Origin: Sphingobacterium cavernae
GTDB lineage: Bacteria > Bacteroidota > Bacteroidia > Sphingobacteriales > Sphingobacteriaceae
Reading direction: 5' to 3'
Length of the DNA stretch: 64,000 bases
Assembly (NCBI RefSeq): GCF_008520265.1
Contig: NZ_VIQM01000040.1
Coordinates: forward strand, 186,001 to 250,000
Part shown: in pieces, positions 1 to 64,000 of the stretch
How the letters are laid out: each line of letters begins with the position of its first letter
Numbering within the stretch: position 1 is the stretch's first letter
The notes under the pieces: generated by a model
What the model was told of the DNA's origin: nothing
Databases searched by the model: none
What the model saw: only the letters and a program-made list of their open reading frames with translations
Program-made: the position numbers and the translations under genes

Positions 1-2419
1 TATTAAACTGTTTTGGTAAAAAGTAGCGTAAATAAGTTGATCCGCCAGTACTTAGATTTGTATAATTCAAATCACGTTGTAGGCTGTTACGTTGATTATT
101 TACATTCACACGCCAGTTAAAATCATAGTCCAAACCTTTTGAATCTTGTTCATTAAAACTAAATCCTGTAAAAACAGATGCGTTTTGCGTATTGTTTAGT
201 TCATACTGCCCCTGATCGTTTCGTGAACCATCTTCCGAATAGCGTGTATATGTAAATCCATTTCCATAATTCGCTCCTGAAAATATATTCAATTGCACCT
301 TGCGGTCAAATATAGGTCTGCCATGGTTTGCATTTAAGTTTGCGTTCCAACTGGATCTACCCATTACATTGACATAGGTGCTTGTCGTCAATGTGTCAGT
401 TACAGTTCGTTTGTTTACGATTGGATTGTTTTTAAAACTTATTGCAGAATTTAAATTCCAGCTTGTCCCTTTTAAAAGACTCATAGTATTGTAATTCAAC
501 CTGAAATTATTGTTCACAGCTCGCTGCAAATCTGGATTTCCTAATTGTAAAAAGATAGGTGAAGTTTGTGGTTGCAATGGTTGCAATTGTCCAAATGAAG
601 GTACATCAAAACTATTTTGGTAAGATGCAGATAGATTTTTTCGATTAGAAATTCTATAATTACCATTAATATTTAAATCATTATCCCAAAAACTTCTGCT
701 AAGATCAATATCTCGGTAAGAGTCATTTATCCCCTGATCTCTATAGTTCGTTCGATTTGAAAGAGAGAAATTTAATTTTTCAGTATTATAATTCAAATTT
801 GCTACGACGCTTTGATTGCTAGACTCATTTATTAGATTTTGTGAATATTGTTCGTCAATTGTTTGATTCCCACCATCATTATTAAATGCATCAATTTTAT
901 TCTTGTTTTTATTGTACCCAAAATTATAGCCTATAGAGTAATACATTTGTTGGGTAATGCGATCAGAAAACTGTAATTGTGTAGAAAAATTATTACCATC
1001 AGATTCATTTATCCTTGTCTGATCGACGATTGTTTCTCTATTGTCTTTGTGTAAATAAGTGCGTTGAAAGACTTCACTTTCTTGGTTGGACTGATTCATG
1101 TCATTACTCACGTGAATATTAATCGATCTTCCATTGGCGTTGAGTCGTTTGCGATAATTTATTCGGAAATCGTTGGAAAGATTGTCTCCGAAATTGCGGT
1201 TAGAACTCCTAAAGTCACGTACAGAGTCGGTCGCATTGTTAAGCATAAAACTCTCCGAGCTACTAAAGCCTGTACTTTGATTTTGTCGTGCATTTAAATG
1301 CACTTCCATATTGGACGTCGAATCTATACGCCATCTAAATTGTGATCTAAAGTTATGTCCTTGGTTAGCATTCTCATTTTTGGAGCTGCTGTTTGTCTCT
1401 TGGATTTGATCATTAGAAACAATCTCTTTATTGTAGCTATCACGTTCGTTGCGGTTACTCGCATCATTAAAATTATAATTGGCGTTCACGTTCAGCTTTT
1501 TGCTAAAGAACTGATTTTCATAATTAGCTCCAATAGATGAGTTTTTTGGTTCACCTGTTATTTGGCTATTCATGCGTAATCCACCTTCACGCCCTCCCGC
1601 TGATGCGCCCATATTGTTGGTGTTAGCGGTGATTCCAATGCGTTCTGTTCGGTTAAACTTTGCAGCAAAGAGATTGGCTGTATATAATTCTTCCGTTCCG
1701 AGGTTAGCTTCGATGTTGCCGAATACACCAACGCGTGCTTCTTCTTTGAGCACTACATTCAACGTCTGAATACGCTGCCCATCATCGATGCCCGTTAACT
1801 CAGCTTGTTCAGACTTACGTTCATACACTTGAACTTTGTCAACCGCATCAGCGCGGACATTACGAATAGCGATTTTAGGATCATAACCAAAAAATTCCTC
1901 TCCATCAATCAATACCTTAGCAACTGATTTTCCGTGAGCGGTGATTGCACCATCACCAGAAACTGTAAGCCCCGGAAGCCTTCTCAATAGATCTTCTAAT
2001 TTAGCATTCTTCTCTGTTTCAAAACTGCCGGCATCGTACTCGATAGTATCTCCTTTGATACGAATTGGAATTCTTCCTGTCACAACCACTTCTTCTATCA
2101 AATTAGCTTGAGAATTCAGTAGAATGTTATCTAATGTGGTATTCTTGTTAAGTTGGATTGGTTGAGAATACAATTCGAATTTGGGGTAAGAGATTATTAC
2201 TATATAATCATTGTTTTTAATTCTCTTGAATTCAAAATTTCCGTTTTCATTCGCTCTGGTATGATATTGTAAGATCGAATCTTGATTTAGTAATATAATT
2301 GTTGCATTTGTTAGGGGGGTATTATCCGCTTTATCCAGGATTTTCCCATTTAAATTTGATTGTGCTATACTCAAGCTTGAAATCAGAAGTCCAAGAAAGG
2401 TAAAAATGATGCTTTTCAT
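1..2419 (-). CDS. Outer membrane beta-barrel / TonB-receptor-like protein (3' end outside window)
   Basis: About 806 codons read without a stop from ATG at 2419 down to the left edge, so the C-terminus is missing. The N-terminus is a signal peptide (MKSIIFTFLGLLISSLSIAQ). A carboxypeptidase-regulatory-like beta-sandwich follows (about residues 22-110, starting NGKILDKADNTPLTNA). A plug-like region comes next (about 110-210) with EEVVVTGRIPIRIKGDTIEY, a LLRRLPGLTVSGDG segment and KVLIDGEEFFGYDP. The remainder is a long Asn/Ser/Tyr-rich stretch with alternating strands, as in the outer-membrane beta-barrel family 3 proteins of Bacteroidota. These resemble TonB-dependent receptors, but the substrate is usually unknown and no partner gene lies beside it. 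It is monocistronic on the visible side, divergent from the thioredoxin-like gene. The family call is firm; transport function is inferred. Confidence 0.85.
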   Translation of the reverse strand, partial: MKSIIFTFLGLLISSLSIAQSNLNGKILDKADNTPLTNATIILLNQDSILQYHTRANENGNFEFKRIKNNDYIVIISYPKFELYSQPIQLNKNTTLDNILLNSQANLIEEVVVTGRIPIRIKGDTIEYDAGSFETEKNAKLEDLLRRLPGLTVSGDGAITAHGKSVAKVLIDGEEFFGYDPKIAIRNVRADAVDKVQVYERKSEQAELTGIDDGQRIQTLNVVLKEEARVGVFGNIEANLGTEELYTANLFAAKFNRTERIGITANTNNMGASAGGREGGLRMNSQITGEPKNSSIGANYENQFFSKKLNVNANYNFNDASNRNERDSYNKEIVSNDQIQETNSSSKNENANQGHNFRSQFRWRIDSTSNMEVHLNARQNQSTGFSSSESFMLNNATDSVRDFRSSNRNFGDNLSNDFRINYRKRLNANGRSINIHVSNDMNQSNQESEVFQRTYLHKDNRETIVDQTRINESDGNNFSTQLQFSDRITQQMYYSIGYNFGYNKNKNKIDAFNNDGGNQTIDEQYSQNLINESSNQSVVANLNYNTEKLNFSLSNRTNYRDQGINDSYRDIDLSRSFWDNDLNINGNYRISNRKNLSASYQNSFDVPSFGQLQPLQPQTSPIFLQLGNPDLQRAVNNNFRLNYNTMSLLKGTSWNLNSAISFKNNPIVNKRTVTDTLTTSTYVNVMGRSSWNANLNANHGRPIFDRKVQLNIFSGANYGNGFTYTRYSEDGSRNDQGQYELNNTQNASVFTGFSFNEQDSKGLDYDFNWRVNVNNQRNSLQRDLNYTNLSTGGSTYLRYFLPKQFN

Positions 2420-2485
2420 TAAAATTGGTTTATGGTATTAGGGTCTTAGATGGAAGTTTTATAAAAAGGTTTAATCGAGAACCAA

Positions 2486-2493
2486 CAAATTTA
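2486..2493 (-). promoter_or_regulatory. Candidate -7 box for the outer-membrane protein gene
   Basis: Read on the minus strand, the sequence is TAAATTTG, an exact match to the Bacteroidota -7 consensus TAnnTTTG. It would give a leader of roughly 60 nt to the ATG at 2419. No clear -33 TTG at the usual spacing was seen, so support rests on one box. Confidence 0.35.
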
Positions 2494-2518
2494 TGACAAA
2501 TAATATTTCGTAAAAAAG

Positions 2519-2526
2519 TACTTTTG
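2519..2526 (+). promoter_or_regulatory. Candidate -7 box for the thioredoxin-like/YjbR gene pair
   Basis: TACTTTTG matches TAnnTTTG and ends 22 nt before the ATG at 2549, giving a short leader typical of the phylum. No convincing -33 element is visible. Confidence 0.45.
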
Positions 2527-2548
2527 TTTAACCTTAAAACACTGATAT

Positions 2549-3100
2549 ATGACTTTTGAAGAATACTTAAATTATTTCGAGCAGATCATCTTAAATCCTG
2601 AGCAATATCCTGTTTATCAAGATGAAAATTATTACAATTATGCCAAACTAAATTGGTCAAGAACCAATCGTTGGCTAAATAAATTTGAGCCCAACGATGA
2701 GCTCAAAGCTCTAATTTCTTCAATACAAGAGCCACAAACTTGGATTATTATTACGGAGCCATGGTGTGGTGATGCAGCACATTCAGTTCCACAATTGATT
2801 AATATGGTGGAGAATAATGCAAATATCAAGGTGGATATTCAATTGCGTGACGAGGAGCCTTTTATGATTGAGAATTATTTAACAAATGGGGGGAAGTCTA
2901 TTCCTAAGCTGATTATACGAGATGCAAATAATAATGATTTAGCTGTTTGGGGACCGCGTCCTCAAAAACTCCAAGAGTTATATTTGTTTTGGAAAGAAGA
3001 AGGTGTTGAATTCAACGCTATGAAAGAATCTCTTCAAAAGTGGTATAATGAAGATAAAGGTGTTGAAATTCAAAATGATATCATAAAACTTTTATCTTAG
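2549..3100 (+). CDS. Thioredoxin-like fold protein with single-cysteine WCGDA motif
   Basis: The 183-residue cytoplasmic protein has no signal peptide. The central motif EPWCGDAAHSVP sits after a beta-strand (TWIIIT) in the place of the thioredoxin WCxxC site. A cis-Pro-like segment (GGKSIPKLIIRD) follows further on, as expected of a thioredoxin fold (Thioredoxin_9-like). The second active-site cysteine is absent: the motif is C-G-D-A, so classical dithiol-disulfide exchange is unlikely. A mono-thiol, peroxidase-coupled or binding role is possible. It probably shares a transcript with the YjbR-like gene that begins 14 nt downstream. The fold is confident, the function unknown. Confidence 0.8.
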   Translation: MTFEEYLNYFEQIILNPEQYPVYQDENYYNYAKLNWSRTNRWLNKFEPNDELKALISSIQEPQTWIIITEPWCGDAAHSVPQLINMVENNANIKVDIQLRDEEPFMIENYLTNGGKSIPKLIIRDANNNDLAVWGPRPQKLQELYLFWKEEGVEFNAMKESLQKWYNEDKGVEIQNDIIKLLS

Positions 3101-3114
3101 TACATAATTTTACT

Positions 3115-3471
3115 ATGCATATTGAAGATATTAGATCGCATTGCTTAGAAAAGCATCAATTGGTCACTGAAGAATTACCTTTTGGACCTGATACGCTTGT
3201 TTTCAAAATTGCAGGTAAAGTGTTTCTTTTAATCGGTTTGGATCAAGTGGAGAATTTGAGTTTCAACGTGAAATGTGATCCTGAATATGCAATTGAACTA
3301 CGTGAGAAATACGATCAAACTATATTTCCAGGATATCATATGAATAAAAAACACTGGAATACGGTTTTTCTTGGTCGAGAATTGAACCCGAAACAGTTAT
3401 TAGATCTAATTGATCATAGCTTTGATTTAGTGGTCAAATCCCTTCCTAAAAGTATGCGAGAAACTATATAA
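3115..3471 (+). CDS. MmcQ/YjbR family protein
   Basis: At 118 residues it has the usual length for the YjbR/CyaY-like family. Diagnostic segments are an N-terminal helix followed by EELPFGPDTLVFKIAGKVF, then a strand ending FNVKCDPE, and PGYHMNKKHWNTVFL near the middle. Members bind DNA in some assays, but their cellular role is not established. It follows the thioredoxin-like gene by 14 nt and is closed by a strong bidirectional terminator that begins on the last base of its stop codon. Confidence 0.88.
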   Translation: MHIEDIRSHCLEKHQLVTEELPFGPDTLVFKIAGKVFLLIGLDQVENLSFNVKCDPEYAIELREKYDQTIFPGYHMNKKHWNTVFLGRELNPKQLLDLIDHSFDLVVKSLPKSMRETI

Positions 3472-3507
3472 CTACAAAAGGCAATCCTCAAGATTGCCTT
3501 TTGTAGT
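3471..3507. terminator. Bidirectional intrinsic terminator
   Basis: A perfect 16-bp stem (3471-3486 with 3492-3507) has a 5-nt loop. Its arms contain AAAAGG/CCTTTT runs, so a U-rich end is made in both directions. It separates the convergent YjbR-like and oxygenase genes. Confidence 0.85.
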
Positions 3508-3511
3508 TATA

Positions 3512-4474
3512 TTACATTTTCAAACCAATTTCTCTTAAGCGTTCGTCCAAATATTGACCTGCTGTATAATCTTCGTATAATTTTGGATATTCTTCCGAAA
3601 TACATGAATCTAATGATTCTAAGCTCATACTTGCCTTTGGATGTAAGAAGAATGGCACAGAATAGCGTGATGTCTTCATCAATTCACGAGGAGGATTCAC
3701 CACTCTATGTGTAGTTGATTTCAATTTATTGTTAGTTAACCGTTGCAACATATCTCCTACATTCACAACAATATCTTCTCCTTTAGCTTTTATTGGAAAC
3801 CATTGGCCATCTTTCGTTAATACCTCTAAACCATCAGCACTAGCTCCAATTAATAAAGTAATCAAATTGATGTCTTCATGTGCACCTGCTCTTACGGCAT
3901 CATCAGAAATAGATTCTGGATTTTCGATAGGAAAATAGTGAATAGCTCTCAGTATTGAATTGCCATTGATTACATATTTTTCAAAATAATCTTCTTCTAA
4001 TTCTAAATAGGAAGCAATGGCTTTCAACAGATTACGCCCAGCATCTTCAAGTTTTTTGTAAATTTCGGCAGTTATCTCGTTAAATTTCGGTAATTCAGCT
4101 ACAGATGGATTGTCCGGGAAGTCCGCTTTTGAGTACTCTTCGCCTATAATAGTTTGACCACGCTGCCAAAACTCTTTCAAATCTGGAACCTTAGCGTCTT
4201 TGGCTTTTTCTCTGCCTTTACTAGTATAACCACGTTGGCCAGCTAACTCCGGATATTCATATTTATCTTTTGTTTCTTGCGGTAAATCAAAAAAAGCTTT
4301 TACGACAGCATAAAGCTCCTCGATCAACGCAGGGCTAAGTCCATGATTTGCAATTGTTACGAAGCCGGTCTCATTAAATGCTTTACCGATATTTTGTACA
4401 AATTGAGCGCGAAGCTCGGTAGACCCCTGAGTATAATCATGTAGATCTAGACGAGGAATATTCACTAATGCCAT
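3512..4474 (-). CDS. 2-oxoglutarate/Fe(II)-dependent dioxygenase, isopenicillin-N-synthase-like
   Basis: The protein has 320 residues from ATG 4474. The N-terminal DIOX_N region starts ALVNIPRLDL and contains GFVTIANHGL. The C-terminal double-stranded beta-helix carries the Fe(II) ligands H199 and D201 (AHEDINLITLL) and H256 (STTHRVVNPP). R270 and S272 (SRYS) form the usual 2-oxoglutarate site. Such enzymes hydroxylate or desaturate small molecules; the substrate here cannot be read from sequence. A longer frame from GTG at 4495 exists, but that GTG falls inside the promoter -7 box, so ATG 4474 is preferred. It is transcribed divergently from the MarR-fad operon and could share its control region, but no metabolic link is evident. 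Confidence 0.9.
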   Translation of the reverse strand: MALVNIPRLDLHDYTQGSTELRAQFVQNIGKAFNETGFVTIANHGLSPALIEELYAVVKAFFDLPQETKDKYEYPELAGQRGYTSKGREKAKDAKVPDLKEFWQRGQTIIGEEYSKADFPDNPSVAELPKFNEITAEIYKKLEDAGRNLLKAIASYLELEEDYFEKYVINGNSILRAIHYFPIENPESISDDAVRAGAHEDINLITLLIGASADGLEVLTKDGQWFPIKAKGEDIVVNVGDMLQRLTNNKLKSTTHRVVNPPRELMKTSRYSVPFFLHPKASMSLESLDSCISEEYPKLYEDYTAGQYLDERLREIGLKM

Positions 4475-4494
4475 ATTTTTGCTTTTTGTTTTCA

Positions 4495-4523
4495 CAAAGT
4501 TAAAGCATTATTCGCATATACAA
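4495..4523 (-). promoter_or_regulatory. Promoter of the oxygenase gene (-33 TTG, -7 TAACTTTG)
   Basis: On the minus strand TTG (4523-4521) is followed after 18 nt by TAACTTTG (4502-4495). That agrees with the Bacteroidota primary-sigma consensus. It leaves about 15-20 nt to ATG 4474 and rules out the upstream GTG as start. Confidence 0.65.
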
Positions 4524-4684
4524 TATTGATTATGTTTATAACCTATCGTATATTCGCGCTAATTATTAGATAATCAATGCTTAAAAGTTATCCACATTTT
4601 GCCTTGATACTGATTATATCTATTAACCAATGATGTGTTTAATCAATTTCAGACACAATTTTATTAAAAAAAACAACATAATTC

Positions 4685-4715
4685 TTGAAATATTAAATTC
4701 TAATCTATAGATTTG
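4685..4715 (+). promoter_or_regulatory. Promoter of the marR-fadNAE operon
   Basis: TTG (4685-4687), a 20-nt spacer and TAGATTTG (4708-4715) match both parts of the Bacteroidota promoter consensus. Transcription should begin near 4719-4723, inside the palindrome described next. Confidence 0.7.
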
Positions 4716-4729
4716 TTATGCGTGCATAA
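4716..4729. promoter_or_regulatory. Palindrome at the start of transcription, candidate MarR operator
   Basis: TTATGC-GT-GCATAA is a perfect 6-bp inverted repeat with a 2-bp centre. It begins on the base after the -7 box and covers the expected transcription start of the marR-fad operon. Its position would let a bound dimer block initiation, and MarR proteins commonly bind short palindromes in their own promoters. The identity of the binder is inferred. Confidence 0.45.
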
Positions 4730-4762
4730 TAAATGCAGGTTAGCCATTTTACCGAATTGACT

Positions 4763-5209
4763 ATGAGCCAGAATAAAACAATTGATTATTTTTTAAAAGC
4801 CGCTTGGCAAACTGTAGCGAATAAATACAATGCAATAGCTACACAGTATGGTTTTACGCAGGCAGCTGGGTATATATTAATCAATATTCACAAAGAGGGA
4901 ACACCTGTATCACAAATAGCCACTTTGACAGGTGTAAAGACGACATCGCTTTCGCGCGTGTTAGTGAATTTGGAAAGTTTAGGCTTCATTTATAGAGAGG
5001 CTAGCGCACAAGATAAACGTTCTGTGAAGGTATTTTTAACTCCTTTGGGGGTGGAGAAACGAAAAATTGCAAAAGATGTCGTGAAAGGCTTCAATGAATA
5101 TTTGGATGCGCAATTTACCGAGAAAGAAAGACAACAGTTAGCACAAATGCTTGCTAAATTAAATGATTTGGCAAATAAATATGAACCACAAGTCATGGTT
5201 GAAGAGTAA
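4763..5209 (+). CDS. MarR-family transcriptional regulator, likely repressor of the fad operon
   Basis: The protein has 148 residues from ATG 4763; an upstream ATG at 4733 adds 10 residues but would leave only about a 10-nt leader. It has a winged-helix fold. The recognition region is PVSQIATLTGVKTTSLSRVL, and the wing contains REASAQDKRSVKVFLTPLG, the DxR signature of MarR proteins. Amphipathic terminal helices probably form the dimer interface. The gene lies 18 nt upstream of fadN and is almost certainly its co-transcribed regulator, with an acyl-CoA or fatty acid as a plausible ligand (inference). A palindrome at the promoter is the likely operator. Confidence 0.88.
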   Translation: MSQNKTIDYFLKAAWQTVANKYNAIATQYGFTQAAGYILINIHKEGTPVSQIATLTGVKTTSLSRVLVNLESLGFIYREASAQDKRSVKVFLTPLGVEKRKIAKDVVKGFNEYLDAQFTEKERQQLAQMLAKLNDLANKYEPQVMVEE

Positions 5210-5227
5210 TCAAAAAAATATAAACTT

Positions 5228-7654
5228 ATGATGAGAAGCATTAAAAAAGTAGCAGTGTTGGGTTCGGGGGTGATGGGTTCGCGTATCGCATGCCACTTTG
5301 CTAATATTGGTGTAGAGGTGTTGCTTTTGGATATTCCTCCAAAGGAATTGCTTCCCGCCGAAGAAGCGAAAGGGTTATCATTAGAAAGTGCTGCGGTAAG
5401 AAATCGTATTGTTAATACCTCACTTGATACCGCAATAAAATCTAATCCAGCGCCTCTATTTAGCAAATCTTATGCGAAGCGAATACAGACAGGAAACTTT
5501 GAGGATGATATGTCCAAAATTTCGCAGGTTGATTGGATTATCGAAGTTGTAGTCGAACGTTTGGATATTAAAAAATCTGTGTTTGAACAGGTCGAAAAAT
5601 ACCGCAAACAAGGAACTTTAATCACTTCCAATACATCTGGTATTCCTATTCATATGATGAATGAAGGTAGATCGGATGATTTTAAAGCTCATTTTTGTGG
5701 CACACACTTTTTTAATCCTCCTCGTTATCTGCAATTATTAGAAATTATTCCAACAGCATTCACTAAACAAGAAGTTGTTGATTTCTTAATGCATTTTGGT
5801 GACAAAATGTTGGGTAAGACAGTTGTATTGTGTAAAGATACTCCTGCCTTTATAGGCAATCGTATTGGTGTTTACTCGATGTTGGCTTTGACACATTTAG
5901 TGAGTCAGTTAGACTTGTCAGTCGAAGAAGTCGACAAATACACTGGTCCAGCTATGGGACATCCTAAGTCGGCAACTTTCCGTACTGCAGATGTGGTTGG
6001 TTTGGATACTTTAGTCAACGTGGCTAATGGTTTGGATCAAAATGCACCAAATGACGAGGCTAAAGGTGTCTTCAAATTGCCTGATTACATCACCAAGATG
6101 GTCGAAAATAAATGGTTGGGTGAAAAGACAAAAAAGGGTTTTTATGAAAAAGTAAAAGCGGCTGACGGTAGTTCTGAAATTTTGTCTTTAAACTTGAAAA
6201 CCTTAGAATATGGCTCGCAACAAAAAGTTAAGTCTTCGACATTAGAAGCTACTAAGTTGGTGGAAGATATTCGCAAGCGCATGAAAGTATATGAACAAGG
6301 TACAGATAAAGCGGCTGCACTTTTTCGCGCTATGCATTACCCTTTGTTCGAATATGTTTCAAAACGTGTACCTGAGATTACGGATGATTTTTTCCGTATT
6401 GACGATGCGATGCGTGCGGGTTTCGGTTGGGAAATAGGTCCTTTTGAAGTTTGGGATGCTTTGGGAGTTCGTGAAACTTTAGGCAAGATTCAGTCAGAGG
6501 AAAAACGCCTTCCAGGTCAAACAGGTGAAGTAGCACAGTGGGTGCATGATATGTTGGCGTCGGGTGCTGAGAGCTTTTACAAAGTAGAAAATGGTGTTCG
6601 CCATTATTATGATATAGCAAGCAAATCGTATAAACCAATTCCGGGTACGGAAGATTTAATCGTATTAGACCATATCCGTGACTCGAAAACGATTTGGAAA
6701 AACTCTGGAGTTTCAATCATTGATTTGGGTGATGGAATTATCAACTGTGAATTTCATACCAAAATGAATACTATTGGAGGTGATGTAATTCAAGGTATCA
6801 ACAAAGCAATTGATATTGCGGAAAAAGATTACCGTGGATTAGTGATTTCGAATGACGGGAAAAATTTCTCCGCAGGAGCGAATATCGGTATGATATTTAT
6901 GATGGCAGTAGAGCAAGATTACGATGAGTTGAATATGGCGGTTCGTATGTTCCAAAATACAGCGATGCGTCTTCGGTATTCATCAATTCCTGTAGTTGCA
7001 GCTCCATTTCAATTAACTTTAGGTGGTGGTTGTGAGTTTTCGATGCATGCTGATTTTGTGCAGTTGCACGCTGAGACATATATGGGATTGGTTGAATTTG
7101 GTGTTGGTGTAATTCCAGGTGGTGGCGGTTCAAAAGAATTTGCATTGCGTGCTTCGGATGAGTACAAGCCAGAGCAAATTGTGCAGACTACTTTAAAAGA
7201 TAGATTTTTGACTATAGGTCAGGCTAAAGTGTCAACTTCAGCTGTCGAAGCATTCGAGTTAGGTTATTTGCAACAAGGAAAATATGCGATTACGATGAAT
7301 CGTACACGATTATTGGCTGATGCAAAAGCTAAAGCTATTGAATTGGCAGAAGCAGGTTATGTACAACCAATTCCACGTACGGATATCAAAGTATTGGGTA
7401 ACCAAGGTTTGGGCATTGTCTATGTAGGCGCTGACTCGATGCGTGCAGGTAAATACATTTCAGATCACGACAAGAAAATCTCCGAAAAACTAGGTTATGT
7501 GATGTGTGGGGGCGACCTCTCAGCACCAACGGAAGTTTCGGAACAATACTTACTCGACTTAGAACGCAAAGCTTTCTTGGAATTATGTGCTGAACGCAAA
7601 ACATTAGAGCGTATACAGCATATGTTGACAAAAGGGAAGCCTTTGAGGAACTAG
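5228..7654 (+). CDS. fadN: 3-hydroxyacyl-CoA dehydrogenase / enoyl-CoA hydratase fusion (FadN type)
   Basis: The 808-residue protein carries out the hydration and NAD-dependent oxidation steps of fatty-acid beta-oxidation. The Rossmann dinucleotide site is at the very N-terminus (KVAVLGSGVMGSRIA). The 3HCDH active-site segment GTHFFNPPRYLQLLEIIP follows, then C-terminal 3HCDH repeats with ATFRTADVVGLDTL and AMRAGFGWEIGPFEVWD. A crotonase domain lies last (about 480-720), with the oxyanion segment LGGGCEFS and VEFGVGVIPGGGG. This dehydrogenase-first order matches Bacillus FadN and is the reverse of E. coli FadB/FadJ. Start is ATG 5228 or the adjacent ATG 5231. It lies between marR and an inserted IVP gene; fadA and fadE follow. 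Confidence 0.93.
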   Translation: MMRSIKKVAVLGSGVMGSRIACHFANIGVEVLLLDIPPKELLPAEEAKGLSLESAAVRNRIVNTSLDTAIKSNPAPLFSKSYAKRIQTGNFEDDMSKISQVDWIIEVVVERLDIKKSVFEQVEKYRKQGTLITSNTSGIPIHMMNEGRSDDFKAHFCGTHFFNPPRYLQLLEIIPTAFTKQEVVDFLMHFGDKMLGKTVVLCKDTPAFIGNRIGVYSMLALTHLVSQLDLSVEEVDKYTGPAMGHPKSATFRTADVVGLDTLVNVANGLDQNAPNDEAKGVFKLPDYITKMVENKWLGEKTKKGFYEKVKAADGSSEILSLNLKTLEYGSQQKVKSSTLEATKLVEDIRKRMKVYEQGTDKAAALFRAMHYPLFEYVSKRVPEITDDFFRIDDAMRAGFGWEIGPFEVWDALGVRETLGKIQSEEKRLPGQTGEVAQWVHDMLASGAESFYKVENGVRHYYDIASKSYKPIPGTEDLIVLDHIRDSKTIWKNSGVSIIDLGDGIINCEFHTKMNTIGGDVIQGINKAIDIAEKDYRGLVISNDGKNFSAGANIGMIFMMAVEQDYDELNMAVRMFQNTAMRLRYSSIPVVAAPFQLTLGGGCEFSMHADFVQLHAETYMGLVEFGVGVIPGGGGSKEFALRASDEYKPEQIVQTTLKDRFLTIGQAKVSTSAVEAFELGYLQQGKYAITMNRTRLLADAKAKAIELAEAGYVQPIPRTDIKVLGNQGLGIVYVGADSMRAGKYISDHDKKISEKLGYVMCGGDLSAPTEVSEQYLLDLERKAFLELCAERKTLERIQHMLTKGKPLRN

Positions 7655-7694
7655 TCTTGAAGTATTGAATATTAAGTAGTGAGAATTGAGTATG
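7655..7694 (+). repeat. Degenerate heptamer repeats, left arm flanking the IVP gene
   Basis: Just after the fadN stop are about five diverged copies of a seven-base unit close to TTGAGTA. Bases 7677-7694 (TAGTGAGAATTGAGTATG) form an imperfect inverted repeat with 8047-8064. In RNA 15 of 18 positions can pair, including one G-U. The arm contains the ATG of the small gene. Confidence 0.6.
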
Positions 7695-8042
7695 CATAAA
7701 TTTCGAGAATTAGTTGTTTGGAAAAAGGCTATGGATTTAGCTACTTCAGTATATCTGAGTACAGAAAATCTACCTATCACGGAAAAGTTTGGCCTTCTGA
7801 CTCAAATTAGAAGATGTGCTGTTTCAATTTGTTCTAACATTGCTGAAGATGCGGGGCGAAATACAAAAGGTGAATTTGTTCAATTTTTGGGAATTGCAAA
7901 CGGTTCGGCATATGAATTGGAGACACAATTAGAACTGCTTAATAGATTGGAGTATATAGATGATTCGATTAAGAATAAACTATGTGATGAGGTAGAAGCT
8001 GTACAAAAGATGCTTTACAATTTGATGAAATCAATGAAGTAA
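7692..8042 (+). CDS. Four-helix-bundle protein, 23S rRNA intervening-sequence protein family
   Basis: The 116-residue protein starts MHKFRELVVWKKAMDLA. Family hallmarks are the opening F-x-x-L-x-V-W-x-K-A, PITEKFGLLTQIRRCAVSIC, the SNIAEDAGRN motif and the helical C-terminus. Relatives were first found inside intervening sequences of 23S rRNA genes and form a pentameric bundle; their biochemical role is unresolved. Here the gene sits between fadN and fadA, where it interrupts an otherwise conserved gene order, and it has no metabolic reason to be there. The ORF is bracketed tightly by inverted heptamer repeats, which suggests it arrived as a unit. The ATG at 7692 is preferred to the in-frame TTG at 7686. 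Confidence 0.9.
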   Translation: MHKFRELVVWKKAMDLATSVYLSTENLPITEKFGLLTQIRRCAVSICSNIAEDAGRNTKGEFVQFLGIANGSAYELETQLELLNRLEYIDDSIKNKLCDEVEAVQKMLYNLMKSMK

Positions 8043-8046
8043 TCTC

Positions 8047-8078
8047 CATACGCAATACACATTACGCACTACTAAAAC
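8047..8078 (+). repeat. Degenerate heptamer repeats, right arm flanking the IVP gene
   Basis: Starting four bases after the IVP stop, the reverse complement reads as diverged TAxTGxG heptamers. Bases 8047-8064 are the inverted partner of 7677-7694. The arm ends about 10-20 bases before the fadA start. Confidence 0.55.
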
Positions 8079-8086
8079 ACAGAAAA

Positions 8087-9262
8087 ATGGAAGCATATAT
8101 AGTAGCAGGATATCGTACGGCAGTAGCGAAGGCGCCGAGAGGTGGTTTTCGGTTCTTGCGTGCAGACGATTTAGCAGCAGAAGTTATAAAACATTTAGTG
8201 GCTTCAGTGCCCAATTTAAATAAAGAAGAAATTGACGATGTCATCGTCGGTAATGCGATGCCCGAGGCTGAGCAAGGGATGAATATGGCGCGTTTCATTT
8301 CACTGATGGGATTAGATACGGACAAAGTTCCAGGTGTAACAGTCAACCGCTATTGTGCGTCGGGCTTAGATACTATTGCGACAGCGACAGCAAAGATTAA
8401 AACTGGCATGGCGGATATTATTATCGCTGGTGGAGCAGAGGTGATGTCAGGGATGCCATTTGGTGGGTGGAAGATAGTTCCAAATCCAAAGACAGCAAAG
8501 GAGAATCCTGATTGGTACTGGGGAATGGGATTGACAGCAGAAGCTGTCGCGCATGAATTTAACGTTTCACGTGAAGATCAAGATGCTTTTGCGTTGAATT
8601 CACATAAGAAAGCTGTGAGCGCAATTAAATCTGGAGTTTTCAAAGATGAAATCGTTCCGATTAAAATCAAGGAAAATTATGTCAAAGATGGCAAAATGGC
8701 AACACGCGAATATGTCGTAGATACAGATGAAGGTCCTCGCGCGGACTCAACGTTAGATGCGTTGGCCAAATTGAAACCGGTTTTCGCAGCAGACGGAGTA
8801 GTTACGGCAGGTAATTCTTCCCAGACTTCAGATGGTGCAGCTTTTGTATTGGTGATGTCCGAACGAAAAGTGAAAGAACTTGGCTTAAAACCAATCGCAA
8901 AATTAATTTCTTATGCAGTAGCAGGAGTGCCTCCACGCATCATGGGGATTGGACCAATTGCAGCAATTCCAAAGGCTTTGGAGATGGCTGGCTTGCAGAA
9001 AGAGGATATTGATTTGTTCGAATTGAACGAAGCATTTGCTTCACAATCGTTGGCAGTTATCCGTGAGTTAGGTTTGGATGAATCAAAAATCAATGTGAAT
9101 GGTGGTGCTATTGCTTTAGGTCACCCATTAGGATGTACTGGAGCAAAATTAACCGTGCAGGTTTTGAATGAACTGAAACGACGCGGTGGAAAATATGGCA
9201 TGGTGACCATGTGTGTGGGTACGGGACAAGGTGCAGCAGGAATTTTTGAAATGCTTGATTAG
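8087..9262 (+). CDS. fadA: Acetyl-CoA C-acyltransferase (3-ketoacyl-CoA thiolase)
   Basis: The 391-residue protein has full thiolase length. The acyl-accepting cysteine is C90 (VNRYCASGLDT). The second active-site motifs are NEAFASQ, GHPLGCTGAK (H346) and the C-terminal MCVGTGQGAAG (C376). It catalyses thiolytic release of acetyl-CoA in the last step of the beta-oxidation cycle. It stands between the IVP insert and fadE in a fadN-fadA-fadE order matching the Bacillus operon. Degradative function is favoured over biosynthetic acetoacetyl-CoA thiolase by this context. Confidence 0.93.
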   Translation: MEAYIVAGYRTAVAKAPRGGFRFLRADDLAAEVIKHLVASVPNLNKEEIDDVIVGNAMPEAEQGMNMARFISLMGLDTDKVPGVTVNRYCASGLDTIATATAKIKTGMADIIIAGGAEVMSGMPFGGWKIVPNPKTAKENPDWYWGMGLTAEAVAHEFNVSREDQDAFALNSHKKAVSAIKSGVFKDEIVPIKIKENYVKDGKMATREYVVDTDEGPRADSTLDALAKLKPVFAADGVVTAGNSSQTSDGAAFVLVMSERKVKELGLKPIAKLISYAVAGVPPRIMGIGPIAAIPKALEMAGLQKEDIDLFELNEAFASQSLAVIRELGLDESKINVNGGAIALGHPLGCTGAKLTVQVLNELKRRGGKYGMVTMCVGTGQGAAGIFEMLD

Positions 9263-9301
9263 AAATAAGAGGGCAAACATTAAAGATTATAAATTATGAT
9301 A

Positions 9302-9332
9302 AAAAGAATAAGAAATTAAGACTTATTCTTTT
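9302..9332 (+). other. AT-rich hairpin in the fadA-fadE gap
   Basis: An 11-bp stem (9302-9312 with 9322-9332) has a 9-nt loop and ends in TTTT. It lies in the 91-nt gap between fadA and fadE. It could act as a weak terminator or a processing/stability site that lowers fadE relative to fadA; AT-rich stems of this kind are weak on their own. Confidence 0.4.
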
Positions 9333-9353
9333 CTCCTTAATCAATTAAAAACT

Positions 9354-11138
9354 ATGAGTAACAAAGCAACAATCAAGGGCGGGGAGTTTGTAATTAAAGA
9401 AACTACATACACAGATATTTTCATTCCAGAGGAATTTGATGAAGAAGCACAGATGATTCGTCAGACTTGTTTGGATTTTTTGGATACGGAAGTACTAAAT
9501 AAGTTGGATCGCATTGATGCGCAAGAAGAGGGCTTGATGCAAAGTTTGCTGGATAAATCAGGTGAATTGGGCATGTTGGGCGTGTCCATTCCAGAGGAAT
9601 ACGGTGGCTTTGGTAAGAATTTCAACACATCGATGTTGGTTACGGATGCGGTAGGCGGTGGATTTTCTTTTGCGGTAGCGTTATCAGCCCATACGGGGAT
9701 AGGTACATTGCCAATTTTGTATTATGGAAATGAAGCGCAAAAGGCTAAATATATTCCAAAGTTGGGAACAGGCGAATGGAAAGCCGCTTATTGTTTGACA
9801 GAGCCAAACTCGGGCTCCGATGCGAACTCAGGTCGTACTTCTGCGAAGTTGAATGCAGAAGGGACACATTATTTGATAAATGGTCAAAAAATGTGGATCA
9901 CAAACGGTGGATTTGCAGATGTTTTCATTGTTTTCGCCAAAATTGATGACGATAAAAATCTAACTGCTTTCATTGTAGAAAAAGATTTTGGTGGTATCAC
10001 TATGAACCCAGAAGAGCATAAATTGGGTATCAAAGGATCGTCGACACGTCAAGTGTTTTTTAACGACTGCCCTGTTCCGGTCGAAAATATGCTTTCGGAG
10101 CGCGAAAATGGATTCAAAATCGCTGTGAATATTCTAAACATTGGGCGTATCAAATTGGGTGCTGCTACGATTGGTTCTGCACGTGCAGTTATTTCTCGCG
10201 CGGTGAACTATGCAAATGAGCGTGTGCAGTTTAATTTACCGATTTCCAAATTTGGTGCTATTCGTTACAAATTAGCTGAAATGGCAATACGACTTTTTGC
10301 TACTGAATCTGCCACGTATCGCGCTGGACAAAACATCGATGATGCATACGATGCATTAGTCGCAGGGGGAATGGATGAAGCAAAAGCTAAATTAAAATCT
10401 GTAGAACAATTTGCTATTGAGTGTGCGATTATCAAAGTTTGGTGCTCGGAAATGTTGGATTATGTGGTGGATGAAGGCGTTCAAATCTATGGCGGAATGG
10501 GGTATTCTGCTGAAGCACCGATGGAAAGAGCGTATCGCGATTCACGTATTAACAGAATTTTTGAAGGTACGAATGAAGTAAACCGTTTGTTGGTGGTTGA
10601 TATGTTGTTGAAACGTGCGATGAAAGGCGAGTTAGACTTACTGGGACCTGCGCAAGCGGTGGCTGGTGAATTGCTGTCTATTCCAGATTTTGGTGAAGAA
10701 GATGAAACACCTTTTGCAGCGGAGAAAAAAGTCATCGCTAATCTTAAAAAAGCAGGTTTGTTGGTGGCAGGTGCTGCGGTTCAAAAATTGATGATGTCGT
10801 TGTCGAAAGAACAAGAGATCTTAATGAATATAGCGGATATTATCGGTTACGTGTATGTTGCAGAATCTGTGCTATTACGTGCGGAAAAATTATACCATAC
10901 AAAAGGGGACAAAGCAGCCGCTCTTGCAACGGACATGGCTCGTGTATATTTATACACTACAATTGATAAGGTTAATGTGGCTGCGAAAGAAGCCTTGTAT
11001 TCTTTTGGAGAAGGTGATGAATTGAATATGATGCTTGTAGGTATTCGTCGTTTTACTAAAGCTCAACCTTTCAACGTGAAGGATGCCCGTCAACGTATTG
11101 CACGAAAATTAATAGAAGAAAATAAGTATTGTTTTTAA
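9354..11138 (+). CDS. fadE: Acyl-CoA dehydrogenase, FadE/YusJ type
   Basis: At 594 residues it is longer than the usual 380-residue enzymes and matches the FadE class with a C-terminal extension. It catalyses FAD-dependent alpha,beta-dehydrogenation of acyl-CoA, the first step of the cycle. Recognisable elements are the N-terminal helical domain, the FAD/substrate segment AAYCLTEPNSGSDA and KMWITNGGFADVF in the beta domain. YGGMGYSAEAPMERAYRDSR followed by FEGTNEVNRLLV lies in the second helical domain. Residues from about 420 on form the extra helical domain. It is last in the marR-fadN-IVP-fadA-fadE unit and is followed by a strong terminator. The electron acceptor (ETF) is not encoded nearby. 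Confidence 0.92.
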   Translation: MSNKATIKGGEFVIKETTYTDIFIPEEFDEEAQMIRQTCLDFLDTEVLNKLDRIDAQEEGLMQSLLDKSGELGMLGVSIPEEYGGFGKNFNTSMLVTDAVGGGFSFAVALSAHTGIGTLPILYYGNEAQKAKYIPKLGTGEWKAAYCLTEPNSGSDANSGRTSAKLNAEGTHYLINGQKMWITNGGFADVFIVFAKIDDDKNLTAFIVEKDFGGITMNPEEHKLGIKGSSTRQVFFNDCPVPVENMLSERENGFKIAVNILNIGRIKLGAATIGSARAVISRAVNYANERVQFNLPISKFGAIRYKLAEMAIRLFATESATYRAGQNIDDAYDALVAGGMDEAKAKLKSVEQFAIECAIIKVWCSEMLDYVVDEGVQIYGGMGYSAEAPMERAYRDSRINRIFEGTNEVNRLLVVDMLLKRAMKGELDLLGPAQAVAGELLSIPDFGEEDETPFAAEKKVIANLKKAGLLVAGAAVQKLMMSLSKEQEILMNIADIIGYVYVAESVLLRAEKLYHTKGDKAAALATDMARVYLYTTIDKVNVAAKEALYSFGEGDELNMMLVGIRRFTKAQPFNVKDARQRIARKLIEENKYCF

Positions 11139-11168
11139 ATAACAGTTTTAATTAAGTTGATTGATTTT

Positions 11169-11194
11169 AGCCCGCTTCTTAGCGGGCTTTTTTT
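11169..11194 (+). terminator. Intrinsic terminator of the fad operon
   Basis: AGCCCGC (11169-11175) pairs with GCGGGCT (11182-11188) across a 6-nt loop and is followed by a run of T. It lies about 30 nt after the fadE stop. Confidence 0.9.
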
Positions 11195-11342
11195 GTGCTA
11201 ATAATTCTACATACGGATTAAATTATGGTTATTAAAATATTATTCTAGTTAATTTTAAAAAATTATATTATTGATATTCAGTTTTTTAAATAATAAAGTA
11301 TATAAAATCTATAAAATTAGTAGACATTATATTTTTTGTTTT

Positions 11343-11350
11343 TATATTTG
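11343..11350 (+). promoter_or_regulatory. Candidate promoter of the leader / TonB receptor / TauE unit
   Basis: TATATTTG is an exact TAnnTTTG match. Initiation would be near 11355, followed at once by a 6-bp hairpin (TCTCAT at 11360-11365 with ATGAGA). The leader to the receptor ATG at 11642 would be close to 290 nt, far longer than others in this window. No good -33 element is seen. Confidence 0.5.
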
Positions 11351-11417
11351 CATCGTTATCTCATTCATTATGAGAGCAAAGATGGAATTAATCAACCTTA
11401 ATATTAAACTTTTGAGA

Positions 11418-11516
11418 ATGAATCAATTTTACAAATTACTAAAAACAGATCTGATAGCGCGGACTACACTTATTAAACAAAATCTTTTGCGTGGGAACAT
11501 GCGAATGTGCAGATAG
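11418..11516 (+). CDS. Putative regulatory leader peptide ending MRMCR
   Basis: This 32-codon ORF begins MNQFYKLLK and ends with the basic, Met/Cys-containing tail LLRGNMRMCR before TAG at 11514-11516. The frame is open further upstream; ATG 11382 (44 aa) and ATG 11370 (48 aa) are alternative starts within the predicted transcript. Its stop lies six bases before the first of two competing hairpins. This is the arrangement of attenuators read by a translating ribosome. Downstream genes encode a TonB receptor and a TauE-type sulfur anion exporter, so cysteine, methionine or another sulfur compound is a natural candidate signal. I cannot confirm homologues from here. Coding status is inferred from position and tail composition. 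Confidence 0.5.
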   Translation: MNQFYKLLKTDLIARTTLIKQNLLRGNMRMCR

Positions 11517-11520
11517 TTTC

Positions 11521-11576
11521 TTTTCCCCTTATGTATATAGATAGGGGAAGTGTGAGGCTTCCCCTTGATTTTGTTA
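11521..11576 (+). promoter_or_regulatory. Three-segment RNA switch (competing hairpins) before the TonB receptor
   Basis: Segment A (TTCCCCT, 11523-11529) pairs with B (AGGGGAA, 11543-11549). B extended by one base (AGGGGAAG, 11543-11550) pairs with C (CTTCCCCT, 11558-11565) across a 7-nt loop. The B-C stem is followed by TGATTTTGTT and looks like a terminator. A-B would be the antiterminator because both use B. A and C are near-identical copies, so only one hairpin can form. The leader-peptide stop is six bases before A. Confidence 0.6.
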
Positions 11577-11641
11577 AATAATGAACAAGTTTTCGATTGG
11601 CATTGATACTTGTAATATTCACTACTAAACGATTTAAATTT

Positions 11642-14236
11642 ATGAATTATAAAGCTATTTATAGCATTTCCTTCGGATTATCTTTATTACTTGGAACTGC
11701 GGGCGCGGTACAAGCACAACAAAAAGATCCAAAACCTATTATTAATGCTTCGTTGGTTGGTACTGTGATTGATGCAGATACTAAAGAACCAATTTCAGGT
11801 GTCACCGTGCAATTGGATGCAGTGACTCACCAAGTTAGAACAGATAGAGACGGTAAATTTCAATTTGTTACTGGACAAAAATTACCTTTTACGGTTATCG
11901 TTTCTTACTTGGGCTATGAAACTCAAAAATTAGTTATCGAAACTTCTCCAGCTGTTATCGAATTAAAACAAAGCGTAAATTCTTTGGAGCAGGTTTTTGT
12001 AACTTCTCGTCGCCGTACAGAACAGATTCAAGATATTCCTATCCCAGTTTCATTAGTAAAAGCAAGCACTATAGAAGTTGCCGGAGCATTCAACGTAAGC
12101 CGTATTAAAGAGGTTATTCCTTCGGTACAATTGTATGCTTCCAACCCGCGTAATACAACTTTAAATATTCGTGGTCTTGGATCTACATACGGTTTGACAA
12201 ATGATGGTATCGACCCAGGTGTAGGTTTTTATTTGGATGGTGTGTATATAGCACGACCAGCAGCTACAGCGTTAGATTTCATTGATATCGAACAGATTGA
12301 AGTATTGCGTGGCCCTCAAGGAACATTGTTTGGAAAAAACACTACTTCTGGCGCTTTCAATATTACCTCAAGACTTCCTTCCTTCATTCCGGGAGCTAAT
12401 TTTGAAGTAAGTTATGGTAATTACGGTTATGTACAAGGTAAAGCTTCAATTACAGGACCTCTTGTAAAGGATAAGTTAGCGGCAAGAGTTTCATTTTCTG
12501 GTACACAACGTGATGGACTATTTTACAATGTGCATACAGATCGTCAAATTAATGATATTAGCAATTTGGGACTACGTGGACAATTGTTGTATACGCCAAC
12601 AGAAAACTTGAAAGTTACGTTGACGGGTGATCGAACTATTCAAAAGCCAGATGGATATGGTTGGGCAGTTGCTGGTGTAGTGAAAAATCAGCGTTCAGAA
12701 TATAGACAGTTTAATAAGATTATTGAAGATTTGGGTTATGAAATCCCTTATAAAAGTGCATTCGAACGTAAAGTTGATTTAGATACGCGATCAAAGGCAG
12801 ATAACGAATTGGGGGGCGCTTCATTAAATTTTGACTATAAAATTGGTAATGGAACTCTAACATCTACTTCGGCTTGGAGATATTGGAAATGGGTACCATT
12901 GAATGATAGAGATTATTTGGGTATTCCAGTTTACACCATTTCATCAGGAACTTCGAAGCATGACCAATGGTCCCAAGAATTCAGATATTCTGGTAATATC
13001 AATGAAAAAATTAGTGGTGTTGTCGGTGTGTTTGGATTGTGGCAAGATTTACGTACCGACCCAGTACATACAGAAGAGGCGGGTGACGCATTATGGCGCT
13101 TTCAGCAAAATAATGCTACGGCTACACAATGGGGACCTGGTTTGATTGATAAAGTAGGTATTCGTACAAAATATGGTATTAAGAGTACAAGTTTAGCAGT
13201 ATTCGGTCAGCTAGATTGGGTTATTACGGACAAAATTCACGTATTGCCAGGTATTCGCTACAATTATGACAAAAAAGTAGCTAACTATGACCGTACTAAA
13301 TATATCGAGAATACTATCAAATATACGGATGCACAATTAGCTGCTGTAAACAGCATATATTCTAATCAACAATTTGATGTCGATGCGGATGCAGGTAATT
13401 TGTCTGGACAATTGTCTTTACAATATAAATTTAACCTGAATTACAATACTTTCGTCACTTATTCTAAATCTTATAAGCCAATTGGTATCAACGTAGGTGG
13501 TCTGCCCGTTATTGATGGTAAAGTAGCGACAGAATTAGCAGAGGTAAAACCAGAATCTGTCAATCACTACGAATTTGGGGTAAAAACAAATCCAATTCAG
13601 AATGCATTCTTGAATTTAACAATTTTCCAAACAAGTATTAAAGATTACCAAACTCAAGTGCAAACGCCAGATCCAGGTGTAAATAGAGGATATCTAGCCA
13701 ATGCGGAGAAAGTAAGTGTGAAAGGTTTGGAATTGGATGGAAGTATTAAACTCAGCAATTTGTTACGAGTGAACGCAGCGTTTGCTTATACAGATGGTAA
13801 ATACGATTCATTTACTAATGCGCCAGTTCCATTGGAAGAAGTCGGTGGAGCACAAGCATTCAAAGATGTATCTGGCGGTCAGCTACCGGGTATTTCAAAA
13901 TATTCGTGGACTATCGCTCCTGAATTAACTAAAAAAGGTAATTTCTTGAGTCTACAAGGTACTTATTTCTTAGGTGTGGATGCTTTCTATCGTTCTAAAT
14001 TCTCGTCCAGTTCTTCTCCATCAGCACATTTGAATATTGATGCATATACTTTGTTGAATGGACGTGTTGGTTTCCGTGCGAGCAATGGATTATCTGTAAT
14101 TGTTTGGAGCAGAAATTTAACAAACAAAGATTACTATGAGCAACTATTGGCAGCTCCAGGAAATTTTGGTCAGTATGCAGGTGTAGTAGGAGATCCACTT
14201 ACTTACGGTGTGACTTTAAGATATAATTTGAGATAA
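11642..14236 (+). CDS. TonB-dependent receptor with carboxypeptidase-like N-terminal domain
   Basis: The protein has 864 residues from ATG 11642; the frame runs upstream to 11597, but those codons precede a clear signal peptide (MNYKAIYSISFGLSLLL, cleavage after VQA about residue 25). Order: carboxypeptidase-regulatory-like domain (about 35-105, GTVIDADTKEPISGVTV) and plug (about 115-235). The plug carries QDIPIPVSLVKA, LNIRGLGS and IEQIEVLRGPQGTLFGKNT. A 22-strand-type barrel follows, ending in VTLRYNLR with the terminal aromatic-x-x pattern. It imports an unidentified ligand across the outer membrane. The leader switch and adjacent TauE gene suggest a sulfur-containing ligand (inference). 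Confidence 0.9.
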   Translation: MNYKAIYSISFGLSLLLGTAGAVQAQQKDPKPIINASLVGTVIDADTKEPISGVTVQLDAVTHQVRTDRDGKFQFVTGQKLPFTVIVSYLGYETQKLVIETSPAVIELKQSVNSLEQVFVTSRRRTEQIQDIPIPVSLVKASTIEVAGAFNVSRIKEVIPSVQLYASNPRNTTLNIRGLGSTYGLTNDGIDPGVGFYLDGVYIARPAATALDFIDIEQIEVLRGPQGTLFGKNTTSGAFNITSRLPSFIPGANFEVSYGNYGYVQGKASITGPLVKDKLAARVSFSGTQRDGLFYNVHTDRQINDISNLGLRGQLLYTPTENLKVTLTGDRTIQKPDGYGWAVAGVVKNQRSEYRQFNKIIEDLGYEIPYKSAFERKVDLDTRSKADNELGGASLNFDYKIGNGTLTSTSAWRYWKWVPLNDRDYLGIPVYTISSGTSKHDQWSQEFRYSGNINEKISGVVGVFGLWQDLRTDPVHTEEAGDALWRFQQNNATATQWGPGLIDKVGIRTKYGIKSTSLAVFGQLDWVITDKIHVLPGIRYNYDKKVANYDRTKYIENTIKYTDAQLAAVNSIYSNQQFDVDADAGNLSGQLSLQYKFNLNYNTFVTYSKSYKPIGINVGGLPVIDGKVATELAEVKPESVNHYEFGVKTNPIQNAFLNLTIFQTSIKDYQTQVQTPDPGVNRGYLANAEKVSVKGLELDGSIKLSNLLRVNAAFAYTDGKYDSFTNAPVPLEEVGGAQAFKDVSGGQLPGISKYSWTIAPELTKKGNFLSLQGTYFLGVDAFYRSKFSSSSSPSAHLNIDAYTLLNGRVGFRASNGLSVIVWSRNLTNKDYYEQLLAAPGNFGQYAGVVGDPLTYGVTLRYNLR

Positions 14237-14273
14237 TAATTAGAGTAAATTAACTCAATAAACTAATCAAGAT

Positions 14274-15176
14274 ATGAGTAATAAAACACAAGCTATAGAA
14301 ATACTCACAGTTGCAAATAAGAAAAAACTATTATCGCCAATTGTAGGATTTATATTGTTACTAAAAGTTGTAATCATATCCTATTTTGGTTATTTGATTA
14401 CACAAGCTGTACATAACAATACAGTAGATTTTGATACCACATTCTTTTTGTTCATTGTGGCAGGATTCTTTGCACAATTGATTGATGGAGCTTTAGGAAT
14501 GGCATATGGTGTTAGTTGTACAACATTATTACTCAGTCTAGGTATACCACCTAAATTGGCATCAGCCAGTGTACATACATCAGAGATATTTACAACAGGT
14601 GTTTCAGGCTTGTCACATATCCGATTCAATAATTTGGATAAGAAATTATTTTACAAGATTGTATTTACAGGAGTTCTAGGAGCTGGATTGGGAGCATATC
14701 TCTTGTCCGATGTATTGGATGGAGGTGTCATAAAGCCCTATATTTCTGCGTATTTAATCTTTTTAGGAGGCTATTTGATTTTTAAAGCAGTACGCAAGAA
14801 AGGTGATGCAAAGCCAAAAACAAAGTATGCACCATTTCTAGCTTTATTTGGTGGATTGTTTGATGCGATTGGCGGAGGTGGTTGGGGACCCATTGTTACT
14901 TCAAACTTATTGAGTCAAGGTCACAATCCCCGTAAAACAATTGGCACTGTGAATACGGCAGAATTTTTTGTAACCTATTTTGCAACCATTGTGTTCATCT
15001 TCATTTTAGGAGTACAGCATTTGGATATTGTACTGGGCTTAGTGATAGGAGGAGTAATCGCAGCACCTATCGGAGCTTATGTAGCATCAAAAGTAAATCC
15101 CAAAGTTTTATTAATATTAGTTGGTGTCTTAGTAGTACTTACTTCTGGGTATAGTCTATTTAGTTTTTTAAAATAA
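14274..15176 (+). CDS. TauE/SafE family sulfite/sulfonate exporter
   Basis: The 300-residue inner-membrane protein has about eight hydrophobic segments. It carries the two internal-repeat motifs of the family, QLIDGALGMAYGVS in the first half and GLFDAIGGGGWGPI in the second. Family members move small sulfur oxyanions or sulfonates, generally outward; direction and substrate here are not proven. The gene starts 37 nt after the TonB receptor stop and ends at a strong terminator, so these two genes form the core unit downstream of the leader switch. Confidence 0.9.
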   Translation: MSNKTQAIEILTVANKKKLLSPIVGFILLLKVVIISYFGYLITQAVHNNTVDFDTTFFLFIVAGFFAQLIDGALGMAYGVSCTTLLLSLGIPPKLASASVHTSEIFTTGVSGLSHIRFNNLDKKLFYKIVFTGVLGAGLGAYLLSDVLDGGVIKPYISAYLIFLGGYLIFKAVRKKGDAKPKTKYAPFLALFGGLFDAIGGGGWGPIVTSNLLSQGHNPRKTIGTVNTAEFFVTYFATIVFIFILGVQHLDIVLGLVIGGVIAAPIGAYVASKVNPKVLLILVGVLVVLTSGYSLFSFLK

Positions 15177-15200
15177 AGGCTTATCAATCAATTTATAAAT

Positions 15201-15230
15201 CTGTATCAAATTATTTGATACAGCTTTTTT
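15201..15230 (+). terminator. Intrinsic terminator after tauE-like gene
   Basis: A perfect 10-bp stem CTGTATCAAA/TTTGATACAG has a 3-nt loop and is followed by CTTTTTT. It ends the receptor-TauE transcript 25 nt after the stop codon. Confidence 0.88.
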
Positions 15231-15344
15231 CGTATATAAAAATGTAGAATCTTAAAAGAAAAAATTTGATTCATAAAATTGACCAAGATAACTGTTAACT
15301 TAGAAAGCGAATTGAGCTTTTGTAGGTAATAATAATTTAAATTC

Positions 15345-16778
15345 TTGACAAAATACGACGCAATAATAGTAGGTTCTGGACCGAATGGTTTTGCCGCCGC
15401 AATTACATTGCAGCAGCAAGGTCTTTCTACGCTTATCATAGAAGGAGCGGATACCATTGGTGGGGGAATGCGGACGAAAGAATTAACCTTACCAGGATTT
15501 AAGCATGACGTTTGTTCAGCTATACATCCTATGGCAATGGCGTCGTCTTTTATGCGTTCTATTCCATTAGCAGATTATGGATTGTCTTTCGAATATGCAA
15601 AATATGAAGCTGCACATCCGTTAATTGGCGAAGAAGGTTCTGTGTTGAATCGTGATTTACACGAGACGATTAGGGAGTTGGGGGAGGACGGCGAATACTA
15701 CAGAAGCTTGATAGAACCAGTCGTTAACAATTGGGAAAAACTGGCTAAAGATACGATGGGGCCATTGGGATTACCCAAATTCCCAATTAATCTTGCAACT
15801 TTTGGTTTACATGCGATACAACCTGCTTCATGGCTTGCTAAACATTTCAAAACAGAGAAGGCGAAAGCGCTATGGGCTGGAATGGCAGCGCATGGTATTC
15901 AACCACTAGATAATTTCACTACTTCCGCTATTGGGTTGGTGCTTATGGGAGTTGGGCATCGCTATGGTTGGGCGATACCGACAGGAGGTTCTCAGTCTAT
16001 TGCAAATGCTTTAGAAGCGTATTATTTATCCTTGGGTGGAAAAATTCAGACTGGATTTTGGCTAAAAAATAGATTTGATCTTCCAGAACATAAAGTGTTA
16101 TTGTTGGATTTGACACCGAAGCAATTGTTAAATATTGAAGGTTTAGGTTTTACACCTTTCTATGCGAAGCAGTTGCAACGATACAAACAAGGAATGGGCG
16201 TGTTCAAAATCGATTGGGCGCTTTCTGAAGAAACTCCATTTACGGATTTGCGTGCTCGTCAAGCGGCAACAATACATATTGGTGGTACATTCAATGATAT
16301 AGCATTGTCTGAAGAAGATGGACATCGAGGGAAAATAACGGATAAACCTTTCGTGCTTTTCACGCAACAAAGTCAATTTGATAAATCCCGAGCGCCAGCA
16401 GGTAAGCATACGGGCTGGGCATATTGCCACGTACCAAATGGTTCAACGGTTGATTATACCGATATTATAGAAAATCAAATAGAGCGTTTTGCGCCAGGAT
16501 TTAAAGAAACTATTCTAGCAAGATATACATTTAGTCCGCAGCAAATGGAAGCGTACAATCCAAATTACATAGGTGGAGATATCAATGGCGGAATCATGGA
16601 TGTTTCGCAGTTGTATACACGTCCGACCATTTCTTTGAATCCACATCGCACATCCAATAAGTCAGTTTACATCTGTTCATCTGCTACACCTCCTGGAGGA
16701 GGAGTACATGGAATGTGTGGATTTCATGCAGCTCGTATTGCCTTAAAAGATCATTTCAACATAAAAGTAAATTTATAA
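15345..16778 (+). CDS. Phytoene-dehydrogenase-like FAD/NAD(P)-dependent oxidoreductase
   Basis: The 477-residue protein opens with a dinucleotide-binding motif (DAIIVGSGPNGFAAAI). A GGGMRTKELTLPGF segment follows. The C-terminal FAD-binding signature is YICSSATPPGGGVHGMCG, as in the COG1233 phytoene desaturase/carotenoid isomerase group. No carotenoid biosynthesis gene is adjacent, so the substrate is unknown. The start must be TTG at 15345: an in-frame stop lies at 15333-15335 and no ATG or GTG precedes the Rossmann motif. Its stop codon shares one base with the start of the next gene (TAATG), which indicates translational coupling. Confidence 0.85.
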   Translation: MTKYDAIIVGSGPNGFAAAITLQQQGLSTLIIEGADTIGGGMRTKELTLPGFKHDVCSAIHPMAMASSFMRSIPLADYGLSFEYAKYEAAHPLIGEEGSVLNRDLHETIRELGEDGEYYRSLIEPVVNNWEKLAKDTMGPLGLPKFPINLATFGLHAIQPASWLAKHFKTEKAKALWAGMAAHGIQPLDNFTTSAIGLVLMGVGHRYGWAIPTGGSQSIANALEAYYLSLGGKIQTGFWLKNRFDLPEHKVLLLDLTPKQLLNIEGLGFTPFYAKQLQRYKQGMGVFKIDWALSEETPFTDLRARQAATIHIGGTFNDIALSEEDGHRGKITDKPFVLFTQQSQFDKSRAPAGKHTGWAYCHVPNGSTVDYTDIIENQIERFAPGFKETILARYTFSPQQMEAYNPNYIGGDINGGIMDVSQLYTRPTISLNPHRTSNKSVYICSSATPPGGGVHGMCGFHAARIALKDHFNIKVNL

Positions 16779-17698
16779 TGGTTTCGAAAAAGATTGTAAT
16801 AGCTGGAGGGACGGGCAATATTGGGAAATTGTTGTCCAAAACATTTGCTGAGTCGGGATATGAAGTTATCATCTTAAGTAGACAAAGAATGAATTCAATG
16901 AACCCAAAAATCAAATATATTCTTTGGGATGGAGAAGCTATAGGATCTTGGGTTGATGAGCTCGAAGATGTAGATACTTTAATCAATCTAAGTGGGAAAT
17001 CTATTCAATGTCGCTTTACAGAGGAAAATAAAAAAGAGTTATTTCATTCTCGTTTAAAACCTACTCAAATTTTGGGTGAAGCAATAGAAAAATTAAATTT
17101 ACCACCTCGATTATGGATTAATTTTTCTGGCATATCTGTTTTTGAAGGAGTAGTAGGATATCATGACGAAGAGTCAAAAGATTATGGCAATACTTTCTTA
17201 GCTAAGCTAACCGAACAATGGGAACAAACCTTTGTCCAGTCTAATACACCTAAAACACATAAAGTCATTCTTAGGTTAAGCCCAGTATTATCCAAAAAGT
17301 TTGGCATGTATAAGGAGTTATATCCTTTAGCAAAATTCGGCTTAGGAGGACAAGTGGCAGATGGTGAACAATATGTTTCTTGGATACATGAATTGGATTT
17401 AATTCGAATGGTGGTGTGGATTATCGATCGCGAGTCACCATCGACACTATATCACGCATGTGTACCTGAACCAATATCAAATAAAGAATTTATGAAAAAT
17501 CTACGAAGGTCAGTGGGAATGCCAATCGGAATGCCATTGCCAACACTTTTTGCAAAAATGGGCGCATATTTCAAAGGAGTGGAAAGCGATATGCTTCTAC
17601 TCACAAATTCTGTATATGCTACTCAACCTTCAAAAGAAGGTTTTAACTATAATTATTCAACTACATCAGTTGCTTTTGAACATCTAACTAAAAAATAA
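16778..17698 (+). CDS. TIGR01777/DUF1731 family NAD-dependent epimerase-like protein
   Basis: The protein has 306 residues from ATG 16778, which overlaps the preceding stop by one base; upstream in-frame codons belong to the previous gene. The extended SDR Rossmann site is IVIAGGTGNIGKLLS. The family features LINLSGKSI and FSGISVFE with YHDEESKDYG follow. A C-terminal DUF1731 segment starts near PLPTLFAKMGAYFKG. Members are sometimes called SulA-like cell-division inhibitors, but that label is historical and no function is proven. It is translationally coupled to the FAD oxidoreductase, with the YeiH-type gene 15 nt downstream. Confidence 0.87.
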   Translation: MVSKKIVIAGGTGNIGKLLSKTFAESGYEVIILSRQRMNSMNPKIKYILWDGEAIGSWVDELEDVDTLINLSGKSIQCRFTEENKKELFHSRLKPTQILGEAIEKLNLPPRLWINFSGISVFEGVVGYHDEESKDYGNTFLAKLTEQWEQTFVQSNTPKTHKVILRLSPVLSKKFGMYKELYPLAKFGLGGQVADGEQYVSWIHELDLIRMVVWIIDRESPSTLYHACVPEPISNKEFMKNLRRSVGMPIGMPLPTLFAKMGAYFKGVESDMLLLTNSVYATQPSKEGFNYNYSTTSVAFEHLTKK

Positions 17699-17713
17699 CA
17701 TTACAACTAAATT

Positions 17714-18967
17714 ATGTCTACAAAAAGAATAGCATTCACCGAAGATTGGGTAGTGGTGATTTTGGGATTGGGATTAGTTCTTTTAGCTTTATTAGGTCTT
17801 ATTATTCCTAAACCAAGTTTTAGCTGGGAATCTACTTCGGAATTAACAGATAAAGTTCTTTCAATTTCTAATCTCAGTAAAATTGGAAGTCAATTTATTA
17901 CCATTTATATTACGGCTATTGTAGGAGCTTTATTATTGAATAAATCCATAAAATCTTTACTTATCGTATTTCCTTCTGTTTTTATTCTGACCATTATTGC
18001 TTTAATTCTGGCTGGGAATTCCACTGTCAAAGAGTATAATTTGGAAGCCGTGATTTTTGCATTAGGTATTGGATTGCTTATCAGCAATATATTTACCTTG
18101 CCAGAATGGTTCAAAAATGCATTAAGTACGGAATTGTATGTTAAAATAGGTCTAGTTCTTTTGGGGACGACTGTAATTTTTGGTGATATATTAAAAGCAG
18201 GTTCTTTAGGATTGATACAAGCTTTGGTAGTAGTTATTTCGGTATGGTATTTTGCATTTTGGCTGTGCAAAAAGCTCAAAATAGATAAAGAAATGTCGCT
18301 GATGTTAGCCAGTGCAGTTTCAATTTGTGGTGTTTCTGCAGCTATCGCTACTTCGGGAGCGATCAAAGGTGACAGCAAAAAATTGTCCTATGTAATTTCG
18401 TTGGTGTTGATTACGGCTATACCGATGATGATTTTTATGCCGTACATGGCAGAATGGATGGGCTTATCGCAAGAAGTTACAGGAGCTTGGTTGGGCGGTT
18501 CTATCGATACAACAGGTGCCGTGGTGGCATCAGGTTCTTTGGTCGGTGAAGAAGCATTAAAGATCAGTACAATTGTGAAATTTTCCCAAAATGTATTGCT
18601 TGGAATTGCCGCTTTTGCGATTAGTATCTACTGGACTTATTCCAAATCCGTGGATGATGAAACGAAAAAGGAAAAACCAACGTTGAAAATCATCTGGGAG
18701 CGCTTCCCAAAATTCGTAATCGGTTTTGTGTTTGCTTCGTTACTTTTCTCGTTCGTTATCTCTCCAGAGACCAATGCTTTAGTCAAAGAAAGTCTAAAAA
18801 GCTTACAAAGCCTTTGGTTTGTGTTAGCTTTTACTTCTATTGGATTAGAAACCAATTTCAAAGATCTTTTTCAACACAGTAATAAAAAGCCTTTATACGC
18901 ATTTTTGATTGCACAGACATTTAATATTATCGTGACATTGGTGATTGCGATGGTTTTATTTAGATAA
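17714..18967 (+). CDS. YeiH-family putative sulfate exporter (UPF0324)
   Basis: The 417-residue polytopic inner-membrane protein has about ten hydrophobic segments. Family-typical features are ALGIGLLISNIF, a CGVSAAIATSGAIKGD segment and GAWLGGSIDTTGAVVASG, with SFTSIGLETNF-like residues near the end (LAFTSIGLETNFKDLF). The sulfate-export annotation of this family is tentative. It is consistent with a second sulfur-anion transporter (TauE type) 2.5 kb upstream. It is the last of three closely packed genes, and no terminator is visible before the sigma-factor gene 48 nt downstream. Confidence 0.87.
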   Translation: MSTKRIAFTEDWVVVILGLGLVLLALLGLIIPKPSFSWESTSELTDKVLSISNLSKIGSQFITIYITAIVGALLLNKSIKSLLIVFPSVFILTIIALILAGNSTVKEYNLEAVIFALGIGLLISNIFTLPEWFKNALSTELYVKIGLVLLGTTVIFGDILKAGSLGLIQALVVVISVWYFAFWLCKKLKIDKEMSLMLASAVSICGVSAAIATSGAIKGDSKKLSYVISLVLITAIPMMIFMPYMAEWMGLSQEVTGAWLGGSIDTTGAVVASGSLVGEEALKISTIVKFSQNVLLGIAAFAISIYWTYSKSVDDETKKEKPTLKIIWERFPKFVIGFVFASLLFSFVISPETNALVKESLKSLQSLWFVLAFTSIGLETNFKDLFQHSNKKPLYAFLIAQTFNIIVTLVIAMVLFR

Positions 18968-19015
18968 TTTTATGGAAAATCGTATCTTAAAACATCATTA
19001 TAGCAAATAAAGTGC

Positions 19016-19564
19016 ATGACCGAAAAGGAGCTTCTATTACAATATAAGACGACAGGCAGTCTCGATGTATTGGGCAAATTGTATGCTCCGTATATGTCAT
19101 TGTTGTATGGTGTATGCTTCAAGTATTTGCAAGATACGGAGCAAAGCCAAGATGCGGTGATGCAGATTTTTGAAGAGTTGATTCCAAAATTACGTACACA
19201 TGAGGTGGATAATTTCAAAAGCTGGTTGCACGTTTATACCAAAAATTATTGCTTGATGCAATTGCGTAAAGATAAGCGTAGACCACAAGTTGATATTGAA
19301 GAGAATCTTTGGGAAAGTGAACAAAAATTAAGTGATGTTGCCGAGGATAAGTGGGAAGAAAAGGATTTTGAAAAACTCGAAGGTTGTCTGCAAACGTTGA
19401 ACGTTGAGCAAGAGCAATGTGTGCGCTTATTTTATTTGGAACAAAAATGTTATAAAGATATCGCGGAGGAAACGGGCTTGGACTTGAATAAAGTCAAAAG
19501 TGCCATTCAAAACGGAAAGCGAAATCTCAAAATTTGTATGGAGAATAAGAAAAATGGAAAATAA
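19016..19564 (+). CDS. ECF-type RNA polymerase sigma factor
   Basis: The 182-residue protein has sigma region 2 near the N-terminus (LYAPYMSLLYGVCFKYLQDT followed by SQDAVMQIFEELIPKL). Region 4 is at the C-terminus (LNVEQEQCVRLFYLEQKCYKD followed by IAEETGLDLNKVKSAIQNG, a helix-turn-helix). There is no region 1 or 3, as expected for an extracytoplasmic-function factor. Its last 11 bases overlap the next gene, which encodes a membrane protein with the layout of an anti-sigma factor. The pair followed by a small outer-membrane protein suggests an envelope-stress or surface-signalling module. Confidence 0.88.
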   Translation: MTEKELLLQYKTTGSLDVLGKLYAPYMSLLYGVCFKYLQDTEQSQDAVMQIFEELIPKLRTHEVDNFKSWLHVYTKNYCLMQLRKDKRRPQVDIEENLWESEQKLSDVAEDKWEEKDFEKLEGCLQTLNVEQEQCVRLFYLEQKCYKDIAEETGLDLNKVKSAIQNGKRNLKICMENKKNGK

Positions 19565-20216
19565 TTACCAACTATCGCGAATTCATAATTATGTACATGG
19601 TTTGATGAGCCGTGATGAAATGCATGCGTTAGAGCGAGAAGCATTGGATGACCCATTTTTGCAAGACGCAATTGATGGTTATCGATTGCAAAATGGAGTG
19701 GATGCAAAGCAACTAAGCATATTACAACAGCGATTAGCGACACGTGTGCAAGAGCAAGCAAACGATAAAAATAGAAGATTCTATAGCTGGCAACGCTTGG
19801 CTGTCGGAATGGCTGCAGGTGTGATGTTTATGGTGGTGTGTACGTTGTTATTAATGAAATATTTTCCGCAAAACAGGAATGCGACACTGACAGAAGTGGA
19901 GATAATGCCGGTAAAGGAATATAATGTTAAAATATATCCTTCTGAACAAAATAATGGATTTCCTATGAATGGTTGGGATGATATTGAAAAAAAGATTGCT
20001 AAGTCAATTGAAGGTTTAAATATTAGTGATGGTACCGAAATAGTTTATCTTGAATTTGATAAAGGGGGAAAGGTTATTGGAGGAGGATCGGAGCATCGTA
20101 CTTATTCCTCAGATGATTTGAATGATAGTTTAATTTACAAAATTTTTGAAAATGTTAAGTGGAAAGGCGTAAGTTCAAGTTTTACACTTGAGATTAATAA
20201 GTTACGCGTAGATTAG
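19554..20216 (+). CDS. Putative membrane-bound anti-sigma factor
   Basis: The protein has 220 residues from ATG 19554, inside the end of the sigma gene; earlier in-frame codons are part of that gene. The N-terminal 70 residues are cytoplasmic and helical (HNYVHGLMSRDEMHALEREA), like the sigma-binding domains of Bacteroidota anti-sigma proteins. One membrane segment (about 82-102) follows. The periplasmic C-terminus (about 140-220, GTEIVYLEFDKGGKVIGGG) resembles a TonB C-terminal or energy-transducer-like fold, though I hold that loosely. It is not a canonical FecR. Role inferred from overlap with the sigma gene. Confidence 0.7.
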   Translation: MENNYQLSRIHNYVHGLMSRDEMHALEREALDDPFLQDAIDGYRLQNGVDAKQLSILQQRLATRVQEQANDKNRRFYSWQRLAVGMAAGVMFMVVCTLLLMKYFPQNRNATLTEVEIMPVKEYNVKIYPSEQNNGFPMNGWDDIEKKIAKSIEGLNISDGTEIVYLEFDKGGKVIGGGSEHRTYSSDDLNDSLIYKIFENVKWKGVSSSFTLEINKLRVD

Positions 20217-20296
20217 TTTTTGGCAAAGTATTTCTTTTTGATAATTATTTTTCTGTTTTATTTTAATAAATAAACAATCGTTGTTAAACTTAAAAT

Positions 20297-20788
20297 GTGA
20301 TTAGAAAACTTTTATTATTAGCATTTGGATTATCTATATCTCTACTAACTTTTTCACAAGAACAAAAACATAGATTATCGCTTATATCTGACTTGGATGC
20401 TGAGATTGTCACTGAATCAACTAGACCCGTTACAATTGGAATTCAATATCAATATTCTCTAAGAGATAAACAAAATCTGTCTGGATATTTTGCTGTTCGC
20501 AATAATATTTCTTATGTAGGTGCAGATTATGTTTATGATTTTTCTATTATTGAAGATAAACTTGAGTTTAATCTTGGAGGAGGACTTGGTCGTTATAGAT
20601 ATAAAGAGGATTTAATAGGATTATCAGTAGATTATAAACTATGGTATTTAGCAGGTACGGTTGGATTTACTTATAATTTCTCTTTAAAGCCAATATCTAT
20701 ATTTGCAGCATATAAACCAAAAGTAGATTTCAATTTTGATCCAGCAGGACCTACTGATATGTTTTTGGGAGTAGGTTATAGATTTTAA
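20297..20788 (+). CDS. Small outer-membrane beta-barrel-like protein, hypothetical
   Basis: The 163-residue protein starts at GTG 20297; the ATG two bases earlier reads straight into TGA. It has a signal peptide (MIRKLLLLAFGLSISLLTFS, cleavage before QEQKH). The rest is alternating amphipathic strands ending in GVGYRF, a typical C-terminal barrel signature with final Phe. It lies 80 nt after the anti-sigma candidate and is closed by a long-stem terminator. It may be the target or sensor of the sigma system. No specific family recognised. Confidence 0.65.
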   Translation: MIRKLLLLAFGLSISLLTFSQEQKHRLSLISDLDAEIVTESTRPVTIGIQYQYSLRDKQNLSGYFAVRNNISYVGADYVYDFSIIEDKLEFNLGGGLGRYRYKEDLIGLSVDYKLWYLAGTVGFTYNFSLKPISIFAAYKPKVDFNFDPAGPTDMFLGVGYRF

Positions 20789-20829
20789 CAACAAAGTCAT
20801 TTCGTTGGTTGCGAAATGACTTTGTTGTT
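20787..20829. terminator. Bidirectional terminator with 18-bp stem
   Basis: A perfect 18-bp stem (20787-20804 with 20812-20829) has a 7-nt loop. Its ends are AACAACAAA/TTTGTTGTT. It separates the convergent barrel-protein and GH92 genes. Confidence 0.8.
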
Positions 20830-20839
20830 TATATATCTT

Positions 20840-22888
20840 TTATTCATCCAAAGAAGAAACATACATACTTCCCACACCAAATGTAGTAGGCTTACCTGTA
20901 GCTTCAATTTCTAATACAGCATCTTGAGAAATTTCTTCATGTGTAACCCAAAGTCTATTTAACGGCTTATTATTAAGCTTTATAGATTTTATATAGCGGT
21001 TTTTATCACTAAAATTTTTAACAAGAATCTGCAGCTTATTGTTGCCATTGTTAATTGTTATTTCTGGGAAGAAAGGAACATTGACATAATAAATTGGCTC
21101 ACCAATTAGAGGTTGATGAATTCCAATTGCTGATAAAACAAACCATCCTGACATAGCACCCGCGTCATCATCCATCGTGCGAATAAATGCTTTCGGTTCA
21201 TTCTTATAGATTCGATCGATAAATGGATCAATACCTCGACTATTGTCATTGAAGTAATATTGTATAACTGTATCTAATGCAAGCTCGTGTACTAAAGATT
21301 GATAACGCCAAGGTTTATTAGAAGCATAATACAATGTTGGTGATTGAATGTCGGGTTCATTGGCTCTATTGAAATAATGATTGTCAAAGAAATCATCCAA
21401 TTGGGCTGTCAAATTAGCTTTTCCACCCATTAATTCAGTCAAACCTTGGGTATCAAAAGGGACATTCCATCGGTATTGGCGAATCGTTCCTTGGTACATT
21501 TTACGTGCGGACATACGATCGACATCATTTTTGGTCAAATCTTTAAATTCTTTGAGCCAATGCGATTTATAGGATTTTGCGCGATTAATGAACTGTTCTT
21601 TTTGTGAAGGAATCAACTTACTCATCGCCCACATATCGTATGTGGCTTCCAAGAATTTGTCTGGTTTTGTAAAATCGAAAGTTGCAGTATCTTGAATTAG
21701 TTTATCCTTAATTTCGTCAATAGGAACAGAAAAATTCTTGTTCCTTGCATCCAATAAGACTACAGCTGCATGTTCAGTTCGGACAGAGTTCGCGGGCTCG
21801 TTTGGACCAGCAAAATCATATTTACCGTATTTATAAAGATTGGTAATTGAATATACAATATCTTGAAAACGATTGGGATTCAGCAGCGCTAAAAGGGGAA
21901 GTTGTGTCTTGTAATTGTCCCAAATAGCCCAACCATGGTACCTCGGGGAAGTAGCTTTATATCTGTTGCCATCCGTTGCTTTGAACTCGTAATCGGATTC
22001 TGAAATCTGGTATGGAGACTGCATCGTGCGGTACAGCAGTGAGTAAAAAAGTTTTTTACGTTCTTCGTTATTTCCTTCAACTAGTATTGCTGATAACTCT
22101 TTTTCCCAATTATCTTCAGAAAGTCTTTTTGTATGATTAAAATCATTTGACCTATTTGCATTCAAGGTGGCTACTGCGTGTGCTTCACTAACAGCAGAAA
22201 AACTAATCTTGATTTCTTGCTTTTGTTTGTCAGCAGGAATGCGAACGTCTACTTTTTGTTGTTCTATTTGTCTAAGTGTTGCGCCTTCTATTTCAACGGC
22301 ATAATAAATTGTATAAATACCGATATTGCAAGTCGTCTTTGCGCGGATTGTACCTTTGATTAACTGATTGCTAATTTGCATTTTATTATCTACGAGCGCA
22401 TCGTTTAATGCGTATCCTAAATCAATAAGAAAACCTTTATTTCCTTTAGGAAGTGTATATTGATGAATCCCATAATTATGATGAACAGCAAAATTGGCTT
22501 GAATGCCTTCTTGTAAGTTTATTTCATAAAATCCTGGTCCTGCTTTTTCAGAAATCTTGGTAAACATAGTGTTACTGAAGTTTTCACCTAAATAGGGTTT
22601 TATCATAATTAAACCGCCGCTACCTTTACATCCCGTTCCTTCCATTCTATTATGTGTGAAGCCAATGATTTTCTTGGCTAAAAATTCATAACCTGTGTGT
22701 AGCTGAGGATACGTATGTGGCAATATACTCATTTGGTGAAATGGTGAAGATGCACCTGGAGACATTTGACCATGATCACCTGAGCTACCTAAAAATACAT
22801 TAACCTTTTCTACTATTTTCTGCGCATGAATTATTTCTTTTTTTATCAATAAACACAATATAAGGACTAGATAGAATGCTTTTTTCAT
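20840..22888 (-). CDS. GH92 family alpha-mannosidase, secreted
   Basis: The 682-residue protein has an N-terminal signal peptide (MKKAFYLVLILCLLI...HAQ). Residues 28-260 form the beta-sandwich with SGDHGQMSPGASSPFHQMS and IIGFTHNRMEGTGCKGSGG, diagnostic GH92 segments. The (alpha/alpha)6 domain follows with SLLYRTMQSPYQIS, WAIWDNYKTQLPLL and PWRYQSLVHELA. The active-site loop is MDDDAGAMSGWFVLSAIG (family form NDDxGxMSxW). GH92 enzymes are calcium-dependent inverting exo-alpha-mannosidases; some cleave mannose-phosphate-mannose. It is transcribed away from the susCD pair, from a 223-bp shared intergenic region. Linkage specificity is not readable. Confidence 0.9.
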   Translation of the reverse strand: MKKAFYLVLILCLLIKKEIIHAQKIVEKVNVFLGSSGDHGQMSPGASSPFHQMSILPHTYPQLHTGYEFLAKKIIGFTHNRMEGTGCKGSGGLIMIKPYLGENFSNTMFTKISEKAGPGFYEINLQEGIQANFAVHHNYGIHQYTLPKGNKGFLIDLGYALNDALVDNKMQISNQLIKGTIRAKTTCNIGIYTIYYAVEIEGATLRQIEQQKVDVRIPADKQKQEIKISFSAVSEAHAVATLNANRSNDFNHTKRLSEDNWEKELSAILVEGNNEERKKLFYSLLYRTMQSPYQISESDYEFKATDGNRYKATSPRYHGWAIWDNYKTQLPLLALLNPNRFQDIVYSITNLYKYGKYDFAGPNEPANSVRTEHAAVVLLDARNKNFSVPIDEIKDKLIQDTATFDFTKPDKFLEATYDMWAMSKLIPSQKEQFINRAKSYKSHWLKEFKDLTKNDVDRMSARKMYQGTIRQYRWNVPFDTQGLTELMGGKANLTAQLDDFFDNHYFNRANEPDIQSPTLYYASNKPWRYQSLVHELALDTVIQYYFNDNSRGIDPFIDRIYKNEPKAFIRTMDDDAGAMSGWFVLSAIGIHQPLIGEPIYYVNVPFFPEITINNGNNKLQILVKNFSDKNRYIKSIKLNNKPLNRLWVTHEEISQDAVLEIEATGKPTTFGVGSMYVSSLDE

Positions 22889-23078
22889 AAATAATAATGG
22901 TTTTTGTAGGTTTAAAAGTAAATATAAGCAAAGTATTTATTAAGGTTTATAACGTATTCAGTTGTTATTTAACGAAGGCTTAACGTGAATTTTATATAAA
23001 TCACTTTTCAGTGCAATTCTGACGTTGTAATTCTTGTTTTCTTAACATTAAACACGTATTAAGCTAACACGGTTGGGC

Positions 23079-23086
23079 TAGTTTTG
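23079..23086 (+). promoter_or_regulatory. Candidate -7 box for susC
   Basis: TAGTTTTG (TAnnTTTG) ends 25 nt before the susC ATG. It is followed by CGAC and a short leader. The -33 region has no clear TTG, which could mean activator dependence. Confidence 0.5.
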
Positions 23087-23111
23087 CGACTAAACAATTG
23101 TATCATACACT

Positions 23112-26100
23112 ATGCAAAACAAGTCAAAAAAGCTTTTCTGGCTTTTAATGTCCTTATCCGTTTCAACTTTTTCTCTTGAAGCTGCGCCTAAAGGCATAGC
23201 TACCAATTCGTTGAATTCTGTTATACAACAACAAAAGATTTCAGGTAAAGTCTTAGATCAACAAGGTAATGTTATTGCGGGAGCAACGGTTACGAATTCT
23301 TCGACAAGAGTACAAGTTCAAACTGATGTAGATGGTCAGTTTAAATTGGAAGGAAAAGAAAATGATGTGTTGGTTATTAAGTTTGTAGGCTTTAAAGATG
23401 TTGTACATACGGTGGCGCAGACTGATAATTTCACGATTGTACTACAAGAAGAAGGTCAGCAAATCGAGGAAGTCTTGGTGTCTATTGGTTATCAAAAAGT
23501 TCGTAAATCAGATGTTACTGGTGCCATCTCCAGTGTGAAAGCGGAAGAACTAAATTTGAGCTCACCGAAATTGGGTCAAGCGATGGTAGGAAAAATAGCA
23601 GGTGTGCAAATCTTGCAAACTTCTGGTGCACCGTATGATGGTACGAAAATACGTGTACGCGGGATGGGGTCGATCAATGCGGGTACTGATCCTTTATATG
23701 TAATAGATGGCTATCCAGCAGGAAATAATTTGAATATCAATCCCAATGATATCGAAAGTATAGATGTTTTAAAGGATGCGGCTTCTGCAGCTATTTATGG
23801 TTCTAGAGGAGCTAGTGGTGTGGTTTTAATCACTACTAAACGTGGTAAGTCAGGCAAGAGTAATGTAGAATATGAGGCTTTGGCAGGCTTTGGACAGTTG
23901 TCTAAGAAGATTGATTTATTGAATTCGGAAGAATTTATCGATTTATTAATTGATGGTAGAAACAATACGTATCGTGATCTAGTAATAAGTCGCGGTGGTT
24001 CTTGGAATGACAATATGCGCTTTGATAGTAATGCGGATCGTGTGGCACGTGTGGGTAATGCAGGATCGATCACTATTCCTGAAGAGTACTATGATTTTGC
24101 TACAGGCACAGCTAAAAAAGCACAATATGATACTGATTGGCAAGATGCTTTATACCGAAATGCACCTTTTCAACGACATAATTTATCGGCTTTTGGAGGT
24201 ACAGATAAAACAAAATACTTTTTAAGTGGATCGTACCAAGATCAAAAAGGTATTATGTTGAATACGGGGCAACAAACGTTTAATTTCCGCACGAATGTAG
24301 ATTCGAAAATTAGCGAACGCCTTACTGTAGGCGCGAATGTATCTTTTACATTCAATGACAATGACGAAGTGACAACGGGTCGATTCGACAGAAGTCCATC
24401 AATGTCAGCACTGATTTATTTGCCGACATTGCCTGTTTATAATGAAGATGGCACATATGCTCAGTTTGGGATGGGCCAATTATCAGCTTCGCAATATGGG
24501 ATTCAAAATCCAGAAAATCCATTAGCATATGTATCTAAAATTAAAAATACACGATTAGGTAAGCGTGGTTTATACAACGCGTATGCTGATTTTAAAATTG
24601 TAGATGGTCTCTCTTTGAAGATAAATGGCGGTATTTCTACGAATGATCAGAAATACGACTATTTTAGACCAACGAGTATTTCTAATGGAAACAATAGACC
24701 TTTCTCAGATAACGCTAAAACAGCAGCATACGCTGACGCAAATACCAGAAGTGAGATTGATAAGTTGGTCGAGGCAATTTTGAATTTCAACAAAACTTTC
24801 AACGAAAAACATACTATTGGTGCTTTGGCAGGTTATTCGGCGCAGCGCACAGATACAGATTATATAGCGGTGCGTGCGAGAGGGTTTCAAAATGATGCCA
24901 TAGGCCAAATTACAGATAAAGGAGCCGATCCTTCAAACTTTATTTTACAGGATGCATTTAAGCGTGTAACGACCTTGCAGTCTTATTTTTCACGCGTTAA
25001 TTACAGTTTTGATTCGAAATATTTCTTGTCGGCTTCTATACGTACGGATGCTTCATCGAGATTTGGTGTGAACAATAAGTGGGGTGTTTTCCCTTCTTTA
25101 TCAGCTGGATGGACGATTTCTAACGAAGAATTCTATAACAATTGGTTAGGCCAAGGTTCTACCATGAAGTTGAGAGCAAGCTGGGGACGTAGTGGTAATA
25201 ATAATATTGGAGATTATGCAAATATTACCAATTTCAGTAGCCCAACGGGCGTGATCATCGGAGATCGTGTAGAGACTGCATATTATCCATTGGATTTGAA
25301 AGATGCAAACATCGGTTGGGAAAAAACATCTCAATATAATGCAGGATTGGATTTAGGTTTCCTTAATGGACGAATCAACTTGCTTACAAACCTGTATTTA
25401 AGTAGATCAACGGATTTATTATTCAATCAGCCCGTTTCAGCGGTATCTGGTGCGACGACGATCTTAACCAATTTACCAAATAGCAAAGTTCAAAACAAGG
25501 GTTTTGATGTGCAGTTAGATACACGTATAATACGCTCTTCTGATTTTGATCTAGGTTTCAGTGGAAATATCAATGTAAACAGAAATAAAGTTCTTGATTT
25601 GGGTGGAGGCTCGACAATTATTACTAATGGAGCTGAGCGTTCTTACCATACGCATATCACGCAAGAAGGAAGTCCAATCGGAATGTTTTATGGATTTAAA
25701 GTCTTAGGCGTTGCTACGGAAGAAAACTACGATAAAGTAGCTCCATCTTCAGCTTCTACAACAGCATTACAGCCTGGTGATTTATATTTCGAAGATGTTG
25801 ATGGGAATGGTGTAGTGAATGATGACGACAAACGTGTCATCGGTAATCCACATCCAAATTTCACTTATGGTTTTGCTGTAGATTTAAGATACAAGAATTT
25901 TGACTTACGTACTTCATTTAATGGTTCGCAAGGCAATATGGTGTTGGATGGCTATGATTACTACTTGTATAATATGGAAGGAAGTGGCAACCAGTATGCT
26001 GACGTAGCGCAACGTTACCGTTCAGCAATTAATCCGGGTAATGGAAAAGTATATCGTGCAGCACGTGGTGGTACACAGAGTAACAGTACACGTCTGTCTA

Positions 26101-26363
26101 CATTTTATCTGCAAGATGGATCATTCTTGAGAATGACAAACATAATGGCGGGCTATACTGTCCCGAATAATCTAGTAGAAAAATGGAAATTAGCCGGGTT
26201 ACGTGTATACGCTACTGTAGACAATCCATTGACATTCTCCAAATACAAAGGGTACAATCCAGAGCCAGATTATAATCAACGCGGTAATTTAACACCAGGT
26301 GTTGACTACGGTCTTTACCCGTTGGTTAGATCGTTTAATTTCGGTGTCAAAGTTACTTTTTAA
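23112..26363 (+). CDS. SusC/RagA-type TonB-linked outer-membrane transporter
   Basis: The 1083-residue protein has a signal peptide in the first 25 residues. A carboxypeptidase-like domain follows (about 42-115, ISGKVLDQQGNVIAGATVTN). The TonB-box/plug region includes EEVLVSIGYQKVRKSDVTGA, GVQILQTSGAPYDGTKIRVRG, and the SusC signature PLYVIDGYPAG followed by IESIDVLKDAASAAIYGSRG. The rest is a large barrel. It forms the channel of a SusCD nutrient-uptake pair with the lipoprotein gene 42 nt downstream. No hybrid two-component regulator or sigma/FecR pair is next to it. Substrate is inferred from neighbours to be a mannose- or phosphodiester-containing glycan. Confidence 0.93.
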   Translation: MQNKSKKLFWLLMSLSVSTFSLEAAPKGIATNSLNSVIQQQKISGKVLDQQGNVIAGATVTNSSTRVQVQTDVDGQFKLEGKENDVLVIKFVGFKDVVHTVAQTDNFTIVLQEEGQQIEEVLVSIGYQKVRKSDVTGAISSVKAEELNLSSPKLGQAMVGKIAGVQILQTSGAPYDGTKIRVRGMGSINAGTDPLYVIDGYPAGNNLNINPNDIESIDVLKDAASAAIYGSRGASGVVLITTKRGKSGKSNVEYEALAGFGQLSKKIDLLNSEEFIDLLIDGRNNTYRDLVISRGGSWNDNMRFDSNADRVARVGNAGSITIPEEYYDFATGTAKKAQYDTDWQDALYRNAPFQRHNLSAFGGTDKTKYFLSGSYQDQKGIMLNTGQQTFNFRTNVDSKISERLTVGANVSFTFNDNDEVTTGRFDRSPSMSALIYLPTLPVYNEDGTYAQFGMGQLSASQYGIQNPENPLAYVSKIKNTRLGKRGLYNAYADFKIVDGLSLKINGGISTNDQKYDYFRPTSISNGNNRPFSDNAKTAAYADANTRSEIDKLVEAILNFNKTFNEKHTIGALAGYSAQRTDTDYIAVRARGFQNDAIGQITDKGADPSNFILQDAFKRVTTLQSYFSRVNYSFDSKYFLSASIRTDASSRFGVNNKWGVFPSLSAGWTISNEEFYNNWLGQGSTMKLRASWGRSGNNNIGDYANITNFSSPTGVIIGDRVETAYYPLDLKDANIGWEKTSQYNAGLDLGFLNGRINLLTNLYLSRSTDLLFNQPVSAVSGATTILTNLPNSKVQNKGFDVQLDTRIIRSSDFDLGFSGNINVNRNKVLDLGGGSTIITNGAERSYHTHITQEGSPIGMFYGFKVLGVATEENYDKVAPSSASTTALQPGDLYFEDVDGNGVVNDDDKRVIGNPHPNFTYGFAVDLRYKNFDLRTSFNGSQGNMVLDGYDYYLYNMEGSGNQYADVAQRYRSAINPGNGKVYRAARGGTQSNSTRLSTFYLQDGSFLRMTNIMAGYTVPNNLVEKWKLAGLRVYATVDNPLTFSKYKGYNPEPDYNQRGNLTPGVDYGLYPLVRSFNFGVKVTF

Positions 26364-26405
26364 TCCATCTTCAATAAAGCAGGACTTTTAATCAACTACA
26401 ACAAC

Positions 26406-27929
26406 ATGAAAAAAAGATATATATTACCATTTTTAATATTAGCATTGAGCTCTTGTAAAGATGATTTTTTGAACCAATTGGATCCGAATGCGGTTTCTGT
26501 TGAAAGTTACTTTCAAACAGAAAATGATGCTTTGTTAGCGGTGAATGGTTTGTATCAGATTTTGCGATCGGGCAATACGATTGGCGAAGGAAGTGCATTG
26601 TATAGTGAAGAACGTTCAGATAATTCGGGGCGTGATGACAATCAGTCTAATTCTGGTGAGCCTTTCCAATTCAATGATTTTTCGATTTTACCAAGCAATA
26701 GCTATTTACGTACACATTGGTCATCGATGTATGATGGTATCGCACGTGCGAATACAGTGATTAGCCGAATTGACAACATGACCTTTGCAGCAGAAGACTT
26801 GAAAAAGCGTTATTTGGCCGAGTCAAAGTTTGTTCGTGCATTACTTTATTTTCATATGGTACGCAAATTTGGTGATGTGCCTTTATCGACTGAAGAAGTT
26901 ACTACTAAAACACAAGCAGATCAGTTGGCTTATCGCGCCAAAGAATCCGATGTGTATGCACAAATTATTAAGGATTTAACAGATGCTTTGGATAGTAATT
27001 TACCTAATCAACAAAAGGATTATGCGGTTGGAAGAACGTCCAAAGCGGCTATTCATTCTATTCTTGGACAGGTATACTTGACCATAGGAAGTACCCTAGA
27101 AGCCGATAAAGTAGAAAATTTTAGAAAGGCAGAGGAACATTTGAGTACCGCGTATGGAATGAGAAACTTTGGTAAGTTGTCCGAAATAGCATACAGTACT
27201 GTTTTTGATGTAGAACAAAAAATGAATTGTGACGAGTTGATTTTCCAAATACAATATTTGCAAGGCGATCAAAACTACCATTCAAGTATTGCTCGTAATA
27301 ACCAAGCGCGAGGTGAATCTATCAATTCTCAATTTCCATCTACAGGAGTGGGAACACGCGCAAGTAAAGACTTGGTTAACGAATACGAAGCAGGTGACAT
27401 TCGTAAGGATTTTTCGGTAAAGTTTGCTACTGATTCTAGGGTAAATGATTGGTTTATTACTAAGTTTAGAGACAATAGCGAAGCGGCTGGGACAGCTGGC
27501 TGGGGTGGAAATGACTGGATTTTGATTCGTTATGCAGATGTCATGCTGATGTTGGCAGAAGCTAAAATGAATTTAGGTAAAGATGCAGAAGCTATTGTAA
27601 TATTGAATGAAGTACGTGATCGCGCAGGCCTTCCGTCGTATGAGATTTCTAGAGTCAATGCTACATATGCTAACAAATATCCAACGTTAAAAGATGCTAT
27701 TTTACACGAGAGACGTGTGGAATTGGCTTTTGAAAACCACCGTTGGTTTGATTTGATAAGAGTATACAATCCAGAGGAATTGGTTACTTATTTCAAGAAA
27801 AAAGAACAGGCTAATTATGGTAATGCGAAGTTGTCGAATATTACGACTAAAGATCGATACTTCCCTATCCCTTTTGATGAATACAAATTGGATCCAATAA
27901 AAATGTATCAAAATCCAGGATACCAATAG
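26406..27929 (+). CDS. SusD/RagB-family nutrient-binding lipoprotein
   Basis: The 507-residue protein has lipobox LALSSC (C17) followed by KDD, consistent with export to the outer-membrane surface. SusD-like segments are LNQLDPNAVSVESYF near the N-terminus and TPR-like helices with YLAESKFVRALLYFHMVR. The C-terminal RagB part is WILIRYADVMLMLAEAKMN, ERRVELAFENHRWFDLIR and FPIPFDEYKLDP. It forms the lid of the SusC channel. Its transcript ends at a 15-bp stem shortly after the stop. Confidence 0.92.
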   Translation: MKKRYILPFLILALSSCKDDFLNQLDPNAVSVESYFQTENDALLAVNGLYQILRSGNTIGEGSALYSEERSDNSGRDDNQSNSGEPFQFNDFSILPSNSYLRTHWSSMYDGIARANTVISRIDNMTFAAEDLKKRYLAESKFVRALLYFHMVRKFGDVPLSTEEVTTKTQADQLAYRAKESDVYAQIIKDLTDALDSNLPNQQKDYAVGRTSKAAIHSILGQVYLTIGSTLEADKVENFRKAEEHLSTAYGMRNFGKLSEIAYSTVFDVEQKMNCDELIFQIQYLQGDQNYHSSIARNNQARGESINSQFPSTGVGTRASKDLVNEYEAGDIRKDFSVKFATDSRVNDWFITKFRDNSEAAGTAGWGGNDWILIRYADVMLMLAEAKMNLGKDAEAIVILNEVRDRAGLPSYEISRVNATYANKYPTLKDAILHERRVELAFENHRWFDLIRVYNPEELVTYFKKKEQANYGNAKLSNITTKDRYFPIPFDEYKLDPIKMYQNPGYQ

Positions 27930-27962
27930 TCATTACATTCAAATCAATTATAATCTTTTAAG

Positions 27963-28009
27963 AGTTTGTGCTTCTACTATTTACGTAGAGGTGCAAACTT
28001 TACTTCTTT
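27963..28009 (+). terminator. Terminator after susD
   Basis: 27963-27977 pairs with 27985-27999 over 15 positions, three of them G-U wobbles that favour the plus-strand RNA. TTACTTCTTTT follows. It separates susCD from the glycerophosphodiesterase gene, which has its own promoter box. Confidence 0.7.
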
Positions 28010-28014
28010 TAAAG

Positions 28015-28022
28015 TATATTTG
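28015..28022 (+). promoter_or_regulatory. Candidate -7 box for the glycerophosphodiesterase gene
   Basis: TATATTTG lies directly after the susD terminator and 39 nt before the ATG at 28062. It suggests that the gene is transcribed independently of susCD. Confidence 0.45.
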
Positions 28023-28061
28023 AACTTCTAAATTTTTCTAAACCTAAAGAATACATTCTCT

Positions 28062-28970
28062 ATGAAAAATTATTATTTATTTTTTACTATTCTGTTTTTT
28101 TTAAGCGGTGTAAGCTTTGCAAAGGCCCAGACTTCAACGTATAAAAAAACCCAACAAATCTTGGATAACCCAAAGTCTGCTGATCAGACTTTAGTAGCAG
28201 CACATCGTGGTGATTGGCGTAACGCACCAGAAAACAGTATCCAAAGTCTAGAAAATGCAATAGCTATGGGCGTGCATATATATGAGTTGGATGTACAATT
28301 GTCCAAGGATTCTGTATTGTACCTCATGCATGATAAAACTATAGATAGAACGACCAATAAGAAGGGGAAAGTAAGTGATTATACTTGGGCTGAATTGCAG
28401 ACTTTTCGTTTACGCAATGGTTTAGGTCGTACAACAGATCATAAAATTCCAAGCTTAGAGGAATTTATGCAAAGCAGTAAGGGACGCATATTTTTGAATT
28501 TTGACAAAGGCTTTCAGCATTTTCAATTGGTCGTTCAATTAATTCAAAAAATGAGCATGCAAGACGAAGTGTATATCAGCATCGATGGTGGTAATTCATT
28601 GCAAGATATAGAAAGAAAATTTGGTAAAATCCCTCCTGATATTAAACTAATGCCAATTATCAATATTAATAAAGAAGATTACAAAGAATATGTGGAGTCT
28701 TATTTTTCGCGTAAAAACACAATGTTTCAAGCCGTGTTTCAACAAGAAAATGAGGAGGCTTTCCAATATCTAAAGCAAGTCCGTGAAAGAGGATATTTAT
28801 TGTGGTATAATTCACTGTGGGCTTCTTTGTGTGCAGGAAGAGATGATGATAGAGCTGTAGAACAAAATCAGCCAGACGAAACTTGGGGCTGGTTAATTCA
28901 AAAGGGAGCTCATGTTATACAATCGGATAGACCAATTCCACTTTTGCAGTATATCGAAAATTTAAAATAA
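28062..28970 (+). CDS. Secreted glycerophosphodiester phosphodiesterase (GDPD family)
   Basis: The 302-residue protein has a signal peptide ending near SFAKAQ. The GDPD active site is complete: AAHRGDWRNAPENS (His, Arg and Glu), YELDVQLSKD (metal-binding Glu/Asp) and LMHDKTIDRTT (catalytic His). A TIM-barrel end carries WYNSLWASLCAGRDDD and VIQSDRP. It hydrolyses glycerophosphodiesters to glycerol-3-phosphate and an alcohol, probably in the periplasm. It is downstream of susCD, and a related enzyme lies at 32603-33364 in the opposite operon. Confidence 0.9.
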   Translation: MKNYYLFFTILFFLSGVSFAKAQTSTYKKTQQILDNPKSADQTLVAAHRGDWRNAPENSIQSLENAIAMGVHIYELDVQLSKDSVLYLMHDKTIDRTTNKKGKVSDYTWAELQTFRLRNGLGRTTDHKIPSLEEFMQSSKGRIFLNFDKGFQHFQLVVQLIQKMSMQDEVYISIDGGNSLQDIERKFGKIPPDIKLMPIININKEDYKEYVESYFSRKNTMFQAVFQQENEEAFQYLKQVRERGYLLWYNSLWASLCAGRDDDRAVEQNQPDETWGWLIQKGAHVIQSDRPIPLLQYIENLK

Positions 28971-29013
28971 AAATGTAAAGGGTTGGCAATTTGGCAACCC
29001 TTTACATTTTTTA
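28971..29013. terminator. Bidirectional terminator
   Basis: A 15-bp perfect stem (28971-28985 with 28995-29009) and 9-nt loop end in TTTT on the plus strand. It lies between the convergent GDPD and nitroreductase genes. Confidence 0.85.
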
Positions 29014-29577
29014 TTATTCTTCCCAACGGATTTTATCCTCGATTGGAGAGCGAGCAGGCTCACGTGGTTCCGCATTGTGGTGTCCTAAATAGAATAAACC
29101 AATACATTTTTGGTTTTCTTCTAATTGAAGGAATTCACCCAAATGATTGATTAATCCTGGAGTCGCCCAATATCCACCAATATTTAACGAATGCGCTGCC
29201 AACCAAATATTTTGAACCGAACAAGCAGTCGCTGCTAATTCCTCCCATTCCGGTAATTCACCTGTGTAATTCACAATAATGGCAATAGCTACATTTGATT
29301 GAGTAGCTTTTTTCGCCATATTTTGTTTCATCACTTCTGTGTATTTTTCCACTGGCGTAATGTTTTTGTAAATACGTGCTAATTCACTTCCTAATCTTTC
29401 CAAGCCATCCTTACGGAAAATCACAAAACGCCAAGGTTGTGTGCGTTTGTGTGTAGGAGCAGCATTTGCAGCTTCTAAAATCGTAAGTAGATCTTCTTTT
29501 GAAATATCTTGATCCGTAAAACTGTTTTGATTAACCGTTCTACGGTATTTAATTGCTTTTAAAACTTCGTTTGACAT
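29014..29577 (-). CDS. Nitroreductase-family NAD(P)H:FMN oxidoreductase
   Basis: The 187-residue protein opens with the FMN-phosphate segment KAIKYRRTVNQNSF. AAPTHKRTQPWRFVIF (FMN binding) follows, and then the central helix, SVQNIWLAAHSLNIGGYWATPG and LFYLGHHNAEPREPARSP at the C-terminus. This pattern fits the YdjA-like single-domain subgroup (about 180 residues). It reduces nitroaromatics or quinones with flavin; the physiological substrate is unknown. It starts 18 nt after the pepT stop and is probably co-transcribed with it. Confidence 0.88.
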   Translation of the reverse strand: MSNEVLKAIKYRRTVNQNSFTDQDISKEDLLTILEAANAAPTHKRTQPWRFVIFRKDGLERLGSELARIYKNITPVEKYTEVMKQNMAKKATQSNVAIAIIVNYTGELPEWEELAATACSVQNIWLAAHSLNIGGYWATPGLINHLGEFLQLEENQKCIGLFYLGHHNAEPREPARSPIEDKIRWEE

Positions 29578-29595
29578 AATATTTTAATAATTAAA

Positions 29596-30858
29596 TTAAG
29601 CTTTTTCTTCCCAAAGAGCGGCAATATGAAGAATAGTTTTCACCGCTTTTTCCATATCTTGTTTACTTACCCATTCCATTTTACCGTGAAAAGCATGACC
29701 TCCAGCGAATACATTCGGACACGGTAATCCCATGAATGACAGTCTTGAACCATCAGTTCCACCACGAATACTACGACGTTCGGCTGTCATTCCTGCACGT
29801 TCAATAGCTTCCAAACCAATTTCCATGATTTGTGGAAATTGATCCAATACTTCTTTCATGTTGCGGTATTGCTCCTTTGTTTCCAAGGTAAAAGTAGTAC
29901 CTGGATATTGTGCCACAACAGCCCTTGCAATGCTTTCCAATTCTGCTGCGTGGCTCGCCAAATTCGCCGTATTATGATCTCTTACGATAAATTGAATTAT
30001 TGCTTTTTCTACCGAACCTGATATGCCTGTTGGATGCACAAAACCTTGTTTGCCCGATGTACTTTCTGGCGAAAGTCTATCTGTCGGAAGAGATTCTACA
30101 ATTTTAGAAGCGATTTTGATAGCCGATTGCATTTTTCCTTTGGCAAATCCTGGATGTACCGAAACTCCGTGAATGGTGATTGTGGCAGCATCAGCAGAAA
30201 ATGTTTCGTCTTCAATAGTTCCAGCCTTTTCTCCGTCCATCGTGTAGGCAAATTGAGCACCTACTTTTTCTAAATTGACAAAATCCACACCACGACCAAT
30301 CTCTTCATCTGGTGTAAATAAAATTTTGATGTCACCATGTTTGATTTCTGGATGTGCAATTAACAATTTAGCTGCTTCCATAATTTCAGCAACTCCAGCT
30401 TTGTCGTCCGCACCAAGCAATGTCGTTCCTGAAGCGGTGATAATATCATTACCGATTTGTTCTGCCAAATCTTTGTGTTCCGCAAAGCGAATCACGACTG
30501 AATTGTCATCAGGCAAAACCAAATCCTGACCTTGGTAATTGTAGTGAACAATTGGCTTGACATCTGTGCCCGAACAATCTGGTGAAGTGTCTACGTGCGA
30601 ACAAAAACAAATAGCAGGAACATCTTTCGTAGTATTCGATGGAATCGTCGCATAAACATAGCCGTTTTCATCGAGTTCCACATTAGTAGCGCCGATTTCT
30701 TTCAATTCTTCGACCAAAAGTTTACTTAAATTCAACTGTTTGGCTGTAGAAGGAAATGTCACCGATTCTGCATCGGATTGGGTATCAATCTGAACATAAC
30801 GTATAAAACGATCTGCAACAGAAAGATTAGATAGATTATTTATAATAGAATTATCCAT
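29596..30858 (-). CDS. pepT: Peptidase T (tripeptide aminopeptidase)
   Basis: The 420-residue protein is in the M20B family. Zinc-ligand and catalytic segments are ICFCSHVDTSPDCSGT (His and Asp), GADDKAGVAEIMEAA (bridging Asp), FTPDEEIGRGVDF (catalytic Glu-Glu) and GTDGSRLSFMGLPCPN. The C-terminal His lies in NVFAGGHAFHGKMEWV. A dimerisation domain occupies about residues 205-320. It removes the N-terminal residue of tripeptides in the cytoplasm. It is led by its own promoter box and followed closely by the nitroreductase gene. Confidence 0.94.
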   Translation of the reverse strand: MDNSIINNLSNLSVADRFIRYVQIDTQSDAESVTFPSTAKQLNLSKLLVEELKEIGATNVELDENGYVYATIPSNTTKDVPAICFCSHVDTSPDCSGTDVKPIVHYNYQGQDLVLPDDNSVVIRFAEHKDLAEQIGNDIITASGTTLLGADDKAGVAEIMEAAKLLIAHPEIKHGDIKILFTPDEEIGRGVDFVNLEKVGAQFAYTMDGEKAGTIEDETFSADAATITIHGVSVHPGFAKGKMQSAIKIASKIVESLPTDRLSPESTSGKQGFVHPTGISGSVEKAIIQFIVRDHNTANLASHAAELESIARAVVAQYPGTTFTLETKEQYRNMKEVLDQFPQIMEIGLEAIERAGMTAERRSIRGGTDGSRLSFMGLPCPNVFAGGHAFHGKMEWVSKQDMEKAVKTILHIAALWEEKA

Positions 30859-30877
30859 TTTAACATGTTTTGCATTA

Positions 30878-30885
30878 CAAATGTA
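30878..30885 (-). promoter_or_regulatory. Candidate -7 box for pepT
   Basis: Minus-strand TACATTTG ends 19 nt before the pepT ATG at 30858 and matches TAnnTTTG. No -33 TTG at the expected spacing. Confidence 0.45.
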
Positions 30886-30929
30886 GCAAAGAAAGAAAGT
30901 TTTAAGGTATGTTTATTGTCAAGATCAAA

Positions 30930-30961
30930 TAAAGAAAATAGGGAAGTTTATGGCTTCCCTA
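30930..30961 (-). terminator. Terminator of the DUF4197 gene
   Basis: TAGGGAAG/CTTCCCTA (30939-30946 with 30954-30961) has a 7-nt loop. On the minus strand it is followed by TTTTCTTTATTT. It starts about 6 nt after the DUF4197 stop. Confidence 0.8.
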
Positions 30962-30966
30962 CCCGC

Positions 30967-31731
30967 TTATTTTTGTTTATCAGCCCATCCAAAAACAGAT
31001 TGCAAAATACTGGAGTTTCGAGATCCACCAATATTTTGTCTGATTTTTAATTCCTCATCAGCAACTTTCAAGAATAGACCATCGATTGCTTTTTGCGTGA
31101 CATAAGCATTTAAATCCGTTTGTACTTTATTCGTAGAGAATGTGTTGTACGCTGATGTTAACTGCGTCCAATACGTATTAACTTTATTTCTACCTAGTGC
31201 AGATTCTATTATAGGACTAAACTTCTGTGTTAAAGTAGCTGAAGTCGTTCTTTTAAAGAATGTAGTTGCAGCGTCTTGTTGTGAACCCAATAAAATATTA
31301 AAAGCATCCGTCACAGTCATTTGCGAAAGCGAATTCACAAATACAGGTGCAGCTTCTTTTACTGCTGATTCAGCAGCTCTATTCAAACTAAGTACAAAAT
31401 TATCAACTAATTTACCCATTCCTGCAGAACGCAAAACTTGCTCGATTTTTTGTGCTTCTTGTGGCATCATCACTTTTACCAACACATCACCATAAAAGCC
31501 ATTGCTAGCAGATAAAGTTTTGATACTATTTTGCAGACCATTATTCAATGCTTGTTTGATACCTGTTGCAGCCTCCGTTTGCGTTATCGTTCCACTATTG
31601 GAGTTTGGATTCGAAGTCGTTGAGCCCGGATTCGATTGCGGTAATGTACTAGCGATTTGACTCATTGTCTCGCAGCCTGTGAATAACGGCAACGAAGCAA
31701 TGCCTAATGCCAAATATTTAATTGTTTTCAT
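30967..31731 (-). CDS. DUF4197 domain-containing lipoprotein
   Basis: The protein has 254 residues from ATG 31731. The frame extends to 31752, but a promoter -7 box overlaps that region, and the 31731 start gives a clean lipoprotein signal (LPLFTGC, C20). After a Ser/Asn-rich linker, the DUF4197 domain (about 45-250) contains GIKQALNNGLQNSIKTLSA, FYGDVLVKVMMPQEA, VLRSAGMGKLVDNFVLSLNR and ALGRNKVNTYWTQL. The family is widespread in Bacteroidota and Proteobacteria, and no function is known to me. The gene has its own promoter and terminator, so it is likely monocistronic. Confidence 0.88.
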   Translation of the reverse strand: MKTIKYLALGIASLPLFTGCETMSQIASTLPQSNPGSTTSNPNSNSGTITQTEAATGIKQALNNGLQNSIKTLSASNGFYGDVLVKVMMPQEAQKIEQVLRSAGMGKLVDNFVLSLNRAAESAVKEAAPVFVNSLSQMTVTDAFNILLGSQQDAATTFFKRTTSATLTQKFSPIIESALGRNKVNTYWTQLTSAYNTFSTNKVQTDLNAYVTQKAIDGLFLKVADEELKIRQNIGGSRNSSILQSVFGWADKQK

Positions 31732-31749
31732 ATCTATACTATTGAAACG

Positions 31750-31757
31750 CAAAAATA
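31750..31757 (-). promoter_or_regulatory. Candidate -7 box for the DUF4197 gene
   Basis: Minus-strand TATTTTTG ends 18 nt before ATG 31731. Its position argues against the upstream in-frame start at 31752. Confidence 0.45.
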
Positions 31758-31764
31758 CAAAATC

Positions 31765-32601
31765 TTATTTCCAGTCCATATGTACGGCTACAGGAAAATG
31801 GTCCGAAGGATATTTTCCGAAGTAGGTATCTGTCAAAATACCATACTTCGAGACCGAAAATGGTTTGGAAACGAAGATATGATCAATACGACCTTTTGCT
31901 TTGATGCTTTTCCCCCAACCGTTGAATGTTGAATTTGGTTCGTAGACAATACTTGCCAGCTCATAAGTATCTTGAATGCTTAGTGAGTTAGCTAATGTAA
32001 AATAGGCTTCATCGTTTTCATCTACATTTAAATCGCCCATCACGATTAATGGGAGATTCGATGCTAAAACTTTTGCTTTTTGAAGCATCAATTTCGCACT
32101 TTCTTTTCTTGCAATTTTTCCGACATGGTCAAAATGTGTGTTCATCAGAATAAATTGCTTACCATTCTTTAGATCTTCAAAAACTCCCCAAGTGCAAATA
32201 CGCGGTAATGCGGCATCCCAACCTTTGTTAGGATTTTCGGTATCTGTAGTAGAAAGCCAAAATGTTCCACTTTTGATTACTTTGAAGCGATCTTTTTTAT
32301 AGAAAATAGCCGAATATTCCCCTTTTTCTTTACCATCATCACGTCCTACACCAACGTAAGCATATTTTGGTAAAAGCTTTTGCATATCATCCATTTGATC
32401 TTTAAAGGCTTCTTGAACACCAAAAACATCAAACTCATGATACTTTATAAGGTTACAGACTTTGTCTTTACGGTCTATCCACAGATTTCCCGTGTCTACC
32501 TGATTGCGTTGGCGAATATTATAAGTTGCCACATGCATGGACTGTGCAAATGCTTGATAGGAGCACCAGAGCAATAGCACCAAACTAAGCGTCTTTTTCA
32601 T
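31765..32601 (-). CDS. Secreted endonuclease/exonuclease/phosphatase-fold hydrolase
   Basis: The 278-residue protein has a signal peptide (MKKTLSLVLLLWCSYQAFAQ). The EEP active-site set is complete: TYNIRQRN, VFGVQEAF (metal Glu), MNTHFDHVG, VMGDLNVDEND (Asp/Asn), GRIDHIFV and SDHFPVAV (Asp-His). The fold serves nucleases, sphingomyelinases and inositol-polyphosphate phosphatases. Export together with a GDPD and a phosphodiester glycosidase favours a phosphodiester on a lipid head group or glycan rather than DNA (inference). It is third in a minus-strand operon, one base after the GDPD stop. Confidence 0.86.
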   Translation of the reverse strand: MKKTLSLVLLLWCSYQAFAQSMHVATYNIRQRNQVDTGNLWIDRKDKVCNLIKYHEFDVFGVQEAFKDQMDDMQKLLPKYAYVGVGRDDGKEKGEYSAIFYKKDRFKVIKSGTFWLSTTDTENPNKGWDAALPRICTWGVFEDLKNGKQFILMNTHFDHVGKIARKESAKLMLQKAKVLASNLPLIVMGDLNVDENDEAYFTLANSLSIQDTYELASIVYEPNSTFNGWGKSIKAKGRIDHIFVSKPFSVSKYGILTDTYFGKYPSDHFPVAVHMDWK

Positions 32602-32602
32602 A

Positions 32603-33364
32603 TTATTTCTTTAATAATTGTTTCAATAATTCAGGCTCGTCCGTCGTGATATAATCTACTTTTTGATCAATGAAGTATTGCATATCATCTTGATTGTTCA
32701 CCGTCCAAACATTGATTTTCATTTTTCGTTCTTTAGCTTGTGGAAGATAAGTTGGATTATTTTTGAATACATTGTAGTTGAAATCCATTTCAGAAAAACC
32801 GTCGTTGTAGAGATCTATAGGACTTTTATTGCTTCCCAAATATTGCACGCGTACTTTTTTATCCAATTTCTTCAGGTGTAAACATGCATCATAACTGAAT
32901 GAGATAAAAATCGTTTTTTTCAAACCTTTCATTTTTTTAACCAAATTGTACGCTAATTCAGCAGCTTGAACAGAACGCTCTACCCCCAATGCGCTAGGTT
33001 TAATTTCAAAAACCATTTTAGTACGTTTTTGTTTCAAGCCTTCGCGCAAGTATTCTTCTGCCGTAGGCAGTTTTTCACCGTTCGCAAGTTTTTTCTGACT
33101 TAATGTCGCGTAATCGTTAGTGGCTATATCCGTACCTTGATAGTCATTATCGTGATTGACAATCAAGACATCATCTTTAGCTAATACCACGTCAAATTCA
33201 GTTCCCCAGACTTTTTGTTCAATGGCATGTTTTAACGCTGCAATTGAATTTTGAGGCACTTTTGTGTTTTTCCAAACACCGCGATGAGCAACTATTTTGG
33301 TGGATTGTGCAAAGATTGTACTCGTTAAAAGGGTAAATAATAATAGTAATGAAATGTTTTTCAT
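32603..33364 (-). CDS. Secreted glycerophosphodiester phosphodiesterase (GDPD family)
   Basis: The 253-residue protein has a signal peptide ending near TIFAQ. Catalytic segments are VAHRGVWKNTKVPQNS, TEFDVVLAKDD and IVNHDNDYQGTD. The C-terminal WTVNNQDDMQYFIDQKVDYI and TTDEPEL are standard GDPD. It is related to the enzyme at 28062-28970 but only distantly. It lies between the phosphodiester glycosidase (17 nt upstream) and the EEP hydrolase (1 nt downstream), forming a three-gene phosphodiester-cleavage operon. Confidence 0.88.
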   Translation of the reverse strand: MKNISLLLLFTLLTSTIFAQSTKIVAHRGVWKNTKVPQNSIAALKHAIEQKVWGTEFDVVLAKDDVLIVNHDNDYQGTDIATNDYATLSQKKLANGEKLPTAEEYLREGLKQKRTKMVFEIKPSALGVERSVQAAELAYNLVKKMKGLKKTIFISFSYDACLHLKKLDKKVRVQYLGSNKSPIDLYNDGFSEMDFNYNVFKNNPTYLPQAKERKMKINVWTVNNQDDMQYFIDQKVDYITTDEPELLKQLLKK

Positions 33365-33381
33365 AATCGTAAGTGCTAGAT

Positions 33382-34212
33382 TTATTTAGTAAGGTATATG
33401 ATATTTGAAACTTTCCGCTCGCCTGCATGATCAAATTTGTTATTGTCTGCAGGATAATTCACAATGCCATTATGCGGCTGATTGTAAATATACATCGAAG
33501 TACTCCCTCCACCATCAAGATTCATTGCATTTTCGCAACCATACCACTTTAGGATATTGGTCAACTCATGCAAGTTCATGCCTTGCGATTCATTTCTACG
33601 TCCATCAATCGTAATGAGGATTAATTTATTTCCTTTTAATCCAATGGCAGTTCTCGGATGTCTATTGTCATTAAATGCATTTTTGGAAAGTTGTCCTCTT
33701 ACATCTTGAGCTAAAAGCATTGGTCCAGCAAGCATAATATTTGGGTAGGCGCCAATCGAAGAAGAATCGGAAGTAATATGAGTAGTTTTTTTGTCGAACG
33801 CGAAATAAGCATTGGCACGCACACTTTTAGAAAGTGTCTGGTTCACGACGTGATTTTCAACTTTGATAAAATCAACTGCTCCTCCATTTTTCATATCAAA
33901 GAATCCACCATTTATCGCCACTATCGCATTTGCTTCTTGCGCTAGCTTGGATGTCAATTCACGACTTTTTGGAAGCGCTCTGAGTCCAAGTTTCTTTTGA
34001 TTCTTCTTAAGATCAATCTCAAGGATGTTTATGATCTGATTGCTATTGAATATGGTTGACGTAGAAGCGCTTTTCCACAGAATTCCTTTAGCAATTTTTT
34101 TAGTTTGCCAAAATTGTTGTACAAATGCGAGCGAATCTTTCTCGCTACTTGTTTGACTAAAACTTAGTATGGGAAATAAGATTATAAATAAAAAGGCAGT
34201 ACTATTTTTCAT
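33382..34212 (-). CDS. Phosphodiester glycosidase family protein (NAGPA/DUF2233)
   Basis: The 276-residue protein has a signal peptide (MKNSTAFLFIILFPILSFSQ). Family segments are ANAIVAINGGFFDMKNGGAV, AYPNIMLAGPMLLA, NDNRHPRTAIGLKGNKLILI followed by TIDGRRNESQGM, and CENAMNLDGGGSTSMYI. The human relative uncovers mannose-6-phosphate by removing GlcNAc from a phosphodiester, and bacterial members remain in the same fold class. It is the first gene of the GDPD-EEP operon, and its position supports action on sugar phosphodiesters. Specific substrate not known. Confidence 0.88.
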   Translation of the reverse strand: MKNSTAFLFIILFPILSFSQTSSEKDSLAFVQQFWQTKKIAKGILWKSASTSTIFNSNQIINILEIDLKKNQKKLGLRALPKSRELTSKLAQEANAIVAINGGFFDMKNGGAVDFIKVENHVVNQTLSKSVRANAYFAFDKKTTHITSDSSSIGAYPNIMLAGPMLLAQDVRGQLSKNAFNDNRHPRTAIGLKGNKLILITIDGRRNESQGMNLHELTNILKWYGCENAMNLDGGGSTSMYIYNQPHNGIVNYPADNNKFDHAGERKVSNIIYLTK

Positions 34213-34256
34213 AATTACTGCCTAATTTAAATATCTTATATTAATTTAAAGTACGA

Positions 34257-34904
34257 TTATCTTTTTCCTTCCCATTCTGCATAAAATTGTTGCAAAAATC
34301 CTTCCATATATTGATGTCTTTGTTCCGCTATGGCTTTCGCCGTAGGCGTATTCATTTTATCTTTCAATAACAACAACTTCTCATAGAAGTGATTAATTGT
34401 AGGAGCTGTGGTATTTTTGTATTCCTCTTTACTCAGGTTCGTTTTCGGTTTTATGTTTGGATCATACATCTCTCTATTTTTATATCCACCAAAACTAAAA
34501 GCTCTGGCAATACCTATCGCGCCAATTGCATCTAAACGATCCGCATCTTGTGCTATTTCCAATTCTTTGGAATGAAATGCTACTTCTCCCAACGAAGCCT
34601 TGAAAGACATATTCAGAATGATATTCTGTACATGCTCTATAATTTTTTGATCTACACCTATTGAAGCTAAAAATTCGCCAGCCACACGTGGACCAATGGT
34701 TTCGTCTCCATCATGAAATTTACTGTCAGCGATATCGTGCAAGAGTGCAGTCAATTCGCAGACAAGATGGTCGGCTTCTTCTGTTTCTAGTATCAATTTC
34801 GTATTGTTCCAAACACGCTGTATATGCCACCAATCATGTCCTGATTCAGCAAATTTCAGCCTATCTTGTACAAATGCTACGGTTAGATCAATTGTTTGTT
34901 GCAT
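34257..34904 (-). CDS. HD-domain phosphohydrolase (YedJ-like)
   Basis: The 215-residue protein carries the metal-binding HD signature: ESGHDWWHIQRVWNNT supplies the first His, LTALLHDIADSKFHDGDE supplies the His-Asp pair, and AQDADRLDAIGAIGIARAF supplies the distal Asp. This is the classic short HD phosphohydrolase pattern, with C-terminal helices (NHFYEKLLLLKDKMNT). Its substrate is likely a nucleotide or other phosphate monoester. It overlaps the end of the upstream rRNA methyltransferase gene by 17 nt, so the two are co-transcribed. Confidence 0.88.
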   Translation of the reverse strand: MQQTIDLTVAFVQDRLKFAESGHDWWHIQRVWNNTKLILETEEADHLVCELTALLHDIADSKFHDGDETIGPRVAGEFLASIGVDQKIIEHVQNIILNMSFKASLGEVAFHSKELEIAQDADRLDAIGAIGIARAFSFGGYKNREMYDPNIKPKTNLSKEEYKNTTAPTINHFYEKLLLLKDKMNTPTAKAIAEQRHQYMEGFLQQFYAEWEGKR

Positions 34905-36069
34905 GTGATTTTTCTTTTGTTCCGTCGTAAAGTTCGTATTGTAATAATCTGCAGTCTAATTTACCATTAAAAAATTCAAATCTCCTAGAAGCTTTTAAAC
35001 CAATTTTCTTTGCAAGGTCTGGATTGCCTGTAAATACGTAGCCACGGTAATTTTTGCATTCTTGTTTCATAAAATCACCGACACGTTTGTACGTAAGTTC
35101 AAGTTTGCTGTGCGTTCCCAAACGTTCACCATATTCAGGGTTGAACATGATAACCCCTGGTTCTTCGGGAACTGTAGTCTCTGCAAAATCACATACTTCA
35201 AATTGAATTAAATGCTCTACACCAGCAGTTTGCGCATTCATCTTTGCAATCTCTACGGCCTGCTCCGAAAGGTCAGAAGCTATGATTTGAGGAATATTGT
35301 GTTTATTCGCCTTATCTTTTATCAATCTTCTTTCTTCAAAAAAGACTTCCTCATTATAACCAATGATATGCATGAATGCATAATTCATACGTTGCAATCC
35401 TGGCATTCTGTTTTGTGCAATCAATGCCGCTTCGATAGCCAATGTACCCGAACCACACATCGGATTGATAAATGGTGATTTGCCATCCCATTTTGTCGCC
35501 ATGATAGTCGAAGTCGCTAATGCTTCCAGCATAGGTGCTTTTCCAGGATGTTTACGGTAGCCATGTTTAGCCAATGTTTCGCCCGAAGTATCCAAGAAAA
35601 TCTCCGCACGATCTTCCATCCAGTGCAAATGAATCACAGTTTTGTGCGCGTCTGGACCTGTATCTGGACGAACACCTTTCTTGTCTTTTATTCTGTCTAC
35701 AATCGCATCTTTCACTTTTACATTGGCAAATAATGGGGTAGTGATTGTATCGTTGTGTACATTAGATGTAACCGTGAAATAACCATCAAATGGGATAAGC
35801 GCTTCCCATTCGATTTTCACTAATGCATCGTATAATTCTTTTGGATCGTTCGCGCGGAATGCACTGATTTCATATAATACCTGACTTGCGGTACGCAGAT
35901 TAAGATTCAAACGAATACAGTCATTGATAGAAGCATGAAGTTCTACTCCTGTATTGAATGCTCTTTTTATTTCGAATCCTAATTCTTTAATTTCTTCTTG
36001 AAGGAATGGTGATAATCTCTTGTTACAAGTTATAATCACTTTGCTTGCTGTGTTGAAAACTTCTTTCAT
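34888..36069 (-). CDS. THUMP-domain class I SAM-dependent RNA methyltransferase (RlmL-like)
   Basis: The 393-residue protein begins with a ferredoxin-like/THUMP region (about 1-160, VIITCNKRLSPFLQEEIKEL). The UPF0020 methyltransferase domain follows with INPMCGSGTLAIEAALIAQN (SAM-binding) and IIASDLSEQAVEIAKMNAQ. The catalytic motif reads FNPEYGERLG, where the common form is NPPY. The family makes N2-methylguanosine in 23S rRNA; this is the short version without the RlmK half. There is no upstream in-frame ATG, and a -7 box ends seven bases before the start, so the transcript may be nearly leaderless. Confidence 0.88.
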   Translation of the reverse strand: MKEVFNTASKVIITCNKRLSPFLQEEIKELGFEIKRAFNTGVELHASINDCIRLNLNLRTASQVLYEISAFRANDPKELYDALVKIEWEALIPFDGYFTVTSNVHNDTITTPLFANVKVKDAIVDRIKDKKGVRPDTGPDAHKTVIHLHWMEDRAEIFLDTSGETLAKHGYRKHPGKAPMLEALATSTIMATKWDGKSPFINPMCGSGTLAIEAALIAQNRMPGLQRMNYAFMHIIGYNEEVFFEERRLIKDKANKHNIPQIIASDLSEQAVEIAKMNAQTAGVEHLIQFEVCDFAETTVPEEPGVIMFNPEYGERLGTHSKLELTYKRVGDFMKQECKNYRGYVFTGNPDLAKKIGLKASRRFEFFNGKLDCRLLQYELYDGTKEKSHATNN

Positions 36070-36076
36070 ATTTGTG

Positions 36077-36084
36077 CAAAGTTA
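36077..36084 (-). promoter_or_regulatory. -7 box abutting the RNA methyltransferase start
   Basis: Minus-strand TAACTTTG matches TAnnTTTG and ends 7 nt before the ATG at 36069. It predicts a leader of only a few bases. Confidence 0.45.
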
Positions 36085-36138
36085 ATTAATCTTGAACGCA
36101 AAAATTGTGTAATTTTACGGTTTAATACAATTAATGAT

Positions 36139-36513
36139 ATGGAAATCAGAGGAAAAGTTCACGAAGTAGGTGCTGTACAACAGGTTACTGAGTCTTTTAA
36201 AAAGAGAGATATGATTGTTGCATACGCTGAAAACCCACAATTTGTGGAATATATTCGTTTTGAAGCGACGCAAGATAGAGTTAATATTTTTGATAATTTA
36301 GCTGTTGGCGAAGAGGTTGAAGTTTCTTTCAATTTACGTGGCCGTCCATGGACAAATGCGCAAGGTGTTACAACTTATTTCAATTCTTTGGTAGCTTGGA
36401 GAGTAACAAAATTAGCTAATACAGCTTCTGCTTCTGCTCCTTCATACAATGATATGCCAGCTCCAGTAGATATTTCATCATCAGGTGCTGATGACGATGA
36501 TTTACCATTCTAG
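36139..36513 (+). CDS. DUF3127 protein with SSB-like acidic C-terminal tail
   Basis: The 124-residue protein has an OB-fold-like DUF3127 core (about 1-95) with MEIRGKVHEVGAVQQVTESF, FKKRDMIVAY and VEVSFNLRGRPWTNAQG. A Ser/Ala/Pro-rich linker follows, and the protein ends in DDDDLPF. That tip matches the DDDLPF-type protein-recruitment tail of bacterial single-stranded DNA-binding protein. The family is largely confined to Bacteroidota; ssDNA binding is suspected from the fold and tail, not shown. It is divergent from the rRNA methyltransferase gene and closed by a perfect-palindrome terminator. Confidence 0.88.
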   Translation: MEIRGKVHEVGAVQQVTESFKKRDMIVAYAENPQFVEYIRFEATQDRVNIFDNLAVGEEVEVSFNLRGRPWTNAQGVTTYFNSLVAWRVTKLANTASASAPSYNDMPAPVDISSSGADDDDLPF

Positions 36514-36541
36514 TAAATAAAAACCGTATATAATATAGTGG

Positions 36542-36570
36542 AAGCTATCTCGATCGAGATAGCTTTTTTT
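36542..36570 (+). terminator. Terminator after the DUF3127 gene
   Basis: The 24-base perfect palindrome 36542-36565 (half-site AAGCTATCTCGA) is followed by TTTTT. It also precedes the stop of the convergent acyltransferase gene. Confidence 0.85.
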
Positions 36571-36575
36571 GCTTT

Positions 36576-37589
36576 TTACCCACTCACATATTTCCCATAA
36601 GGAATTTTCCTCAAGACATAAATTATTCCAATAGAACTTAGTATTGTTAATAGTGTCGCTATTGGAATCACCCAAACTGTACTCATATATTTGGAGATAA
36701 AAGGATGAATATAATTCAGGGGTAGTATATGAACCAAATAAATCCCAAAACTATGTTTATCGACAATCTGAATCCATTTGGGAAGTTTGGCGTCTTGTGG
36801 TATTATCTTTTTGAAGAAAATAAACAAAAAGCCAGCTGCGAGAGCCGTATTTGGAAAAACATAATGATACCAATGGGGATTGTATTTATTTGCGGATAAA
36901 CTCCATGTGTACGTCATGTAAGCTGTGAACATGGAAATCGAAATATATCCTATTACAGGAATCCATTTGTTCCAATTGAATGATTTTATGGACAAATAAT
37001 AGCCCAATACCAAGTAACCTAAGTAGCCCGAAAAGAATGTAAGGTCAAATTTCGGAACTACAGGAAAATAAAATTTGTTCATTACGATCATCGAAATAAA
37101 CCATAATACTAGAAATATCTCTAGTTCTCGTATACTCACCTGATTTATTATTTTGCGTAAGTAAGGAATAGCTAAATACAATCCAATAATCATATATAAA
37201 TACCACAAATGTGCATTTGCGCCATGTAAAATTTTATCTTGTGCAATAGCGATGATTTTTTCTGACGACAATAGCGAGAATTTGGTATATCGATAGAAAT
37301 AATAAATCAGATATATAATGGTCCAAAAAGCAAATGGATAAAACAATTTTGGTATCCTTTTCATATAGAAAAGTAATGTCTCTTCGTCCTTGTGTAATAA
37401 TAATGCACCAGACAACATGACAAATATAGGAACAGAACATCGGGTAGCCGAATTAATCCAATTGGCGTAATTCCAATCAAAGCTATCGGCATCAAAGCGA
37501 TTCAAAAAACCAGTGCTGGCATGAATCAATATGACAAACACTGTCGCTATGACACGTAAGTAGCTGATATAGTTGTTTTTTGTAGCCAT
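36576..37589 (-). CDS. Acyltransferase-3 family integral membrane protein
   Basis: The 337-residue protein has about ten membrane segments. The opening YISYLRVIATVFVILIHAST carries the conserved Arg and His of the Acyl_transf_3 family. The conserved pairs FWTIIYLIYYFYR and AHLWYLYMIIGLYLAIPYLR follow, and late His-containing SFGIYLVHILPL. Such proteins O-acetylate surface polysaccharides or related glycans. No polysaccharide operon is adjacent, so the acceptor is unknown. It is convergent with the DUF3127 gene and divergent from the XpaC-like gene. Confidence 0.87.
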   Translation of the reverse strand: MATKNNYISYLRVIATVFVILIHASTGFLNRFDADSFDWNYANWINSATRCSVPIFVMLSGALLLHKDEETLLFYMKRIPKLFYPFAFWTIIYLIYYFYRYTKFSLLSSEKIIAIAQDKILHGANAHLWYLYMIIGLYLAIPYLRKIINQVSIRELEIFLVLWFISMIVMNKFYFPVVPKFDLTFFSGYLGYLVLGYYLSIKSFNWNKWIPVIGYISISMFTAYMTYTWSLSANKYNPHWYHYVFPNTALAAGFLFIFFKKIIPQDAKLPKWIQIVDKHSFGIYLVHILPLNYIHPFISKYMSTVWVIPIATLLTILSSIGIIYVLRKIPYGKYVSG

Positions 37590-37710
37590 TATGTAAAAAT
37601 ATTGATTATTGGAGTAGGAATTGAACGTTTTCTGTCTATATGGTGGAATTTATTTCCGCAGAAAGCTTGAAAATTGAGTATATTAGAAGTGATTATATTA
37701 ATTGATAAAA

Positions 37711-38487
37711 ATGGGTTTTGCGACAAAGAAAACTAAAAGATGGGAATTTGGACAACTGAAATGGACTTTTTTGTCTATTTTATTTTTTGTTCCGCCGATA
37801 CATCCTTTGGTGATGATGTCGCAAGCTTCCAAAAGTAAAGTGCGTTCTTGGTATGCGTTAGCGTGGGTATTATTAGCTATTCAACTTGGCTTATTCTATT
37901 CATTTTATTATTTCGCGGGTGCCATGTCTTCGGGCATGTTGGCAACTATTGTTGGATACATAAGTTCGTATATCGTAGGTAATGGGCTCTTATTAGGGCA
38001 ATCCAAAGATTATTTGCAGCGTATAGAACTTTCGGAAGTCAGACAATTGACTTGGGTCAATAACATTGCGCATCAGCGTCGATTGGAATTGGCGCAAGCC
38101 GAAGTGGAAACGCCACAATCATTCGTTACTAAGTTGATGTTTTTCCAAAAGTCCATTCTGAATAGAACGTTGCAAGCGCACACAGAAAAGATTATACGCA
38201 TGTTTCATTTGCTGGAACAACGTGATATTATGGAAGCTGAAAAATTTTTGGTAAGACATGGCACCGTGGTCAATGTATTGCGTGAATATTACGATTTAGA
38301 ACAAACAAAATTGAATAATGCCATCACCTTAGAATCTAAAAATAAGTTGGAATCGGTGTTGGTACAAGCTTCTTCTGCTATCGAGCAGGATGTGACAAAT
38401 TTGATTAAATACCGTTTGTTGGATGTATCTGCGGAGTCGGATGTGTACATTCAAACGCTTAAAAATAAAAAACTACTTAATGACTAA
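37711..38487 (+). CDS. Membrane protein paired with TelA (XpaC-like position), hypothetical
   Basis: The protein has 258 residues from ATG 37711; an in-frame TTG at 37702 is less likely. Two to three hydrophobic segments lie in the first 100 residues (WTFLSILFFVPPIHPLVMM, YALAWVLLAIQLGLFYSF, LATIVGYISSYIVG). About 150 charged residues follow, predicted to be coiled coil. It starts four codons' worth of spacing ahead of a TelA-family gene and ends 3 nt before it. In Firmicutes TelA is paired with XpaC, and this protein occupies that place although I see no clear sequence match. Likely a membrane partner of TelA. Confidence 0.6.
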   Translation: MGFATKKTKRWEFGQLKWTFLSILFFVPPIHPLVMMSQASKSKVRSWYALAWVLLAIQLGLFYSFYYFAGAMSSGMLATIVGYISSYIVGNGLLLGQSKDYLQRIELSEVRQLTWVNNIAHQRRLELAQAEVETPQSFVTKLMFFQKSILNRTLQAHTEKIIRMFHLLEQRDIMEAEKFLVRHGTVVNVLREYYDLEQTKLNNAITLESKNKLESVLVQASSAIEQDVTNLIKYRLLDVSAESDVYIQTLKNKKLLND

Positions 38488-38490
38488 AAT

Positions 38491-39594
38491 ATGAGTACAA
38501 TAGATTTGACAACTTACGACGATAATACACCGAATAATAACCAAGAAATTCAGGTTAACTTTTCGGAAGAAGATAAAGCGGTAATCAAACAATATAAGGA
38601 TAAAATAAACTTGCAATCGACTACGGATATCATTCAATTTGGTGTGGCGAGTCAGACGAAAGTAAGTAATTTTTCGAATGAAATCTTAAAGCAAGTTCGT
38701 ACAAAAGATATGGGCGGTGCAGAGGATATTTTGTTGAATCTACGTTCGGACATCAAATCTTTTGATGAAAATCTAAATAAAAAGCCGTTGATTCCTTTTT
38801 TTGATACACTAAAGAAAAAGGTGCAACGACTGCGTACTGAGTATGCTTCGGTAGAAAAAAATATTCATCAAATTGAACTGAAGTTGGAAGGACATTATAA
38901 AACCTTGTTGAAAGATGTCAATATTTTTGATAAGCTCTTCCAAGAAAATCAGAACTATTTTAAAGAGCTTTCTTTACATATTGCGGCAGGAGAGGAGAAA
39001 TTGCAAGAAGTACATGCGGTGACGTTGCCACAATTACGAAAAGCAGCGGAGGAATCGGGAGATCAACACAAAATCCAAGCGTACAAAGATATGGAGCAAC
39101 ATGTCGTACGTTTTGAGCGTAAGATTCATGATTTGAAGTTAACGCGTATGGTCGTTTTGCAAACTGCCCCACAGATTCGTATGATCCAAAGCAACAGTTC
39201 TTCATTAATGGAAAAAATCCAATCGAGTATTGTGAATACTTTACCGCTTTGGAAAAATCAAATGGTATTGACTTTGGGTATTGCGCATTCGCAACGTGCT
39301 TTAGAAGCACAGAAAGCGGTGACTGATGCAACAAATGAATTGTTACGTAAGAATTCTGAAATGCTCAAAGAATCTACAATCAATGTAGCACGTGAAACGG
39401 AACGTGGAATAGTTGATATCGAGACGATCAAAAAGGCGAATGTTGACATTATCAGCACAATCGAACAGGTATTACAAATTCAACGAGATGGTCGCGAAAA
39501 ACGTAAAGTCGTAGAGCAAGAATTATTACAATCCGAAAACGAATTAAAGCAGAATTTGCTGAAGTCTTCAGACGATTCGAAGTTAATAAACTAG
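38491..39594 (+). CDS. Toxic anion resistance protein, TelA family
   Basis: The 367-residue, almost wholly helical protein has TelA segments VNFSEEDKAVIKQYKDKINL near the start, IQFGVASQTKVSNFSNEIL, and PLIPFFDTLKKKVQRLRTEY. A later stretch runs LPLWKNQMVLTLGIAHSQRA and KAVTDATNELLRKNSEMLK. TelA was named for tellurite resistance, but its role is broader and unclear, often tied to envelope stress. The stop codon is one base from a small inverted-repeat element. It forms a two-gene operon with the preceding membrane protein. Confidence 0.88.
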   Translation: MSTIDLTTYDDNTPNNNQEIQVNFSEEDKAVIKQYKDKINLQSTTDIIQFGVASQTKVSNFSNEILKQVRTKDMGGAEDILLNLRSDIKSFDENLNKKPLIPFFDTLKKKVQRLRTEYASVEKNIHQIELKLEGHYKTLLKDVNIFDKLFQENQNYFKELSLHIAAGEEKLQEVHAVTLPQLRKAAEESGDQHKIQAYKDMEQHVVRFERKIHDLKLTRMVVLQTAPQIRMIQSNSSSLMEKIQSSIVNTLPLWKNQMVLTLGIAHSQRALEAQKAVTDATNELLRKNSEMLKESTINVARETERGIVDIETIKKANVDIISTIEQVLQIQRDGREKRKVVEQELLQSENELKQNLLKSSDDSKLIN

Positions 39595-39595
39595 T

Positions 39596-39756
39596 AGAGG
39601 CTGTCCAAAAAGTATAAAATGAAAAATTTAAAATATGATTTTAGCAAAAAGCTATTTTATTTGGTAATGAAAAATGCAAAAAATTAAATTTTGAAACACT
39701 AATTTAAGAAAGTGTAAATAAGTTAAGAGGCTGTCTAGCCTTTTTGGACAGCCTCT
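39596..39756. mobile_element. 161-bp MITE-like element with 17-bp perfect terminal inverted repeats
   Basis: AGAGGCTGTCCAAAAAG (39596-39612) is repeated exactly in inverse at 39740-39756. The right end also holds an extra AGAGGCTGTC copy (39726-39735), which folds with the terminal repeat into an 11-bp stem (39725-39735 with 39747-39757). The interior is AT-rich and non-coding. Ends that begin GAGGCTGTC are reminiscent of some insertion-sequence termini. No transposase and no convincing target duplication were seen. It begins one base after the TelA stop and may also end that transcript. Confidence 0.55.
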
Positions 39757-39768
39757 TGTTAATTATAT

Positions 39769-39805
39769 GCGTCATTTCGATGTTAGGAGTAGGAGAAATT
39801 CTATT
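39769..39805. repeat. Possible REP-like fragment
   Basis: The segment reads GCGTCATTTCGA then a short spacer and GGAGAAAT. This resembles the intergenic GTCATTTCGAnn...GAGAAAT repeats common in Sphingobacteriaceae genomes, as I recall them. It is a single copy in this window, so identity cannot be confirmed here. Confidence 0.35.
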
Positions 39806-39808
39806 ATT

Positions 39809-40759
39809 TTATTCCTCTATCAGGGAAATTTCATAAATATCAATTCTCTTGATACTTTCATCTTTTCCATCAGCTGTTATTTCTTTGTAAAGTTCAATAT
39901 AAGTAGCTACACCATAAACTGAATTATATTGATACGTATTATGGAAGTAAATGTCCATTTGCAGATCTTTAAAATCTTGTTCGTTAAAAGGTTTTTCTTT
40001 GTTTTCGTATTTTTTGAAAAAATCAAAAACTTTTTCCATGAAATTTCCTTCAACTGTCTTCTCTTGGATTATAGAGATAAAATCATTTTCTTGTTCGTAT
40101 TCATCACAATACAGTATTCCATTCATGGTGATAGGAGCGTTTAAAATTGGTGCAACAATTTCTTCTTCAAATGGAATAGTATCTTGAAGATTAAATGAAG
40201 CCCCAAGCGCATAATGTAATGCTTGTATATCTTGTGCATATGTAGTGATTAATGACTTCGGATCTATTGAACCTTGAAAATCTTCTAGAAATTTTTGGAT
40301 ATTGGTATCCGATTTTTTTTTAGAAAACATTTCAAATATTTGTTTCAAATCTGAGGCTATCTTGTCGGCAAGTTGTTCTTCATTTAAGATACGCTTAAAT
40401 GTTCCTAATTCATTTGTTTCGTAATCGAATTTGATAGTTGAAAGATCAATGAGTTTTTTTTGCATTTCGTCTGGCAATTCAATCAACTTTGGATTGGAAA
40501 ATACATCGGCAGTTCGATAATAACTGATGACATAATTAGAATCTGTAGAGTCTTTTACCGTAATCTTGAAGTTAAAGGCAGCTTCTGTAGTTTTGGGGTC
40601 TTTGGTACTACTAGAATCAATTCTTGTTTTAGTCACGGAATAATTTAACGTTTCTCCCTTTGATATATAAGAAATCAAATTAATAGTTTTGGTACTATCA
40701 CTTTGACCATAACAAACATTAATAAGAATTGTGGCAATAAGGAATAAAAGTCTTTTCAT
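39809..40759 (-). CDS. Secreted hypothetical protein
   Basis: The 316-residue protein has a signal peptide (MKRLLFLIATILINVCYGQ). It is rich in Lys, Asp and Glu and lacks cysteines in the mature part apart from one in GILYCDEYEQ. Predicted strands occupy the first half (NYSVTKTRI, FNFKITVKDST). A helical middle follows (KIASDLKQIFEMFSKK) and then more strands (MNGILYCDEYE). I do not recognise a family. It is bounded by the MITE-like element downstream and a terminator upstream, so it is probably monocistronic. Confidence 0.7.
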   Translation of the reverse strand: MKRLLFLIATILINVCYGQSDSTKTINLISYISKGETLNYSVTKTRIDSSSTKDPKTTEAAFNFKITVKDSTDSNYVISYYRTADVFSNPKLIELPDEMQKKLIDLSTIKFDYETNELGTFKRILNEEQLADKIASDLKQIFEMFSKKKSDTNIQKFLEDFQGSIDPKSLITTYAQDIQALHYALGASFNLQDTIPFEEEIVAPILNAPITMNGILYCDEYEQENDFISIIQEKTVEGNFMEKVFDFFKKYENKEKPFNEQDFKDLQMDIYFHNTYQYNSVYGVATYIELYKEITADGKDESIKRIDIYEISLIEE

Positions 40760-40781
40760 ATTGGGTTAAAAATTTAAACTA

Positions 40782-40807
40782 AAAATGCCAATATTATTTG
40801 GCATTTT
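40782..40807 (-). terminator. Terminator after the fumC-lipoprotein unit
   Basis: AAAATGCCAA (40782-40791) pairs with TTGGCATTTT (40798-40807) over a 6-nt loop. On the minus strand it is followed by T-rich sequence. It lies ten bases past the lipoprotein stop. Confidence 0.75.
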
Positions 40808-40817
40808 AATTTAAATT

Positions 40818-41351
40818 TTACATTTCCCAACGTTTTTTAGGGACGCAGGTAATATCTTGCGTTTTGCGGAGAGTAATAGGTTTGGACTCAAACTTATTTT
40901 GCAAGACGATGCTATCAGCAGCAATAGAAATAATTTTAAAGCGGGGCAAATACTGACCATTTTTGTAGCAGCCAGATATCTTTTGTTTGCCGTTTGCACG
41001 TGTATATACGCCTTCTACGACTAAACTGTCGCCACGTTGTACGTATACACCTTTAGCATATTCTTTCCAATTTCCATTCTGGAAACAAGAGTCAGGCATT
41101 GTTTTGGTTTTTGCATGGACATCCATTACTGCATAAATGGAATCACAACGAAAAGTGAATTCGTGAAGCGTATAATTCAACAATTGTTCCTTATTGTCAA
41201 CACTATCTTGTACCCATACACCTTGAAGATCTTTCACGCCTTCAGTCTGCATATCCGAATGACGGTAGCAGCTCGAAAAAGCGAAAAGCATACCCAGCAA
41301 AATTGATAGGTATGCTCTTGTTAAATTGTATTTTTTCGAAAGTTTAATCAC
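40818..41351 (-). CDS. Hypothetical lipoprotein downstream of fumC
   Basis: The protein has 177 residues if it starts at GTG 41351, six bases after the fumC stop; the open frame continues back into fumC, but no in-frame ATG lies between. That start gives a lipoprotein signal with basic residues, a hydrophobic stretch (AYLSILLGMLFAF) and the lipobox FSSC. An ATG within the hydrophobic core (GMLFAF) would be too short. The mature part is strand-rich (LQGVWVQDSVDNKEQLLNY, GDSLVVEGVYTR, RFKIISIAADSIVLQN), lipocalin-like in spacing. I cannot name it. Probably co-transcribed with fumC. Confidence 0.65.
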   Translation of the reverse strand: MIKLSKKYNLTRAYLSILLGMLFAFSSCYRHSDMQTEGVKDLQGVWVQDSVDNKEQLLNYTLHEFTFRCDSIYAVMDVHAKTKTMPDSCFQNGNWKEYAKGVYVQRGDSLVVEGVYTRANGKQKISGCYKNGQYLPRFKIISIAADSIVLQNKFESKPITLRKTQDITCVPKKRWEM

Positions 41352-41356
41352 TAAGC

Positions 41357-42754
41357 TTATTTTAAACTTCCAACCATTTCTTCTGGTTTCACCCATTCGT
41401 CAAACTCTTCAGCTGTCACATAGCCTAATGCAATAGCTGTTTCTTTCAACGTAGAGTTGTTTTTGTGTGCTGTTTGTGCAATTTCAGCAGCTTTGTAGTA
41501 TCCAATTTTAGTATTCAATGCTGTTACCAACATCAATGAATTGTCTACTAATTCTTTGATACGTGCATAATTAGGCTCGATACCTACAGCACAATGCTCT
41601 TCGAATGAAACACAAGCATCACCGATAAGACGAGCTGATTGTAAGAAATTAGCTGCCATTAATGGCTTGAAAACGTTCAATTCGTAATGACCTTGCGTAC
41701 CACCAATAGTGATAGCGACATCATTACCCATTACTTGCGCTGCTACCATTGTCAAAGCCTCACATTGCGTTGGGTTAACTTTACCGGGCATAATAGAAGA
41801 ACCTGGTTCGTTTTCAGGGATTAAAATCTCCCCAATACCCGAACGAGGGCCTGAAGCCAACATACGAATATCGTTCGCAATTTTATTCAATGAAACGGCC
41901 AATTGCTTTAATGCGCCGTGTGTTTCTACAATAGCGTCGTGTGCCGCTAAAGCTTCGAATTTATTAGGTGCAGTCACAAATGGATGACCCGTAAATTCTT
42001 CTATATATTTAGCTACTACGACATCATATCCAGCAGGTGTATTCAAACCAGTACCTACAGCAGTACCGCCCAAAGCAACTTCTGCTAAGTGAGCTAATGT
42101 GTTTTTAACCGCTTTGATGCCATAGTTTAATTGCGCTACATAACCTGAAAGTTCTTGACCTAAAGTCAATGGCGTAGCATCCATCAAGTGTGTACGACCG
42201 ATTTTCACCACGTTCATAAACTCTTGAGATTTACGTTGTAATGTATCACGTAATTTTTCTACACCAGGAATAGTGATTTCTACCACCGCTTTGTAAGCTG
42301 CGATGTGCATTCCCGTAGGGTACGTATCGTTTGAAGATTGTGATTTGTTTACATCATCATTCGCTTTCAATACAGGCTCGCCTTCACCGATTTTGCCACC
42401 AGCCAATACTTGCGCACGGTTAGCCACAACCTCGTTTACGTTCATGTTGGATTGTGTACCTGAACCCGTTTGCCAGATTACCAATGGGAATTGATCATCC
42501 AATTTACCAGCTAAAATTTCGTCACAAACTGCAGCAATAGCATCACGTTTTTCGATAGGTAATACGCCTAATTCGTGGTTTGCATACGCAGCAGCTTTTT
42601 TCAAATAAGCAAAACCCTCAATAATTTCTTTCGGCATAGAGCCTGAAGGTCCGATTTTAAAGTTATTACGTGAACGTTCAGTTTGTGCACCCCAGTATTT
42701 GTCTGCAGGTACTTGAACTTCACCCATTGTATCTTTTTCTATTCTGAATGACAT
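41357..42754 (-). CDS. fumC: Class II fumarate hydratase
   Basis: The 465-residue, cytoplasmic TCA-cycle enzyme interconverts fumarate and malate. The sequence has the N-terminal [19 protein letters not shown] and [13 protein letters not shown]. Substrate-site residues fall in [16 protein letters not shown], and the catalytic flexible loop is the superfamily signature [17 protein letters not shown]. Full-length and intact. Aspartase and argininosuccinate lyase are in the same superfamily, but [17 protein letters not shown]-type features fit FumC. A TAACTTTG box lies about 30 nt upstream. Confidence 0.95.
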
Positions 42755-42782
42755 GATAGTAAAGTTTTATTTTTTTGTGTCC

Positions 42783-42790
42783 CAAAGTTA
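42783..42790 (-). promoter_or_regulatory. Candidate -7 box for fumC
   Basis: Minus-strand TAACTTTG is an exact TAnnTTTG match. It predicts a leader of about 25 nt to ATG 42754. Confidence 0.5.
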
Positions 42791-42890
42791 CTGAATTATA
42801 TATAGAATAGAAACTTGCAGCTGCATATGAAAAACAACATTATTGTCAAAAAATAGTATATTTAATAATCTTTCACTCTAATTATATGTT

Positions 42891-43391
42891 ATGATGAATG
42901 TTCATAAGTTAACAGGTTTTATTTTATCAGTTTGTGCTTTTATTCTTATTTTTTCATGTGTAGGCGAACGTGGTTCTGATACGGATAATTCAGATTCAAT
43001 ATCCGCTACACTTGATACGACTCAAACAATAGATAACGATGTTTTTGGTACGCTTTGGACGTATGATGCGGAGGGAGATAGTATGGTCAAAAATGATATT
43101 CCAGATGATTTGACTGTTTATTTTGTGATGGATGTGCTCAATAAACGATATGAAAAGTTAGACTTAAGTCTCTCAAGAACTTCTGCTGATACAGTATATG
43201 TCAAGTTAGGTGATGTTTCTTATTTAGAACAATTGGGTTCGACAGGCAACTATGCTTTCATGGCTGAAGTTGTGTATTGTTTGACTGAAATTTCCACTGT
43301 TAATTTGGTAAAATTTGATTTTCCAGAATTGGATCATGCTTCACCAGGAATTTATAGAAGAGAAGACTTTGACAATAAAATCGTAGAATAA
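42891..43391 (+). CDS. Hypothetical lipoprotein
   Basis: The protein has 166 residues from ATG 42891 (a second ATG follows directly). The lipoprotein signal has hydrophobic FILSVCAFILIF and lipobox IFSC, then a Gly/Ser/Asp-rich linker. The mature domain (about 45-160) is strand-rich, with GTLWTYDAEGDSMVKND and VYFVMDVLNKRYEKLDLSLS. I do not recognise the family. It ends directly against the convergent gene at 43392 with no intervening terminator. Confidence 0.7.
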   Translation: MMNVHKLTGFILSVCAFILIFSCVGERGSDTDNSDSISATLDTTQTIDNDVFGTLWTYDAEGDSMVKNDIPDDLTVYFVMDVLNKRYEKLDLSLSRTSADTVYVKLGDVSYLEQLGSTGNYAFMAEVVYCLTEISTVNLVKFDFPELDHASPGIYRREDFDNKIVE

Positions 43392-43961
43392 TTACACGCC
43401 CAGTCGCTTCTGCATATGTTCTTCGATATGATGAAACAATTGTCTTGGTTTTAAAGTGCGCCAAGGAATTTCATTCAAGAAGCCTCCAATGTTCAAATAA
43501 TAATCAATATTCTGCGATTGCAACTCTTCTATTACATGTTCTCGAAAATGCAAACCTGCAATCCAACCATCTTCAATGTCTTGAAACCATTCTTCGTAAT
43601 AGGAATCATCAGAACCGTGGAAATTTAGTACATTCTCACCTATTAAAATATATTTGGTAATGCCTTCGCCAATCATGATGTCGATTATCTCTCGCTTGAG
43701 CAGCATAATGTCATTGTAAATGGCGTCATTCCACTCTCCAATAAATTCAATAACAGCAAACTGTTTATCGTAATCCGTATAGATGACCTTCAGATAAAGT
43801 GTCTGTGAACCAAAGTCATCCCATTGGGGATGTAAAAGGTAGTTATACACTTGTTTATCAAATTCGAACTCATTGTAAACCGTGCCGTAGAATGGAGATT
43901 TCTCATCATCCGCAGCAATATAGTCATGTCTCCAATTGTAGAAAGGTTCGATTTCGTGCAT
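43392..43961 (-). CDS. Conserved-looking hypothetical protein
   Basis: The protein has 189 residues from ATG 43961 (an ATG three codons upstream is possible). It is an acidic, Tyr/Trp-rich cytoplasmic protein starting MHEIEPFYNWRHDYIAADDE. It contains QWDDFGSQTLYLKVIYTDYD and GEGITKYILIGENVLNFHGS. The aromatic content and the absence of a signal suggest a folded single-domain protein. No family recognised. Its coding status is supported by length and by the gap-free fit between convergent and divergent neighbours. Confidence 0.7.
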   Translation of the reverse strand: MHEIEPFYNWRHDYIAADDEKSPFYGTVYNEFEFDKQVYNYLLHPQWDDFGSQTLYLKVIYTDYDKQFAVIEFIGEWNDAIYNDIMLLKREIIDIMIGEGITKYILIGENVLNFHGSDDSYYEEWFQDIEDGWIAGLHFREHVIEELQSQNIDYYLNIGGFLNEIPWRTLKPRQLFHHIEEHMQKRLGV

Positions 43962-44074
43962 AAATTCCAAATTAAATTCAAAGATTGGTAATTATTTATT
44001 GATAATAAAGAGATTGGAATACAATTTGTTTTAATAAATATTGAATTATCTATACATTAAATAGAATTAACTGT

Positions 44075-44082
44075 TATTTTTG
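44075..44082 (+). promoter_or_regulatory. Candidate -7 box for the S41 protease gene
   Basis: TATTTTTG matches TAnnTTTG and ends 16 nt before the ATG at 44099. No -33 TTG at proper spacing. Confidence 0.45.
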
Positions 44083-44098
44083 CTCACGCGTTTATTTC

Positions 44099-45715
44099 AT
44101 GCAAAAAGGTACTGGAAGGAATCTATTTGTAGCTGCTACTTATGCTGCTACGCTTTTACTCGGATTGATACTGGGGCAAAATTACGTTGCGCAACAGAAT
44201 AACAATCCAGGTGTATCGCTTGTGCCGATTGGACTTTCGGATAATTCGTACAAAATCCAGCAAGTTCTTGATTTGCTGTCAAACTCGTATGTGGATAGTA
44301 TTGATTTGGATTCTTTGCAGAATGGCGCAATAAACCACATTATTTCGCACCTTGATCCATATTCCACGTATTTAGTTCCTAATGAGTCCAAAAATCAAAA
44401 TGAACTTTTAGAAGGTACTTTCGAAGGTATAGGTTTAGATTTTTTTAATCTCAATGACACTTTACTGGTCGTTGGTGTGGTGGGAAATGGTCCCGCAGAA
44501 AAAGCAGGTTTGAAAGTAGGTGATCGTATAATTCGTATTGATACGACATTTGTTTCTGGACGAAACATTGGACAAAAAGTTGTTGATCGATTGATGCGTG
44601 GCAAGAAAGGCTCTGTCGTAAATATATACGTGAATAGAGAAAACGCGCCATCGAACCAATTGTTTAAAGTGAAGCGGGACCAGATCAATGTGAGTTCTAT
44701 CGATGCTTCGTATCTATTGGAACCGCAAATTGGTTATGTGAAAATTAGACGGTTTGGTCTGAAGACTGCCGATGAATTTAAAACATCCATTACCGAACTT
44801 AAGAAACAGGGTGCTAGTAATTTAATCTTAGATTTGAGAGATAATGGTGGTGGTTATTTTCACATTGCCATAAAAATAGCAAGTGAATTTTTCGCGGATA
44901 AGAAGCTATTGGTGTACACGCAGGGTGCTCATGAGACAAAGAGGGAATATTTTTCAGATGGAAATGGAAATTTTGCATCCGGTAAATTGGTTGTTTTAGT
45001 TAACGAATCTTCGGCTTCCGCTTCAGAAATCGTTGCGGGTGCATTGCAAGATTGGGATCGCGCTACTGTCGTAGGACGTCGTTCCTACGGGAAAGGCATT
45101 GTGCAGGAGCAATTTGATTTCTTGGATGGTTCACGCATTAATTTGAGTATTTCCCGTTATTATACGCCTTTAGGACGATCTATTCAACGCAAGTATACGG
45201 CAAACTGGTCTAATATGGTTGATTATGTGACTATGTATAGAGGATTGTGGGCTTTGGATACAACATATACCAGCAATCAAATTTTCAAAACTTTGGCAGG
45301 GCGTGAATTATTCAGTGGAGGTGGTATTAGTCCAGATGTGACTATAAATATCGATTCCAATGCGACTAGCCTGTTGTACCAAGAAATTCTGAAATCCAGT
45401 TATATCGAGCAGTTCGTCTACGAAAGATTTACAAAGCTGTTGCCCGCATATTCAATTGAGAATTTCCTGCAAGGTTATAGACTTCCACAGCAAGAATATG
45501 ATACGTTTATAGAATACCTGAAACAACGTGGTCTCGTGATCAGCGAACGTAAGAAACGTGATCTATTAAAACTTATTCAATCGGATATAGAAGCAATAGT
45601 TGGACGTTATTATTTTGGCAGAGAAGCTTATTTCAAGGTTAAAAATAGATATGATAATTTTGTGGAAGTTGGATTGTTGCTTTTGCGTCCCGCGCCTACT
45701 GATGCTGCTTCTTAA
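44099..45715 (+). CDS. S41-family C-terminal processing peptidase
   Basis: The 538-residue protein has an N-terminal membrane anchor (LFVAATYAATLLLGLILG). A PDZ domain follows (about 105-185, GTFEGIGLDFFNLNDTLLVV and GPAEKAGLKVGDRIIRID). The protease domain carries the Ser-Lys-Gln set S307 (NESSASASE), K332 and Q336 (SYGKGIVQ). C-terminal GGGISPDVTI and an extra helical region follow. Faces the periplasm and degrades or trims exported proteins. It is convergent with the EEP gene, overlapping its stop by 4 nt. Confidence 0.92.
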   Translation: MQKGTGRNLFVAATYAATLLLGLILGQNYVAQQNNNPGVSLVPIGLSDNSYKIQQVLDLLSNSYVDSIDLDSLQNGAINHIISHLDPYSTYLVPNESKNQNELLEGTFEGIGLDFFNLNDTLLVVGVVGNGPAEKAGLKVGDRIIRIDTTFVSGRNIGQKVVDRLMRGKKGSVVNIYVNRENAPSNQLFKVKRDQINVSSIDASYLLEPQIGYVKIRRFGLKTADEFKTSITELKKQGASNLILDLRDNGGGYFHIAIKIASEFFADKKLLVYTQGAHETKREYFSDGNGNFASGKLVVLVNESSASASEIVAGALQDWDRATVVGRRSYGKGIVQEQFDFLDGSRINLSISRYYTPLGRSIQRKYTANWSNMVDYVTMYRGLWALDTTYTSNQIFKTLAGRELFSGGGISPDVTINIDSNATSLLYQEILKSSYIEQFVYERFTKLLPAYSIENFLQGYRLPQQEYDTFIEYLKQRGLVISERKKRDLLKLIQSDIEAIVGRYYFGREAYFKVKNRYDNFVEVGLLLLRPAPTDAAS

Positions 45716-46830
45716 TAAATCAAATCGGCCCAAATAGGGTAGTGATCGGATAATTTTTCCTTAAGAATACCGTAATCATCTATATTAATCCTCTTGTCAG
45801 TCATGATATAATCAATTTGGAAGATGGGTAAAATGCCGAAATAGGTCACTCCCCAACCAAACCCCTTTTCTTGAAAAGCATTATTCATATTCTTACTTAA
45901 AAGATTGACACTGTAGGACATTGGCGTATCGTTAAAATCGCCCATTACAATATAAGGATATGGACAGCTTGAAATGTGTTTGACCAGTGTGCTCGCCTGA
46001 TTACTGCGACTCGTAAACGCTCTTTTTAATTTACGCCCTAATTTCTTAGTTTGCTCTTCGTTTTTCACCTGTTCGGTTGGAGATTTTTGAATGAAGTCTT
46101 TATCTTCTTCTTGCAATGCAAAGGAGCGTAAATGCACATTGTACACGCGTAGCGTATCTGCTTCACGTTTGATATCTGCGAAGATAATACGGTTAACACC
46201 ATATCCATTTTCTTCTATCGCTCCTGAATTGATTATCGGATATTTCGAATATATGGCTTGTCCATATCCTTCGTAATCATTTTTTTGGAAGGGTTCGAAG
46301 TAATAATCCTCAAAGTCCCCTTCGTCTCTAAGTGTTTTTGTAAATTGTTTAGAACCTTTTAGTCTACTGTAAAATTCTTGGAAGCAGGCTACATCGGGAT
46401 TTATAGTTCGTACGAATTCAATTGTTTCTTCCCTAAACTTATTTTTTTTGTTGTCGTAATGTTGAAAGAGGTGCACATTAAAACTCATGACACGAACGAT
46501 TGTATCCGCTTTGATAAGAATTTTATCGTTTTTATTTTTAAAATTTATATGTTGAGTTAGGAAAGACCAGCCAGCTACAATCGCAAGTAGACTTAATAAT
46601 GCATTTCGTTTTTTACGTAAAAGCCAATAAACAATAAAGCCACAATTGATAAATAAAATGGGTGGATAAGCTAGTCCAAAGAATGCAATAATCCAAAATT
46701 CGCGTGGGTCAATAAAAGAAGCACAATAACTCAATAGCAAAGCTACTACAGCCAAAACATTAGCCGTAAAAACTGTCTTGCTAAAGAAACCGAGTTTTTT
46801 CTTACGTAAAAACGGTTGGTTTTTCATCAA
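45712..46830 (-). CDS. Membrane-anchored endonuclease/exonuclease/phosphatase-family protein
   Basis: The 372-residue protein has two to three membrane segments in the first 90 residues (VFTANVLAVVALLLSYCASF, WIIAFFGLAYPPILFINCGF). The EEP domain is complete: MSFNVHLFQHYD, VACFQEFYSRL, VHLRSFALQ, IVMGDFNDTP, FQIDYIMTD and SDHYPIWADL. Substrate is unknown; the domain likely faces the periplasm. Its start overlaps the rhomboid-like gene's stop by 4 nt, placing it last in the mutL operon. Confidence 0.88.
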   Translation of the reverse strand: MMKNQPFLRKKKLGFFSKTVFTANVLAVVALLLSYCASFIDPREFWIIAFFGLAYPPILFINCGFIVYWLLRKKRNALLSLLAIVAGWSFLTQHINFKNKNDKILIKADTIVRVMSFNVHLFQHYDNKKNKFREETIEFVRTINPDVACFQEFYSRLKGSKQFTKTLRDEGDFEDYYFEPFQKNDYEGYGQAIYSKYPIINSGAIEENGYGVNRIIFADIKREADTLRVYNVHLRSFALQEEDKDFIQKSPTEQVKNEEQTKKLGRKLKRAFTSRSNQASTLVKHISSCPYPYIVMGDFNDTPMSYSVNLLSKNMNNAFQEKGFGWGVTYFGILPIFQIDYIMTDKRINIDDYGILKEKLSDHYPIWADLIY

Positions 46831-47696
46831 TCTCCTTTTTTGCTCGCGCGAAATAGCATTTCTTTCTCTCGAGGAGTAAGACTTTCATAGCCTTTGAGCG
46901 AAATTTTATCTAATATTTGGTCAATCTGTTGTTGATCTGGATATTCCTGATCCTTGGTTTTGCTTGTTTGTGCGAAATTTCCTTTTACTACTTTCAGTTT
47001 GCTGTTTTTCCTTTGGAAGATTAAGCTCCAATCTTTTCCACGTTGCAATTGTCTCGTAAACAACATTCCTGCAAACACAACGATTAAATAACTCAATGCA
47101 GCAGCTTTATTTGTTGTCACTAAGAAAGCGAATTGAAGTCCTAAATAGACAGCTGCAATCCATTTGAATTTGATTGTGCCTAACAGCAATAGACGCAGTT
47201 CGGAATTCGGTACTAATAACGATAAACTACTTATCATAGCACCAATTCCAAAAGCAATTGTACTCCATGTTAATCCTGGCGTATTGAAATAGGGAATAAA
47301 CCCAAGCGCCAAAAATAATAGTGCTCCGAGTGTTAATCCACCAATTAAAACGGTGTTTAATTGATGTTTACTTAGAAAATTTAAATATAGATTGCCAATC
47401 CAATACAACCAGAGGCAGTCAAAAAGTAAATTCCAGAGACTCGAATAAATAAAAGGATGTACGAAGAATGACCAAGGCTGTGCTATGAAATCTTGTATGC
47501 CGATAGGTAGCACAGTTTTATTTAACAGTAAATTATACAAATCCACTGAAGTAGTCTCCGAAAAGGTAAGAAGGTCAAAAATATGCAAGAGAATGAATAG
47601 GACAACTTGTCCTGTAATAACATACGGGATAATGGATGTCGTTTTGTAAGTGTCTCTTAAAAATGTTTTCAAGACATTCTCTTTCATGTTATTCAT
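46827..47696 (-). CDS. Rhomboid-family protein lacking catalytic residues
   Basis: The 289-residue protein has six hydrophobic segments and a cytoplasmic basic tail. The rhomboid fold is visible in PWSFFVHPFIYSSLWNLLFD and YWIGNLYLNFLSKHQ, matching the W-R and TMH1-2 pattern. Where active rhomboids have GxSG, this one has TIAFGIGAMISS. The final segment (SYLIVVFAGMLF) has no catalytic His. It is therefore probably a pseudoprotease. The C-terminal tail resembles a short regulatory motif ending SLTPREKEMLFRASKKGD. It sits directly after an intact rhomboid gene. Confidence 0.82.
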   Translation of the reverse strand: MNNMKENVLKTFLRDTYKTTSIIPYVITGQVVLFILLHIFDLLTFSETTSVDLYNLLLNKTVLPIGIQDFIAQPWSFFVHPFIYSSLWNLLFDCLWLYWIGNLYLNFLSKHQLNTVLIGGLTLGALLFLALGFIPYFNTPGLTWSTIAFGIGAMISSLSLLVPNSELRLLLLGTIKFKWIAAVYLGLQFAFLVTTNKAAALSYLIVVFAGMLFTRQLQRGKDWSLIFQRKNSKLKVVKGNFAQTSKTKDQEYPDQQQIDQILDKISLKGYESLTPREKEMLFRASKKGD

Positions 47697-47698
47697 TG

Positions 47699-48412
47699 TT
47701 AATAATATCCTTTTTTATAGCCCCACATCTTAATCATAAGATAACCGAATAAAGCACCACCAACATGTGCTAGATGCGCTATGGATGAACCAGAATTATT
47801 AAAACCTAAGTAAATTTCGATTAAAATATATCCGCCTACAAAGTATTTAGCTTTGATAGGAACAGGAATAAACATAAAGTAAAGCGGCATATTTGGGTAG
47901 AAATAAGCAAATGACAATAATAAACCAAATATTGCACCCGATGCTCCAACCATTGGAGTTGCGTATATTGATCCCAATTTCCCTAATTCATCACCAGTAA
48001 GCGGTAATTGAGATGAAATACGATTCGCTGCTAAATCTAGATTTATTGATTCTGCTGCAAATGGAGAACCAATGATTTGAGAAACTTCAACAGCTTGAAC
48101 GCCGTATTGTAATACCAAAGCACCTAATGCCGTAATTAGATAATAGTTTAAAAACCGTTTTGAACCAAACATTTGTTCGATTACAGGTCCAAACATGACT
48201 AAAGCAAACATATTAAAAAACATATGTGTAAATCCACCATGCATAAACATATAGCTGATTGGCTGCCATACTTCAAAAAATGGTGAATCAGGATAATACA
48301 CACCTAATAAACGGTTTGCATTTGGAAATATCATAGTGCCCACAAAACAAATGATATTTATTATCAATAAGTTTTTGACTACAGGCGAAAGGTTTCCTAA
48401 AATATTATTCAT
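47699..48412 (-). CDS. Rhomboid intramembrane serine protease
   Basis: The 237-residue integral membrane protein has the rhomboid TMH2 motif HGGFTHMFFNMFALVMFG and catalytic Ser in VGASGAIFG (S158). The His is in LAHVGGALFGYL (H216), with the conserved Gly pattern. A long loop (about 108-150) precedes the Ser helix. It cleaves transmembrane segments of other proteins; the substrate is unknown. It is co-transcribed with mutL (14 nt upstream) and a catalytically dead rhomboid relative (2 nt downstream). Confidence 0.92.
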   Translation of the reverse strand: MNNILGNLSPVVKNLLIINIICFVGTMIFPNANRLLGVYYPDSPFFEVWQPISYMFMHGGFTHMFFNMFALVMFGPVIEQMFGSKRFLNYYLITALGALVLQYGVQAVEVSQIIGSPFAAESINLDLAANRISSQLPLTGDELGKLGSIYATPMVGASGAIFGLLLSFAYFYPNMPLYFMFIPVPIKAKYFVGGYILIEIYLGFNNSGSSIAHLAHVGGALFGYLMIKMWGYKKGYY

Positions 48413-48426
48413 CTAATTTAATACGA

Positions 48427-50307
48427 TTAAATTTTGTCAAATTTTTCCATCAATTCTGCTAGTGTGAGCGTGATGATGGTTGGTTTTCCATGTACAGATA
48501 TATTTGGGCTTTCGCACGCAAATAATTTGTCAATTAATTCTTCAATAGCATCGTTATTCAACGCGATTCCCGCTTTTATGGCTGCACTTTTAGCCAAAGA
48601 TTTAGCAAGATGGTCTCTTTTGTCTACTTTTAGTTCTGTGCGATTATGTTTATAATCTTCCAAAAGTTGTTCAATAATCTGCTTTTCGTTGATATTATTT
48701 CCCAAATCTGCTGGAATTCCATCTACAATATAAGTAGTTTTTCCGAAAGGTCTTAATTGAAAGCCTAAAGTTTGTAATTCGGGAAGAATATCATCCATCA
48801 ACTCAAAATCCGAAGGGGATAAATCTATCGTCGTCGGAAACAAAGATTGTTGACTACTACCTTGATTATTTTCCAATTGCTCTTTGTATTGCTCGAACAA
48901 AATACGCTCATGCGCGGCTTGTTGATCAATCAGCATAATGCCAGAATGAATTTGCGAAACGATATATCTATTGTGTATCTGGAAAAAACTTTTTTTCGAT
49001 TCTGCTTTCGGAATGATTACAGGTCGCTCATCTGTTTCTTGCTCTTCTTTATCCAATAAAGGCAATTGCGTAGCTGTTTCTGTTTCTGTGATTTGATACA
49101 GTGAATCCCAATTTTTAGGAACGGCCTCGCGTTCGAATCGTGAACTATAATCATTTGATCGTGAATTATTTGAAGGCCTTAAAGAACCGATTTCACTTTC
49201 GAAAGGATTAAAATTTGGATTAAACGTAATTGTAGGCGCTTGTATTTCATCAATAGGCTTAGAGGAAATCATTCCACTAAAGCTTGTTTCTTGATCAAAA
49301 TCAAGTGATGGCGTAATATTATAACGCCCTAATGAACGTTTTACGGCAGAACGAATTATCGCATAGATTGCTTTATCGTCCTCGTATTTGATCTCTGTTT
49401 TTGTAGGATGTACGTTGATATCAATTTTGGATGGATCAATATCGATAAACAATACATACATAGGAAAAGTCTCCGAAGGTAAAATCTCTTCATACGCATT
49501 CATCACGGCATGATTCAAGTACGGATCACGGATAAAGCGTTTGTTTACGAAGAAAAATTGCTCACCTCTAGTTTTCTTGGCATATTCTGGTTTGCCAATA
49601 AAACCAGTTAAATTTATAATCGAAGTTTCTTCTTCTACAGGAACTAATTTTTGGTTATAATTATTCCCAAAAAGATGCACAATTCGTTGCTTTAGAGTGC
49701 CGGGAGTCAAATGAAACAATTCATTATTTTCACTATGAAGACTCAAGAAAATTTCTGGATTAGCTAAAGCGATGCGTTGAAATTCGTCTATAATGTGTCG
49801 CATTTCCACAGAATTGCTTTTTAGAAAATTTCTACGCGCTGGAATATTGTAAAAAAGATTTTTTACTGAAATACTTGTGCCAGCAGGCAATGCTTCTGGA
49901 AATTGATTGACTACTTTGGTACCTTCAATCTGAACAACTGTCCCCAATTCATCCTCAATGCGTCTTGTCTTCAATTCAACTTGCGCAATAGCGGCGATAG
50001 ATGCCATAGCTTCTCCGCGAAATCCCATCGAACGGATGGCAAACAAATCTTCAGCTTTACGTATTTTGCTGGTTGCATGACGCTCGAAGCATAATCGTGC
50101 GTCCGTAACACTCATTCCACAGCCATTATCAATGACTTGAATTAACGTTTTTCCAGCATCTTTGACAATAAGTTTTATACGATCCGCACCAGCGTCAATA
50201 GCGTTCTCAATCAGTTCTTTGACAGCTGAAGCGGGTCTTTGTACCACTTCTCCAGCAGCAATTTGATTGGCTACTGCATCAGGAAGCAATTGAATAATAT
50301 CCGACAT
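48427..50307 (-). CDS. mutL: DNA mismatch repair protein MutL
   Basis: The protein has 626 residues from ATG 50307; an ATG three codons upstream falls between promoter box and start and is disfavoured. The GHKL ATPase is at the N-terminus (NQIAAGEVVQRPASAVKELI, ENAIDAGADR, DNGCGM, ATSKIRKAEDL, GFRGEAMASI). The transducer domain carries VNKRFIRDPYLNHAVM and DVNVHPTKTEI-like residues (IDINVHPTKTEIKYE). A variable linker follows, and then the dimerisation domain with LIDQQAAHERILFEQY and CESPNISVHGKPTIITL. It is first in an operon with two rhomboids and an EEP protein. The -7 box sits six bases before the start. Confidence 0.95.
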   Translation of the reverse strand: MSDIIQLLPDAVANQIAAGEVVQRPASAVKELIENAIDAGADRIKLIVKDAGKTLIQVIDNGCGMSVTDARLCFERHATSKIRKAEDLFAIRSMGFRGEAMASIAAIAQVELKTRRIEDELGTVVQIEGTKVVNQFPEALPAGTSISVKNLFYNIPARRNFLKSNSVEMRHIIDEFQRIALANPEIFLSLHSENNELFHLTPGTLKQRIVHLFGNNYNQKLVPVEEETSIINLTGFIGKPEYAKKTRGEQFFFVNKRFIRDPYLNHAVMNAYEEILPSETFPMYVLFIDIDPSKIDINVHPTKTEIKYEDDKAIYAIIRSAVKRSLGRYNITPSLDFDQETSFSGMISSKPIDEIQAPTITFNPNFNPFESEIGSLRPSNNSRSNDYSSRFEREAVPKNWDSLYQITETETATQLPLLDKEEQETDERPVIIPKAESKKSFFQIHNRYIVSQIHSGIMLIDQQAAHERILFEQYKEQLENNQGSSQQSLFPTTIDLSPSDFELMDDILPELQTLGFQLRPFGKTTYIVDGIPADLGNNINEKQIIEQLLEDYKHNRTELKVDKRDHLAKSLAKSAAIKAGIALNNDAIEELIDKLFACESPNISVHGKPTIITLTLAELMEKFDKI

Positions 50308-50313
50308 ACGGCA

Positions 50314-50321
50314 CAAAGTTA
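50314..50321 (-). promoter_or_regulatory. -7 box abutting the mutL start
   Basis: Minus-strand TAACTTTG is followed by TGCCGT and then the ATG at 50307. A start of transcription a few bases after the box leaves almost no leader. Confidence 0.5.
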
Positions 50322-50372
50322 CAAAAAATAATATGGCTAATTATTTGTCTAATGTATAATCTACAGCATAAA

Positions 50373-50396
50373 AAAAGGCAGCCAAAGCCGCCTTTT
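50373..50396 (-). terminator. Terminator after the Lrp-family gene
   Basis: AAAAGGC(A)GC pairs with GC(C)GCCTTTT across a 4-nt loop, with a single mismatch. On the minus strand it is followed by TTTTTT. It lies 22 nt past the regulator's stop. Confidence 0.8.
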
Positions 50397-50418
50397 ATAA
50401 CTGTTTAAAAGTCAATCA

Positions 50419-50889
50419 CTAGAGTGTAATTTGACGTTTTATACTTTCTTCTAACGAGATAATTGTTTCTGTACGTTGAATACCTTTTAGTCCTTGTATA
50501 TCTTCATTCAATACTTTACGAAGATGTGCTGTATCGCGACATACAATTTTTGCAAACATACTGTATTGTCCCGTGCAATAATGCAACTCAACAACCTCTT
50601 TGATGTTTTTCAATTGTGCTACTGCATCCGAATATTGAGATCCTTTTTCTAAGTAAATTCCCAAAAAGGCAGTAATATCAAATCCTACTTTCTGTGGATT
50701 AATAATTAAATTTGAACCATGAATAATCCCTAGTTCTTCCATCTTCTTCATGCGAACATGAATTGTACCACCTGATACAATTAATTTTTTCGCAATTTCA
50801 GTGTATGGAATCGATGCATCTTCCATTAAAATGGACAAGATTTGAACATCAAGATTGTCTAAATCGTAATTAGAATAATTTTTTTCCAT
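50419..50889 (-). CDS. Lrp/AsnC-family transcriptional regulator
   Basis: The protein has 156 residues from ATG 50889; an ATG seven codons upstream (50910) is possible but adds an unusual tail. The N-terminal winged helix has LDVQILSILMEDASIPYTEI, AKKLIVSGGTIHVRMKKMEE and LGIIHGSN. The C-terminal RAM (effector-binding) domain has LKNIKEVVELHYCTGQYSMF and IQGLKGIQRTETIISLE. It is a feast/famine regulator that probably senses an amino acid. Targets are not evident from its neighbours. Its 5' region is about 300 bp and AT-rich. Confidence 0.9.
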   Translation of the reverse strand: MEKNYSNYDLDNLDVQILSILMEDASIPYTEIAKKLIVSGGTIHVRMKKMEELGIIHGSNLIINPQKVGFDITAFLGIYLEKGSQYSDAVAQLKNIKEVVELHYCTGQYSMFAKIVCRDTAHLRKVLNEDIQGLKGIQRTETIISLEESIKRQITL

Positions 50890-51197
50890 GAATGTGATTT
50901 TTTCCAACAACCGCGAACTCCATCGCGATAATTGTGATATTTAGCTTTTGTTAGAGCAGAAACTCAATTGTTATTTTAATAGATTGATGTATTCTACAGA
51001 CAATCAGAAAATATTCTTTCTGCGAATGAACCAATTTTTAGCCATAACGGTTGAATCTTTTGCAAAAATAATAACAAAATTTGATATTTTATTTGGTTTT
51101 TTTGAATAAATGCAAATTAAAATTAACATATTTATATAACATGACATTGTTTAAAATTTATTAGCTTTAATTAAAAAAAATAAACTGTGAAGGGAAG
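50890..51197. other. Divergent intergenic region, 308 bp, no gene seen
   Basis: It separates the Lrp gene (minus) and the kinase-like gene (plus). It is AT-rich. A 5-bp hairpin (CGCGA/TCGCG around 50912-50927) lies just upstream of the Lrp start, and a minus-strand TATTTTTG box at 51063-51070 could be the Lrp promoter. That would make its leader about 170 nt. No plus-strand match to the full promoter consensus was found. Confidence 0.4.
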
Positions 51198-52241
51198 ATG
51201 GAAATAGAGGATGTAATTATTTCACGTAAGAAGCCTATTTATCCGGTTGGGCAAGGATTGGCAAAATATTTAAAGATGTATCAACGTGATGCAAAATTGC
51301 CTATATCTTATTTTGATTTATTGAATTTTCAGGAAACAGTGCCAGTTATGGATAAATTTGGCAACGATACTTTCTGGGAAACACCTTTATACCCACCATA
51401 CATGCAAGATCAATTGTATGATGGCTTGAAAATCATTTATGCCAAGCTGAAAGCTTCGGGAAATACGCGCATAGTGCAACACAAAATCATTGATCGCATC
51501 GAATATTGTGCTTTCGGAAATACAAGACCTTTTCGGATTCGTATTATTAATAGGCTGAATGATGTTTACGACTATTTTTATATTAAGCAAGCAGATGCTT
51601 CACGGATCTATGGCTTGGAATTGGAAGAAATTTTGTCTCCTAATCAAGTGAATTATCTCTATGATTTCGAAACCTTGGTTGAAGAGCATATCGTAGGTAT
51701 TCCAGGAGATGTATTTAGTAAAACCAGAATTACGCATCCAGATTACAACCAAACACGTATTGCTAAAGAGTTTGTGAAATTTAATGAGCGCTGCACCATA
51801 GCTTTGTTGGGTGATATGCGGGCTTATAATTTTGTGATGCAGATAACACCAGATTTTGATGATTTTCAATTTCGCATACGTGCAATAGATTTTGATCAGC
51901 AATTTTATGAAGGCAATCCGAAGGTCTATATGCCACAATTTTTCAAAGAATGTTACCCCTATGTGAAGTTGTGTATGGAGCATTTGACGGATAAAACAGT
52001 TTTGCAGTATCAGCAAGAGGAGCGTTCATCTATAGTTCATCGTGTGCGCAGCGAGCGCCATCGGATTAAAGATTTGCGGGATGCTTCAAGAGGACAGGAG
52101 TTGTCTACGCAAGAAAATATCAGGAGCTTACGCGAAGGTTATGCCAAGATTTATGCTAATGACCAATATTACCGTTGTAAAACGATGACGGATATTGTAG
52201 AATTAAATGTAAAAAACGTAGTTCGTTCGGTACAAATCTAG
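51198..52241 (+). CDS. Hypothetical protein with protein-kinase-like motifs
   Basis: The 347-residue cytoplasmic protein belongs to no named family that I recognise. Its middle has the order of motifs found in the kinase/aminoglycoside-phosphotransferase fold. FYIKQADASRIYG (strand with Lys) is followed by ELEEIL (helix with Glu). VEEHIVGIPGDVF is hinge-like, LLGDMRAYNFVMQI is catalytic-loop-like with Asp...Asn, and IRAIDFDQQFYEG is metal-binding DFG-like. About 80 basic/acidic helical residues follow with RSERHRIKDLRDASRG. It overlaps the convergent ruvC stop by 4 nt. Kinase activity is a hypothesis based on these motifs only. Confidence 0.7.
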   Translation: MEIEDVIISRKKPIYPVGQGLAKYLKMYQRDAKLPISYFDLLNFQETVPVMDKFGNDTFWETPLYPPYMQDQLYDGLKIIYAKLKASGNTRIVQHKIIDRIEYCAFGNTRPFRIRIINRLNDVYDYFYIKQADASRIYGLELEEILSPNQVNYLYDFETLVEEHIVGIPGDVFSKTRITHPDYNQTRIAKEFVKFNERCTIALLGDMRAYNFVMQITPDFDDFQFRIRAIDFDQQFYEGNPKVYMPQFFKECYPYVKLCMEHLTDKTVLQYQQEERSSIVHRVRSERHRIKDLRDASRGQELSTQENIRSLREGYAKIYANDQYYRCKTMTDIVELNVKNVVRSVQI

Positions 52242-52801
52242 CGTACTCTGTTTTCGTTGTCTTTGACAAAAGCAGACCAGCCCGAATAGCTTTTAGAACC
52301 CGAGGTGGTGTTTTGCTGAAAGGAATGACAAACTGCCACCGCCAAGCCATCGGTAGCATCTAAGAATTCGGGTGTTTCTTTAAATCCTAGTAAAGTTTGC
52401 AACATCGCAGCCACTTGTTCTTTGCTGGCATTACCGTTACCTGTTACAGATTGCTTAATCTTACGAGGCGAATATTCAAAAATCGGAATATCTCTACTCA
52501 GTGCTGCTGCCATTGCGACACCTTGCGCACGGCCTAGCTTCAACATGACTTGAATGTTTTTTCCATAGAATGGCGCTTCCAAGGCCACACAATCAGGATT
52601 GTATTCATCAATCAAAGCCAATACTTTTTTAAAAATACGTTGCAACTTCAAGCCATGGTCATCCAAATGTCCCATTTTCACCACACCTAATGTTTCGAGC
52701 GAAACCTTTTTTCCGGTTTCTTTCACTACACCATAGCCTAGCACAACTGTACCGGGATCGATACCAAGAATGACACGCTCTTTGGCCTTTTGTTTTAGCA
52801 T
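52238..52801 (-). CDS. ruvC: Crossover junction endodeoxyribonuclease RuvC
   Basis: The 187-residue Holliday-junction resolvase has its four acidic catalytic residues: D15 (LGIDPGTVVLGYGV), E75 (ALEAPFYGKN), D148 and D151 (FLDATDGLAVAV). The junction-binding segment KQSVTGNGNASKEQV is present. Length is slightly above the usual 170-180 with a C-terminal extension. ruvA and ruvB are not adjacent, as is common in this phylum. A TATTTTTG box ends four bases before the ATG, so the mRNA may be leaderless. Confidence 0.95.
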   Translation of the reverse strand: MLKQKAKERVILGIDPGTVVLGYGVVKETGKKVSLETLGVVKMGHLDDHGLKLQRIFKKVLALIDEYNPDCVALEAPFYGKNIQVMLKLGRAQGVAMAAALSRDIPIFEYSPRKIKQSVTGNGNASKEQVAAMLQTLLGFKETPEFLDATDGLAVAVCHSFQQNTTSGSKSYSGWSAFVKDNENRVR

Positions 52802-52805
52802 ACAG

Positions 52806-52813
52806 CAAAAATA
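52806..52813 (-). promoter_or_regulatory. -7 box abutting the ruvC start
   Basis: Minus-strand TATTTTTG, then CTGT, then the ATG at 52801. It predicts transcription starting at or within a base or two of the start codon. Confidence 0.45.
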
Positions 52814-52890
52814 CGGTTTTGCTTAGGCTTTTTATCTATTACGATTGTTTTACATAAAATTATTGTTAAAATTGTGCGACCAAAAGGAAA

Positions 52891-53868
52891 ATGCTGACAA
52901 AGACGCAAAAGAAATATTTCAATTATACCCTCAAATTGACTATCGTTGGTTTGGCATTTTGGTTTATTTATACTAAAATCAATAATCAAAAAAATTTATT
53001 AGAATTTAAGTATCTAATCAACAGCATAAATACCACTGCTATATATTGGACAATTGGAGTTGTTGTTTTTCTAATGTTTTTAAATTGGTTTTTTGAAGTT
53101 GCTAAATGGCAATATCTGATTAGAGATTTGGAAGAATTGAATACTTGGAAAGCTGCCAAATCTGTTTTTTGTGGTTTGACATGGGCTATTTTTACACCAA
53201 ACAGAATTGGCGAATACGGCGGTCGTATTATGCTATTAAAAGTAGAAAATAGAGCTAGAGGCGCTGTGTTAATGGGGGTTGGTTTGTTTGCTCAATTAGT
53301 TTTAACTAGTGTTTTTGGTGCGTTAGGTATTGCCTGGTTTGTCTCTACTTTTTTAGAAACTCCATCTGCCGTACAATTCGGGATTTGGATATTGGCAGCG
53401 ATTTATGGACTTGCTTTTATATTGTTATATTTCAATGTTTATTGGGTCGATATCTTAGTAAATAGATTTAAAATGCTTCAGAAAATTCAGCCTTTTTTTG
53501 ATGTGCTAAGAGAAGTAAATGTTTCTCAATTAGGTTATGTATTATTACTCTCCTTAATTCGTTTTATAATTTTCACATCACAATATATATTGTTAATGCA
53601 AGTAATTTTGCCGGATCTAGCTTTACTTCCAATGATTCTGATGATTTTTATCTTATTCTTTGTGCAGTCGGCATTACCCACGTTAGATATTTTTGATTTC
53701 AGTGTGCGCAGCTTTGTTGCGAGTAATTTGTACGCTTATATTACGACGCAAGATATTGCGGTGATGGCAATTGTTTCTTTTATTTGGTTTGTGAATCTGA
53801 TTCTCCCTGCTATCATAGGATCGATTTTTGTGTTGAATGTAAATTATTTTGGTGATAACAATTCTTAA
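52891..53868 (+). CDS. UPF0104 / LPG-synthase-TM-like flippase-type membrane protein
   Basis: The 325-residue protein has about seven to eight hydrophobic segments. Elements of the family are FLNWFFEVAKWQYLIRDLEE, FCGLTWAIFTPNRIGEYGGR and FVQSALPTLDIFDFSVRSFV. The family includes the transmembrane part of lysylphosphatidylglycerol synthase and related lipid-linked transporters; it is often paired with glycosyltransferases. A GT2 gene overlaps its 3' end by about 17 nt, so they are co-translated. Likely moves or modifies a lipid-linked product made by that enzyme (inference). Confidence 0.82.
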   Translation: MLTKTQKKYFNYTLKLTIVGLAFWFIYTKINNQKNLLEFKYLINSINTTAIYWTIGVVVFLMFLNWFFEVAKWQYLIRDLEELNTWKAAKSVFCGLTWAIFTPNRIGEYGGRIMLLKVENRARGAVLMGVGLFAQLVLTSVFGALGIAWFVSTFLETPSAVQFGIWILAAIYGLAFILLYFNVYWVDILVNRFKMLQKIQPFFDVLREVNVSQLGYVLLLSLIRFIIFTSQYILLMQVILPDLALLPMILMIFILFFVQSALPTLDIFDFSVRSFVASNLYAYITTQDIAVMAIVSFIWFVNLILPAIIGSIFVLNVNYFGDNNS

Positions 53869-54982
53869 TCTCATCCTGACTCTCTGTGCACTTGTTTATG
53901 TGCTGATCGTGATTTATTTGCGCAAAGGATGGTCAACTATTCCATTTTTTTTGGCAGATAAAACATCTGATAAAAGGGTTTCTATTCTTATTGCTGCGCG
54001 TAATGAGGAGCAAAATATTGCAAGAACTATTGATGCTATATTAAATCAAAATTATCCCACTTCACAATTGGAATTAATCATTGTTGATGATCATTCTACA
54101 GATAGAACAGCCGAAATCGTTCGTTCTTATGGAGATAGAGGCGTCAAATTGTTGCAATTGCAAATAGGTGATAAGCTCAATTCGTACAAAAAGTATGCAA
54201 TCGCGAAGGCGATAGAAATGGCATCGGGCGAAATAATTGTTACAACAGATGCGGATTGTCGAATGGGACGCAATTGGATTCGGACAATTATGGCTTATTT
54301 TGATCAAAACAATAGTTTTTTGGTTTCTTCGCCAGTAGCCTATTCCGAAGAAAAGTCGAAATTCGAGGAATTGCAAACGCTAGAATTTTTGTATTTAATT
54401 GGTCTTGGCGCTGCAGGAATCGGAAACGGCAATCCAACGACTTGCAACGGTGCAAATTTAGCCTACCGTCGTGATGTTTTTTTTGAAATGGGTGGTTTCA
54501 AAGGGATTGATAATTTGGCGTCTGGGGATGATGAGCTTTTCTTGCATAAAGTAGCGGAAAAGTATGCAGATAGAATTGGTTTTTGCAAATCCCGTGAAGC
54601 AATTGTGTATACCGATGCGAAACCTGATTTGGCTTCGTTTATTAGTCAACGTAAACGTTGGGCTTCAAAAAGTACAAAGTACAAAGACAAGAAGGTAATT
54701 GTGTTGGGTGTCTGTATTTGGTTGTTCAATTTGGCTTTAATATGCTCGTTGCTGGGATTTCTAGTTTTATTGCCTGCTCAAAATGGGTGGCTATTGACGG
54801 CATTTGGCTTAAAGATGTTTGTAGAATTGCTGTTTATGATTCCAGTTTTATCTTTTGCTAAAAGATCTGAATTACTTAAATATTTACCGTTTCTGACGGT
54901 CATCCATACTTTTTACCTCATCTATATAGGTGTAGCGGGAAATATTGGAAAATACGATTGGAAGGGCAGACAGGTTAATTAA
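53852..54982 (+). CDS. Family 2 glycosyltransferase, membrane-anchored
   Basis: The protein has 376 residues from GTG 53852 (TTG 53849 is the alternative; no ATG fits). It has one N-terminal membrane segment (ILNLILTLCALVYVLIVIYL). The GT-A domain carries VSILIAARNEEQNIARTIDA, VDDHSTDRTAEIV, TTDADCRMG (DXD metal site), CNGANLAYRRDVF, ASGDDELFLHKVAEK and SQRKRWASKSTKYKD (QxxRW acceptor/product motif). Two to three membrane segments follow. It transfers a sugar to a lipid or polysaccharide at the inner membrane. Overlaps the UPF0104 gene upstream and ends 4 nt into the convergent acyltransferase gene. Confidence 0.88.
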   Translation: MITILNLILTLCALVYVLIVIYLRKGWSTIPFFLADKTSDKRVSILIAARNEEQNIARTIDAILNQNYPTSQLELIIVDDHSTDRTAEIVRSYGDRGVKLLQLQIGDKLNSYKKYAIAKAIEMASGEIIVTTDADCRMGRNWIRTIMAYFDQNNSFLVSSPVAYSEEKSKFEELQTLEFLYLIGLGAAGIGNGNPTTCNGANLAYRRDVFFEMGGFKGIDNLASGDDELFLHKVAEKYADRIGFCKSREAIVYTDAKPDLASFISQRKRWASKSTKYKDKKVIVLGVCIWLFNLALICSLLGFLVLLPAQNGWLLTAFGLKMFVELLFMIPVLSFAKRSELLKYLPFLTVIHTFYLIYIGVAGNIGKYDWKGRQVN

Positions 54983-55728
54983 CCTTCTACCTTGGCGCGA
55001 ACTGTATCTTCTGCTAATTGCACAATTTCTTCCAAAGATAGGCCTTCAGTTTTCAATGGATCTAATATTTCCCACTTCAATGGCGTGAAAGGTCTTAAGG
55101 GAAACATGCTATAACTCGTCATTTCGTAAGACCCTGTGATCGCCACAGGAACAATCAATGCACTTGGATTTTTCTTCACTAACGTCGCAATCCCGCCAAT
55201 ATTAAAATGTTTCATTTTACCATTTCGCGTTCGCGTACCCTCTGGAAATATGAAGGCAGACCAATTTTTCTGTTTCATATTATTCGCCAGTTTCAATATT
55301 TCTGCAATTGATTGTTTTGGATCTTTACGGTCAATATTAGCAGCACCACCATGTTTCAAATTAAACGATATGCTCGGTATTCCAGCTGTTGCTAACTCAA
55401 TTTTGGAGATAAACTTGCCGTGAAATCGGCGTAGAAAATAAATCATCGCTGGTATGTCGTACGTGCTTTGGTGATTTGCAACGAAAATAATGGGTGTATT
55501 TAGCGGTAAATTCTTGTTGTCAATAAATGTAACTGTATTGAAAAGAATATAATTACAGTGTGTCAAGAAGAAATTAAGGATATCTACACTTCTTTTGTGC
55601 GCTGAATAACCTCCAACTTTCAAGCATACCCACTGAATAGGATGGAAAATAATCAACAGAAGGGCAAAAGCCAAATAAAATATTGGGGTAAGAATAAATC
55701 CTAAAATTTTTCTCATGTTTCGATTCAC
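54979..55728 (-). CDS. 1-acyl-sn-glycerol-3-phosphate acyltransferase (PlsC family)
   Basis: The 249-residue membrane-associated protein has an N-terminal hydrophobic segment (ILGFILTPIFYLAFALLLII). Catalytic block I is ANHQSTYDIPAMIY (NHxxxxD); block II-like residues GGAANIDRKDPKQS and block III FPEGTRTRNGKMKHFNIGG are present. Block IV is VPVAITGS. It makes phosphatidate for phospholipid synthesis. Start is ATG 55728 or ATG 55716, both in frame and both compatible with the promoter box at 55740-55747. Confidence 0.9.
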   Translation of the reverse strand: MNRNMRKILGFILTPIFYLAFALLLIIFHPIQWVCLKVGGYSAHKRSVDILNFFLTHCNYILFNTVTFIDNKNLPLNTPIIFVANHQSTYDIPAMIYFLRRFHGKFISKIELATAGIPSISFNLKHGGAANIDRKDPKQSIAEILKLANNMKQKNWSAFIFPEGTRTRNGKMKHFNIGGIATLVKKNPSALIVPVAITGSYEMTSYSMFPLRPFTPLKWEILDPLKTEGLSLEEIVQLAEDTVRAKVEG

Positions 55729-55739
55729 TTAAAATTTAG

Positions 55740-55747
55740 CAAATATA
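55740..55747 (-). promoter_or_regulatory. Candidate -7 box for the plsC-like gene
   Basis: Minus-strand TATATTTG lies 11 nt before ATG 55728. It fits ATG 55716 slightly better as a leadered start. Confidence 0.4.
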
Positions 55748-55848
55748 AACATAAGGTTTCGAGTATAGAAAACAACTTTACGGCTTAATATTTGGAATAA
55801 AATATTCAATAATATTAATGTATTGTTTAATATAATTTAATTTATTTT

Positions 55849-55856
55849 TATATTTG
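55849..55856 (+). promoter_or_regulatory. Candidate -7 box for the DUF2089 operon
   Basis: TATATTTG ends 20 nt before the ATG at 55877. A TTG at 55823-55825 is 23 nt upstream, slightly longer than the usual 19-21 spacer. Confidence 0.5.
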
Positions 55857-55876
55857 TTTATAAAAATATTATAAAC

Positions 55877-56149
55877 ATGAAGTTGCCTGTACAATGTCCT
55901 AGTTGTGAAAAAAAACTCAGTGTATCCAAATTGGTATGTCAAACTTGCGAAACTGAAGTTCTCGGTAAATATGGAATGCCTTTATTTATGCAGTTGTCGA
56001 CGGAGGAGCAGGAGTTTATTTTAGAGTTCTTAGTGAGCTCAGGAAGTCTAAAAGAAATGGCTAATAAGATGGGAAAAAGTTATCCAACGGTTCGCAATAA
56101 GTTGGATGATTTGATTGTGAAAATAACAAGTTTGAGAGATGAGAAATAG
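55877..56149 (+). CDS. DUF2089-family zinc-ribbon/HTH protein
   Basis: The 90-residue protein has two CxxC pairs near the start (CPSCEKKL and CQTCETEV), a zinc ribbon. A helix-turn-helix follows (about 40-85, FILEFLVSSGSLKEMANKMG and KSYPTVRNKLDDLIVKI). The layout suggests a small DNA-binding regulator. It is first in a four-gene chain where every junction overlaps, so it probably regulates its own operon, which encodes membrane proteins and an alpha/beta hydrolase. Confidence 0.87.
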   Translation: MKLPVQCPSCEKKLSVSKLVCQTCETEVLGKYGMPLFMQLSTEEQEFILEFLVSSGSLKEMANKMGKSYPTVRNKLDDLIVKITSLRDEK

Positions 56150-56609
56150 TGTGTATACAGAAAAACAAAGTTTTTGGACATGGTGGCTTATCTTGTTATT
56201 TGTCCTAATATGGATGATGCAGCTACAATCCATATACGTTAGCGATTGGAAGATTGATAATTCCAACTATGTTGAGTTGGGAATTCTTTTGTGTGTTCTT
56301 CTATTTTTCTTATTCGTTCGTTTGCATACAGAAATTGACGAAAGAGGAATTAGCATTAAGTTTTTCCCTTTTGTACGAAAGAAAGTCTGGCTTTGGGAAG
56401 ATATTGATGATCTTTATATCAAAGAATATTCGATCACAGATTATGGAGGTTGGGGTTATCGGGTAGGTAAAAATGGGACAGCCTACAATACAAAAGGCAA
56501 ATATGGCTTACAATTGTTGCTTAAAAATGGTGCGCGCGTAATGATAGGTACGCAGAATCATGAAGAATTACAGCATATAATCGAAACATTCAGAAAAACG
56601 AAATCATGA
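56139..56609 (+). CDS. Small membrane protein with PH-like domain, hypothetical
   Basis: The 156-residue protein has two adjacent membrane segments (FWTWWLILLFVLIWMMQL and VELGILLCVLLFFLFV). A cytoplasmic strand-rich domain of about 90 residues follows (ISIKFFPFVRKKVWLWEDID, YGLQLLLKNGARVMIGTQNH, EELQHIIETF). That domain reads like the bacterial PH-domain proteins. No function is known. It overlaps the DUF2089 gene by 11 nt and its stop shares ATGA with the next start. Confidence 0.75.
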   Translation: MRNSVYTEKQSFWTWWLILLFVLIWMMQLQSIYVSDWKIDNSNYVELGILLCVLLFFLFVRLHTEIDERGISIKFFPFVRKKVWLWEDIDDLYIKEYSITDYGGWGYRVGKNGTAYNTKGKYGLQLLLKNGARVMIGTQNHEELQHIIETFRKTKS

Positions 56610-57193
56610 AAACCTTAACCAATCCGTTTGAAATTTATAGAGAAAGAAATTTACTGATTATAGGTGTGGTATTTGCGATATTGACTGGGTTAGTTTCCAG
56701 TTATACCAGTCACTTGCTATTCGGCTCTCTAAAGGTAATCAGCAACCAAAAACAATTGTGGTATGAAGCGATTCTCAATATTGCCATTACATTATTGAGC
56801 AATACAATAATGTTGTATGTATTTGCAAGACTGCGTTATGTAAAAACTCGTTTTGTCGATGTGATAAATGTCGTATTGGTTTCTCATCTCGTATTATATC
56901 TAATGCTGTGTTTGACGGTGTTGCCTCTTGTGCAAAATGCAGTTACTGCTGTAGAATTGGAAATATTGGATAAGGGTTTTGCAGCTCCAGAACTTTCGAA
57001 GGTACATATGATTACCTTGGTAGGTTTTGGTCTAGTTGTGATAAGTCTTTTATTCTATTTCTTCTATTTGCTCGTAGTCGGAATGAAAATTGCAATGAAT
57101 AGCAAACGTAAACTGGATGTATTCTTACTTATTCTGTTAGTTTTTGTTTGGAATACTATTTTACAATTTTTAAATCCGTTTTTAACGACATGA
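56606..57193 (+). CDS. Membrane protein, Yip1-like, hypothetical
   Basis: The 195-residue protein has about five hydrophobic segments (LLIIGVVFAILTGLVSSYTS, AILNIAITLLSNTIMLYVFA, VVLVSHLVLYLMLCLTVLPL, LVGFGLVVISLLFYFFYLLV, VFLLILLVFVWNTILQFL). Charged residues are few. No family is recognised with confidence; Yip1-domain-like spacing is only suggestive. ATGA overlaps on both sides show tight coupling within the DUF2089 operon. Confidence 0.65.
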   Translation: MKTLTNPFEIYRERNLLIIGVVFAILTGLVSSYTSHLLFGSLKVISNQKQLWYEAILNIAITLLSNTIMLYVFARLRYVKTRFVDVINVVLVSHLVLYLMLCLTVLPLVQNAVTAVELEILDKGFAAPELSKVHMITLVGFGLVVISLLFYFFYLLVVGMKIAMNSKRKLDVFLLILLVFVWNTILQFLNPFLTT

Positions 57194-58551
57194 AATATTT
57201 AAGTATAGTTCTTTTTTTAGTACTGCAATCTTGTGTGGGGTTTAGTCAAGATTTGATTGGAATTTGGTCGGGAAAGTTGGATTTTGGCGTGCAAAAGTTA
57301 TCATTTGTAGTGCATATCAATCAGACAGATGGCAAGTGGATAGCCAAAGCGGACAGCCCAGATCAATCGGCATTTGGAATTCCATTCCAGATTGACGTAA
57401 AAGGTGATTCTATCTTTCTAAATAATCCGAAAGGCATTAGCTTAAAACTTAAACATAGTGAGGATGATAAATTAAAAGGTCATTTTTCTCAAAATGGCAT
57501 GACTATTCCTGTGGTACTTGTAAAAGGTGCTGTGATCATTCAGCCTAAAAGTTCAGTGAAATTTCAGACTCCAAAACCACCTTATGCTTATGATACTGTG
57601 GATGTGGTTATTCCCAATATCTATTCTGACATTAATTTGGCGGGAACAATAACTAAACCCAAAGCAAAAGGTAAATATCCAGCCGTCATTCTTGTTACAG
57701 GGTCTGGTCCACAAGATCGCGATGAAACATTATTTGGACACAAACCTTTTAAAGTGTTGGCAGATTATTTAACCCAAAATGGAATTATTGTACTACGTTA
57801 CGATGATCGCGGGGTAAATAAAAGTGGTGGCTCTTTTGAAAAGTCGACGATTGATGATTTCAGTAAAGATGCGTTATCTGCATTGGATTTTTTGAAAAAA
57901 CAACCAAATGTTGATATCAATAAGATTGGGATTATTGGTCATAGTGAGGGCGGTTTGATTGCAAATTTGTTAGCGGGACAGGGAGTTCCAAATCTTTCTT
58001 TTATTGTGACATTGGCTGCTCCTACAATTCCTATTCGGGATTTGATGGTGGAACAATTGTATAGTGTAGGTAAATCAGAAGGAATGTCAGAATTCCAGTT
58101 GGCAATGGCCAAGGAAATCAATAAAAAGAACTTTGATGTAGTCAAAAGTAATCTGAATACGGATGAAGCCTATGTGCAATTGAAAAAAAATATGAACATA
58201 GTGGAGGAGACTGATAAAAATGCGGCTATTCGAAAAGAAATGTTAACCTTATTAGCTCCAGCTTATCGCTATTTTGTGCGCATCGATCCAACAAATTTTA
58301 TCAAAAAGATTTATATTCCTGTTTTTGGGGCATTTGGAACGTTGGATGTACAAGTGCCATCTACGTTGAATCTTAGAGGATATTACGATAATCTTCCAAA
58401 AAATTCAATGACAGTTCTAAAAGAATACGATGGAATGAATCACTTATTTCAAAGGGCTAATACTGGCAAAGTTTCGGAATATGCACAAATTGATGAAACC
58501 ATAAATGAACAAGTACTTGAGGATATAGCAGGGTGGATAAAGGGATTGTAA
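57190..58551 (+). CDS. Secreted alpha/beta hydrolase with N-terminal beta domain
   Basis: The protein has 453 residues from ATG 57190, which overlaps the preceding stop (ATGA) and begins a signal peptide (MKYLSIVLFLVLQSCVGFSQ). An N-terminal strand domain (about 20-130, LIGIWSGKLDFGVQKLSFVV) precedes the hydrolase: ILVTGSGPQDRDETLFGHKP, LRYDDRGVNKSGG, IIGHSEGGLIANLLAG (nucleophile elbow GHSEG), PVFGAFGTLDVQVP (Asp) and YDGMNHLFQ (His). It fits the secreted esterase/peptidase group common in Bacteroidota. Substrate is unknown. Last gene of the DUF2089 operon; a strong terminator follows. Confidence 0.87.
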   Translation: MKYLSIVLFLVLQSCVGFSQDLIGIWSGKLDFGVQKLSFVVHINQTDGKWIAKADSPDQSAFGIPFQIDVKGDSIFLNNPKGISLKLKHSEDDKLKGHFSQNGMTIPVVLVKGAVIIQPKSSVKFQTPKPPYAYDTVDVVIPNIYSDINLAGTITKPKAKGKYPAVILVTGSGPQDRDETLFGHKPFKVLADYLTQNGIIVLRYDDRGVNKSGGSFEKSTIDDFSKDALSALDFLKKQPNVDINKIGIIGHSEGGLIANLLAGQGVPNLSFIVTLAAPTIPIRDLMVEQLYSVGKSEGMSEFQLAMAKEINKKNFDVVKSNLNTDEAYVQLKKNMNIVEETDKNAAIRKEMLTLLAPAYRYFVRIDPTNFIKKIYIPVFGAFGTLDVQVPSTLNLRGYYDNLPKNSMTVLKEYDGMNHLFQRANTGKVSEYAQIDETINEQVLEDIAGWIKGL

Positions 58552-58554
58552 ACG

Positions 58555-58593
58555 AGATTCGCCAATCAAAGTAATGATTGGCGAATCTTTTTT
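58555..58593. terminator. Bidirectional terminator
   Basis: A 14-bp perfect stem (58555-58568 with 58575-58588), 6-nt loop and T run follow the alpha/beta hydrolase gene. The convergent SDR stop codon lies at its edge. Confidence 0.85.
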
Positions 58594-59302
58594 AAGGTGT
58601 CGTATTCGATACAGGTAGTATTTTACCGTTGTAGAATTTGCTCCCATTTTGGGCAAATTCAGCTACATAACGACCCATTTCGAAAGCCAAAGTTCCTGCT
58701 TCCAAACCTGGAAAAGCAGCTTCAAACATTTCTGTCTGGGATGATCCTAATGCCAAACAATTTACCTTTATATTCTTGTCTTTAAATTCTTCAGCTAGGG
58801 ATTCTGTTAAGATTGCCAAAGCACCTTTACTTGCCGAGTAAGCACTTAAGCCAGCAAATTTCGATGACCCCTGAAAACCTCCCATACTGCTGATATTCAC
58901 GATATGCCCTCCTTCTGTCATCAAAGGTGTAATATGTTTAATCATATTGATGTGTCCTAATAAATTGGATTGGAGCATTTGTGCGAAGTCTTCTGTTGAA
59001 GTTTCCAAGAACGGCTTATTTATCAGTGCACCAGCATTATTAATCAAAATATCAACTTTGTCAAATTTAGATTTAATGAATGGAACTAGAGAGTCAGCAT
59101 AATTATCATAAACAATGTCAAATTGTGCTGGGTACAACTTTCCGCCATCAAAATTTAAGTCCGAAGATATTTCGTGCAATCGACGCAATTTGTCAGCAGA
59201 TCGTGCCAAAGCTATTACATTATTTTCTTTGTTTGACGTCAAATCTAGGACTGTTTCGAAACCAATTCCACTGCTCGCTCCTGTAATAATAATATTTGCC
59301 AT
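58592..59302 (-). CDS. SDR-family NAD(P)-dependent oxidoreductase
   Basis: The 236-residue, classical short-chain dehydrogenase has the cofactor motif IITGASSGIGFETV, and NNAGALINKPF follows. The catalytic set is Ser in NISSMGGFQG and Tyr-Lys in YSASKGALAI. A proline-glycine-like NCLALGSSQTEMF segment replaces the usual PG motif. Substrate is unknown. It starts 2 nt after the UPF0104 gene's stop and is likely co-transcribed with it. Confidence 0.9.
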   Translation of the reverse strand: MANIIITGASSGIGFETVLDLTSNKENNVIALARSADKLRRLHEISSDLNFDGGKLYPAQFDIVYDNYADSLVPFIKSKFDKVDILINNAGALINKPFLETSTEDFAQMLQSNLLGHINMIKHITPLMTEGGHIVNISSMGGFQGSSKFAGLSAYSASKGALAILTESLAEEFKDKNIKVNCLALGSSQTEMFEAAFPGLEAGTLAFEMGRYVAEFAQNGSKFYNGKILPVSNTTP

Positions 59303-59304
59303 GA

Positions 59305-60234
59305 TTAAATTTCTTCAGTTTTTTCGTTGTCAATAATTTCTTTTTCTACTTCTTTTGCGGATGGTAATTTATTTTCACCTAATCCTGATGGTCTGAAAAT
59401 AATATATAAGCCGGGTAGTGAGGTAATTAAAGATATAAAGTAAAAAATCAAACTTATAGTTCCTGCCAATTGGCCGCTCACGCCTAAGTATGTGGCTAGT
59501 GCTATCGAAGAGGTGTCACGAACACCTAAGGCACCTCCAATAGATGGAATGATGGCGGTGATGGATGAAATTAAAAAGATCAATAGATGCGGCGAAAATT
59601 TGTCTTCGTGATTTAATGCTAATAAAATCAAGATAACAGAAAGGATTTGAAATCCTTGTACGCCCATAGCTTTGATATGTGTCTGCAAAAATCTTTTTGC
59701 AAATGGTCTAAAAAATAGAAATAATATATACAAATAAGCTGCACTTCCCATGATTGCCACTGCTACAGTGATATAGTTTGGAATAGCGAAACGAGGCATA
59801 AATACCACAAAAGCACAACAAAATATAGCCACAGCCCATAATCCACTCAATCGATCAAAAAACACAGCACTCAGGAGTTTTTTCGTAGGTATATTATATT
59901 TTTTCTTTAAGAAATAAACCTTGTAAGCATCACCCCCAACTCCGCCAGGTAGAAAGAAATTGTACAAAAGTCCCAGCCAATATAATTTGATGTTATACTT
60001 CTCCGAAAGTTTGAGATGTATAGTTTTAAAAAAACTGTTTAATCGAGAAGATGCAACTAACTGCGAGGTAATATAGCTTAAGAACGCTAGGAACAAGTAG
60101 AAGAAGTTGGCATTTATAATGGAATCCTTAAATTCATGGAACTTTAAATTTCTGGATAGCCAATATAATGCAATAACCGTAACCAGTACTTTGAAGATAT
60201 TTTTTGCTATCTTGAGTATTTTCTGTTGAGTCAT
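59305..60234 (-). CDS. UPF0104 / LPG-synthase-TM-like membrane protein
   Basis: The protein has 309 residues from ATG 60234; the frame runs to 60267, but a promoter box at 60255-60262 lies inside that extension. About eight hydrophobic segments are present. Family features are VASSRLNSFFKTI, YNFFLPGGVGGDAYKVYFLK, KLLSAVFFDRLSGLWAVAIF and SIGGALGVRDTSSIALATYL. It is a second paralogue of the protein at 52891-53868. Probably handles lipid-linked intermediates. First gene of a pair with the SDR. Confidence 0.85.
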   Translation of the reverse strand: MTQQKILKIAKNIFKVLVTVIALYWLSRNLKFHEFKDSIINANFFYLFLAFLSYITSQLVASSRLNSFFKTIHLKLSEKYNIKLYWLGLLYNFFLPGGVGGDAYKVYFLKKKYNIPTKKLLSAVFFDRLSGLWAVAIFCCAFVVFMPRFAIPNYITVAVAIMGSAAYLYILFLFFRPFAKRFLQTHIKAMGVQGFQILSVILILLALNHEDKFSPHLLIFLISSITAIIPSIGGALGVRDTSSIALATYLGVSGQLAGTISLIFYFISLITSLPGLYIIFRPSGLGENKLPSAKEVEKEIIDNEKTEEI

Positions 60235-60254
60235 ATGATAAGGTACATTGCTTG

Positions 60255-60262
60255 CAAAAGTA
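60255..60262 (-). promoter_or_regulatory. Candidate -7 box for the UPF0104-SDR pair
   Basis: Minus-strand TACTTTTG ends 20 nt before ATG 60234 and conflicts with the longer frame from 60267. Confidence 0.45.
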
Positions 60263-60353
60263 AACAATCTCTACAACATTGATTCTTTCGAAATATAAAA
60301 TTACTTATGGTATGATTTTTGGATGACATGGCCTATTTGGTATACGATTATTT

Positions 60354-60361
60354 TATATTTG
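60354..60361 (+). promoter_or_regulatory. Candidate -7 box for the lipocalin-like lipoprotein gene
   Basis: TATATTTG ends 37 nt before ATG 60399 (16 nt before the in-frame ATG at 60378). No properly spaced -33 TTG. Confidence 0.45.
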
Positions 60362-60398
60362 TGTACTAACGTTCAAAATGAAAATAAACAAAATAATT

Positions 60399-60965
60399 AT
60401 GCGTAAACATATTCTTTCGATGCTATCCATTTTTACAGCGATAGCTTTATTGTCAAGTTGCGGTGCACAACGCAAAGATGCTGGAACAAATACTAACTCT
60501 ACATCAAGCGCTGTATCATCTTCAGGACCATCTGCATCGCAGTGGCGCAATGGCGTAAAAGGCACTTGGGTGTTAAGTTCAGTGACACGTCAAGATATTC
60601 CACAGTCGTATACGATCAAAAATATTTTTGACGAAGCTCCAGTAGATTGTTTTATTGGTAGTGTATGGAATCTTCCTACAGGAAATTATAAAGGAAGTAT
60701 TACTTTCAATTCAGCGGGCACATTATGTGCAAATGGAGCTGTCAGAACTATTATTTGGTCAATTTTTAATCCTAAAGATGGTGGAGAACCAGAATTTCAA
60801 TTTAAAAAATTGTATGCTGGTGATAAAGCAGCGAATGTAACAACAGGTTATCGTTTGGGTTTAATGTTTGCAGATGGTCAGACATTAACCATGAAAATGC
60901 CAGTTCCTTTGGATAACGGAACTACTGGACATTTGGTTTTAAATTTTACGAAACAAGCAAATTAA
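60399..60965 (+). CDS. Lipocalin-like lipoprotein
   Basis: The protein has 188 residues from ATG 60399; an in-frame ATG at 60378 adds seven residues before the signal. The lipoprotein signal is MRKHILSMLSIFTAIALL with lipobox LSSC. A Ser/Thr linker follows. The mature beta-barrel-like domain begins VKGTWVLSSVTRQDIP, with the GxW motif of lipocalin-like proteins, and continues through GNYKGSITFNSAGT and GHLVLNFTKQ. Ligand unknown. It ends at a 23-bp-stem terminator shared with metZ. Confidence 0.8.
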   Translation: MRKHILSMLSIFTAIALLSSCGAQRKDAGTNTNSTSSAVSSSGPSASQWRNGVKGTWVLSSVTRQDIPQSYTIKNIFDEAPVDCFIGSVWNLPTGNYKGSITFNSAGTLCANGAVRTIIWSIFNPKDGGEPEFQFKKLYAGDKAANVTTGYRLGLMFADGQTLTMKMPVPLDNGTTGHLVLNFTKQAN

Positions 60966-61013
60966 TAAGCATAAAAAAACTCCGATTTTCATCGGAGTTT
61001 TTTTATGCTTATT
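60964..61013. terminator. Bidirectional terminator with 23-bp stem
   Basis: A perfect 23-bp stem (60964-60986 with 60991-61013) has a TTTC loop and seven-base A and T runs on its arms. It reaches into both the lipoprotein stop and the last codons of metZ. Confidence 0.88.
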
Positions 61014-62181
61014 TCGTCTTCTCGAGCGCTTGCAAGATATCACCGATGATGTCTTCTTGATCTTCCAAACCAACAGATAAACGTATACTTCCAGGTCGGA
61101 TACCCAAGTTAATTCGTTCTTCTTCCGAAAGTTTAGCGTGTGTCGTCGTAGCAGGATGTGTAGCGATAGTTCTTGAATCACCTAAGTTGGAGGTATAGCG
61201 TATCATAGCTAATTCATCAATGAAACGGAATGCGCGATCTTTTCCTCCTTTTACCTCGAAAGTCACAATACCGCCACCAGCTTTCATCTGTTTCTTAGCT
61301 AATTCATATTGCGGATGGGATGGCAAGAACGGATATTTCACATCTTCTATTTCCGAATGCTGTTCCAAAGCTTGAGCTAAAGCCAAAGCATTCGAACAAT
61401 GTCTATCCATACGTAAGCCTAAAGTTTCCAAGCTTTTGGATAATATCCATGCATTAAATGGAGACATCGATGGACCTGTATGACGAATGAAAAACATCAA
61501 CTTATTAATCAATTCTTGTGAACCTACAATTATTCCGCCCAATACACGACCTTGCCCGTCCATATATTTCGTAGCCGAATGAATGGATAAGTCAAATCCA
61601 TAGTGCAAAGGCTTTTGCAAATATGGTGTTGCAAAGCAATTATCGATGGAGAAAATCACATTTGGATGTTTCTTTTTCAAATTACCTAATTTTTCCAGGT
61701 CGTATAGTTCCAATCCTGGATTCGAAGGTGATTCCAAGAAAACGATTTTTGTGTTTGGCTGAATAGCTTTTTCCCATTCTTCCAGATTTGCAGAATTAAC
61801 ATAAGTGAATGATACACCCCATTTTGGAAATTGCTGTGTCAGCAATTGATGCGTAGAACCGAAAATTGCACGACTGGACACTATGTGATCGCCTGATTCA
61901 ATAAATGCAGCGAATGACGCAAATACTGCTGCCATACCTGATGAGAATGCCAATCCAGCTTCCGCATTTTCCAGTGTGCATACACGATTAATAAATTCAG
62001 TGGTATTGGGGTTAGCGTAGCGCGAATATACCATGCCTTCTTCTTCTTCGGCAAAGATGGCTCTACCTTGCTCTGCACTTTCAAAAATGAAACTTGAAGT
62101 TAAATATAAGGGTACAGAATGCTCGCGAGTAGCCGAACGTGGCACTTGCTCACGTATTATTCTGGATTGATCTTTTTTCAT
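61009..62181 (-). CDS. metZ: Trans-sulfuration enzyme, O-succinylhomoserine sulfhydrylase type
   Basis: The 390-residue PLP enzyme is of the Cys/Met-metabolism family. Key residues are Y52 and R54 (VYSRYANPNT), SSGMAAVFA (phosphate site), D180 (FSIDNCFATPYLQ) and the Schiff-base K205 (HSATKYMDGQGR). C-terminal RYTSNLGDSRTIATHPATTT and SIRLSVGLEDQEDIIGDI are present. The RYTSNLGDSRT segment and length favour MetZ over cystathionine gamma-synthase, though these are hard to separate by eye. It makes homocysteine from activated homoserine and sulfide, or cystathionine from cysteine. No SAM riboswitch or leader peptide was found in its upstream region. Confidence 0.88.
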   Translation of the reverse strand: MKKDQSRIIREQVPRSATREHSVPLYLTSSFIFESAEQGRAIFAEEEEGMVYSRYANPNTTEFINRVCTLENAEAGLAFSSGMAAVFASFAAFIESGDHIVSSRAIFGSTHQLLTQQFPKWGVSFTYVNSANLEEWEKAIQPNTKIVFLESPSNPGLELYDLEKLGNLKKKHPNVIFSIDNCFATPYLQKPLHYGFDLSIHSATKYMDGQGRVLGGIIVGSQELINKLMFFIRHTGPSMSPFNAWILSKSLETLGLRMDRHCSNALALAQALEQHSEIEDVKYPFLPSHPQYELAKKQMKAGGGIVTFEVKGGKDRAFRFIDELAMIRYTSNLGDSRTIATHPATTTHAKLSEEERINLGIRPGSIRLSVGLEDQEDIIGDILQALEKTK

Positions 62182-62479
62182 AACAGCCGTAAAGTTAACT
62201 ATTTGTTGTTTGAAAATCTATCAAAATAGTCGTGTTTTTTTAAGTTTTTTTTATAAATTAATAAACTATTTTTTTGATACTGTTAAATCGCTGTCTTACT
62301 GGTTTTTTAATGACTATTTAAATAATATTATCTTTCGAGGCTTATAAACTTAATTTTTTAGGGTAATATAGTTTATTTCAGTGATAAATTAGTGTATCAA
62401 TTATTTGCCATAGCATTGTATTTTAGTAAAGTATTAATATGTTTAATTCGTTGAATTAAGCACAAACAATTTATAAGCC
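62182..62479. other. Divergent intergenic region, 298 bp, no gene seen
   Basis: It is AT-rich with several T runs and lies between metZ (minus) and the fucosidase (plus). A near-consensus plus-strand promoter is TTG 62416-62418, 19-nt spacer, TATGTTTA 62438-62445 (one mismatch to TAnnTTTG). It is about 35 nt before the fucosidase ATG. I saw no riboswitch fold, and no clear metZ promoter. Confidence 0.4.
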
Positions 62480-64000
62480 ATGAAGACTCTTCCTTTTATT
62501 TTAGCAAATAGTTTGTTTGTTTTGCAATTAAGTGCACAGCAAGCACCAAAGCCATATGGTGCATTACCATCAGAACGTCAACTCAAATGGCATGAGATGG
62601 AAACGTATTGCCTCATACATTTTACGCCGACAACATTTCAAGATAAGGAATGGGGGTTTGGTGATGCTGATCCCAAAATTTTTAATCCTTCAAATTTTGA
62701 TGCCAATCAGATCGCTAAAGCCGCAGCATCAGCTGGGTTTAAAGGATTAATAAGTGTAGCCAAACACCATGATGGATTTTGCTTATGGCCTACAAAAACT
62801 ACCACATACAGTATCGCTAGCTCGCCGTGGAAAGATGGTAAAGGCGATATGGTGAAAGATTTTATGGAGGCTTCGCATAGCAATGGGATGGCATTCGGAA
62901 CTTATCTTTCTGCCTGGGATCGAAATGATACCCGGTATGGCACAGCAGCATATACCGATGCATACAGAGCGCAATTGACAGAATTAATGACCAACTATGG
63001 GGAATTATTCACTTCTTGGCACGATGGCGCAAATGGTGGTGATGGATATTACGGCGGTCGAAATGAAAAACGTACGATAAATTCGGCAACATATTACGAA
63101 TGGGAAGAAAAAACCTGGCCTATCATCAGACGCTTGCAACCGATGGCTTCCATTTTTTCAGATGTTGGCCCAGATATGCGTTGGGTAGGTAATGAGCATG
63201 GATTTGCAGCAGAAACTTCTTGGGCTACCATTACGCCTAAAGGAAAAGACGGTCAAAAGCCTATGCCTGGTTCAAGTACAGACCCTTCTAATTTACCATC
63301 GGGTGACCGCAATGGTAAATATTGGATTCCAGCAGAATGTGATGTTCCTCAAAGACCAGGTTGGTTCTATCACAAAAACCAAGATAGCAAAGTAAAAACA
63401 CCAAACCAGTTATTTGAAATTTATTTGAAATCTGTAGGACGCGGTGCAAATATGAATTTGGGATTGGCACCTATGCCAGAAGGAATTTTGCATCCCAATG
63501 ATGTGAAATCATTAAAATATTTTGGAGAAAAACTTGATAAGACGTTTGCGACTAATTTAGCGACTGGCGCAAAAGCTACTTCGAAACAATTGCGTGGTAA
63601 GAGTGCTGAGTTTGCTTTAGCAAATATCTTTGATGGCGATAGATACAGTTATTATGCGCCAAAGGATAATGTGCTAAACCCTGAACTTGAAATTACGTTG
63701 GATGGGGAAAAGGAATTTGATCTTATCCGTATCCGAGAAAATATAAAATTAGGTCAACGTCTAGATTCAGTAGTTGTTGATACTTGGAAGAATGGTAAAT
63801 GGGAAAAATTAGCTTCAGCAACGAGTATTGGTGCAAATAGACTGATTAAGTTGTCTGAGCCAGCCAAGGCATCCAAATTGAAAGTTAAACTTTATGCACC
63901 TGTTGCGCCAACATTAAGTGATTTTGCATTATTCAAAGAGTACGATGAGGATTTTAGTTATGATATAATCGATGCGGCAGATCAAAAAGAAAAATCAGAA
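62480..64000 (+). CDS. GH29 alpha-L-fucosidase (3' end outside window)
   Basis: 507 codons are present without a stop. The signal peptide MKTLPFILANSLFVLQLSAQ is followed by the catalytic barrel: LKWHEMETYCLIHFTPTTF, AAASAGFKGLISVAKHHDGF with CLWPTKTT, and MAFGTYLSAWDRNDTRYG. TSWHDGANGGDG holds the catalytic Asp of the usual WxDGAN motif, and LKSVGRGANMNLGLAPMP closes the domain. From about residue 340 a beta-sandwich/F5-8-type domain begins (KTFATNLATGAKATSKQL and ALANIFDGDRYSYYA). It hydrolyses terminal alpha-L-fucose from glycans. It belongs to the 1,3/1,4-type branch by the EMETYCLIHF opening. Partner genes to the right are not visible. Confidence 0.9.
   Translation, partial: MKTLPFILANSLFVLQLSAQQAPKPYGALPSERQLKWHEMETYCLIHFTPTTFQDKEWGFGDADPKIFNPSNFDANQIAKAAASAGFKGLISVAKHHDGFCLWPTKTTTYSIASSPWKDGKGDMVKDFMEASHSNGMAFGTYLSAWDRNDTRYGTAAYTDAYRAQLTELMTNYGELFTSWHDGANGGDGYYGGRNEKRTINSATYYEWEEKTWPIIRRLQPMASIFSDVGPDMRWVGNEHGFAAETSWATITPKGKDGQKPMPGSSTDPSNLPSGDRNGKYWIPAECDVPQRPGWFYHKNQDSKVKTPNQLFEIYLKSVGRGANMNLGLAPMPEGILHPNDVKSLKYFGEKLDKTFATNLATGAKATSKQLRGKSAEFALANIFDGDRYSYYAPKDNVLNPELEITLDGEKEFDLIRIRENIKLGQRLDSVVVDTWKNGKWEKLASATSIGANRLIKLSEPAKASKLKVKLYAPVAPTLSDFALFKEYDEDFSYDIIDAADQKEKSE

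Follow-up and report, generated by a model that had tools for sequence, protein, structure and literature searches.

The TonB-dependent receptor gene that begins at position 11642 of the window (the whole 64,000-nucleotide stretch of DNA analysed here) is separated from its promoter by a long leader holding a short reading frame and several hairpins, and the locus raises the question of whether, and through what signal, this leader governs the genes behind it. The original prediction placed roughly 290 nt between a TAnnTTTG box and the receptor ATG; read directly, the distance from the end of the -7 box, which we take to represent the Bacteroidota TAnnTTTG consensus, to the ATG is about 291 nt. 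We consider it fairly probable that the leader is a ribosome-mediated attenuator, reading Cys-tRNA and probably Met-tRNA as well, and that it controls an organosulfur-uptake operon. The locus is made up of the following features.

11308-11324, plus strand: operator-like inverted repeat TCTATAAAATTAGTAGA, read directly
11343-11350, plus strand: -7 promoter box TATATTTG, read directly, with a presumed transcription start site
11418-11516, plus strand: leader peptide ORF MNQFYKLLKTDLIARTTLIKQNLLRGNMRMCR, then stop (ATG at 11418, TAG at 11514-11516), from the reading frame and relatives
11499-11510, plus strand: leader tail ATG CGA ATG TGC (M-R-M-C), the presumed sensing codons
11520-11529, plus strand: segment A, CTTTTCCCCT, 5' arm of the putative antiterminator
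11543-11550, plus strand: segment B, AGGGGAAG
11558-11575, plus strand: segment C, CTTCCCCT (11558-11565), followed by a U-rich tail, TGATTTTGTT; B-C is a terminator-like hairpin
11585-11613, plus strand: hairpin H2, with outer stem ACAAGT/ACTTGT, inner stem CGAU/AUUG and loop UGGC
11642-14236, plus strand: TonB-dependent receptor (PF07715, PF00593, PF13715)
14274-15176, plus strand: TauE/SafE exporter (PF01925)
15345-16778, plus strand: FAD/NAD-binding oxidoreductase; a similar gene, by eye, lies in the sulfatase cluster of relative G035
17714-18967, plus strand: PF03601 membrane protein, presumably YeiH-type; a similar gene, by eye, lies in the same G035 cluster

By itself a 32-codon ORF is unremarkable, and both ORF and hairpins might have arisen by chance, a reading that is contradicted by the recurrence of the arrangement in related genomes. 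A pattern combining the leader tail with a downstream box (ATGCGAATGTG N60-90 TTGGCGTTGGCAC) occurs in 29 of 93 genomes of the genus, at least one of the matching places (G022:C234) not resembling a leader, and its reversed control in 0 of 93; the own genome is missing among the 29 because its copy of hairpin H, the element downstream of B-C, diverges. With a similar pattern, 37 stretches came from named genomes, 35 of them Sphingobacterium, one Parapedobacter and one a Sphingobacteriaceae bacterium, and a search with the leader DNA over 59 relatives matched 17 genomes, the own one included, some of the weakest matches being probably due to chance. The frame itself carries a coding signature: of the 74 CGAATG sites that precede the box, a few of which overlap inside one leader, 69 lie in an open peptide frame that offers an ATG 10 or more codons upstream, as against 7 and 2 for the other two frames. 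Together with the unit statistics and the tail count given below, these figures leave chance a negligible probability. The short ORF ending in NMRMCR that had been predicted is thus borne out both by its coding signature and by a tail conserved among relatives and, judged by this comparison, the leader ORF, which closes with Met and Cys codons, belongs to a real, conserved family. An in-frame ATG at 11370 would lengthen the window peptide to 48 aa; the start at 11418 is favoured because the median length of 59 leader units, each taken from its most upstream ATG, is 32 aa.

Upstream of related receptors the leaders end in R-M-C, M-R-M-C, M-R-M-C-C-C or C-C-C-C. The residue after R-M in the 59 distinct units is Cys in 53, Arg in 2, a stop in 2, Ser in 1 and Pro in 1, a count biased by the fact that many loci were fetched with a pattern requiring TG after the ATG. 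Hence, the count that matters is that of the loci fetched with the H pattern only. These hold 33 distinct H2 sites (window included), of which 13 have an R-M-x leader within 140 nt, and x is Cys in 10, Arg in 2 and Ser in 1, so that the peptide tail is indeed conserved in related genomes. Among the remaining 20 sites, 8 show a short ORF that contains Cys and follows a TAnnTTTG box, under a loose rule applied with no control, and at 12 of the 33 no Cys leader was found. These 12 sites, and the 3 of 33 with R-M followed by another residue than Cys, count against an attenuator. Moreover, the leader of the nearest relative (L003) ends in MRMRR and 6 of the 59 leaders lack Cys after R-M, some stopping directly behind it, so Cys in the tail is, by this comparison, not indispensable. 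In a separate locus, L083, a leader ending in GCCC and a stop is followed by a tRNA-like sequence ahead of H.

The constancy of the residues around the Cys codon bears on what the ribosome might be responding to. The original prediction envisaged reversed polarity, in which the nascent chain, ...RMRM(C), would stall the ribosome when a sulfur metabolite is abundant, cover segment A and switch the operon off. It is in keeping with such arrest that M-R-M is retained where Cys has been lost (L003, L007, L029, L122), that many leaders carry a basic residue two before the CGA (R in 24 and K in 7 of 59), and that this Arg codon is constantly CGA, a codon used for 9.6% of the Arg residues encoded by 22 genes of the window. 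Six leaders from a second genus of the family (g25), preceding receptors that look alike by eye, end in SMRMCCCYA, SMRMCCCRA or SMRMRCCCA, and the Arg between the two Met is always CGA, even though the search did not demand it. The conserved M-R-M and constant CGA exceed what starvation sensing needs and thus speak against simple codon sensing. On the other hand, tails that consist of Cys runs or mix Met with Cys, found at homologous and at analogous sites, point to codon sensing rather than to a single arrest motif; in the same second genus, five leaders upstream of other genes finish with a run of Cys, for instance AGYCCCC.

The position of segment A weighs further against arrest. The three segments that had been predicted after the leader stop are present, with a closer spacing than the six bases claimed: segment A starts 3 nt, and its core TTTCCCCT 5 nt, past the stop. 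A ribosome covers roughly 12-13 nt past the first base of its A-site codon, a value from E. coli. By this footprint, a ribosome whose A site holds the Cys codon (11508-11510) would have its edge at about 11520-11521, just short of the pairing core of A, which begins at 11522; one with the stop codon there would reach to about 11526-11527 and cover segment A. A halt at Cys would therefore leave A free, since A begins outside the ribosome. The same geometry recurs in relatives: in 43 of 55 units, those with a duplex above threshold, A starts 15.0 nt (sd 4.1, mode 14) from the first base of the Cys codon, with an sd of 5.6 when measured from the stop, and it still lies 14-16 nt from the Cys codon where the leader tail is longer or its stop has been lost (L010, L014, L072). 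Because A would be outside a ribosome halted at Cys and under one positioned at the stop, the expected polarity is that of trp: starvation on, sufficiency off. Ligand-induced arrest is not needed to explain the leader, and we hold it to be unlikely.

In the scheme that we propose, in which the sensed signal, the direction of the response and the terminator role of B-C are all inferred, shortage of Cys or Met would halt the ribosome with the M-R-M-C codons in its A site and segment A free. Free A would pair with B as RNA polymerase emerges, B-C would be prevented and the receptor operon transcribed. The two Met codons lie one and three codons ahead of Cys, and shortage of Met-tRNA would likewise free A. 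When sulfur amino acids suffice, the ribosome would reach the stop and cover A, B-C would form and most transcripts would end or be blocked. Hairpin H and the putative operator would add further control to that of the attenuator.

The pairing on which this scheme depends was examined in the window and in relatives. In the window the A-B and B-C hairpins are mutually exclusive, as had been claimed, with energies of -10.6 kcal/mol for A-B (C not yet made) and -15.3 for B-C. At equilibrium, B pairs with C (0.92-0.99) at every ribosome position, even with A free; A-B would thus only be able to act kinetically. The 296-nt leader folds with a z of -2.47 against shuffles, 2 of 200 of which fold as low. 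Over window and relatives together, A-B pairing reaches p 0.05 or better against shuffled sequence in 16 of 55 units and is not clear in the other 39, the corresponding binomial value of 7e-9 assuming an independence that the units do not have. Long-range pairing of the leader codons at 11476-11484 with 11567-11575 was also considered and rejected: beyond the window it is seen only in the nearest relative.

The claim that B-C is a terminator fares differently in the window and elsewhere. The window hairpin satisfies a simple terminator rule (one that finds 5 sites in 4.3 kb on both strands, with 2.5 expected from shuffles), and weak support comes from relatives, since at least 5 T in the 8 nt after the B-C stem occur in 6 of 55 units (window included) and fewer in 49, by a somewhat harsh count, as the script admits pairing T into the stem. 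This scarcity of T is what would be expected if the sensor were the same but B-C were no terminator, leader translation governing instead the translation or stability of the receptor mRNA, or the access of Rho to it. Units of hairpin plus H that lack a leader and follow receptor stop codons point the same way; against it stand the terminator rule satisfied by the window hairpin and the observation that neither A-B nor B-C overlaps the receptor start. We regard this other output as a real possibility, if not the one to be expected. Given the few T behind B-C, the clear A-B pairing in 16 of 55 units, the Cys-less tails and the leaderless hairpins with H, the attenuator may terminate transcription in some relatives and in others act on translation, on the access of Rho or on the processing of the mRNA.

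Hairpin H, which like the operator, the M-R-M-C leaders of the second genus and the Cys/Met-rich leaders before cysH and cysC had been missed in the original prediction, combines a variable outer stem with an invariant loop, CRATTGGC(G/A)TTG. Over 86 distinct copies, unselected and read in one fixed register, 70.0% of the outer-stem cells pair against 51.6% when shuffled and 69 cells are changed on both sides against 29.1; none of 500 shuffles reaches either measure. A hand-picked set of 40 copies whose loop side measures 3 nt gives 94.7% paired cells, 34 double-sided changes against 9.6 in shuffles and a covariation of 0.296 against at most 0.090 when slid; two coarser measures do not rise above shuffles, with 4 double-change pairs where shuffles have 3.6 and 9 further pair types where they have 9.3. 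If the best of five loop sizes is allowed, 93 of 101 copies form 4 or more of their 5 pairs, compared with 49% of shuffled 3' arms. The distance to the gene is also kept: in 56 of 59 units, 44-51 nt separate the first base of the loop core from the first ATG downstream; in the window the receptor ATG is 48 nt from the H2 loop-side core (11594). A second copy of H often sits just behind the -7 box, ahead of the leader ORF; in the window only H2 is recognisable. In L005, H lies around 1357-1387 and 1587-1617.

Of 400 genomes of the order, 86, all from one family, contain the exact H pattern and 3 its reversed control; some matches in other genera have no stem (L090, L091, L093, L097, L105, L106), and these are single and, by eye, mostly gene-internal. 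No H was found beyond the family: a covariance model (E 0.05, strict filters) matched 1 of 198 genomes of the class, namely the own one, whose copy is in the model. Nor did Rfam return a match at the gathering score for window positions 11000-12000 and the loci of 5 relatives. A second mini-ORF, FSIGVGTC, was considered for this element and set aside, since species differ by 2 nt on the loop side, the start codons are not conserved and the outer stems covary; for these reasons we take H for an RNA element that does not code for a peptide. Two candidate partners of the loop were likewise rejected, pairing with 16S rRNA (the longest complement in the 16S locus is 7 nt, and shuffled loops average 7.35) and a perfectly complementary small RNA, of which none was seen. 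Upstream of a poly-Cys leader, L087 and L104 have a further H-like hairpin (ATTTTGGCGTTGG).

Ahead of the promoter, 48 of 69 sites have the inverted repeat TCTAyT-N4-rTAGA with its first base 34-35 nt from the -7 box, and in the window this distance is 35 nt. In the own genome, repeat plus promoter occur in 2 places, the window and one more, the latter probably by chance. We infer an operator role for the repeat, and likewise a regulatory function for H. Immediately ahead of the promoter, L087 and L104 show a GGGGAAT/ATTCCCC hairpin. The strong recurrence of H and operator, and the 12 of 33 H2 sites with H and no Cys leader, would also suit a leader that is a mere remnant, with operator and H alone regulating; frame and tail are nonetheless conserved over divergent leaders, and we think this reading improbable, even more so than peptide arrest. 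The two H copies with the same loop, the first near the presumed mRNA 5' end and ahead of the leader ORF, the second ahead of the receptor, might dock a trans-acting regulator of sulfur state, be it a protein, a small RNA or a metabolite. A single mRNA would then combine operator, Cys/Met-tRNA leader and repeated H in controlling organosulfate scavenging in the Sphingobacteriaceae, a proposal that we put forward tentatively, as somewhat short of an even chance. H is the most novel part of the locus, with no Rfam match and no description found, and its invariant loop calls for a partner.

The sulfur setting that had been proposed for the operon is upheld by relatives with clusters of SusC/D and sulfatase genes behind such leaders, whose targets are TonB receptors, SusD and sulfatases. 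In genome G010 genes for receptor, SusD and sulfatase stand behind the leader, which in locus L208 reads MKNYLTNPLKK...FRMRMCI up to its stop, and the A-B-C-H block stands before a sulfatase gene in two other species, with the leader ORF in one (L120) and without it in the other (L121, the sulfatase being assigned by eye). The neighbours in G035 are those of the window (acyl-CoA dehydrogenase, TauE, leader, receptor, oxidoreductase, epimerase and a PF03601-like protein), with TauE on the opposite side of the receptor. In this genome (G035:C6:8000-125000, L112-L117) the shared neighbours enclose about 100 kb in which several SusC/SusD-like pairs accompany about 20 genes that by eye, on their N-terminal motif, look like sulfatases; three of these were run against Pfam and all are PF00884, and TauE was confirmed. 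The window locus looks like a small form of a G035-type sulfatase cluster. Many receptors of the G035 cluster have their own H. Elsewhere, sulfatase genes with operator, A-B-C and H have lost the leader ORF (L013, L021), and an A-B-C-like hairpin with H, without leader ORF, directly follows a receptor stop codon and precedes the next gene in L022/L110 and L028/L037; both kinds of leaderless unit weigh against the attenuator.

Cys- and Met-rich leaders are also found elsewhere in the class. A search for PAPS reductase matched 68 of 99 genomes. In the 30 loci fetched, 12 short ORFs carry 3 or more Cys within their final 9 residues, compared with 2 when the sequence is reversed. Six of the 12, spread over four other families, lie directly upstream of cysH in 3 cases and of cysC-cysD-cysN in 3 (the cys genes were assigned by eye, apart from one cysH and one cysC that were checked with Pfam); in the other 24 loci no such leader was recognised within the fetched stretch, nor was a Cys leader found in the stretch read of the own cys operon. 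The cysH leaders, from three genomes of family f4, have the tails MCCCCCCC and MCCFCCCC, and the cysC-cysD-cysN leaders of f21, f44 and f38 have MMFCIMCCI, ICCMMCCN and MCCCMCIPL; the mixture of Met and Cys codons in these tails recalls M-R-M-C. These two groups bear in opposite directions on the output of the window leader. The cysC leaders are followed by hairpins with long T tracts, which argues against B-C serving in something other than termination, whereas in the cysH leaders (L177, L178, L184) the poly-Cys codons can pair with the cysH start region over 10, 7 and 8 nt, which suggests translational attenuation in that family and favours such an output. A crude class-wide pattern of promoter plus TGTTGTTGTT gave 14 matches in 12 of 395 genomes and 14 for the reversed control, that is, no enrichment; two of the matches (L168, L169) are clear Cys leaders.

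If this reading is true, members of the phylum control sulfate assimilation (cysC, cysH) through Cys/Met-rich leader peptides and hold organosulfate scavenging, by TonB receptors and sulfatases, under such peptides too, which would provide a simple genetic handle on sulfatase clusters. Leader-peptide attenuation has been inferred in Flavobacterium psychrophilum (PMC9723704) and Bacteroides thetaiotaomicron (PMC7366714), where, in the portions of these papers drawn on here, the leaders are assigned to a hypothetical gene or, in general terms, to operons for amino-acid biosynthesis, and cysteine leaders and sulfur uptake go unmentioned in the main text; the supplementary tables may differ. Among the matches listed in the literature searched, supplements aside, there was no report of cysteine-sensing leaders in Bacteroidota.

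The suggestion that the leader is a Bacteroidota counterpart of Cys leader peptides is supported by a Cys codon (one in the window) at the end of a short ORF before sulfur genes. Cys leader peptides of Actinobacteria were reportedly described by Canestrari in 2020. The likeness to these consists of a short ORF with Cys codons near its stop before sulfur genes. In mycobacteria, leaders have been described in which Cys codons form runs and terminator hairpins are not conserved (Seliverstov 2005, PMC1262725). The window family differs in usually having one Cys, set in M-R-M-C, and in its A-B-C region, its H and its receptor and sulfatase targets. Independent origin is as likely as common ancestry, the peptides being too short to compare. 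Attenuators of the trp type combine a leader peptide, a stop just before the antiterminator arm and alternative hairpins, and are switched on by starvation. Unlike them, the window family has a single or few sensing codons, few T after the hairpin in most units and no segment 1. It shares with them a short leader ORF that, to judge from coding frame and tail, would carry the codons of the sensed amino acids near its end, a stop before the putative antiterminator arm, in the window alternative hairpins and, as proposed here, activation by starvation.
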